IMG/VR virus record: IMGVR_UViG_3300032316_000433
Location: 1-28,487 of that record
DNA length: 28,487 nucleotides
Strand: one strand, 5' to 3'
From: a virus
The translations under genes were made by a program, and so were the position numbers. Positions 1-28,487 of the stretch are shown here, piece by piece; positions within the stretch are counted from its first letter, which is position 1; each line of letters begins with the position of its first letter. Under the pieces are notes generated by a model that worked only from the letters and a program-made list of their open reading frames with translations, made no database searches and was not told the DNA's origin.

Positions 1-123
1 AACGGTACGAGGCGTGACGGTGCGCGGGCAGCAGACGCGCAACCTATGGCAACACCAGCTGCGCCTGGATGTCACTCGACTTCAGGTTCAACAGGTAACA
101 AACCACCAACACTCAAACGGTGA
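1..123. repeat. Terminal direct repeat, left copy (circle closure)
   Basis: Bases 1-123 are identical to 28365-28487. An exact repeat at both ends of a contig is what a circular or circularly permuted genome gives after assembly, so the unique length is 28,364 bp. The left half (1-71) belongs to the intergenic region between the last late gene and the first early gene. The right half (72-123) is the 3' end of the small gene at 72-350. A true short terminal repeat of the virion DNA is possible but less likely, because the repeat runs into a coding region and starts inside a hairpin loop. Confidence 0.95.
21..41 (-). other. GC-rich hairpin downstream of the last late gene
   Basis: TGCGCG at 21-26 pairs with CGCGCA at 36-41 around a 9-base loop. 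It lies about 30 bases downstream of the stop codon of the gene at 72-350 and just ahead of the larger hairpin at the circle junction. It could help stop or stabilise the 3' end of late mRNA. It has no U tract, so it is not an intrinsic terminator by itself. Confidence 0.4.
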
Positions 124-350
124 ACCCTACGAACCATCCCCAACGGAATCGCCACAACATGATCCAACATGTCATCGCTTTCAATAAGGGACTGCGCCAA
201 CACTAGATGCCCTGGTTTCGTGTGTGGAAGTAACATCCCCACCGACCGCACCACACACGGTGCACCATCAATATCATCAACACTTGACCAGGTGTCAGAA
301 ACTGCGTGAGCGTCATGCCACACCACCTCGACCATCATGTAGTCATTCAC
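72..350 (-). CDS. Small conserved phage protein, last late gene
   Basis: Ninety-two residues if the GTG at 348-350 is the start. That GTG overlaps the stop of the metallophosphoesterase gene (343-345) and has an AAGG about 9 bases upstream. An in-frame ATG at 336-338 is the alternative. The sequence contains VEVVWHDAHAVSDTW near the N-terminus and ends with a hydrophobic-basic stretch around IPLGMVRRV. I recall similar short proteins with a W-x-DAH and a C-terminal IP-G-VRR pattern beside late genes of other phages, but no function is known to me. No catalytic motif or membrane segment is visible. Translational coupling to the phosphoesterase suggests linked roles. Confidence 0.75.
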   Translation of the reverse strand: MNDYMMVEVVWHDAHAVSDTWSSVDDIDGAPCVVRSVGMLLPHTKPGHLVLAQSLIESDDMLDHVVAIPLGMVRRVHRLSVGGLLPVEPEVE

Positions 351-1503
351 CGCCGTACACCTTCCCACGCCAAAACGCTTGACCGTCAAAGATTGGCACC
401 TGCTCATATGTGAACCGATGCGTCTGAGAGTTGTACGGGATGACCGCTAGCCCTTGCTGCCAATCCTCATGCCTCGTTAGTGGTCGCCCATCCAAATCGG
501 TACCGCCACGCGTTGAGGGCACCACACCATCGATGCGTGCCAAGCAACCTGGCGACGCCGCCATCACCGTTGACGGCCCATCAAAATCCTCACGGGTGCG
601 GTAGGCGGTCTCTATGCGGTGAATATGCCCGTAGATCACACTCACCTTTTCGGTGGCGAGATACTTGTGGGCGGTGCTACCGCCGGAGGCGACACGGTCG
701 CCGTGAATGACACGCAGTTTGGGTGTGATCCACACGCACCCCGTCGGGTATCCACTCAGATACTCAATACCGTAGTCGTCAAGACGACACAGGAACGGCA
801 CCGACATTACGGGCCAGGCGTCAGGGATGTTGCCTCGACGCAAACCGAACGCCGCACCAGCGTTGTCGATGAGGTAACGGGGGAGGCGTTCCTCATGGTT
901 TCCTGCGATCCACACGATGCGTGCATCAGGTGCGGCATGGCGCACCTCAGCGCAGAGTACGGCGGCACGGTCAATGGTCGCCTGTGTCGTGTTCTGGTAC
1001 GGCGCAGTGAGCCTATATTTTGACATCTCTGGTAGGTCAAGGTTGTCGCCGACTAACACCACGAGGTCAGGTTTCGCCGCTGCTGTCACTGCGAGCGCAG
1101 CCGCTAACGCTGACTCGTCATGTGTGGGCACTAGAACGCCGTCTGCGCCTTTGTAATAGCCGATCTGCATGTCGGGGAGAACAACGCACACAGAACCGTC
1201 AGCGGGCTTGTGTGAGGTTTTGCGGGGAGGCAGTTTCACCACAGGACCAGGTTGCATCACAGGCCATTGCGGACCGTCAGCCCAATGAGGCGACAACTGC
1301 ACCGCCGTCAAATCATGCACCGTCGGTTCACCAGTCTCCGGATCTTTCGTCACCTGCTGATACAGCGACACACGACGAACCGAACCAACCTCATCGACAT
1401 CAATACCGTTGCGTTCCAACAGTTCGGCGATACGCCCTAACGCTGCACGTTTCGCACCCGACGGTTCGGCAGCTCGTGCGATGTCGTCACTCAGCGCGGC
1501 CAC
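343..1503 (-). CDS. Calcineurin-like metallophosphoesterase
   Basis: Predicted cytoplasmic phosphoesterase that uses a two-metal centre. From a GTG start at 1501-1503 it has 386 residues. An N-terminal part of about 100 residues (AEPSGAKRAALGRIAELLERNGI and a PVVKLPP linker) precedes the catalytic domain. Motifs in order: D-M-Q at 111-113 (the usual D-x-H has Q here), GDNLD at 152-156, GNHEE at 201-205, HGD at 267-269 and GHIH at 292-295. The reading frame is open to 1560, but the GTG at 1503 has a strong AGGGGAG seven bases upstream and leaves only 17 bases of overlap with the upstream gene, so I chose it. The substrate is unknown. Candidates are nucleic-acid ends or phosphate groups of host defence molecules. 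The family is common in actinophage genomes. Confidence 0.85.
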   Translation of the reverse strand: MAALSDDIARAAEPSGAKRAALGRIAELLERNGIDVDEVGSVRRVSLYQQVTKDPETGEPTVHDLTAVQLSPHWADGPQWPVMQPGPVVKLPPRKTSHKPADGSVCVVLPDMQIGYYKGADGVLVPTHDESALAAALAVTAAAKPDLVVLVGDNLDLPEMSKYRLTAPYQNTTQATIDRAAVLCAEVRHAAPDARIVWIAGNHEERLPRYLIDNAGAAFGLRRGNIPDAWPVMSVPFLCRLDDYGIEYLSGYPTGCVWITPKLRVIHGDRVASGGSTAHKYLATEKVSVIYGHIHRIETAYRTREDFDGPSTVMAASPGCLARIDGVVPSTRGGTDLDGRPLTRHEDWQQGLAVIPYNSQTHRFTYEQVPIFDGQAFWRGKVYGGE

Positions 1504-1741
1504 AGCGGCACTCCCCTCGACGGTGGCGTTGCAACGCACCCTGCGACACATTGATTCCACGCTGATCTAACGCACGCCAGATCGCCGACGTTGGCACTAA
1601 CGGTTCAGAGAACGCTGCCAAGAGGTCGGCATGGTCGTCAGGTGTCATCGTTTTCGCTAACGCTTTCACGGTGCACAGAGGGCCGCCTTGCCCGTTGACA
1701 TGAGATTTGATTTCGTCGAGTAGCCGTATCGGATTGTTCAC
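1487..1741 (-). CDS. Small basic protein, putative DNA-binding (HTH-like)
   Basis: Eighty-four residues from a GTG start at 1739-1741, with AGAAGG nine bases upstream. The C-terminal half (SAIWRALDQRGINVSQGALQRHRRGECRCGR) looks like a helix-turn-helix followed by a basic, cysteine-containing tail. Similar short proteins ending in HRRGxCxC stand directly before phosphoesterase genes in other actinophages, as here. A role in DNA or RNA binding is inferred, not shown. The 14-base leader block at 1751-1764 recurs before the gene at 9544-10185. Confidence 0.7.
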   Translation of the reverse strand: MNNPIRLLDEIKSHVNGQGGPLCTVKALAKTMTPDDHADLLAAFSEPLVPTSAIWRALDQRGINVSQGALQRHRRGECRCGRAE

Positions 1742-1792
1742 AGGTTGCTGCCTTCTGTTCTGTTCTAGTTGTCTAGATGTTGTTGAAAAGAT

Positions 1793-2038
1793 TTACGACT
1801 CAACTATTGAGCCGACAGCCCACGCTTGCGCTTCAGCCACCAAATCCGTAGCTGTGAGTCCGACAGCGTTTGCTGCATCATCAACCGTCAAAGCGCCAGT
1901 AACTGCCAGCAGGGTTGCGAGTGCACCAACAGAATCTAGTGGTGCTTGCGGTGGGTCTGAAATTGTTTGTTCGTCAACGATGTTGTTGTTTGGTTTCGTC
2001 GGGTCAAATCCGCCGATGCCGTAGGTCGTTATTTTCAT
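1793..2038 (-). CDS. Small tail-region protein of unknown function
   Basis: Eighty-one residues. It begins [20 protein letters not shown] and carries a hydrophobic helical stretch ([27 protein letters not shown], about 35-63) followed by an acidic/alanine C-terminus. Its ATG overlaps the stop of the collagen-like fiber gene (2035-2038), so it is translationally coupled to it and is probably a fiber-associated or assembly protein. The [10 protein letters not shown] start is a pattern I associate with small proteins next to phage tail-fiber genes. No enzymatic motif is seen. Confidence 0.75.
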
Positions 2039-2793
2039 GCTGCCCTCACAATGATTAGGGGCGCAGTAGCAACTGCTTGAAAACTAAACGGAGTTGCTAG
2101 TGCGCCAGACATATTTTGGCCGTTTACCTGCCAAGAATCAGGTGTGTTGCTTGCGGTGGTTAAACGGTACGGAGCAAATCCTGACAACGGTGCGGAAACA
2201 GTACGCAAGGTCGGAGAGGTGCCAACCTGAGCGACTGTGCAAATCCAATATAAACCATCGTTCAGACCTGTCCAACTCACGGTCAGCGTTTGGAAGCCTG
2301 TAGCGGCGGCTGTGTCCACAGTCCCAGCGTCGTTGATAAGGGTGCTAGGTGCGCCCCCACTGTTTGCGTAAAGCCCGATTCGAACCACAGAACCAGCACC
2401 ACCGACAGTCGTCACCTCAATAGCAACACGGTCAATTCCTGAGCCTTTCGGAACAAAAACAGCAGTAAATTGACTGCGGTCCTTTGTTGGCGCAAAAGTT
2501 GTTACGGCTGATGTACTTATCGGGGTACGAACATAAGTGCCAGTAACCCAACCCAACGGAACAGCAGCGACACCTGTCGCACCTGTAGCACCAGTCGGAC
2601 CTGTAGCGCCAGTCGGACCTGTCGAACCAGTAGCACCTGTAGCACCCGTCGGGCCTGTCGGGCCTGTCGGGCCAGTCAGTGTTTGTGTTTGAAGTTGCCA
2701 AGCAGTGATCGGCGTCGAATACACCCATGTCTTGTCACCACTCGTGAACACTTGACCGTTTGTTGGGGATGCTGGAAAATCTATGGCAGCCAT
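2035..2793 (-). CDS. Collagen-like tail fiber protein
   Basis: A 252-residue structural protein. A short N-terminal attachment region contains [16 protein letters not shown] (about 10-25), a common phage fiber motif. A collagen-like Gly-X-Y run follows at about 41-75 (repeated [13 protein letters not shown]). The C-terminal domain of roughly 170 residues is rich in T, S, G and V and is presumably beta-structured. It is likely to form a trimeric fiber whose C-terminal domain contacts the host surface. The start at 2793 overlaps the stop of the 14-codon relic ORF (TAATG) and has AGAGAGG upstream. Confidence 0.85.
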
Positions 2794-2837
2794 TATGACC
2801 TCTCTGGCAATGTGACGGTGGGGGCTAATAGGTTCAT
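2793..2837 (-). pseudogene. Relic of tail assembly chaperone-like gene (14 codons)
   Basis: A 14-residue [17 protein letters not shown]. It matches the two ends of the 73-residue chaperone-like protein encoded at 5540-5761 (MNLLA at its start; APTVNFPERP at its end) with the whole middle missing. Both ORFs follow a paralogous fiber gene ending in MYYEAA and precede another fiber gene, and the shared CCAGAGAGG ribosome binding site lies in the 3' end. I infer that a duplicated module lost the chaperone body in this copy but kept the start, the end and the coupled ribosome binding site. It may still act as a coupling leader for the next gene. Confidence 0.6.
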
Positions 2838-2838
2838 G

Positions 2839-3576
2839 TCATGCCGCCTCGTAGTACATGTTCCACCAAAGGGTGTCGCCTTCAGCCCAAGTCATTGGAA
2901 CACTTCCAGAAAGTGCCGAGCCTGTTAAGTAAGTACCTGAAGCGTTTTGGACTTGCAAAGCGACACGGGTCGCAAAACCTGCAACTCCAAGTGTTTGAAC
3001 GACTCCGCTGTAACTTGTTCCCCCGTCAAAGTCACGAATACCGATTTGACCAATATAAGTTCCGAGGAAAGTTCCCGACACCGTTGCATCAATGCTCACG
3101 GGAACAGTCAAATTGACAGCACCTGAGATGCTGCTAGTACTTCCAAAAACGAATCGGCCCCAAACATGAACAAAGCCGTTAACTTGACAGTAGAAACCTG
3201 TGACTGTTCCATTGCCGATAGTTAAACCAGCAGTGAAAGTGGGGGTGTAGGCGATATAGGTGCCCAATGAACCACCAATGTTTGCGTTACCAAACTCAAC
3301 CCACTGCGTCGTATTGCCGTCGTTATAGTAGATATAAGTTCGACCATCGTCTGAGTTAAACCAAACATCATTTGCCGACGGCGATACTGGAGTTGTTGCA
3401 GAAACAACATAGGAACCATCAGGACCAGTCGCACCAGTCGCACCAGTCGCACCAGTAGCACCCGTCGGGCCTGTCGGTCCTTGAATGCCCTGAGTGCCGA
3501 CATCCTGAATCGTCACACTCTGATCGGTTTCGTTGACAGTAACTCTGAACGGCGTATCGTTCACCGTCACACTCAT
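2839..3576 (-). CDS. Collagen-like tail fiber with receptor-binding-type C-terminal domain (copy 2)
   Basis: A 245-residue protein. Residues 1-28 form a small beta-type head, followed by [25 protein letters not shown] (about 30-54, collagen-like), then a linker with DVWFNSDDGRTYIYYNDG, and a C-terminal domain from about 106 onward. That last 140 residues is nearly the same as the C-terminus of the protein at 5758-6336 (shared GLTIGNGTVTGFYC, VSIDATVSGTFLGTYIGQ and WWNMYYEAA). The domain probably binds the receptor or attaches the fiber tip. Its start overlaps the stop of the upstream gene (ATGA). Confidence 0.85.
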   Translation of the reverse strand: MSVTVNDTPFRVTVNETDQSVTIQDVGTQGIQGPTGPTGATGATGATGATGPDGSYVVSATTPVSPSANDVWFNSDDGRTYIYYNDGNTTQWVEFGNANIGGSLGTYIAYTPTFTAGLTIGNGTVTGFYCQVNGFVHVWGRFVFGSTSSISGAVNLTVPVSIDATVSGTFLGTYIGQIGIRDFDGGTSYSGVVQTLGVAGFATRVALQVQNASGTYLTGSALSGSVPMTWAEGDTLWWNMYYEAA

Positions 3577-3920
3577 TTGGTCACCTCAGCGTTCACCGCA
3601 AAATTACCTTGAACAAGTCGAGTCACCGTCGCACCATTGACCATCTCTAGGTCGTAAACAAAACTCGCACCAGTCACAGCTGCCATATCTGACGCCGACA
3701 CCAGAAGGGTGATCGTACCCAACGCACCACCGAGAGTGATCTTGCCGTTCTCAGTCGTCAACGAAAGCACGGCAGTCGGGCTGGCATAGTCTGCGCGCAC
3801 CTGCATCCGTGCCGTGTATCCGGTCAGGTTGATGAGAGCATCGTTCACATCTCGCCAAGTTAAAACCCTCGTGAATGTTGCGCCTTGTTCTGCGGTGATG
3901 TTGTAAGTGCCTGCGGGCAT
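3573..3920 (-). CDS. Small tail/fiber-associated beta-sandwich protein
   Basis: A 115-residue protein starting MPAGTYNITAEQGATFTRVLTWRDVNDALINLTGYTARMQVR. This start is typical of small phage proteins (BppU-like or baseplate-upper type N-terminal beta domains) found beside fiber genes in many environmental phages. The rest alternates hydrophobic and polar residues, as expected of a beta-sandwich. It sits between the holin-like genes and the collagen-like fiber and is translationally coupled to the latter. A fiber-attachment or baseplate role is inferred from context. Confidence 0.8.
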   Translation of the reverse strand: MPAGTYNITAEQGATFTRVLTWRDVNDALINLTGYTARMQVRADYASPTAVLSLTTENGKITLGGALGTITLLVSASDMAAVTGASFVYDLEMVNGATVTRLVQGNFAVNAEVTK

Positions 3921-3941
3921 CCCAAACCAATCTTTCGTGTT

Positions 3942-4148
3942 CTATTTGTCGTCTTTTTCTAGATGCCATTCCAAATGGCCCGCTATCCGTTCGCCGACCT
4001 TATCCACTTTCGTTTCAATACGAGACAACATCTCTGCGTTGTCACCGTGCTGCTTATCATTCTTGCGGTCAAGACGCGCAATAAGTGCCACAATAGGACC
4101 ACCAGCACCGACAACCGCAACAATGACAGGGAGCCACGTATCCATCAT
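3942..4148 (-). CDS. Holin-associated small membrane protein (one TM plus coiled coil)
   Basis: Sixty-eight residues. One hydrophobic segment at about 5-24 (WLPVIVAVVGAGGPIVALIA) is followed by a highly charged coiled-coil tail (RLDRKNDKQHGDNAEMLSRIETKVDKVGERIAGHLEWHLEKDDK). This layout resembles XhlA-like or antiholin-type partners in lysis cassettes. It overlaps the stop of the holin-like gene (4145-4148, ATGA) and follows the peptidase, so it is probably part of the lysis module. Which of the two small proteins makes the pore cannot be told from the sequence. Confidence 0.75.
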   Translation of the reverse strand: MMDTWLPVIVAVVGAGGPIVALIARLDRKNDKQHGDNAEMLSRIETKVDKVGERIAGHLEWHLEKDDK

Positions 4149-4366
4149 TCACCTGTCCCGAACGCATCATCAATTTCGTTGCGTGAAATCTTGCCATCGT
4201 CGGCATAAGCGCGTGCCAACCGTTCGAGCACCTGCGACGCGGCGGCGATACCCGCCAACACTGCCGCCTTCCACACCGGAATGCCTCCCAACACGGAAGC
4301 ACCACCAACGATGCCCATTGACGAATAGACGAATGTGGCCACAATTCTCAATGCGATCGTTTTCAT
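4145..4366 (-). CDS. Putative holin
   Basis: Seventy-three residues with two hydrophobic segments (about 5-27 and 32-44) and a charged C-terminus containing ERLARAYADDGKISRNEIDDAFG. The pattern of two membrane helices followed by LARAY-x-DDGK-x-(T/S)R-E-I is the usual signature of putative holins in actinophages. It lies directly after the cell-wall peptidase gene and is coupled to the next small membrane protein. Holins make the inner-membrane pore that releases or activates the endolysin. Confidence 0.8.
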   Translation of the reverse strand: MKTIALRIVATFVYSSMGIVGGASVLGGIPVWKAAVLAGIAAASQVLERLARAYADDGKISRNEIDDAFGTGE

Positions 4367-4481
4367 GGTTGACCTTTGGCGCTACCTGATGGGTTGATTC
4401 TGATGTCTGCCATTTGATGGCGTTCTCGTATGCTAGACGATGAGGGTTCGTGTCAATGATGGAACCGTTCGGTGCCACAGT
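4367..4481. other. 115-base gap between peptidase and holin
   Basis: No gene above about 20 codons is convincing here. A 16-codon ORF (minus strand, beginning MADIRINPSG) ends in an ATGA overlap with the holin start and could be a coupling leader. There is also a short imperfect hairpin (ACCG-AA-CGGT) soon after the peptidase stop. A GTG-started frame that continues through the holin gene is judged a shadow. No clear promoter is visible. Confidence 0.4.
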
Positions 4482-5060
4482 TCACCGCACATCAAGTGTG
4501 GGGAACGCTTGAATGGCGTCAAGTACGGCCTGCGGCAGTCGATCGCCGCACACATAACGCACATGCCATGATTCGAAGTTCGGGTTTTTCGGGTCTGCGA
4601 CTTCCCACGAGAAACCGTATTTCAAAGCGTTGCTGGTGGCGAATCCGTCGCCGAGTAACCATGCGAGACGTTTGCCTGACGCATTGGAAATATCGATCGC
4701 GAGTCCGATGCCATGATTCGATGTACCTGGCTGACCTGCTGGTGCCATACCCTTTTTCAGATACCAAGTCTTACCCTGATACGTGCGCGTCACCTGCGGT
4801 TTACGACCCGTCGGCGACAACGCATAACGATTATTGAACAAGGCCATCTGCTCGGATAGTGGCCTATAAGCGCCGACATGCTTTAGTTCGATACCGTCAA
4901 AGTAGGCGGCGAGCTGCATCGCATTCCACGCGGTAGCGGCGAAGGAGTGCAGTTGACCGTTCGGTGCCTTAATGTCCCGCAAAAGTTTCGCAGGCAGTTT
5001 CCCGTTCGCAACACCCGCCAGGTCGGAGGGCATGATGATCGGCAGGACCGGATACAACAT
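4482..5060 (-). CDS. Endolysin: VanY-type D-Ala-D-Ala carboxypeptidase / peptidoglycan peptidase
   Basis: A 192-residue zinc peptidase of the VanY/LAS family, which cuts the peptide stem of peptidoglycan. Motifs: YRP at 65-67 (substrate arginine), SNHGIGLAID at 114-123 (first metal ligands H116 and D123) and ESWHVRYV at 163-170 (E163 catalytic, H166 third ligand). No signal peptide or separate wall-binding domain is seen, so export would rely on the neighbouring holin. The start overlaps the stop of the upstream gene (TGATG). It is the only wall hydrolase in the late region, and no amidase or LysB is present. Confidence 0.9.
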   Translation of the reverse strand: MLYPVLPIIMPSDLAGVANGKLPAKLLRDIKAPNGQLHSFAATAWNAMQLAAYFDGIELKHVGAYRPLSEQMALFNNRYALSPTGRKPQVTRTYQGKTWYLKKGMAPAGQPGTSNHGIGLAIDISNASGKRLAWLLGDGFATSNALKYGFSWEVADPKNPNFESWHVRYVCGDRLPQAVLDAIQAFPTLDVR

Positions 5061-5536
5061 CAGGCTGGCCCGATGTCCTCAACCAGTAGCAAGGCAATAA
5101 CAGCGGCAGACCGAACCATTTGTGGCGTACCTGTCGTATCGGTTGCTTTGGCACACCCAACAATTGTGATTGAACCAGCACTAAAAGTGTTGGTGCTAAT
5201 ACATGTCATGCCAGTTTGGTCTTGCAATCCTGATTCGTTTTGGAAAACGGTGCTGTTTAGGATTGTGCCAGCGGCGTTAGTTTGTCGAATGGTTGTTGAT
5301 GTACTTGACAGGGCCGTTGCTGTTTGTGCTTGCGGTTCATAGTAGGTAATGCGGTAATAACGGTTGGCGACTGCCGTAAATGTGACCGTCATACCTGTAG
5401 CGATGACATCGCTTGTGGTCAACGTGTAACTGGTAGTTGACGTTGCCCTAGCGACAATGCCACGAGGGAACTGGTTACATTCTGTGGCGGTCAGGATTTG
5501 ACCGGCAGTGAAATCGTCGTTAGGTGAAATCGCCAT
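5060..5536 (-). CDS. Putative tail/fiber protein
   Basis: A 158-residue protein starting MAISPNDDFTAGQILTATECNQFPRGIVA, where FTAGQILTAxExNxFPRG is a frequent N-terminal motif of phage tail proteins. The rest is rich in T, S, A and V and is likely beta-structured, with YYRITYYEPQAQT near the middle and a hydrophobic C-terminus. It lies between the chaperone-like gene and the endolysin. AGAGAGG precedes the start, the same ribosome binding site block as ahead of the fiber at 2035-2793. A structural tail role is inferred. Confidence 0.8.
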   Translation of the reverse strand: MAISPNDDFTAGQILTATECNQFPRGIVARATSTTSYTLTTSDVIATGMTVTFTAVANRYYRITYYEPQAQTATALSSTSTTIRQTNAAGTILNSTVFQNESGLQDQTGMTCISTNTFSAGSITIVGCAKATDTTGTPQMVRSAAVIALLLVEDIGPA

Positions 5537-5539
5537 GGT

Positions 5540-5761
5540 TTAGGGCCTCTCTGGAAAGTTAACGGTGGGGGCTGGTGTCCAAGTTGCGGGGAAGTCCCGT
5601 AGGGCTTGACGGTAGGCACCCCATGCCGTTTTGTCGGTTGGTGTATCTGGAATCATCGCCCAATCGGATTCGACAAGGAGAGCGTCACGCCGTAGGCGCA
5701 TACGCTCAACTAGATATTCGTCGGGTGCTGAAGTTTCGTGGTCTGCTAATAGATTCATCAT
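5540..5761 (-). CDS. Tail assembly chaperone-like protein (Phage_tail_APC type)
   Basis: Seventy-three residues. The start chosen at 5761 overlaps the stop of the upstream fiber gene (ATGA); a longer frame to 5788 exists but lacks this coupling. The core RMRLRRDALLVESDWAMIPDTP...AWGAYRQALRDFPATW (about 20-61) matches the R-x-x-LL-x-x-DW-x-x-x-PD-P...YRQ-x-LRD-P pattern of a widespread small protein encoded next to tail-fiber genes. These are thought to assist fiber folding or assembly. A 14-codon relic of the same gene is at 2793-2837. Confidence 0.8.
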   Translation of the reverse strand: MMNLLADHETSAPDEYLVERMRLRRDALLVESDWAMIPDTPTDKTAWGAYRQALRDFPATWTPAPTVNFPERP

Positions 5762-6336
5762 GCTGCCTCGTAGTACATGTTCCACCAAATAGTGTCGTCA
5801 ACAGCCCAAGTCATCGGGACAGTTGCACTGATTGCAGCGCCAGTTGAGTAAGTCGCTGAAGCGTTTTGGACTTGTAAAGCGACACGGGTTGGAAAACCTG
5901 CAATACCTAATGTTTGGACTACGCCGCTGTAACTTGTTGCTGCCGAATCGTCACGGATACCGACCTGACCGATATAAGTTCCGAGGAAAGTACCTGACAC
6001 GGTTGCGTCAATGCTTACGGGGACAGTCAAGTTGATTGCACCTGTAACGCTGCTAGTGGAACCTAGAACGGCGCGGCCCCAAACATGAACAAAGCCATTC
6101 ACTCGACAGTAGAAACCTGTGACTGTTCCATTGCCGATAGTTAAACCAGCAGGGAAAGTGGGGGTGTAGGAAATGTAACTGCCGAGAACTGTGTTGCCGA
6201 TCGCGACCTTCGCCTGTAACGCCTCGACCGCGTCATTCAGGTCAGAATGAGACAGTGAATGAGACGGTGAAGTCAACAGACTCGACGCCGTCGGATTCGT
6301 AAAGTTGTCTAGTGATGTGGGGAATGAACTAGCCAT
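5758..6336 (-). CDS. Tail fiber / receptor-binding-type protein (copy 1)
   Basis: A 192-residue protein. The N-terminus (FPTSLDNFTNPTASSLLTSPSHSLSHSDLNDAVEALQAKVAIG, about 5-47) is a well-known attachment segment of phage tail fibers. The C-terminal 140 residues are closely similar to the C-terminus of the protein at 2839-3576, so the two fibers share a tip domain on different stalks. This copy lacks the collagen-like repeat. Both end in the same MYYEAA. The gene is followed by the chaperone-like gene with a 4-base overlap. Confidence 0.85.
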   Translation of the reverse strand: MASSFPTSLDNFTNPTASSLLTSPSHSLSHSDLNDAVEALQAKVAIGNTVLGSYISYTPTFPAGLTIGNGTVTGFYCRVNGFVHVWGRAVLGSTSSVTGAINLTVPVSIDATVSGTFLGTYIGQVGIRDDSAATSYSGVVQTLGIAGFPTRVALQVQNASATYSTGAAISATVPMTWAVDDTIWWNMYYEAA

Positions 6337-6340
6337 AGTG

Positions 6341-7651
6341 CTACCAACCTAGTCGTGAAGCAGTGTCATCTGCACTTGAATCATTATAAACCCATCCTGC
6401 TTCATCATATGAGATTTCGGGCTGATCGTACACAATGCCACCCCCACCAAGAACACCGAAAACAGGATCGTCAAGGAACAGATACTGGTTGCCATCGGTT
6501 GACTCAAAAGTGAAACCCATCACATGCGATGAAGGCGAGATCGTATGGTTAATACCGGACACGATCAGGGTCTGCCTCACCGACGATGGAGACCCAACCG
6601 TAAACGACTTAGAAACTGAACAGACATCAACTAACTCAAGACCAATATAAATGTTTTGATCTGCCTCCGAAAGTCCTATGAGTTCAGTTGATAATCCATC
6701 AAAACGCAGAATCGGGTTCGCATACTTATTGAGCAGGAAGTTCGCCAGGTCTGCGACTTCTACCTCTGTTGAGTTCAAAAGATTAGTGATCGAGAGCTGC
6801 TGATTCTGATATAAAGCAATGCTCGTCGCATCAGACGCAACCTGTTCAACTCCAGCGTCAGGGCTTTGCGCCACAATGAAGTTGTGTAGCAATTCATCAC
6901 CGAACTGGTTGCTCAAAGCCATATAGGGAATTCCTGTGCCGTCATCAGTGAAGTTGGCGTTAGCAACAGGGTTCAATACCGACGACCGACCTCTGAACGT
7001 CACAGTGCCGTCAGCGGCAATGAATAGGAAACCTTGCTCGGATGTTGTGACCTGCTGAAGGTAGTTCAAGCAGTTCGTGCCCTGCCCAATTTCAAACGCG
7101 CCGAGCGTTGACACACCCGTGCTGATGTTTCTCGCGCCTTGATATGCGATCTCAGGCAAATTGAGAATGCGATCAATACGAGCCGACGACAACTCCATTG
7201 AAGGTGTGACCACGTTCAACGCCTGGTTAGCGAAAATCGTGAAAGAATCTGAGCATTGGGCGACCATGATGTCATTTCCGCTTATGTCAAAATCCAAGTT
7301 CCAGTCAGTAACAACTCCAGTGAATATCGTGATGCCGTTTGCCTTAATGATGATGGGGCATCTCGGCAAAACGAAAGGATAGAAAATACTGTCAACATTC
7401 AGCGGGTCGAGCAGTCTGGAAGTGTTATCAAAACTCACTGTCGCTGAGCCAGCATTGAATTGGTCTAGTTGGCGACTGCGACCACGAGAGGTGGTGATGC
7501 TTTGACTAATGCTGGTCAGGTCGGCGAACGCCAGACCGCCGAGCGTGCCTGTGTCCAATAGTCCGAAAGTAGCGTTGTCAAGTTGGAACGGATTGCCGAA
7601 ACCGATTGTAGTTTGGAAACCGACAAGCACCTGGATCGTGGGGAGGCTCAT
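6341..7651 (-). CDS. Minor tail / tail-tip protein
   Basis: A 436-residue protein directly after the tape measure gene, overlapping it by 4 bases (ATGA). The N-terminal 60 residues include ITTSRGRSRQLDQFNAGSATVSFDNTSRLLDP (about 51-82), a signature of actinophage tail-tip proteins, with FTGVVTDWNLDFD near 110-122. The central part is beta-rich. The C-terminus contains GGGGIVYDQPEISYDEAGWVYN. It probably forms the tail tip (distal-tail/hub position) to which fibers attach. No peptidase or lysozyme motif is apparent. Confidence 0.8.
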   Translation of the reverse strand: MSLPTIQVLVGFQTTIGFGNPFQLDNATFGLLDTGTLGGLAFADLTSISQSITTSRGRSRQLDQFNAGSATVSFDNTSRLLDPLNVDSIFYPFVLPRCPIIIKANGITIFTGVVTDWNLDFDISGNDIMVAQCSDSFTIFANQALNVVTPSMELSSARIDRILNLPEIAYQGARNISTGVSTLGAFEIGQGTNCLNYLQQVTTSEQGFLFIAADGTVTFRGRSSVLNPVANANFTDDGTGIPYMALSNQFGDELLHNFIVAQSPDAGVEQVASDATSIALYQNQQLSITNLLNSTEVEVADLANFLLNKYANPILRFDGLSTELIGLSEADQNIYIGLELVDVCSVSKSFTVGSPSSVRQTLIVSGINHTISPSSHVMGFTFESTDGNQYLFLDDPVFGVLGGGGIVYDQPEISYDEAGWVYNDSSADDTASRLGW

Positions 7652-9534
7652 GCGCTTGCAAACACCTTGCCGCTTCGTCGTTGAGTTTTCTGAATCGCCT
7701 CGATGATCTGTTGACCAATTTGGTCAGGTGTTGAAATCAGGCCAGCGTTGACAGTGATATTCATGCCACCGCCACCGGTGCCGACGCCGTACTGTGCACC
7801 GCGTGACAACGGGATCACGGCCTCAGGTCCCGCCTCGCCAATAAGGGCGAGGGTTGGACCCGTGGCGATACCTCCGGAGGCTAGTTCGGGTATGCCTTTG
7901 ATGTCTGGCGGGTTCACACGGTATGAAACAGGGCCAACAGAAATGGTGAAGTCGAGTAGATCGTTTATTTTCTTGATGACGTTGTTGTTTATGAAACGAA
8001 TGATGCCGTTCGCAAAAGACTTGCCGACATCCAAACCTTTTTCGCCGAGGCCCTTCAGTGCATCAACAAGTGCACTGAGTAATGCTCCGCCAAGTGACGT
8101 GCCGAGGCTCGCCATCGTTGACACTAAGTCAACGAATAGTCCAGGTATTTTTTTGACAAGATCAACAACGAAACCGCCCAAACCTAGAACCACCTCCGGC
8201 AACAGTTTCGCCACCCAACCTGTCAGCGCACCAACCAGTTTCACCGCCTGCGCACCGAGTTTTGGCACTGCCTCAGTGACAACCCAATCAAGGATCACCA
8301 ACAAGAAATCGCCCAACGCTTTCAACGCCGGCACGATCATCGGTTGAATCCATGCCACCAACGCATCACCGAGTTCAATGAGTTTGTCCACCAACATTGG
8401 CAGACCTTCATCGAGCAACCAGTTCGCCAGGTCACCAATCAATTCACCGAGGCGTTCAAGTGCGGGTGGTGCTGCGTCTTGTATCCATTCCCACAACGCC
8501 TCTGCGCCTTCCTGCAATTTATCTGCTATCCACGGCAGGCCTGTATTAAGTAACCATTGACCTACGTCATAAGCAAAATCTGCTAATGCTTTCAACGCTG
8601 GCGGCACCGCGTCTTTGATCCACTCCCACGCAGCCGACGCATACTTGATAAACGCCTCTTTAATCTCAGGCAGTTTGCCTTTTATCAAATCAATGACACC
8701 AGAGAGACCATCTTTTTCGAATACGTCAGCAATAGTTGAAAAGATTGGCAGCACTTTGTCTGTGATAAAACCAACCGCCGAGGCAAAAGCAGGCATGAGG
8801 GCGGTGCCTAGTTTTGCTTTCACATTCTCAAACTGTGCAGCCATGATTCGTTGTTGGTTAGCGACACCATCAGATGTGCGAGCGAAGTCGCCCTGTGCAT
8901 CACTGGTCTGCTTGAATATTGCCGCCTGTGCCGCCAGAGTCTTTTGCTGTTGCGTCAATGGGCCTTTGCCGTCATAGATGCCCATTGCTAGTGCTTCGGC
9001 TTTCAACGCCGCATCATCAAGCATGACACCGTATTTGCGGATCGGTTCCGACTCACCACGCAACGCCGCACCCAACGCCTCAGCAGCCTCCTCCGGAGAC
9101 GTATTAGCGAATGACGCCATATCTGACGCCAACGCCACAAGATCGGTGGAGAACGTGCCGAGATCGTCGCCCGTCAGCCCTGCCGCTTTACCGAACACAC
9201 CAAACGTGGAGGCGGCGGTCAGTGCTGCGGTCTTTGACTGGCCGAATGATTTCGCTGCATCCTCAGCGAATTTTGAAACAACGTCGGAACCGTCACCAAA
9301 AATGACATTTGTTTTGCTTTGAACTTCCTCCAAATCTGAGGCGCTATCGACCAGACCTTTTGCGATGACGGCAGCGCCAGCGGTCGCAGCTGCGATACCG
9401 AGTGCCGCTTTTGTTCCGAAGTCAACAAGTTTGCCGCCGAGGTCGCCAGCCTTACTGCCTACGTCGTCGAGCGCGCCGAGAGCACCTTTGGCGTTTCCTA
9501 GAATCTCGATACTGAGTTTGCGGGTGCCCGCCAT
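7648..9534 (-). CDS. Tape measure protein
   Basis: A 628-residue protein that sets tail length and forms the inner rod of the tail. The N-terminal 250 residues carry the usual tape measure signature (hydrophobic IAAATAGAAVIAKGL at about 47-61, SASDLEEVQSKTNVIFGD at 64-81, SFANTSPEEAAEALGAALRGESEPIRKYG at 141-169). A tandem set of three 45-residue repeats starting with W-x-WI follows at about 303-437, with a degenerate fourth. The C-terminus has GPEAVIPLSR and a final basic helix. At about 1.5 angstrom per residue the tail would be near 90-95 nm. AGGAG precedes the start. Confidence 0.92.
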   Translation of the reverse strand: MAGTRKLSIEILGNAKGALGALDDVGSKAGDLGGKLVDFGTKAALGIAAATAGAAVIAKGLVDSASDLEEVQSKTNVIFGDGSDVVSKFAEDAAKSFGQSKTAALTAASTFGVFGKAAGLTGDDLGTFSTDLVALASDMASFANTSPEEAAEALGAALRGESEPIRKYGVMLDDAALKAEALAMGIYDGKGPLTQQQKTLAAQAAIFKQTSDAQGDFARTSDGVANQQRIMAAQFENVKAKLGTALMPAFASAVGFITDKVLPIFSTIADVFEKDGLSGVIDLIKGKLPEIKEAFIKYASAAWEWIKDAVPPALKALADFAYDVGQWLLNTGLPWIADKLQEGAEALWEWIQDAAPPALERLGELIGDLANWLLDEGLPMLVDKLIELGDALVAWIQPMIVPALKALGDFLLVILDWVVTEAVPKLGAQAVKLVGALTGWVAKLLPEVVLGLGGFVVDLVKKIPGLFVDLVSTMASLGTSLGGALLSALVDALKGLGEKGLDVGKSFANGIIRFINNNVIKKINDLLDFTISVGPVSYRVNPPDIKGIPELASGGIATGPTLALIGEAGPEAVIPLSRGAQYGVGTGGGGMNITVNAGLISTPDQIGQQIIEAIQKTQRRSGKVFASA

Positions 9535-9543
9535 TTTTTACTC

Positions 9544-10185
9544 CTAGTCAGGGAAAACGTCGCGCAGGATGTCCTGCATTCCGTCACCGTAGATATCTAT
9601 TATCTCATCAATGTTGCGTCGTACTGTAGGAAACAGGAAGTAACCCGCACCACTTTTGTTGCCTCGCCAATCTTTGAACTGGTTCCAACCAATCCGGACA
9701 CCAGTCACCTTCACCGCCGTCGCACCATAGTCCTGACGGGCACGTTTCCGCACCGTGCTACTTCCCCCATAGCGGTCATATGCCAGAGTTTGTGACTCAA
9801 CCTTTTTGATGACCTTCGATGCCGACTCATTCTTGCGCACAATCGTTGAACGCCCGCCCGTGTTTTTTATCAACCGTTTACGGTTCCGATGAGCACCAAA
9901 TTCGGCACCACCGAAATACGGATACTTAGCACCGCCAGCGTTCACCCTGGCAGCGACACCAGACCTTGACGCATCCATTGACTGTGCCGCCTTGCTCGCC
10001 ATAGACGAAACACTGCCCGCAGCCGTTTTTGCTTTACCAATCACAAACTCAGACACCTGATAGTTCAGGTCTTTGAGTTGTTGCGTACCGTCAGGACCGC
10101 CAGCCTGCTGCGCTTTTTTGATTTCACGGCGTAACTCAGCAAGACCAGTGACATTCACACTGTCAACACTGCGCACAACGGCCAT
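9544..10185 (-). CDS. HK97 gp10-like tail component
   Basis: A 213-residue basic protein between the tail chaperones and the tape measure. It begins MAVVRSVDSVNVTGLAELRREIKKAQ, a common start of gp10-like head-tail/tail proteins, and has a middle segment YPYFGGAEFGAHRNRKR plus a C-terminus with FLFPTVRRNIDEIIDIYGDGMQDIL. An N-terminal helix, then FGG-x-EFG and a final P-x-x-RRN helix is typical of this family. The position, after rather than before the tube protein, is unusual for gp10 but is seen in actinophages. The leader shares a 14-base block with the gene at 1487-1741. Confidence 0.75.
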   Translation of the reverse strand: MAVVRSVDSVNVTGLAELRREIKKAQQAGGPDGTQQLKDLNYQVSEFVIGKAKTAAGSVSSMASKAAQSMDASRSGVAARVNAGGAKYPYFGGAEFGAHRNRKRLIKNTGGRSTIVRKNESASKVIKKVESQTLAYDRYGGSSTVRKRARQDYGATAVKVTGVRIGWNQFKDWRGNKSGAGYFLFPTVRRNIDEIIDIYGDGMQDILRDVFPD

Positions 10186-10188
10186 GAT

Positions 10189-10601
10189 TCACCTTCTGTT
10201 CTGTTTGCGGGACTCATCCGCTTTCGTTTGCAACACATCCACCATCGCCTCAAATATCCCCTCAGGGGCATCTAGGAGGGCCTGTGGTGCGATCCCTGTC
10301 TCAACCGCAACCTGTGCCACCAAATAGGTTAGGGAGTCCCGACGGTAGGGTTTACATTGGCATCAAGGTCAACATCTGCGACCGTGTCTAGATAGTCGTC
10401 AAATGTTTGTGATGTCTGATTCTGTCGTTTGTCGGCGGTCCATGCCAACCAGAGAATGTGTTCCATTTTCTGATCCTCAGAGAACGCACGACCCAAACCC
10501 ATACCGAATTCACGCTCAAACGCCACGATGTGTGGTGCGCCGATTCGGTAAGTGTGAGAGGTTCCGTCAACTTTTGTTACTGACAACTGCCATGTCAGCA
10601 T
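10189..10601 (-). CDS. Tail assembly chaperone GT (product of -1 frameshift)
   Basis: The frame of the 90-residue G protein (stop at 10329) switches by -1 at AAACCCT (10347-10353). After the slip the downstream frame is open for 54 codons to the TGA at 10189-10191, encoding YRRDSLTYLVAQVAVETGIAPQALLDAP and ending EAMVDVLQTKADESRKQNRR. That end resembles the T extension of other phages. In well-studied long-tailed phages, G and GT are made in a fixed ratio and coat the tape measure before tube assembly. The extension has no start codon with a ribosome binding site of its own, which supports expression by frameshifting. Confidence 0.85.
10329..10601 (-). CDS. Tail assembly chaperone G
   Basis: Ninety residues, upstream part of the G/GT pair. 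It contains HIVAFEREFGMGLGRAFSEDQKMEHILWLAWTA (about 24-56), with the E-R-x-F-x-x-x...W-L-AW pattern usual in tail chaperones of actinophages, and an acidic C-terminus DYLDTVADVDLDANVNPTVGTP. Translation that does not shift frame ends at the TAA at 10329-10331. The start ATG follows almost immediately after the stop of the second tube protein, with GGGGAA about 11 bases upstream. Confidence 0.85.
   Translation of the reverse strand: MLTWQLSVTKVDGTSHTYRIGAPHIVAFEREFGMGLGRAFSEDQKMEHILWLAWTADKRQNQTSQTFDDYLDTVADVDLDANVNPTVGTP
10347..10353 (-). promoter_or_regulatory. Programmed -1 frameshift slippery heptamer AAACCCT
   Basis: On the coding strand the heptamer reads A-AAC-CCT in the G frame, a perfect X-XXY-YYZ site. 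A -1 slip re-pairs the tRNAs on AAA and CCC and enters the GT extension. It lies 16 bases before the G stop codon, the usual geometry for phage tail chaperone frameshifts. Confidence 0.8.
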
Positions 10602-10602
10602 C

Positions 10603-11019
10603 TTAGTTAGTTCCCCACGTGACAGCGCCAGTGATCTGCAAAGACAACGAGAACGTCACCAAGTCGGCGACCGCACTGGAAACCTCATACGACGACACGA
10701 AACATTCGCCAGTGACCTTCGGCAAACCAGCGGTCGTGCCGGCGGGCGAATAGTCAAAAGTTGACGAGGTTGACAAACCGAGCAGCGCAGTGATCTGCGT
10801 GTTCAGTGTCGAATCCCATTTACCCGAAACGCTGATCGAGTCACCATTGCGCAGGGTGCCCTGAAAGGTTTTGGAGGTCGAACCGAATGTGGTGGTCTCG
10901 GCCATGTCGGTCGTGTTAGCGATACCGCTCACAGAATCCACATACGACGAAATGTCGGTCAGTGTTCCTGCGGCGTTGTCAAGTTTGAACGAGGTTGATC
11001 TAGCGGCTACAAAAGGCAT
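10603..11019 (-). CDS. Major tail tube protein (copy 2)
   Basis: A 138-residue protein, the usual size for a compact tail tube subunit. Features: MPFVAARSTSFKLD at the N-terminus, MAETTTFGSTSKTFQGTLRNGDSISVSGKWDS at about 39-70, and SSYEVSSAVADLVTFSLSLQITGAVTWG at the C-terminus. These are typical of actinophage tube proteins (beta-rich, with a ring-forming hairpin). It is clearly related to the longer protein at 11032-11754. It lies just before the chaperone genes, the standard position for the tube gene. Confidence 0.8.
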   Translation of the reverse strand: MPFVAARSTSFKLDNAAGTLTDISSYVDSVSGIANTTDMAETTTFGSTSKTFQGTLRNGDSISVSGKWDSTLNTQITALLGLSTSSTFDYSPAGTTAGLPKVTGECFVSSYEVSSAVADLVTFSLSLQITGAVTWGTN

Positions 11020-11031
11020 GATGTTTTTTCC

Positions 11032-11754
11032 TTAGTTACGAGCCAGGCTGACCTGGCATGTGAATGATGGGGTGGTGCCACCCGCAGTATATGACGCGCG
11101 CACGTAACGGTTGACTGTACCCGTGAACGAGACTGACTGACTGGTAGCTGCTGTCGCCGAAGTGAACGACGCGAGCGTTGTCCACGTGCTGTTGTTCGTT
11201 GAATGTTGAATCACTACGGCGAGCGTCGGGGAGGTGCCACTAACTGCGGTGATATGCAGGTTAGCGATCCCACCATTGGTGGTGCCAGCAGCATTGTCAA
11301 CACTGGTGCCGTTGCCTGTGGCGGTGATAGCGGCGAGGTCGGAGAGGCTCACACCTAAACCTGGTGCAGTGCCTGAGCCGAACGCCATGCTGAATGAGAC
11401 GAGATCGGCGACTGAACTGGAAACCTCATACGAGATCGTTTTGGTTCCTAACAACCACACAGGGTTGTTCACTGCGAAACCGCTAGGTGCGACCGATGTC
11501 GCCACCGTTGATCCGCCTGTGATAGCGGCGATGATGTTGTCGAATGCGGTACCCGCACCGGTGGTGTTGTCAAACAGTCCGTCAAGGTTGAGAGCGATAT
11601 CCTCTAACCCTGGCTGAAATGTTTTTGAGGTGTCGGCCAGCGTGGTCGTTTCGAGCATGTCAAAGTTCACCGACGGTGAGACGGTGCGCAGGATCGCCGC
11701 TAACGCGTTGGTCCCGTAGATCACTCTGGTTTGGTTTGATGAAATGAAAGGCAT
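11032..11754 (-). CDS. Major tail tube-like protein (copy 1, with extra C-terminal domain)
   Basis: A 240-residue protein. Residues 1-130 are paralogous to the 138-residue protein encoded next to it: ETTTLADTSKTFQPGLEDIALNLDG matches ETTTFGSTSKTFQGTLRNGDSISVSG, and SYEVSSSVADLVSFSM matches SYEVSSAVADLVTFSL. The extra C-terminal 100 residues (HITAVSGTSPTLAVVIQHSTNNSTWTTLASFT...NRYVRASYTAGGTTPSFTCQVSLARN) form a beta domain often added to tail and capsid surface proteins. It may be a tube subunit decorated outside the tail, or a minor tail ring protein. Confidence 0.8.
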   Translation of the reverse strand: MPFISSNQTRVIYGTNALAAILRTVSPSVNFDMLETTTLADTSKTFQPGLEDIALNLDGLFDNTTGAGTAFDNIIAAITGGSTVATSVAPSGFAVNNPVWLLGTKTISYEVSSSVADLVSFSMAFGSGTAPGLGVSLSDLAAITATGNGTSVDNAAGTTNGGIANLHITAVSGTSPTLAVVIQHSTNNSTWTTLASFTSATAATSQSVSFTGTVNRYVRASYTAGGTTPSFTCQVSLARN

Positions 11755-11766
11755 CTGGTCGTTCCT

Positions 11767-12177
11767 TTATGCGGTGACTGTGACAGCGAAATCTACGAAT
11801 AGGTAGGTTGAGCCATCAGGTGAGTTCACTGTACCAATCTGTTCAGCTGCGGTGACGCGTGCATCAAAAGCAGCACCACCCAATGTCACATCACTCTCGA
11901 CAGCAGTTTTGACCGATGTGGCACCTGTCCCTGACAGATAGGTTTCAAGTTTGTTTTGAGCACTACGATCATCGGCTCGTGCAACAACGAGCGTGACAGT
12001 GAACTCGATACTGTCGCAGCCTCTCGCCATCGTTGAGTCAAACTCGATGCGGTCCAACGAGATCAGGGCGGCGGGAAACTGCGGGTTATCAGTCAAGACT
12101 GTGTAGACACGCAAACCGTTGATCGTTGACAGGTTCGCTGCCAGCCCTGCTCGGAGGTCGGCGATTGGTGCCGGCAT
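11767..12177 (-). CDS. Putative tail terminator / head-tail connector protein
   Basis: A 136-residue protein upstream of the tube genes. It begins MPAPIADLRAGLAANLSTINGLRVYTVLTDNPQFPAALISL, the common start of phage tail terminator or tail-completion proteins, and ends in beta-strand-rich FVDFAVTVTA. Size, position and the N-terminal helix followed by G-x-x-VY suggest the ring that ends tail tube growth and joins the head. Its start overlaps the stop of the upstream connector gene (TGATG). Confidence 0.7.
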   Translation of the reverse strand: MPAPIADLRAGLAANLSTINGLRVYTVLTDNPQFPAALISLDRIEFDSTMARGCDSIEFTVTLVVARADDRSAQNKLETYLSGTGATSVKTAVESDVTLGGAAFDARVTAAEQIGTVNSPDGSTYLFVDFAVTVTA

Positions 12178-12779
12178 CAGGCCACCACAAAAGTTTTGTA
12201 CGGTGCCACCATCGCAGCAACATCAGGATCGATACGACGCACAACAATGGCGCCGAGATCACCAAAACCTGCGACACCCAACGGCGAGTCAAGGCGCTTG
12301 AACTGGCGTGACGCCAACAGTACGGTCGCTTCACGGATGGCATGTGGCACTGACGGCCATCCCCATTTGGCGGTCACTTCAATGAGGGTGCGGCCGTTTT
12401 CGGCGACAGGAAAACCAGTGTCCAACGCACGCAACAATGTGATCGGTTCGCCTTGCGTGACAGCGTTAGATGGTTCTGTCTGATAGTCAACACCGACCGT
12501 GAGGGTCGTGCTGAATGTGCCTGACATCTGGTCGTCAACTTTGACAACCAAACCTGTGGTGGTTGAGATGTCGTCAACGAACAGAAAAGCGTTACGGTTC
12601 GCCGCATACGTGCGGGCGCTGGTTGCCGTGTCAACATAGAAACGGCGTGAACATTCGCCGTCAATGCGCCGTGAGGCCGCTTCGACTGCTCGTTCTAGGA
12701 GTGCGTCGTCAACATTGTCGGCGATGCGTGCAGCGGATTTCAGTTCGCTGAGGGTGCAGTATCCGTTCGTGATGGCCAT
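12177..12779 (-). CDS. Head-tail adaptor (gp6-like connector)
   Basis: A 200-residue protein. It begins MAITNGYCTLSELKSAARIADNVDDALLERAVEAASRRIDGECSRRFY (about 1-48), where Y-C-T-L-x-E-L-K...D-x-x-L-E-x-x-V-x-A-A-S-R-x-I-D-x-x-C-x-R-x-F is characteristic of actinophage head-to-tail connectors related to HK97 gp6. It continues with a beta region and ends with the helix HAIREATVLLASRQFKRLDSPLGVAGFGDLGAIVVRRIDPDV. It would form a ring below the portal. Its start overlaps the upstream stop (TAATG). Confidence 0.85.
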   Translation of the reverse strand: MAITNGYCTLSELKSAARIADNVDDALLERAVEAASRRIDGECSRRFYVDTATSARTYAANRNAFLFVDDISTTTGLVVKVDDQMSGTFSTTLTVGVDYQTEPSNAVTQGEPITLLRALDTGFPVAENGRTLIEVTAKWGWPSVPHAIREATVLLASRQFKRLDSPLGVAGFGDLGAIVVRRIDPDVAAMVAPYKTFVVA

Positions 12780-13042
12780 TAGTTCACCGCCATGATTGAG
12801 ACTGTAGCAGTGCCAGTGTCTTTCACACCGTAAAGTGCTGATGTGGGTGGCATTGAGATTTGAAAAGTCTCGTGACCGTCTAATTCGTAACCGTTGGCGG
12901 TTGTCACTGTTACGTCGCCGAGATGAATATGGCTACCTGAGCCGACGGCTGCGTGAATAGATAGATGGCATCCGTCAGCGTCTGTTTGATACAACAAAAC
13001 ACGCGTCGTGCCGACTGTCACCTGCGAGGTCGTGATCGGCAT
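12779..13042 (-). CDS. Small head/connector-region protein, possible head decoration
   Basis: An 87-residue beta-rich protein starting MPITTSQVTVGTTRVLLYQTDADGCHLSIHAAVGSGSHIHLGDVTVTTANGYELDGH. The pattern of short strands (VTVGTTRVLL; VYLG-type HIHLGDVTV) resembles small proteins located between capsid and connector genes in actinophages. Most have no tested role; head decoration or head completion are both plausible. No helix-rich or catalytic part is seen. Confidence 0.7.
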   Translation of the reverse strand: MPITTSQVTVGTTRVLLYQTDADGCHLSIHAAVGSGSHIHLGDVTVTTANGYELDGHETFQISMPPTSALYGVKDTGTATVSIMAVN

Positions 13043-13045
13043 GTG

Positions 13046-13255
13046 TTATGCCTTGCGAGTTTTCGCAGCTGGTTTAGCGGCAGTTTCTTTCACAGGGTTC
13101 ACAGCAGCAGTTTCGACTGTCCCGTCAACTTCGGCGAACCTGTTGGCAATCATGTCTGCACCAACATGGTCGGCGACCTCAATGGTGCCACCGATAGCGG
13201 GCCATTCTTGCCCATCAATGGTTCCTGATATTGCGATAAGCATTCTGATTTTCAT
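13046..13255 (-). CDS. Small head-region protein with basic, alanine-rich tail
   Basis: Sixty-nine residues from the ATG at 13253-13255, which has AAAGG about 8 bases upstream; a longer frame to 13306 would run through the capsid hairpin and is not preferred. The N-terminal 45 residues (MKIRMLIAISGTIDGQEWPAIGGTIEVADHVGADMIANRFAE) follow the pattern K-x-R-M-L-x-x-I-S-G-T-x-x-G-x-x-WP-x-x-G found in small proteins next to major capsid genes. The tail is KETAAKPAAKTRKA. A head-completion role is inferred from position. Confidence 0.7.
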   Translation of the reverse strand: MKIRMLIAISGTIDGQEWPAIGGTIEVADHVGADMIANRFAEVDGTVETAAVNPVKETAAKPAAKTRKA

Positions 13256-13292
13256 GCTGCGACCTTTGCAAAAAATGTTTGGAGATGGGTGG

Positions 13293-13334
13293 TGGTTCAC
13301 CGTCACCGCATCAAAGACACGGTGACGGTGACCA
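13293..13334 (-). promoter_or_regulatory. Large RNA hairpin after the capsid gene
   Basis: An 11-bp perfect stem (13298-13308 with 13320-13330) around an 11-base loop is extended by four more pairs (13293-13296 with 13331-13334) past a single bulged base. It begins about 15 bases after the capsid stop codon. A run of six T lies about 16 bases further on the coding strand. This could be an attenuator or an mRNA-stabilising hairpin that gives more capsid than downstream product. The distance to the T run is too long for a standard intrinsic terminator. Confidence 0.6.
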
Positions 13335-13348
13335 ACATGGCAGGGCTA

Positions 13349-14539
13349 TCAGGAGACAGCGCCACCGACGAAACACTTGACAGCACCGGTCTGATCGACC
13401 AGAACACCGTCAGTGCGGAGGCTCACACGGAACGTGCGCACCGAGTAGTCGAACGCGAAGTCGTCAGACACGGCAACTTCAATGCCGTTGACTTCACGAA
13501 TGAAGTACGACGGCAAGTGACCGAATAGGACTGACTTAGCGGCGACCGCAGGGCTGGCGACCGAGTCGTTGATGTAAACGGGGAAGCCGAGCAAATTGTC
13601 GGCGACACCATTCAAACCAGGCTCGAACAGGTAACGGTTCTGCGAGTCCTTCAACTTGCGTGCGTTGGCCATCGCGGTTGAGTTCATCATCCAACCACAA
13701 CCAGGCTGAGCCTTGTACGTGCTTGACACCGAATAGTTCAGGTCAATGAGGTTGTCGGCGGTGAACACACCCGAAACGGCTGCGGCACCAGTGACACCAG
13801 TGGTGGCGTTGGTGACGATACCGTAAGGCTTGCTTGAACCGTCGCCCGTGGTCATGTGACCGCGAGTTGCGACACCGATGGCGATACCTGCCTGCTTGGC
13901 AAGGAAGCCTGCAACATCAACGCTGGAGTCGTTCGCGAGTTCGTTCGACATTTGAACGAGCACGACATACTTGTATGCGCCGAGGGTTGCGGTTCCGAGG
14001 GTCGGATCCGATGCGCTGGCCTGTGCGGCTTCGCCAACAATGCTGGCGGTGCTGAACGCGGTTGACTTCGGAATCGCCAACGACTCACCACTAGCGGTGG
14101 TCAAAACGGTTGCCTGTGCACGCACAATGTTCGCCTGAACCAAATGCTCAACGATGCGGTCATACACCGAGGTGGGGACCATTGTGGCGCTTGACTTAGT
14201 GATGGCACGCTTCTCAAACTTTGCAGTGCGCTGTTCACCTGACAACAAACGGCGAACCGTCACATCATCATGGTCAACTTCAGCGGCAGCGCCACCGAGG
14301 TTTGCGGGAACGCCGAGGCGTGCGCGTGATTCTTGAATGTCACGGTCACGAGTTTCGGCGTCAAGGATTGACTTGATTCGAGCATCTTTGATGTCGAGGT
14401 CTGCGTTGATCCGGTCAAACGTTTGGTTTTCCTCAGCGGACAGATCACGCTTTTCAGCGACTGCCACATCGAGAAGTGCTTTGGCCTGTTCCCATGCCTT
14501 AGCCCGCTCGTCAGATAAATTTGCGATGTATTCGCTCAT
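13349..14539 (-). CDS. Major capsid protein (HK97 fold)
   Basis: A 396-residue protein from the ATG at 14537-14539; an in-frame ATG 20 codons upstream (14599) has a proline-rich leader and no better ribosome binding site. Residues 9-75 form a charged coiled-coil delta (scaffolding) domain (DERAKAWEQAKALLDVAVAEKRDLSAEENQTFDRINADLDIKDARI). This is normally removed by the prohead protease. The mature part follows from about 95 with the HK97 pattern: TVLTTASGESLAIPKST, GEAAQASASDPTLGTATLGAYKYVVLVQMSNELANDS, then GCGWMMNSTAMANARKLKDSQNRYLFEPG. It forms the icosahedral shell. Confidence 0.92.
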   Translation of the reverse strand: MSEYIANLSDERAKAWEQAKALLDVAVAEKRDLSAEENQTFDRINADLDIKDARIKSILDAETRDRDIQESRARLGVPANLGGAAAEVDHDDVTVRRLLSGEQRTAKFEKRAITKSSATMVPTSVYDRIVEHLVQANIVRAQATVLTTASGESLAIPKSTAFSTASIVGEAAQASASDPTLGTATLGAYKYVVLVQMSNELANDSSVDVAGFLAKQAGIAIGVATRGHMTTGDGSSKPYGIVTNATTGVTGAAAVSGVFTADNLIDLNYSVSSTYKAQPGCGWMMNSTAMANARKLKDSQNRYLFEPGLNGVADNLLGFPVYINDSVASPAVAAKSVLFGHLPSYFIREVNGIEVAVSDDFAFDYSVRTFRVSLRTDGVLVDQTGAVKCFVGGAVS

Positions 14540-14615
14540 GGTTTTTGTTCCATTTCTGTTTGGGGGGTTGATGTTTTGGGGGGGTTCAGGTGGTGACATT
14601 CTGAGGTGGTGCCAG

Positions 14616-16142
14616 TCAAGCTGGTCCGGTCTTGATGTTCCGATCTGAGGTGTTCACGCTTTTTTTGGCGTAAAGATCATTCATTCGACGAGCCACCGAA
14701 ACGGGCACAGTGCCCACAGATGTTTCGTCGATATGTGTTTCGGTTTCTATGTTTCTGACAGTCGCACCAGATGTTTCAGGGTATGCGGGGAAACCAGTCA
14801 CAACAGAAACCTCATGCAATATAACTTCAGTGAGCGCGCGTTGTGCACCATTCTCAGACCACACGTCACCGCCACGGGGAACACTGAAACCAAACGACAT
14901 ACCGTGCACATCACCGCGTTGCATCAACGCCGACAAATCACGGGCATAGGTGGTGTCTGGTAGTTCACCCTCGACAAGTAGGCCGCGGCTGTCCTCTGTC
15001 ACAGTGATCGTTCCGGATCGGGTTGAACCGAGAACGAGATCAGTGTTGTGATTAACAAACATGCGAACCTCACGACCTGCGTTCAATGACCTTTTGAATG
15101 CGCCAGGGCGGATCGTTTCGATGAACGGCAATGGTTCTGACGGGGAGTTGAACACGGCCGCATATCCACGGAACCGCATCGGCTGACCTTCCACATCGGA
15201 ACGCACCTCAATGTTCCCGAACGAAACAGTACGAAATTCAACGTCACGGCCCTGCACCTTACGATGCTGAATTTCTAGCGCGCCATACCTGACAGCAAGT
15301 TCGGGAGTTTCGTCGGATTCCATTTCAGTTTCCACGGTATCACCAACGATAAGTCGGTCGGGAATAATCCACTTCTTGCAGATACCTTCCGGTGCAATGT
15401 CACCCTCAACGATTTCACAGGCGCGCGCACCGTCATAGAACACACACGAGCTGCACACCAAACCTTCAGCAGCGAACGGCGACTCAGCCATATAGTGCGC
15501 ACCGTCAGCACTCGAATCCTGTGTGTACGAGCCGAACAGGTCCACCACTTTTTCGTCGTTCTCGTACTGCATCATTTGCCGTGGTGTGAAACCGAGATCG
15601 GCAAGTTCACCATCACGGGTTTCTAATTCGTTGAGGTCCATATTGTTTGTTTCCTTTTCGGATGTTTTACTTTCAGAAATAATTGCCAACGACCATGCGC
15701 GCCCCGCATCGCCACCCCACAACGCCCACGCGATACGGCCCGCAGATGGGAAACCTTCCTCGCCGGCACGGAAACCTTCGGCATCCTTATCAACCAGATG
15801 ACGCGCAAAATACGATGACATCCGTTTGATCGTGTCGAACGACAGGTCACCATTGATGATGTCCCTGGCACGAGCAACACCAACCGCCGTGCCACCGCGC
15901 CCAAACTCTTGACGCCAATCCAAACCCTGCTGCGCCTCATCACGCATCGCCGATGTCGGTGTATAAGAATCAGCACGAATATCACGCGACTGTTCACTGT
16001 ATTCAGGCATAGCGATATTCAACGCTGCCAACTGACGCAATGCCGCTGACCTCGTTTTGTGGCATCCAACAACATCACCACCATCCTTGACCACGGCGTA
16101 TCCATCGCAGTCAGCATTGTTGTTCTCAATATGCCACGGCAT
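14616..16142 (-). CDS. Composite prohead protease (S78) with N-terminal and cysteine-cluster domains
   Basis: A 508-residue fusion. Residues 1-45 form a small domain (MPWHIENNNADCDGYAVVKDGG...HKTRSAALRQLAALN). Residues 70-152 carry DWRQEFGRGGTAVGVARARDI and FPSAGRIAWALWGGDAGRAWS. Residues 228-259 hold four cysteines (C230, C233, C242, C255) in a C-x-x-C-x-F...C-x-x-V-x-G-x-I-x-P-x-G-x-C pattern resembling high-potential iron-sulfur proteins. The S78 protease domain spans about 285-470, with H365 in VNHNTD and S416 in GMSFGF as likely catalytic residues and E444 as a possible third. An internal ATG at 15639-15641 has AAAAGGAA upstream and could give a shorter 341-residue form. The protease matures the capsid; the other parts may be scaffolding. 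Confidence 0.85.
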   Translation of the reverse strand: MPWHIENNNADCDGYAVVKDGGDVVGCHKTRSAALRQLAALNIAMPEYSEQSRDIRADSYTPTSAMRDEAQQGLDWRQEFGRGGTAVGVARARDIINGDLSFDTIKRMSSYFARHLVDKDAEGFRAGEEGFPSAGRIAWALWGGDAGRAWSLAIISESKTSEKETNNMDLNELETRDGELADLGFTPRQMMQYENDEKVVDLFGSYTQDSSADGAHYMAESPFAAEGLVCSSCVFYDGARACEIVEGDIAPEGICKKWIIPDRLIVGDTVETEMESDETPELAVRYGALEIQHRKVQGRDVEFRTVSFGNIEVRSDVEGQPMRFRGYAAVFNSPSEPLPFIETIRPGAFKRSLNAGREVRMFVNHNTDLVLGSTRSGTITVTEDSRGLLVEGELPDTTYARDLSALMQRGDVHGMSFGFSVPRGGDVWSENGAQRALTEVILHEVSVVTGFPAYPETSGATVRNIETETHIDETSVGTVPVSVARRMNDLYAKKSVNTSDRNIKTGPA

Positions 16143-17314
16143 TACAACGGCGGCTCCGCGTCAACACCCATCGGCGGCGGTGTTTCACCAGGACCAGCCA
16201 TCGGTGCACCAGGCAACGCCATCACAAACTCGTCGCCGCCTTCATACGGCTCAAGATCCTCACTGGCACGACATTCGTTCGGTGTTCTGATACCAGTCGC
16301 AACGGCCAACTGGTACGCCTTCAAACGGCTGAGAGTGTCAGCACGCAGGAACGCATCAACATCAAAACGCACAAAATCTGGTGGCGCTAACAAACTAGAG
16401 AACGCATCCTCAAGACGACGCAACCACGGCATCAACGTATAAGTCACAAAATGTTGGCCAGCCATCTCAGCATTCGCATATGTTTGCGAGTCGCCCTTAG
16501 CGCCAATCAAATATGATGGCACACGGAAAATGCGTGCGATCTGCAACACCTGCTGCTCACGCGACGCATTCAACTCCATATCGGCAGCACTCGCCGTGAC
16601 AGGCCGCCACTTCATACCACCAGTCAACACCGCAGGGCGACGCCGACGGTTGTGCTGGTCAAACCAAGTCTCACGCAAAACCTTCGCCTGCTGCGCTGTC
16701 ATCTCGTTATCGGTTTCAATAACACTCGAAGGCGTACCGCCGTCAGCATAGAACTGTGCCATGTGGCGTTCCATAGCCAACGCCAAACCGATTGTCGTTT
16801 TCTGTTCCTCAATAGGAGACAAACCAATCACGGCCTGCGGTGGCGCCCACCAACGAATATGCAACATGTTCTCAGCCGGAACAGGCTCACCGCCGACGGT
16901 GTAATTGCGGGTCTGCATATTCAACGACACAACATTCACATTCGTCGGTGACAACGGCGTCAACGCAATCGGCGTGCCGTTCGCACTGCGGTCCACATAA
17001 ATGTACGAATTACCATGCAACGCCAAACTCGTGATCGTCTGATGAATCAACTCATACGCAGTCACAGTTGACGACGGATCAAGAAACAACGCTGGCACAT
17101 CCATCGGGATATTGCGGTCACCGACCCGACGAGTCGAACGCAACGGCAACGACGCCACACTGTCAGCAATCAGACCAACACACGCCATGACCGCCGAGAC
17201 CTGCAACGCAGTTGACTCATTGACAGGTTCACCAGACCAATTCGTGACAGTACCAAAACCGCTGTTCTGCAATGGGAGAAACTCGCGTCGTTCACGCCTC
17301 GAAAAAATGCTCAT
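16142..17314 (-). CDS. Portal protein (HK97 family)
   Basis: A 390-residue protein. The signature GEPVNESTALQVSAVMACVGLIADSVASLPLRS is at about 28-60, followed by LIHQTITSLALHGNSYIYVDRSANG (89-113) and LSPTNVNVVS. A clip/stem-like region contains HIRWWAPPQAVIGLSPIEEQKTTIGLALAMERHMAQFYADGGTPSSVIETD. The dodecameric portal forms the DNA entry channel and binds the terminase. The gene overlaps the preceding membrane-protein gene (ATGA), and its own stop abuts the protease start. The length is at the lower end for the family. Confidence 0.92.
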   Translation of the reverse strand: MSIFSRRERREFLPLQNSGFGTVTNWSGEPVNESTALQVSAVMACVGLIADSVASLPLRSTRRVGDRNIPMDVPALFLDPSSTVTAYELIHQTITSLALHGNSYIYVDRSANGTPIALTPLSPTNVNVVSLNMQTRNYTVGGEPVPAENMLHIRWWAPPQAVIGLSPIEEQKTTIGLALAMERHMAQFYADGGTPSSVIETDNEMTAQQAKVLRETWFDQHNRRRRPAVLTGGMKWRPVTASAADMELNASREQQVLQIARIFRVPSYLIGAKGDSQTYANAEMAGQHFVTYTLMPWLRRLEDAFSSLLAPPDFVRFDVDAFLRADTLSRLKAYQLAVATGIRTPNECRASEDLEPYEGGDEFVMALPGAPMAGPGETPPPMGVDAEPPL

Positions 17315-17451
17315 CTAGAAACCAGCCATCCAGTCAAAATCAAACCAACACCAGCAACAACGATGCCAGCAGGCACAAACACCAAACCAATACCCACACA
17401 AACCAAAACGCCACCACAAATCTCCATCGCAGTTGTCAACATCTCACGCAT
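17311..17451 (-). CDS. Small two-helix membrane protein between terminase and portal
   Basis: Forty-six residues from the ATG at 17449-17451, which overlaps the terminase stop by 8 bases and has GGAG upstream; the longer frame to 17496 is inside the terminase gene. After MREMLTTAMEICGG there are two hydrophobic stretches (VLVCVGIGLVFVPAGIVVAGVGLILTGWLV) that read as a membrane hairpin. Small membrane proteins at this place are common in actinophages, but their function is unknown. It is coupled to terminase and portal on both sides. Confidence 0.75.
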   Translation of the reverse strand: MREMLTTAMEICGGVLVCVGIGLVFVPAGIVVAGVGLILTGWLVSR

Positions 17452-18904
17452 ACTCTGTACTCCACGGGTCAACAATACGAGGCAACGGGGCCACATTCTG
17501 ACGGCGAGTCGCCGACCATGTAGCCAACGTTACCGCCATCAAAGGTGTGATGTCGGAACCATCACGACGCGCCCAACGCCACGAATCACCGACAGTTTGC
17601 CTAGTCGCTGCCAATGTTGCCACATCCAACCCCGCATGGCGACGAATACTCAAACGACCATCAGCGAGATCATCAAAAAAAGATGCGCACGCATGCTGCA
17701 CCTCAGTCGGCGGCAACTCAACAACACGAACACCAGCACGCCTCAAATCAGGAACCAGAGAACCAGCAGGCCCACGAGCATCAACAACAACCGAACAACC
17801 AGGCCACCGCGACAACACGTCAGCAACCCGATCAACAACCCACCCCACACTCGGCCGATGCTCAATCACCTCAGCAGTCGTCGGCACCCCATCACCACAA
17901 ACCGCCAAACAAGCAGCTGACCGTTCAGGGTTCACATCCAAACCAAACGACATCAAACCAGACGGTGCGACATCAACACGGCACGCCACATCCCAAACAC
18001 CAGCAGGAATCACACGCTCACTCTGCACAGTCCACTGGTTACCAAACCCACGCCGAAACTCACCATCAGACATCGACGCCTTCGCATGACGCACCGTGTC
18101 CTCACCAATGGTGAAACCGAGCGCAGGCATGTTGGCCCACCACACCTCAGGATCAGAAATATCGTCATCAGCGCCGACGGCCCACTCAAAAAATGCGACA
18201 CCACCACCCGTGTCCGCCAACACAGCACTACGGCCCGCATCAATCTTGCGACGCAAAAACACCGACGCATCAGTGCCCGCCGTAGAAACATTCCAAACCT
18301 GCGCATCACGACGCGTCGCCATCGCAGGCGAAATCGCCGACTCACGACGAAAATCAGAATCGGCGAAACTCTCATCAATGATCGCCAAATCCAGAGTGCG
18401 ACCATGACCAGCGGACTCCGACGAACCAATCACATCGATACGGGAACCAGTCGCAAAAATCACGCCCTCATACCCGACACCACGCAACACCTTGTCAATC
18501 AACCTGCCGACCACCGGCGAACGCTGCCAACCAGCAGCGACATCCTCAATCAATTTCTTTCGGGCTGCACTCCCATCCTGCGCCGAATACGCGATGCGTT
18601 GCGGTTGCGGCTGCCACAACGTCGCCCTATGCGCCATCACCCCTGCCGTGAGACTCGACTTTCCATTCTGGCGCATCAGCGTGCAGATCACCTCACGGTA
18701 TGCGGGCAACCCCGTCTCAGGATTTACCTCCAGCCCTACGTCGAGGACCATCTGCTGCCACGGCATCGGCGGCGTTCCGCACTGCGCCATCAGCCGCCCG
18801 ACTTCGGGGCCGAGCGTTGCGCGGTTTGGGCGGCGCGGTGTCGCGTACTTCGGGGCCGCCTCTGAGCGCCTCGATGAGTTTTTCAATTTCGTTGCCTTGC
18901 TCAT
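17444..18904 (-). CDS. terL: Terminase large subunit
   Basis: A 486-residue DNA-packaging motor. The start at 18904 is chosen because a strong GGAGG lies six bases upstream; the frame itself is open to 18985. Residues 31-60 (LGPEVGRLMAQCGTPPMPWQQMVLDVGLEV) are the adenine-motif region. The Walker A variant is MRQNGKSS at 77-84 and Walker B plus catalytic glutamate is LAIIDES at 173-179. The C-terminal RNase H-like nuclease has acidic residues in SFGLDVNPERS, VVVDARGP and near the end in DGSDITPLMAV. The N-terminus overlaps the small subunit gene by 188 bases. Confidence 0.93.
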   Translation of the reverse strand: MSKATKLKNSSRRSEAAPKYATPRRPNRATLGPEVGRLMAQCGTPPMPWQQMVLDVGLEVNPETGLPAYREVICTLMRQNGKSSLTAGVMAHRATLWQPQPQRIAYSAQDGSAARKKLIEDVAAGWQRSPVVGRLIDKVLRGVGYEGVIFATGSRIDVIGSSESAGHGRTLDLAIIDESFADSDFRRESAISPAMATRRDAQVWNVSTAGTDASVFLRRKIDAGRSAVLADTGGGVAFFEWAVGADDDISDPEVWWANMPALGFTIGEDTVRHAKASMSDGEFRRGFGNQWTVQSERVIPAGVWDVACRVDVAPSGLMSFGLDVNPERSAACLAVCGDGVPTTAEVIEHRPSVGWVVDRVADVLSRWPGCSVVVDARGPAGSLVPDLRRAGVRVVELPPTEVQHACASFFDDLADGRLSIRRHAGLDVATLAATRQTVGDSWRWARRDGSDITPLMAVTLATWSATRRQNVAPLPRIVDPWSTEYA

Positions 18905-19097
18905 TCGTTCCTCCAACATTACGCAACTCCACCAGAGAGCTGCGATACTCGCGCCACAGTGACGCATTGTCTGGCGCCATGTCAACGGCTAACGCCAACG
19001 CCACGACCGTCTCAACCAACGCCTCATCAACCGGTTCAACACGACCCAACGCACGCAGGGCACCGATCATCACTTGTGCTGCGCTGCTGTTGCTCAT
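18717..19097 (-). CDS. terS: Terminase small subunit
   Basis: A 126-residue protein in the standard position before TerL. The N-terminal half is helical and contains VDEALVETVVALALAVDMAPDNASLWREYRSSLVELRNV (about 23-61), a pattern shared by small-terminase-like proteins of actinophages. EIEKLIEALRG follows, then a basic tail RPRSRAADGAVRNAADAVAADGPRRRAGGKS. The tail is encoded in the part that overlaps the TerL gene in another frame. It would bind the packaging site and load the large subunit. AAAGG lies eight bases before the ATG. Confidence 0.8.
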   Translation of the reverse strand: MSNSSAAQVMIGALRALGRVEPVDEALVETVVALALAVDMAPDNASLWREYRSSLVELRNVGGTNEQGNEIEKLIEALRGGPEVRDTAPPKPRNARPRSRAADGAVRNAADAVAADGPRRRAGGKS

Positions 19098-19113
19098 TGT
19101 CTTGCCTTTCAGT

Positions 19114-19134
19114 GAACCTGAACCGTTCTGGTTC
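19114..19134. promoter_or_regulatory. 21-bp interrupted palindrome ahead of the late genes
   Basis: Half-sites GAACC and GAAC are mirrored as GTTC and GGTTC about a central base, with only the A/A positions unpaired. The element lies directly upstream of the ribosome binding site of the first late gene (terS). It could be an operator for a phage regulator (for example the WhiB or the helix-turn-helix protein) or an RNA hairpin that controls translation of terS. Confidence 0.5.
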
Positions 19135-19160
19135 GTATCTAAATGAACTCCACAGGTTTC

Positions 19161-19173
19161 GGGGACAACCCCC
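19161..19173 (-). other. Short GGGG/CCCC hairpin in the late leader
   Basis: On the minus strand four G pair with four C around TTGT, some 8 bases after the U tract of the HNH terminator. Its meaning is unclear: it could protect the 5' end of a late transcript that starts here, or be a second stop element. No convincing sigma-70 promoter was found between 19098 and 19186, so how late transcription starts is open. Confidence 0.3.
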
Positions 19174-19180
19174 GACTACG

Positions 19181-19207
19181 AAAAAACTACCACCCCCTGG
19201 AGGGTGG
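19181..19207 (-). terminator. Intrinsic terminator between early/replication and late modules
   Basis: On the minus strand a 6-bp GC-rich stem (CCACCC with GGGTGG, 19190-19195 and 19202-19207, loop of six) is followed by TAG and six T (19181-19186). The hairpin is inside the last codons of the HNH gene and the TAG is its stop codon. It is placed exactly at the module boundary, so readthrough or antitermination here could time late gene expression. Confidence 0.75.
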
Positions 19208-19468
19208 GGCGGCATCCCGCCCTCGTCGCGCTAGGTCGGCGAGTCGGGCGCGTTGGGTGTTCGCCCTGGCCACATTGCACTGCTTACAACTTGCGCGCAG
19301 ATTGGTTGGGTCGAGGCGTGGTCCGCCGTCGCGTAGTGCGACGATGTGGTCGACTTCGGTGGCGGTGGTTGTGCAGTTGGGTGCGCCGATGGTGCAGGTG
19401 TGGTTGTCGCGTTCGAGTATTTGTGCGCGTACTTTGCGCCATCGTGAGTCGTAGGGGTTGGGTGGCAT
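19187..19468 (-). CDS. HNH endonuclease
   Basis: A 93-residue HNH nuclease. Zinc-type cysteines are C25, C32, C61 and C64 (C-x-x-C in CKQC); the HNH core is VDHIVALRDGGP (39-50, with D40 and H41) and LDPTNLRASCKQCN (52-65, with N56). HNH proteins encoded next to the terminase genes act with terminase in DNA packaging in several cos phages, so cos cleavage is a reasonable role. The ATG is preceded by a C-rich tract (a G-quadruplex motif on the other strand) and has no Shine-Dalgarno sequence, which is unusual in this genome. Confidence 0.9.
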   Translation of the reverse strand: MPPNPYDSRWRKVRAQILERDNHTCTIGAPNCTTTATEVDHIVALRDGGPRLDPTNLRASCKQCNVARANTQRARLADLARRGRDAAPPSRGW

Positions 19469-19493
19469 GGGGGGTGGGGGGTGGGGGTGGGGG
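19469..19493 (+). promoter_or_regulatory. Strong G-quadruplex motif
   Basis: The plus strand reads G6-T-G6-T-G5-T-G5: four long G runs with single-base loops, close to the ideal for a parallel G-quadruplex. The plus strand is the template for all transcripts, so a folded quadruplex would block RNA polymerase between the primase and HNH genes. It could also act in replication. Further G runs lie at 19628-19640. Confidence 0.7.
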
Positions 19494-19516
19494 TGTTGAT
19501 GGTGGGGCTGTGTTGT

Positions 19517-22264
19517 TCAGAATAGTCCGAGGTCGTCGGAGTTTGTTGGGGTGGGTGGGTTGTTTTGATTGTCATGCGTCTCATGCGTCTCATGCGTCTC
19601 ATGCGTCTCATGCGTACCATGCGTACAGGGGGTGGGGGGGTTAGAGAGAGAAATATATGTATGTATGTTGTCTTGGTTCTCCTGTTTAGGCGCTAGTCGC
19701 ATGGCACCCACCTGACCCCCAGGGGGGGTGTACGCATGGTACGCATGGTACGCAACTGACGCATTATTTATACTGTTAGGGCTGTCTGAGTCTGTTTCGG
19801 TGTATGTTTTTTGTACGCATGGCACGCAACTCGGGTGGATGGCGAACCGTGGTGATTCGATACCGCGTCGCCCGATGATGAGTGGACCGTCGAATAGTGG
19901 TCTGATCCATCCTCGTTCGTGGAGTAGTTCGAGGGGTTGGCGTGTGTCGTCGGCGGTGGGGAAGGTGCGTCGGTTGGCGTTGTAGAGGTCTCTGATGGTG
20001 AAGGTGTTGGTGTCTAGTCGGGTGAACCAGTCGAGAATACGGCGGGCCAGTTTGATGTTGTTGTCTGTTCCCCACCGGTCGGCGATGTGTCGGGCGTGTT
20101 CTAGGTAGTAGTTGCCGATTTGGATGGCGTTGTTCATTGTGGTTGGGTCGATGGTGGTGGTGGTGTTGTGGTTGGCGTGGTGGAGTAGGGCGGCGATGCG
20201 TAGAACGCTGGCGCGTAGTTTGCCTGTCCATTCGTTGAGGTGTTCTAGGTCGGCGCCTGGTGCACCACGGTTTTCTAGTTGTTGGTCCCATTGGGCGAAC
20301 ATGTCGCTGGCTTCGTGTTCGATGGTGGTGGTGGTTGGGTTGTTGTGTAGGTGTTCGGCGATGTCGGTGAGGTGTGCTTCGTAGGCTCGTGTGGTGCGGT
20401 CGTCGCCTGTGGTGTGGCGTAGGCGGTCTCTGGTGCCGACGTTGTTGGTGGGTTGGCATAGTAGGAATCGGGCGACGAGTCCGCGGCCTGTGAGGTTTTT
20501 GCTGTTGCCGATGGCGTCGAGGACTGTGGGTTGGACTGTTGTGACGACGACGAGGTTTGCTTCGGGGATGTTGATGGGGTCGCGTTTGATGCGGTCGACG
20601 ACGTATCGGCCGCCTGACCAGCCTTCTAGGTAGAGGTCTAGGTTTGCTGGTCCGTCTGTGTACATGCCGGCGATGCGGTCGAATAGTCCGCCTTCTGCGC
20701 TGACGACGGCGATGTGTCCGCCTGCGTCGGCGAGTGCGACGCCGAGGGCTTCGGTGGTGGCGTCGTCGGCGAGGAGTCTGCCTGTGGGTGCGTGTTGTAG
20801 TTGGGCGATTTGTTCGGTGAGGTCTAGTAGTTCGAACATGGCGGCGGTGCCGTCGTCACCACCTTTTGCTGCTTTGTCCTCTAGGTTTTTGCGTCGTTTT
20901 TCTAGGATGTTTTTTTCGGTTTCGTTGCGCATTTTGAGGGTGGCGGCGTCTTTGAGGCGTTTCTGTTCGAGTGTTTCTAAGGGTTTGAACATGGCGTTTT
21001 TGGCGGGTGATTTGCCTGCTGATGGTGGGAGGGCGACGGCGGTGTAGAGGTTGAGGGGTTGTGTCCAGCGTTGGCGTGGGTAGGTGACGCGGGTTTTGCC
21101 GAGGGCTGCGACGGATAGGGCGCCGAGGGCGAGGGTGGCGGGGAGGTCGGGTGCGACTTGTAGGTCGTCGCTGGTTTGTTGGATGTGGTTGCGTATCCAT
21201 TCGGGGAGTGTGTGGAGTGGGAAGTCTGGTGGGGTGTTGGTGTCGTGTAGTGGGATGGGTGTGGGCCACGGTTCGTCGGGTGTGGGGGTGGTGCCGATGA
21301 TGGTGGTGGTGGTGGGTTGTTGGGTTTGTAGTAGTTGGCGTGCAGCTGCTGATCGGTCGCCGTTGTGGTGTCGGCATGCGTAGTACCCGAAGCGACTGTA
21401 GGCGCCTTCTGGTAGCCAGGGGATGGATGAGGTGAATACGGTGAGGGCTTCACTGTTTTTGTAGGCGACGGTGGCGCTGGTGCCTTCTCTGAGGGTTTTG
21501 CCTGGTCGTGTCCAGTGTTGTTCGTTGTTGGTGTCGGTGTGGTGGAGGGTCCAGCCGTCGCTTATGAGTAGTTCATCCCATGTGGTTTGGTTGTTGTATC
21601 GGGCGGCGGGCCCGTCGTCGTCGAGTTGATGCCAGATGTTCGGCGTGTGTCTCGTAGTTGTTTCTATAGGCGAGGGTGTGTTGTTTCTAGGTGTGAGGAG
21701 GGTGATGAGCCATTCGGGGGCGTGGGCGACGGGTGTGGTGTCAGGGTGGTTTTCTGTGTCCCACGTGTAGGGGTTGCCGTTGGGGTGGATGGTTGGTGGT
21801 GCGAGGACTTGTCCGCCTTCGCCACGTATGTCTATCCCTGCACCTAGTTTTTTTCCAGCGTCGTTGCGTACAGGTGTGGGTGAGGTGTAGTAGAGGTGTC
21901 GCCCGCCGGAGCCTGTGTGGGCTTCGACGGTGGTGGGGAGTTGTCCGTAGGTTTGGCATAGTTCGTGGAGGGTGTCGCTGCCTGATGTTTCGGGGTTGTG
22001 TTCGTCGATGTCTATGACGAACAGGTAGCGGTCGGGTTGTTTGTGTGGGTGTCCTGTTGCGACACCGATGCCGTGGCCACGGTAGAGACCTGTGTACCAG
22101 TTGGTGATGGTTTCGGCGTTGGTGGTGGCGGCGTGTTGCCAGGCGGCCATTGGGGGATGTTTTTGTTTGGGTCGGATTGGTATGACGGGGAAGTCATGTT
22201 GGGCGAGGTTGAGTGCTGCGCTGAGGGTGTTGGGGGTTGGTTGGGTTGATGGTTGGTTTGTCAC
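19517..22264 (-). CDS. Bifunctional primase-polymerase / DUF3987 replication protein
   Basis: A 915-residue replication initiator. The N-terminal prim-pol (AEP) domain covers about 10-190: VIDIDEHN (83-90, catalytic D85 and D87), GSGGRHLYY (118-126, H123) and GIDIRGEGGQV (143-153, D145). A linker follows to about 350. The DUF3987 helicase-like part has a P-loop PPSAGKSPAKN (413-423) and a downstream SAEGGLFDRIAGMYTDG. Near the C-terminus is a winged-helix-like ILDWFTRLDTNTFTIRDLYNANRRTFP. The last 100 residues are low-complexity (YHAYHAY, HETHETHETHETH) because the DNA holds 9-bp repeats. The protein would prime and unwind the phage DNA; no other DNA polymerase is encoded. Confidence 0.9.
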   Translation of the reverse strand: MTNQPSTQPTPNTLSAALNLAQHDFPVIPIRPKQKHPPMAAWQHAATTNAETITNWYTGLYRGHGIGVATGHPHKQPDRYLFVIDIDEHNPETSGSDTLHELCQTYGQLPTTVEAHTGSGGRHLYYTSPTPVRNDAGKKLGAGIDIRGEGGQVLAPPTIHPNGNPYTWDTENHPDTTPVAHAPEWLITLLTPRNNTPSPIETTTRHTPNIWHQLDDDGPAARYNNQTTWDELLISDGWTLHHTDTNNEQHWTRPGKTLREGTSATVAYKNSEALTVFTSSIPWLPEGAYSRFGYYACRHHNGDRSAAARQLLQTQQPTTTTIIGTTPTPDEPWPTPIPLHDTNTPPDFPLHTLPEWIRNHIQQTSDDLQVAPDLPATLALGALSVAALGKTRVTYPRQRWTQPLNLYTAVALPPSAGKSPAKNAMFKPLETLEQKRLKDAATLKMRNETEKNILEKRRKNLEDKAAKGGDDGTAAMFELLDLTEQIAQLQHAPTGRLLADDATTEALGVALADAGGHIAVVSAEGGLFDRIAGMYTDGPANLDLYLEGWSGGRYVVDRIKRDPINIPEANLVVVTTVQPTVLDAIGNSKNLTGRGLVARFLLCQPTNNVGTRDRLRHTTGDDRTTRAYEAHLTDIAEHLHNNPTTTTIEHEASDMFAQWDQQLENRGAPGADLEHLNEWTGKLRASVLRIAALLHHANHNTTTTIDPTTMNNAIQIGNYYLEHARHIADRWGTDNNIKLARRILDWFTRLDTNTFTIRDLYNANRRTFPTADDTRQPLELLHERGWIRPLFDGPLIIGRRGIESPRFAIHPSCVPCVQKTYTETDSDSPNSINNASVAYHAYHAYTPPGGQVGAMRLAPKQENQDNIHTYISLSNPPTPCTHGTHETHETHETHETHDNQNNPPTPTNSDDLGLF
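19572..19625. repeat. Iteron-like 9-bp repeats, set A
   Basis: Six contiguous 9-bp units: four TCATGCGTC, then TCATGCGTA and CCATGCGTA. They lie in the 3' end of the primase gene and encode the HETHET run. The shared core is CATGCGT. The same core occurs in opposite orientation at 19731-19766 and 19814-19831. Inverted clusters of short repeats beside a replication gene are typical of initiator-binding iterons. Confidence 0.7.
19642..19672. other. AT-rich patch between iteron sets
   Basis: A short stretch of purine and AT-rich sequence (agagagaga followed by aatatatgtatgtatg) lies between iteron set A and set B in an otherwise G+C-balanced gene. It could be a duplex-unwinding element of an origin. 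It is short, and codes for part of the primase C-terminal tail (IHTYISLSN), so the assignment is tentative. Confidence 0.4.
19731..19766. repeat. Iteron-like 9-bp repeats, set B (inverted)
   Basis: Four contiguous 9-bp units: TACGCATGG twice, TACGCAACT and GACGCATTA. The core ACGCATG is the reverse complement of set A's CATGCGT, so sets A and B face each other across the AT-rich patch. A diverged two-unit copy (TACGCATGG, CACGCAACT) follows at 19814-19831. They encode YHAYHAY in the primase tail. Confidence 0.65.
19814..19831. repeat. Iteron-like repeats, set C
   Basis: Two units, TACGCATGG and CACGCAACT, in the same orientation and order as the last two full units of set B (19740-19757). 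The match of two adjacent units suggests duplication of the block rather than chance. Confidence 0.55.
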
Positions 22265-22284
22265 GGTGCTGCCGTTTCTGTTTG

Positions 22285-22617
22285 TTAGAGGGTTTCACGG
22301 TAGGTGGTTGTCCACTGTTCGAGTGTTTGTATGGCGATCCATTGCCCGCCTCGTCGTCTGACGAATAGTACTGCGTGGGTGGTGTCTGCGTTTTGTTGTT
22401 GGGTGGCGGTGTCTTTGAGTCCCTGGTTGATTGCTCTGAGGATGTCTGCATAGTTTTTTGCTTGTGCGGTGCAGTCGGGTAGTCCGTCGATGTCTCCGGT
22501 GTCGTCTTGACGACCTGCGCCGAGTTTGCGTCGTACTTTGAAACCTAGTAGGGCTTCGAGTTGTTTGGCGAGTTCTCGTTCAGCTGCGTCGCCTTTGCGT
22601 TTCTGCGGGTTTGTCAT
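22285..22617 (-). CDS. Resolvase-like / PD-(D/E)XK nuclease
   Basis: A 110-residue protein from the ATG at 22615-22617, which overlaps the upstream stop (ATGA). Features: KGDAAERELAKQLEALLG at 8-25 (E13), RRKLGAGRQDDTGDIDGLP at 29-47 (D42, D44), and CTAQAKNY at 49-56 (K54). G-D-I-D...Q-x-K fits a small PD-(D/E)XK nuclease such as an archaeal-type Holliday junction resolvase, which in phages clears branched DNA before packaging. It lies directly before the primase gene. The longer frame to 22638 is not needed. Confidence 0.75.
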   Translation of the reverse strand: MTNPQKRKGDAAERELAKQLEALLGFKVRRKLGAGRQDDTGDIDGLPDCTAQAKNYADILRAINQGLKDTATQQQNADTTHAVLFVRRRGGQWIAIQTLEQWTTTYRETL

Positions 22618-22889
22618 TTGGGTGCCGTGTCGAACCATTCAGGCCAGATGAGGGATGGATGGGTGCGTAGATATTTGACGGCGATCCTGTCTGCTTGTTT
22701 TTCGGGTATCCCTTTTTCTCGCCAGCGGTATATCTGTGTGGTGTGCACGTCAAAGAATCGTGCCCAATCTGAGATCGTTGGTAGGGCATAGTTCTCTGTG
22801 TCGAGTATGGGTGCGAATTGTGTTTCGGCTAGGTTCGCCCAACTGAAACAAGGTTTGCGGGTACTCGGTCGTTTGCGTGTCGTTGTCAT
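22614..22889 (-). CDS. Helix-turn-helix DNA-binding protein
   Basis: A 91-residue protein with a basic N-terminus (MTTTRKRPSTRKP) and a helix-turn-helix region at about 37-75 (LPTISDWARFFDVHTTQIYRWREKGIPEKQADRIAVKYLRTHP). VHTTQIYRWREKGIP is a typical recognition-helix plus wing of small phage regulators, and PSLIWPEWF closes the domain. It is coupled to the genes on either side by 4-base overlaps. It could regulate early genes or act as an excisionase-like protein, but there is no integrase to partner it. Confidence 0.8.
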   Translation of the reverse strand: MTTTRKRPSTRKPCFSWANLAETQFAPILDTENYALPTISDWARFFDVHTTQIYRWREKGIPEKQADRIAVKYLRTHPSLIWPEWFDTAPK

Positions 22890-23137
22890 ACGTTGACCTG
22901 TGTGGAGATCCTGATGGCTATTTCGTAGGTCAGGGTGCCGTCGCCGATAGGCCAGCAGTTCGCCTCAACATTTTCGCCTGGTTTGATGCCTCTGATTCGT
23001 CGCCCGTGTCGAATGTCTGAGGTGACTTGCCGCGCAGTTTTCTGCGAGTAATACCGGTCGGAGGTGTGCCAGATGTTTGGGTGGGTTCGTGCTAGGTCGA
23101 GCATGCGCACCCAATGTGAATATCTGCGCTCTGTCAT
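22886..23137 (-). CDS. Small basic protein, unknown
   Basis: Eighty-three residues from the ATG at 23135-23137 (ATGA overlap with the gene upstream). Sequence features: MTERRYSHWVRMLDLARTHPNIWHTSDRYYSQKTARQVTSDIRHGRRIRGIKPGENVEANCWPIGDGTLTYEIAIRI. The middle (TARQVTSDIRHGRRIRGIKPGE) resembles short nucleic-acid-binding segments. The longer frame to 23251 lies inside the neighbouring gene. I do not recognise a family; a helper to the adjacent helix-turn-helix protein is possible. Confidence 0.65.
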   Translation of the reverse strand: MTERRYSHWVRMLDLARTHPNIWHTSDRYYSQKTARQVTSDIRHGRRIRGIKPGENVEANCWPIGDGTLTYEIAIRISTQVNV

Positions 23138-23406
23138 TCGTCGCCCTCGTCGTCGGTTTCGTCGCCAGTCAAGTTCCAGCCCATGATCTTGTCGATCTTG
23201 CGTTGTTGCCACGCAGTTTTTTCGTGTTCGTGGCGCCAACGAGCCAACCATTCACGACTGTTTTGATGCCAACTGGCAGCGGCGTTGCGCCACTTATCAC
23301 GGTCGGCAGTCATCACCTCAAGGTCGGCGATGAGTCGGGCGTTGGTGGCCTGCGCTTGTTCAAGCATCACCACCAACGTTTGCGGATATGTCACATGTTC
23401 ATTCAT
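23134..23406 (-). CDS. Tryptophan-rich coiled-coil small protein
   Basis: A 90-residue protein with a long predicted helix: LVVMLEQAQATNARLIADLEVMTADRDKWRNAAASWHQNSREWLARWRHEHEKTAWQQRKIDKIMG (about 11-76), then an acidic end TGDETDDEGDE. Four to five tryptophans are spaced along one helix, as in small coiled-coil phage proteins that bind host factors or DNA. A strong GGAGG is six bases before the ATG, within the end of the WhiB gene. The function is unknown. Confidence 0.65.
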   Translation of the reverse strand: MNEHVTYPQTLVVMLEQAQATNARLIADLEVMTADRDKWRNAAASWHQNSREWLARWRHEHEKTAWQQRKIDKIMGWNLTGDETDDEGDE

Positions 23407-23866
23407 TTGTTGCCTCCATTCGTTTTTTTACTGCTTGCCTACGTCGTGCCAATGCGACGAGTTGACGCCTGCGCTGGTCGCCTGTCTCACATTCATCACA
23501 CAACAGTTCCCCAAGACTGCGGTGGCGTCGTACTGCTGTCGCAGTACCGTGTGCGCCTCCACGGTTACCTGAGCCGATGTTAGTTGATGGTTCGGTGCCA
23601 CCCCACCGTCGGACATGCAACCCGACCATGCGCAGATGGTTGATTCGTTCGTTTCGTGACCAGCCACCGAACACACCATAGGTGTCATAGTTTTGTGCGA
23701 GGTGCAGTGAGTATTCGCGGCATTGCATCATGACGGGGCATGTTTCGCATATCTTTTTTGCTTCACGGATTTTGAGCAGGTCGCCACGGGTCGCCATAAA
23801 GATGTCGGCGTCGAGTCCACGGCATGAGGCGTGTTCTGCCCAACCTTTCGTGGTGGTCACGCTCAT
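23399..23866 (-). CDS. whiB: WhiB-family transcription regulator with C-terminal extension
   Basis: A 155-residue iron-sulfur regulator found only in Actinobacteria and their phages. Cluster ligands are C15, C40, C43 and C49 (C-E-T-C-x5-C). The turn motif GVFGGWS at 64-70 is the usual G-V/I-W-G-G. Canonical WhiB proteins end soon after this. Here about 70 more residues follow, with a second C-D-E-C pair (123-126) and a basic helix QRRRQLVALARRRQAVKKRM at the end. The start at 23866 overlaps the stop of the 31-residue gene. In host cells WhiB proteins bind the principal sigma factor, so this one may redirect host RNA polymerase. Confidence 0.88.
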   Translation of the reverse strand: MSVTTTKGWAEHASCRGLDADIFMATRGDLLKIREAKKICETCPVMMQCREYSLHLAQNYDTYGVFGGWSRNERINHLRMVGLHVRRWGGTEPSTNIGSGNRGGAHGTATAVRRHRSLGELLCDECETGDQRRRQLVALARRRQAVKKRMEATNE

Positions 23867-23958
23867 TGTTTTTGTTTGTTCAGTGTCACGATGGTGGAGA
23901 GACATCCGATACAGAAGCCGGATGCTACACCACACCAGAACATGATAAAGGTGAGCAT
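23863..23958 (-). CDS. Tiny membrane protein (31 aa) coupled to WhiB
   Basis: A 31-residue ORF, beginning MLTFIMFWCGVASGFCIGCLS and ending in a polar NKQKQ. One transmembrane segment covers about residues 3-26, with C-x-x-C near its end. Its start overlaps the stop of the gene upstream (TGATG) and its stop overlaps the WhiB start (ATGA), so it fits the operon exactly and is likely translated. The function is unknown; it may also serve as a coupling leader for WhiB. Confidence 0.6.
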   Translation of the reverse strand: MLTFIMFWCGVASGFCIGCLSTIVTLNKQKQ

Positions 23959-24134
23959 CAGCGAATCTCCCACGGTGCAGGGTTGCGTGCGATGACAGTT
24001 TGGCGGGGTGACTGGCGAGTGCGCACATACATTTTGAACATGCGTTGTGCGTTCCGTAGGCGTCGCCGAGTCTCCAGCAGTTGCACTGTGACAGCAATGT
24101 TGGTGACGGCTGAGATGATGAGGATGGTGGTCAT
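23958..24134 (-). CDS. Small membrane-anchored basic protein (58 aa)
   Basis: Fifty-eight residues: an N-terminal hydrophobic helix (TTILIISAVTNIAVTVQLL, about 2-20), then a basic helix ETRRRLRNAQRMFKMYVRTRQSPRQ, and end. Its ATG overlaps the upstream stop (ATGA) and AAAGGTG lies before it. The layout suggests an inner-membrane peptide with a positively charged cytoplasmic tail. Such early phage peptides often alter the host membrane or bind host proteins; nothing more can be said from sequence. Confidence 0.65.
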   Translation of the reverse strand: MTTILIISAVTNIAVTVQLLETRRRLRNAQRMFKMYVRTRQSPRQTVIARNPAPWEIR

Positions 24135-24403
24135 TTGTTCACCTTTTTCGTTTCCAGATAGGCGTTCACGCGATGGGTGAGTTCAAGCAGTAGATCGTTC
24201 TCGTCGAGTAGTCCGCGGCCCTCAACGGATGCGAGATACAAGCTGCACACTGAGACGATTGTGCGCAGGTCGATACATTCCTCGCGTAGGCGTTCTATGT
24301 GTTGCAGGCGCAACTGGTTCTGTTCTGTTAGCCGTTCGTTACTTGATGTCAGGTCTGTTACTACGGTCTGGTAATACTGTGTTTCAGGGTTGTTGTCGCT
24401 CAT
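24131..24403 (-). CDS. Coiled-coil small protein
   Basis: A 90-residue protein with a long charged coiled coil at about 14-50 (VVTDLTSSNERLTEQNQLRLQHIERLREECIDLRTIV), a leucine-rich middle (SVCSLYLASVEGRGLL) and a helical end ELTHRVNAYLETKKVNK. A perfect AAGGAGG stands seven bases before the ATG, the strongest ribosome binding site in the early region, so high expression is expected. It overlaps the end of the upstream gene by 20 bases. I do not recognise a family. Confidence 0.7.
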   Translation of the reverse strand: MSDNNPETQYYQTVVTDLTSSNERLTEQNQLRLQHIERLREECIDLRTIVSVCSLYLASVEGRGLLDENDLLLELTHRVNAYLETKKVNK

Positions 24404-24542
24404 TTTGTTCCTCCTTGTTTTTTGGGTTTAACATTCGCCCCAACATGTCGTCGAGGCGTAACACTTCCTGCTGGATGTCCTGCCGTGATGTTGCGATGTG
24501 TCGCAACACTTCCCGCAACGCTTGAATGTCTGCTTTTTTCAT
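24384..24542 (-). CDS. Small helical protein (52 aa) after the tRNA-like gene
   Basis: Fifty-two residues from the ATG at 24540-24542 (MKKADIQALREVLRHIATSRQDIQQEVLRLDDMLGRM), predicted as two amphipathic helices, ending in a polar tail. The reading frame extends to 24575, but that part runs through the acceptor and T arm of the tRNA-like sequence, so I prefer the shorter form. The ATG begins three bases after the tRNA-like 3' end and has no Shine-Dalgarno sequence. The function is unknown. Confidence 0.6.
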   Translation of the reverse strand: MKKADIQALREVLRHIATSRQDIQQEVLRLDDMLGRMLNPKNKEEQNERQQP

Positions 24543-24544
24543 AG

Positions 24545-24619
24545 TGGCCACAGGCGGTGTCGAACCGCCGAACATGTGAACAGGGGGAGGTTCTCATATC
24601 TCAACCAGTTGATGTGGCC
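24545..24619 (-). tRNA. tRNA-like cloverleaf, possible Gly (CCC), 8-base anticodon loop
   Basis: The 75 bases fold into four arms. Acceptor: 7 perfect pairs (GGCCACA, 24613-24619, with TGTGGCC, 24546-24552) plus discriminator A. T arm: GGCGG, loop TTCGACA, CCGCC (24553-24569), with the conserved TTCGA. D-type arm: TCAA, CTGG, TTGA (24601-24612). Anticodon arm: GAAC with GTTC, extended past an A/A mismatch by three more pairs, around an 8-base loop CTCCCCCT (24582-24589). Standard loops have 7 bases. If T is position 33 the anticodon is CCC or a four-base CCCC. No CCA is encoded. The short D loop is atypical, so it could be a degenerate tRNA or a tRNA mimic. Confidence 0.5.
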
Positions 24620-24630
24620 GCCAGGTTTCA

Positions 24631-24650
24631 ACGACCTCAGATGAGGTCGT
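24631..24650. promoter_or_regulatory. 20-bp perfect inverted repeat at the SSB-like gene end
   Basis: Nine-base arms (ACGACCTCA and TGAGGTCGT) are separated by two bases. The element covers the last codons and stop of the SSB-like gene and stands 11 bases upstream of the tRNA-like sequence. In RNA it gives a tight hairpin without a following U run, so an RNase processing site or 3'-end protector is more likely than a terminator. As DNA it could be a protein-binding palindrome. Confidence 0.55.
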
Positions 24651-24978
24651 CGTCACCAGTCCCACGCACCACTGCGACAGTGAACTGCTTGAGGGTTTTG
24701 CCACCGGCACGCTTCTCTACACCAACGAAATTGATGGTGAGTGTGTCGCCGACGTTGGGTCGTGCTTCAGCGAGTTTGGCGCCGAGTTGCATCTGTCCTG
24801 CCGTGAGGGTGCGGTCACCTTCAGCGGTTCGGATGATGAGTTTTGCTGCACGCTTTCCATCCTCGAATGTGTGGATGGATACATCCAGGACTGTGCCTGA
24901 TACTGAGTCGCCGACGGTTTCAAACTTTACGAAATCGCTTGACGGTTTTACTGCGGGATCATCCCAAATGCTGCTCAT
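24637..24978 (-). CDS. SSB-like OB-fold protein
   Basis: A 113-residue protein. The middle SVSGTVLDVSIHTFEDGKRAAKLIIRTAEGDRTLTAGQMQLGAKLAEARPNVGDTLTINFVGVEKRAGGKTLKQFTVAVV reads as a beta-barrel of the OB type, and the C-terminus is the acidic tip GDDDLI, reminiscent of the protein-binding tail of bacterial SSB (DDDLPF). It directly follows the RecB-like exonuclease with a 4-base overlap, a usual pairing in phage recombination operons. It likely binds single-stranded DNA. The motif AACCCAACCC at 25000-25010 precedes its ribosome binding site. Confidence 0.7.
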   Translation of the reverse strand: MSSIWDDPAVKPSSDFVKFETVGDSVSGTVLDVSIHTFEDGKRAAKLIIRTAEGDRTLTAGQMQLGAKLAEARPNVGDTLTINFVGVEKRAGGKTLKQFTVAVVRGTGDDDLI

Positions 24979-26618
24979 TTTCTTTTTCCTTTTGTTGTTG
25001 GGTTGGGTTGTTGTTCTGCGCCGATAACAATGGTGCCATCGTCGGAGATTTTGATGTTGGCGGTGCCGTCGTATGCGGCGTTCGCCAATGTAGTGATTCT
25101 GTGGGCGGCGTTGGTGGATAGTGCACCGATTTGTGCGCCGAGTGTCTTGTCAACTTCTGTGAACGGGTTACCTGCCACCAGTACGGCCTGCATCAGTTCG
25201 GTGTCGTCGAGGCGGGTGAGCGCCACCATCATCGAGGCGATGGCACAACGGCGCACTGTCGGGTTTTGTCGGATGCTTATGCCACGCCTGCCGATGGTGG
25301 CCTGTTTGGTGAATTGGGCGATGAATGCCCGCTGACGGTCAGGCAACGCACCGATGACGTCTTTTAAGGCGTCTATGTGGTCTTGTGGGGCGTTCCCGCC
25401 TTCATCGGGTGTATCTGGAACGGGTTGCGCTTTCGGTGCGTCAGGCGGTGCGACAGCAGGTTCGTTGGGGTTCCGGTCAGGGAACTGAAAACCGTGCTCA
25501 GCCTCAACCTGATAGCACGCGTCACTGATCAGATCAATTTCACGGGTGGTGTGCAACGCATGGTCACGCAATTTCGGCACATGCGCAGGCCATCTGGCGG
25601 CGAGTTCACGCTTCACATCATCGCCGAACGCGACCAGGCGTCGTACACGCTTTTCGAGCCATGCCCGATGTTCAGCGGTAGCGACTGGTTCGGTGTGCGG
25701 GAACGCTGCGGTGACGTTAGCGATAGCGGTTTCTAGGAGGGTGGGCGCAGGTGTCACGGGAACAGGGGGGTGCTCTACCGTGACTCCTGCACCCGTATCG
25801 GTGCCCACATTGCCGCGTGACGGCACCGAAAACTTGCGCACGACATCCTTGCGTTTCTGCCACTTTTTGACCACAGACGCCAACTGTGCAGCCTCTAATC
25901 CGAGAGTCAAATCCACTTCGATCAGATGACATTCGCCACGACCAGCGGGCACATGAATCAACAACCCGACCTCATGGTCAACATCACCGATGTCATACCG
26001 TCGCCCTGTGGCGATTTCGTAGCCCTGTGATGTCGCATAGGCGGCGAGCTGCACCGCGTACGCCAACGGGTTCGCACCGATCGCCTTGCCTGTTTTCAGG
26101 TCGGCGCACACTAGACGCCCATCGGCACGACGCAGGAAACGGTCAGCAGTACCGGCCAACATCAACCCGTCGTGCACCAATGTCACCTCAACCAAACCAG
26201 GCTCAATGGTCAAACCTGCGTCAGCGAGTGTTCGTTGGTAGGCGGCGATGTCGGCATCCCACGGTGCAGGAATATCTGCGACGGTCATTAAACCGTTGTC
26301 AACGTTCTCAGCGAATTCGTGGAGTGCGGTACCGAGACCTGCACCATATCCGCCACCGCCAGCCTCCAGTGCTTGTTCCATGAGGGCATCGAGTCGTTTG
26401 GTGTCGTCGGCTGGTGTTGCTGCCATTTGTGCGAACAGGTCGGCCCGTGACGATAGCCCTTTGCCTGCTGTACGGATTTTCCAGCGTTCCAATCCGAAAC
26501 GGTCCTCAAGGCATGCGCCGTGACTACTGAACCTGGTGTATGGGATTGGTGTTCCGTCGGTCACTGATGTGACCATTGGGCGACCGTAACGGTCGCGTGT
26601 GAAGTCTTGCGGTTTCAT
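24975..26618 (-). CDS. RecB/Cas4-family PD-(D/E)XK exonuclease with C-terminal extension
   Basis: A 547-residue protein. The nuclease domain covers about 85-260: GTALHEFAE (96-104, H100), LAGTADRF (154-161, D159), CADLKTGK (171-178, D173 and K175) and QLAAY (190-194), the full motif set of the RecB nuclease family. The C-terminal half has a helical region TAEHRAWLEKRVRRLVAFGDDVKRELAARWP, a proline-rich linker (APPDAPKAQPVPDTPDEG), and an ending with repeated helices. It probably resects double-stranded DNA ends for recombination with the SSB-like partner. AGAGGGAA precedes the start, and AACCCAACCC lies before that (26642-26652). Confidence 0.85.
   Translation of the reverse strand: MKPQDFTRDRYGRPMVTSVTDGTPIPYTRFSSHGACLEDRFGLERWKIRTAGKGLSSRADLFAQMAATPADDTKRLDALMEQALEAGGGGYGAGLGTALHEFAENVDNGLMTVADIPAPWDADIAAYQRTLADAGLTIEPGLVEVTLVHDGLMLAGTADRFLRRADGRLVCADLKTGKAIGANPLAYAVQLAAYATSQGYEIATGRRYDIGDVDHEVGLLIHVPAGRGECHLIEVDLTLGLEAAQLASVVKKWQKRKDVVRKFSVPSRGNVGTDTGAGVTVEHPPVPVTPAPTLLETAIANVTAAFPHTEPVATAEHRAWLEKRVRRLVAFGDDVKRELAARWPAHVPKLRDHALHTTREIDLISDACYQVEAEHGFQFPDRNPNEPAVAPPDAPKAQPVPDTPDEGGNAPQDHIDALKDVIGALPDRQRAFIAQFTKQATIGRRGISIRQNPTVRRCAIASMMVALTRLDDTELMQAVLVAGNPFTEVDKTLGAQIGALSTNAAHRITTLANAAYDGTANIKISDDGTIVIGAEQQPNPTTKGKRK
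25000..25010 (-). repeat. AACCCAACCC leader motif (before SSB-like gene)
   Basis: One of five copies of tandem AACCC found 14-23 bases upstream of an early start codon, just ahead of the Shine-Dalgarno sequence. This copy lies inside the end of the exonuclease gene, where it encodes QPNP. Confidence 0.7.
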
Positions 26619-26641
26619 GGGTTCCCTCTTTTGTTGTGGTT

Positions 26642-26652
26642 GGGTTGGGTTA
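26642..26652 (-). repeat. AACCCAACCC leader motif (before exonuclease gene)
   Basis: Tandem AACCC, 23 bases before the exonuclease ATG, in the short gap after the lipoprotein gene. The Shine-Dalgarno AGAGGGAA lies between motif and start. Confidence 0.7.
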
Positions 26653-26681
26653 GGTAATTGTTGTTGATGGGTGTGTCAGAG

Positions 26682-27212
26682 TTACTTGCAACGCTTAGAC
26701 CACGGCTGCCAACCGCACTGCCCTCTGGCTTCCCTGCCCGAATATAGCAGGTAGGCCCAACGCAGATTGGTCGCAGGGTCAAACATTTCGTCTGGTGTGA
26801 TACCGAGGTCGGCCCACCATTCGTGATGGGCAGTCCAGTTGCCTTGTGTCAAACCGTAATCACGACACTGTCGGCCATCATCAGAGTTTGAGCAGGCGTC
26901 GGGTTGACATCTTGATTCACGCCACATGATTTGACCGAGCGTCTGCAAAATGTCGGTGTCGTTAGGCCATCCGACCTGCACCGCCAGCGGTAACCATTCG
27001 ACACAAGGCGTGTCAGAAGGTACGGCCACAGGCGCGAGAGTTGTGGTGGTGCTGGTTGTTGTTGGCGGCAATGTGGTTGGCGGCATTGTGGTGGTTACGG
27101 GGTTCAGGGTGACGGTCGGGTCGGGTTGGGTTGGTGCTGAGACTTGTGCACCGTTGGCTGCTGTTGCGCAGGCGGTGATTACGGCGGCACATAGTACCGC
27201 TGCGATCCTCAC
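26682..27212 (-). CDS. Secreted lysozyme/transglycosylase-like lipoprotein
   Basis: A 176-residue protein. A signal peptide with lipobox I-T-A-C (12-15) suggests a lipoprotein anchored at C15. A Thr/Pro-rich linker follows (about 35-65, TTTMPPTTLPPTTTSTTTT). The C-terminal domain (about 72-176) is lysozyme/SLT-like: QTLGQIMWRESRC (90-102, catalytic E99), YGLTQGNW (119-126) and NLRWAYLLYSGR (149-160). Six cysteines after residue 69 could form disulfides outside the cell. It lies among early genes, far from the lysis cassette. It could remodel the wall for infection, block superinfection, or be a virion or lysis enzyme. Confidence 0.75.
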   Translation of the reverse strand: MRIAAVLCAAVITACATAANGAQVSAPTQPDPTVTLNPVTTTMPPTTLPPTTTSTTTTLAPVAVPSDTPCVEWLPLAVQVGWPNDTDILQTLGQIMWRESRCQPDACSNSDDGRQCRDYGLTQGNWTAHHEWWADLGITPDEMFDPATNLRWAYLLYSGREARGQCGWQPWSKRCK

Positions 27213-27421
27213 GCGCCTGCCTTGTCGTGGCTGGTGTGATTGTTGTTGTTCATATTGGTTTCCTTTGTTCGACTAGATGGGTGGCGAATCAGTGCGCATT
27301 GGTGCGTGGGGTGCAGGTAGTTCTGCACGGTGAGAAAGGTGAGACCACAGGCGACGCAGCGCACGGGGCGAGGTTTGCCCGTTTTCGGGTTCTGACCATC
27401 TGAACAGTTCGTGACGGTCAT
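27209..27421 (-). CDS. Small zinc-finger-like protein (70 aa)
   Basis: Seventy residues with a Cys/His cluster: CVACGLTFLTVQNYLHPTHQCALIRH (22-47), fitting a C-x-x-C...H-x-x-x-C/H zinc site. The C-terminus overlaps the start of the lipoprotein gene (ATGA). An internal ATG (27251-27253 region, MNNNNHTSHDKAGA) has AAAGGAAA upstream, so a 14-residue leader form coupled to the lipoprotein is also possible. A DNA- or RNA-binding role is inferred only from the zinc pattern. Confidence 0.65.
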   Translation of the reverse strand: MTVTNCSDGQNPKTGKPRPVRCVACGLTFLTVQNYLHPTHQCALIRHPSSRTKETNMNNNNHTSHDKAGA

Positions 27422-27427
27422 GTCAAG

Positions 27428-27625
27428 TCACCCTCGCCCTGCCCTGTACTCGCGCACATACTGCGCCCATACCGACGCACACGGTGCGCAGGGCGGTTCG
27501 TGGTGTCTCCGGTGGCGAGCATACGCGGCGAGGGTGCCGCACGGTCGGGTGACGGGCCTGCCTGGTTTGCCAGTATTGGCACCGTGTCGGGCACGCCAAG
27601 CGCGTTGATATTCGGCGCTGCTCAT
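27428..27625 (-). CDS. Small basic Cys/His protein (65 aa)
   Basis: Sixty-five residues: MSSAEYQRAWRARHGANTGKPGRPVTRPCGTLAAYARHRRHHEPPCAPCASVWAQYVREYRAGRG. The pattern C-G-T-x-x-A-Y-x-R-H-x-x-H-x-E-P-P-C-x-x-C...Y-x-R-E-Y-R is a recurring small protein of actinophages and actinobacterial prophages, probably zinc-binding. Its function is not known to me. It overlaps the membrane protein gene upstream by 4 bases (ATGA). Confidence 0.75.
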   Translation of the reverse strand: MSSAEYQRAWRARHGANTGKPGRPVTRPCGTLAAYARHRRHHEPPCAPCASVWAQYVREYRAGRG

Positions 27626-27804
27626 TTGCGGTTCCGTTCATGATGTTCGGCGTAGGCGGTCAGTGCACCAACGGCGCTGAGTATGACAACCCAAATCCAG
27701 AACACACCGAACGTGGTACCAATGTAGTCGAGCAGTGACAGGGCGGCGTATAGGGCGACGAGTAGTGCGACAGCCCGTACCGCGTAACGAGTGATGGTTT
27801 TCAT
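27622..27804 (-). CDS. Small membrane protein (60 aa)
   Basis: Sixty residues: short basic N-terminus (MKTITRYAVR), then two hydrophobic segments (AVALLVALYAALSLL and FGVFWIWVVILSAVGALTAY) and a basic end EHHERNRK. AGGAG lies before the ATG and AACCCAACCC before that (27820-27830). Two-helix early membrane peptide; the function is unknown. A superinfection-exclusion role would be possible but is only a guess. Confidence 0.75.
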   Translation of the reverse strand: MKTITRYAVRAVALLVALYAALSLLDYIGTTFGVFWIWVVILSAVGALTAYAEHHERNRK

Positions 27805-27819
27805 GTTTGTTCTCCTGTT

Positions 27820-27830
27820 GGGTTGGGTTA
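27820..27830 (-). repeat. AACCCAACCC leader motif (before 60-aa membrane protein)
   Basis: Tandem AACCC, 15 bases before the ATG at 27804, followed by AGGAG. Preceded directly by the stop of the 52-residue gene. Confidence 0.7.
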
Positions 27831-27834
27831 GTGA

Positions 27835-27993
27835 TTATTTTGAACGAGACAAGATTTTGAGTTCGTGGTAGTCGTCTTGACATTCCGAACAGGTGCCATC
27901 GGGGTTCATCACCGATTGGTCATAGTGGGTGTCGCATACATTTTCGTGAACTTTCAGTGCTCGTTCAGCGATGTCGTGGTTGTTGGTGCTCAT
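27835..27993 (-). CDS. Small Cys/His protein (52 aa)
   Basis: A 52-residue ORF beginning MSTNNHDIAERALKVHENVCDTHYD, with C-D-T-H in the middle and T-C-S-E-C near residues 35-40, followed by DDYHELKILSRSK. Two Cys/His pairs suggest a zinc ribbon. AAGGAG is about six bases before the ATG, and AACCCAACCC-like sequence (28009-28024) is ahead of it. The gene follows the same pattern as its neighbours in spacing and ribosome binding site, so I am fairly sure it is real. Confidence 0.7.
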   Translation of the reverse strand: MSTNNHDIAERALKVHENVCDTHYDQSVMNPDGTCSECQDDYHELKILSRSK

Positions 27994-28008
27994 GTTGTTC
28001 TCCTTTTC

Positions 28009-28024
28009 GGGTTGGGTCGGGGTT
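28009..28024 (-). repeat. AACCC-type leader motif (before 52-aa Cys/His gene)
   Basis: AACCCC, GACCC and AACCC blocks, 15 bases before the ATG at 27993, followed by AAGGAG. One block has G for the first A, so it is slightly diverged from the others. Confidence 0.65.
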
Positions 28025-28203
28025 CAGATGCGTTCAAAATTGATTTGATTGTCGGGCAGAACGTTGATGCTGAAAACAGTTTGACCTGCTTTTGCATTGT
28101 CTAGATCGGTTTTTGCGTTTGTGAATTGTTCAGCAGTTTTTGCTGTTCGCATCAAGTAGCGAGCCACTCTGATTTGTTGGTTGATGTCGTTGGTGATGTC
28201 CAT
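28024..28203 (-). CDS. First early gene, small helical protein (59 aa)
   Basis: Fifty-nine residues from the ATG at 28201-28203 (MDITNDINQQIRVARYLMRTAKTAEQFTNAKTDLDNAKAGQTVFSINVLPDNQINFERI). AAAGGAAAA lies before the ATG, and the three-fold AACCC block (28218-28234) before that. A longer form from the ATG at 28240-28242 would begin exactly where transcription is expected to start from the promoter, so a leaderless 72-residue form is possible. It is the first gene of the early operon. I do not recognise a family. Confidence 0.7.
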   Translation of the reverse strand: MDITNDINQQIRVARYLMRTAKTAEQFTNAKTDLDNAKAGQTVFSINVLPDNQINFERI

Positions 28204-28217
28204 GATGTTTTCCTTTT

Positions 28218-28234
28218 GGGTTGGGTTGGGTTGG
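28218..28234 (-). repeat. Three-fold AACCC leader motif (before first early gene)
   Basis: Three AACCC units in tandem, 14 bases before the ATG at 28203, within the 5' leader of the main early transcript. The Shine-Dalgarno AAAGGAAAA follows immediately. Confidence 0.7.
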
Positions 28235-28248
28235 CTTGTCATACCTCA

Positions 28249-28278
28249 AGTATAAGCACTATCCCGTAGAGATGTCAA
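28249..28278 (-). promoter_or_regulatory. Main early promoter (sigma-70 type)
   Basis: On the minus strand a perfect -35 TTGACA (28273-28278) and a -10 TATACT (28249-28254, five of six) are separated by 18 bases. Transcription should begin near 28242 and run into the early genes. It is the only near-consensus promoter I found, and it stands at the start of a genome whose genes all run in one direction. Confidence 0.8.
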
Positions 28279-28344
28279 CATCTATTTCAAAGAAATCCGA
28301 AATATGTCTCTAAGCAGGAACTATGACAGCCCCTGAAACGTCAA

Positions 28345-28379
28345 ACGCCTCGCACCGAGGAGGGAACGGTACGAGGCGT
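28345..28379 (-). terminator. Hairpin at the end of late transcription (circle junction)
   Basis: An 8-bp stem (ACGCCTCG, 28345-28352, with CGAGGCGT, 28372-28379), one mismatch, four more pairs (28354-28357 with 28367-28370) and a 9-base loop. On the minus strand it is followed by a modest T-containing tail (TTTGACGTTT counting the last T of the stem). It stands between the last late gene and the early promoter, where a terminator is expected. The U tract is weak, so termination may be partial. The whole gap (28204-28364 plus 1-71, about 232 bases) holds no gene. Confidence 0.6.
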
Positions 28380-28487
28380 GACGGTGCGCGGGCAGCAGAC
28401 GCGCAACCTATGGCAACACCAGCTGCGCCTGGATGTCACTCGACTTCAGGTTCAACAGGTAACAAACCACCAACACTCAAACGGTGA
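28365..28487. repeat. Terminal direct repeat, right copy
   Basis: Exact copy of 1-123. Positions 28436-28487 therefore repeat the 3' end of the gene at 72-350 and should not be annotated as a separate gene fragment. The repeat begins within the loop of the hairpin at 28345-28379, so only the right copy shows the whole hairpin. Confidence 0.95.

Follow-up and report, generated by a model that had tools for sequence, protein, structure and literature searches.

Tandem AACCC blocks 5' of the Shine-Dalgarno sequence in early genes of an uncultured phage: a candidate A/C-rich leader for ribosomes

The window, a stretch of 28,487 nt from an uncultured phage with a predicted actinobacterial host (IMG/VR record IMGVR_UViG_3300032316_000433), has a tandem AACCC repeat, free of G or U in the mRNA, ahead of several genes. 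What role does such a simple sequence play next to translation starts, and does it act as RNA, as DNA or as coding sequence?

The AACCC block and the genes that carry it

The block AACCCAACCC precedes five early genes, always on the minus strand, which is the gene strand. It is found at 25000-25009, 26642-26651, 27820-27829, 28009-28018 (one mismatch) and 28218-28232 (three AACCC units), and its end lies 21, 23, 15, 15 and 14 nt before the start codon, respectively, and 3-12 nt from the Shine-Dalgarno sequence (SD). A block 14-23 nt before five early starts had been predicted and is confirmed; the first start codon had to be moved to 28203. The window has six clusters of the block on the mRNA strand, five start-linked and one in-gene, versus 0.09 expected, a number reached in none of 300 dinucleotide shuffles of the whole window (six versus 0.037 expected for the first 4.5 kb alone). 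The in-gene copy of AACCCAACCC on the same strand (27123-27132) codes for part of a Thr/Pro linker in an SLT lysozyme-like gene, 504 nt from the next start, and is conserved in relatives. A further exact copy is on the opposite strand within a late gene (2545-2554). Antisense pairing of the blocks with late-gene GTTGGGTTGGGTT (complement at 2545-2557) was rejected since this copy is absent from the related genomes G001 and G002.

The A/C runs of the window that end at or near the SD are 9-26 nt long. Early gene 1 (28024..28203, minus strand, 59 aa), whose product has no match in PHROG profile comparison, has a leader with a 21-nt A/C run including (AACCC)3 (28214..28234), followed by SD AAGGA and the ATG at 28203. 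The mismatched block GACCCAACCC (28009..28018) is followed by SD AAGGAG and the ATG at 27993 of a 52-aa gene, whose relative in contig L075 has a hairpin and (AACCC)n at the matching place. AACCCAACCCAACA (27816..27829) precedes SD GGAG and the ATG at 27804 of a 60-aa gene. The PD-(D/E)XK exonuclease gene (24975..26618; PHROG 466, E=5e-59; PF12705 above cut-off) starts at ATG 26618, behind a 23-nt A/C run with (AACCC)2 (26629..26651) and SD GAGGG. The last of the five is a conserved 113-aa gene of unknown function (24637..24978); each of its eight aligned homologues has a weak match to PHROG 1911 (unknown function; best E=1.7e-5), and structure comparison gave no useful match. Its leader has a 26-nt A/C run with (AACCC)2 (24990..25015), SD AAGGA and the ATG at 24978.

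Two downstream genes, starting at 24403 and 23866, also have A/C-rich leaders. The run AAACCCAAAAAACAA (24415..24429, minus strand), with a single AACCC unit, precedes SD GGAGG and the ATG at 24403, and orthologues of this gene retain TGAACCCAAAAACACAAGGAGG and CTCAACCCAAAAACCCAAGGAGG. The run AACAAACAAAAACAA (23866..23880, minus strand) continues into the ATG (23866-23864) of a WhiB-like gene (WhiB PF02467).

Gene 1 may use another start. A predicted early promoter on the minus strand, TTGACA-18-TATACT (28249..28278, 11 of 12 consensus matches), is followed 6 nt past its -10 hexamer by an ATG at the predicted transcription start (28240..28242). This ATG shares its frame with the SD-led one at 28203, reading through the block. 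A -10-like hexamer (TATACT; TACACT in L075) stands exactly 6 nt before an ATG in seven family contigs, and a matching arrangement was found by reading in G003; the first gene is predicted to be leaderless in G002, G004, L075, L149 and L158. With this ATG at a predicted transcript start, gene 1 is a candidate for the mRNAs that combine a 5'-terminal AUG with an SD (PMC4965119). We infer that it may initiate leaderless at the 5' ATG of a predicted transcript; because of this in-frame ATG, a purely SD-led gene 1 is only one of the possible readings. Starts at 28206 for gene 1 and 14599 for the major capsid gene were superseded by the better 28203 and 14539.

Conservation, exchange and replacement of the leaders

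The block recurs in related phages beside the same SD, down to 61-64% identity of the downstream 113-aa protein and at 60-70% GC. A block or a close form is found upstream of the orthologous exonuclease starts in G001-G004 and L155-L157. The leader of the 113-aa gene overlaps the exonuclease 3' end and there encodes QQPNPTTK. At this coding end (QPNP), where the block had earlier been noted as kept, the last 14 exonuclease codons all end in A or C, versus a share of 57% for the gene body (p=4e-4), and most relatives retain the block at this locus. Always with the same adjoining SD, the block is coding in the window and in G001-G003, half coding in L155-L157 (QPNPT, then a stop) and wholly non-coding in L154. 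Selection for the QPNP peptide is rejected because the locus is non-coding in L154 and the copy-number change between G001 and G002 described below spans 10 nt, not a multiple of three. The block thus appears to act as nucleic acid rather than as peptide.

Copy number changes by whole units: upstream of the gene beginning MKPHW..., G001 and G002 differ by two units, with flanks almost unchanged. In relatives the block often lies behind a GC hairpin with an 11-bp perfect stem, one pair of which is compensated, and near-identical cassettes of hairpin and block precede different genes in G001-G003, L075 and L149. A NNDIAELVALLP-type gene has SD and block in L158 and hairpin and block in L075; in G004 it is predicted to be leaderless. 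In L153 the leaders of both the exonuclease and the 113-aa gene are exchanged for other A/C-rich sequence (CAACAGCAGCAACG, CAACAACACCAACAACAACAGCAACG).

The earlier statement that the exact block is missing from late genes is literally correct, but an A/C-rich leader of its own precedes the late major capsid gene (ATG 14539), AACCCCCCCAAAACA-T-CAACCCCCCAAACA (14557..14586, minus strand). Across 19 family sequences (some contigs twice) this leader is kept A/C-rich but not in sequence, and the AACCC repeat is never present. The capsid leaders and L153 suggest that composition matters rather than exact sequence. Part of the signal is regional, since the A/C content of the mRNA strand is generally high throughout the early region (0.61 versus 0.48 in the late region, computed with starts 14599 and 28206), and the interior of the primase gene also holds long A/C runs.

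In IMG/VR, CAACCCAACCCAAC before AGGA...ATG was found in 84 stretches, compared to four for its reverse complement and nine for a composition-matched scramble before an SD and ATG, this control being a single, non-periodic scramble. A scan of 257 Gb of bacterial genomes returned 68 stretches spread over many phyla and no host lead.

What the block could do

We favour the hypothesis, which we consider probable, that the block is one form of a G/U-free, unstructured ribosome standby or enhancer leader just 5' of the SD. A translation enhancer was among the options originally proposed and is the reading most consistent with the sequences, the block being start-linked, RNA-sense and kept in relatives. 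An A/C-only sequence cannot self-pair and should pair poorly with its surroundings, so that SD and AUG would be kept exposed. The leader would serve as a single-stranded standby site for the 30S subunit and raise initiation on non-leaderless genes. The tandem pentamer would be a convenient, slippage-prone way to write such a leader, a module that is duplicated and exchanged among the genes of this phage family, and the GC hairpin may shield the block from the message of the preceding gene. That the block leaders are single-stranded in vivo, that they affect translation and that the hairpin plays this role are predictions. Computed exposure of SD and AUG is 0.68 for native leaders, 0.60 after random replacement with early-region sequence and 0.51 with the block reverse-complemented (35 leaders, many homologous), a modest opening effect that is absent for some leaders (e.g., G001 20111, L156 5427).

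Two observations speak against an A/C leader of free sequence: the exact pentamer persists over the large divergence of L154-L157, and AACCC exceeds the scramble nine to one in IMG/VR, although repeat slippage alone could explain part of the excess over a non-periodic control. AACCC repeats might instead be a specific enhancer word of many unrelated phages, with a ribosome or host factor that reads C-triplets and AA spacing; in this family they would be packaged with the hairpin as a portable module for newly acquired early genes. This version is unlikely; phage messages would then gain an initiation advantage. The same persistence, at 61-64% protein identity and 60-70% GC, the 84 viral matches versus nine and the sharing of AACCC by five genes of one phage would also suit a site that a trans-acting factor recognises by sequence, be it an RNA-binding protein of phage or host or a component of the ribosome; this factor would read AA-spaced C-triplets and coordinate a regulon. 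A protein site, already suggested in the original prediction, is weakened by L153, where both conserved leaders are replaced by different A/C-rich sequence; the capsid gene lacks the repeat throughout, copy number (about 2 to 5) and SD spacing (3 to 12 nt) vary, and Rfam covariance models gave no match in 24.0-28.5 kb at E up to 1, which makes this explanation rather doubtful. A switch specific to early genes is unsupported because capsid-gene leaders are A/C-rich too; L153 also swaps both leaders, and one gene family is either predicted to be leaderless or has SD and block, depending on the relative.

The cassettes before different genes, and the gene found both with and without the module, could mean that block and hairpin are kept mainly as homology for the shuffling of genes at their ends, any translational role being secondary. 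We give this little credence, as it accounts neither for the placement beside the SD nor for the strand asymmetry seen in unrelated phages, nor for the fact that most relatives keep the element at fixed loci (exonuclease, 113-aa gene). An element at the transcription level (promoter, repressor/stoperator or Rho-loading rut site) is improbable. Rho could bind C-rich, G-poor RNA, but the blocks are short (9-36 nt of A/C), not palindromic and coupled to the SD, and there is no terminator-like match at blocks in the window or G002. Promoter-like matches in 24.0-28.5 kb number two, versus 2.1 expected by chance, and only the early promoter (28278-28249) adjoins a block; another argument in favour is that cluster K ESAS repeats hold putative promoters (PMC11373665). 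Folding of template-strand (GGGTT)n into a G-quadruplex or i-motif that modulates transcription is highly improbable: some leaders of G001, G002, L075 and L158 have four or more C-runs, but an intramolecular three-tetrad quadruplex needs more than the two or three runs of the window blocks, and the pattern is lacking in L153 and the capsid leaders.

Relation to known elements and significance

The statement that no element of this form had been described was too strong, as related kinds are reported (PMC3203893, PMC7302621, PMC3879156). Start-associated repeats of actinophages include SAS/ESAS of cluster K (PMC3203893) and motifs of Microbacterium clusters EC, EF, EG and EI (PMC7302621). Like SAS/ESAS of clusters K and EF, the block is repeated in one orientation at starts of non-structural genes (five copies, all on the gene strand), and its carrier genes vary between phages. 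The SAS, however, is a 13-bp sequence that includes the SD itself, whereas the AACCC block lies 5' of it and is a tandem pentamer of variable copy number, replaceable by other A/C-rich sequence. The inverted repeat upstream in ESAS parallels the GC hairpin of the relatives, but the ESAS repeats were not considered RNA hairpins, while the hairpin of the relatives has a perfect stem; ESAS in Adephagia contain the putative promoters noted above. With up to three mismatches, cluster K SAS GGGATAGGAGCCC has three matches in the window and EF SAS GGGAAAGGACCCC one, at or below chance and none at a block-bearing start; reading by eye revealed no ESAS-type imperfect 17-bp inverted repeat before the window blocks. 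Cluster EC has an asymmetric motif of unknown function, present in 12 copies that lie ahead of the ribosome-binding site and 21-30 bp from the start codon (PMC7302621). The EC, EI and EG motifs are unrelated to AACCC in sequence, and EC and EG motifs TAGaCTCTaGGTgTaAgC or GATCAACCNNGGTTGATC have no match in the window with up to three mismatches.

In Salmonella, translation is enhanced by ACA motifs that lie within A/C-rich stretches 5' of the SD; when they are replaced, expression falls by up to 90% for yifK and more than 100-fold for dppA (PMC3879156). The block shares with the yifK, dppA and gltI enhancers (ACA, CA-repeat) a G/U-poor A/C sequence just upstream of the SD without strict spacing. 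Those enhancers, which raise translation, are enterobacterial targets of the sRNA GcvB and defined by ACA triplets, whereas AACCC repeats have no ACA (some occur in flanks). Ribosome standby sites (PMC3936740) offer a single-stranded landing site upstream of the SD; such a site is predicted for the block, which in relatives lies beside a hairpin. The kinds of element are thus known, actinophage start-associated repeats and A/C-rich enhancers, and the AACCC form is new.

Several groups of actinophages are reported to have start-associated repeats, without a known role. The family described here provides a comparative handle: at a single locus the block is seen in coding, half-coding and non-coding versions, A/C-rich sequence of another kind can take its place, and it is missing where a gene is predicted to be leaderless. 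If the A/C leader hypothesis is true, such repeats could be taken as translation modules that can stand in for one another, and leaders made simply of A and C would be candidate expression parts for actinobacteria.

Repeat blocks and genome context

The tandem AACCC block (AACCCAACCC, mRNA sense) lies just 5' of the Shine-Dalgarno sequence (SD), 14-23 nt upstream of five starts on the minus strand that, like those of the relatives, are predicted: 28203 (gene 1), 27993, 27804, 26618 (exonuclease gene, 24975..26618) and 24978 (conserved 113-aa gene, 24637..24978). One copy has one mismatch. Six clusters are found on the mRNA strand versus 0.09 expected, a number reached in 0 of 300 shuffles, which bears out the association with five early-gene starts noted at first. 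The sixth cluster (27123-27132) is intragenic, codes for part of a Thr/Pro linker and was excluded from the element. A lysozyme-like gene with an SLT domain and a Thr/Pro-rich linker (26682-27212) lies in the early region, not with the late genes.

The 28,487-bp record has a 123-bp terminal direct repeat (28365-28487 = 1-123), as a circular or terminally redundant genome would have. Its minus strand carries annotated genes for a Prim-Pol/DUF3987 protein, a PD-(D/E)XK exonuclease, a WhiB-like protein, terminase, portal and prohead protease. Terminase and exonuclease have actinophage counterparts (~30-36% identity) and, together with WhiB, lead us to infer an actinobacterial host. Over the initial 9 kb, counted from the early promoter, A and C make up 0.61 of the mRNA strand; over the remainder the figure is 0.48, a regional bias that qualifies any A/C-leader signal. 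The strand composition switches near 19500, close to the early/late junction, though annotated genes share one strand. A 31-nt A/C run (CAACACCCCCACCCCCACCCCCCACCCCCCA, 19468-19498) abuts the ATG of the ORF at this junction and has no SD.

Conservation in relatives

IMG/VR scans retrieved near-genome-length relatives (contigs G001, G002 and G003, 28.6-30.6 kb), a 16-kb contig (G004), more distant relatives (L153-L157) and further fragments. Most of them also have blocks in front of early genes, the outcome that the original prediction had named as support for a functional element. In the window and G001-G003 the block preceding the 113-aa gene falls within the exonuclease reading frame; in L155-L157 it ends at or close to the exonuclease stop, and in L154 it is wholly intergenic. 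Throughout these sequences it adjoins the downstream SD. A or C occupies the third position in every one of the window's final 14 exonuclease codons (14/14 versus 57% for the body of the gene, p=4e-4), and G001 and G002 are similar; G003 and L153 show a weaker trend, and in L154-L157 it does not reach significance.

The feature is neither limited to early genes nor strictly AACCC. L153 has A/C-rich leaders devoid of AACCC before the exonuclease (CTAACAACAGCAGCAACGAAAGG) and 113-aa (CAACAACACCAACAACAACAGCAACGAAAGG) genes, and A/C leaders precede the genes at 24403 and 23866. Upstream of the late major capsid gene (start 14539) is the leader AACCCCCCCAAAACATCAACCCCCCAAACAGAAATGG; it stays A/C-rich, with runs of varying length, across 19 family sequences (some are one contig twice), including a 76%-identity homologue.

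Block preceding SD-ATG occurs in 84 IMG/VR stretches, several of them near-duplicates, versus 4 for its reverse complement and 9 for a non-periodic scramble, counting exact matches only. Unrelated phages have mostly a single site each. Upstream runs of at least 12 at other SD-led starts are A/C in 14 cases versus G/T in 2 in fetched viral loci, and 1 versus 3 in bacterial loci, a comparison that is only suggestive because the loci had been chosen by block pattern.

Leader structure and start mode

In silico SD/AUG exposure over 35 leaders is 0.68 for native sequences, 0.60 after random early-region replacement and 0.51 with the block reverse-complemented; Wilcoxon p-values are too optimistic, related leaders being counted as independent. 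Immediately 5' of the block, several relatives have a GC hairpin whose 11-bp stem is perfect and whose loop is 4 nt long; it lacks a U-tract, and among seven copies one base pair is altered on both arms (C-G to U-A). In L059, L061, L063, L066, L075 and L149 the hairpin GGYGGCGGCCA-NNNN-TGGCCGCCRCC is repeated between early genes, usually soon 3' of the preceding stop codon, some loops being GCAA or GGAA (GNRA type). L084, L067, L116 and L126, retrieved by block pattern alone, have a strong hairpin directly 5' of CAACCCAACCC and SD.

Seven family contigs have a promoter with a -10-like hexamer and an ATG exactly 6 nt after it. Since this ATG opens the first gene in five of the seven, that gene is predicted to be leaderless there. 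In the window (28242), G001 and G003 (3/3), it is in frame through the block to the SD-led ATG, so that dual leaderless/SD initiation yielding two N-termini is possible. The NNDIAELVALLP-type gene is predicted leaderless in G004, with SD and block in L158 and hairpin and block in L075. Blocks preceding the orthologous MKPHW gene differ by two whole repeat units between G001 and G002. From these comparisons of start mode and modules, the block appears to accompany genes dependent on SD initiation.

Start-associated repeats of unexplained role were already described in actinophages (PMC3203893, PMC7302621); motif comparison places the window outside these sequence families. In Salmonella, experiments have shown that A/C-rich sequence 5' of the SD acts as an enhancer (PMC3879156); the window leaders resemble it in composition and position. 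An A/C-only leader would keep the SD open and offer a ribosome standby site; judged from sequence and folding models, such a leader would explain the block's position, strand, replacement tolerance, copy-number change and coding overlap.
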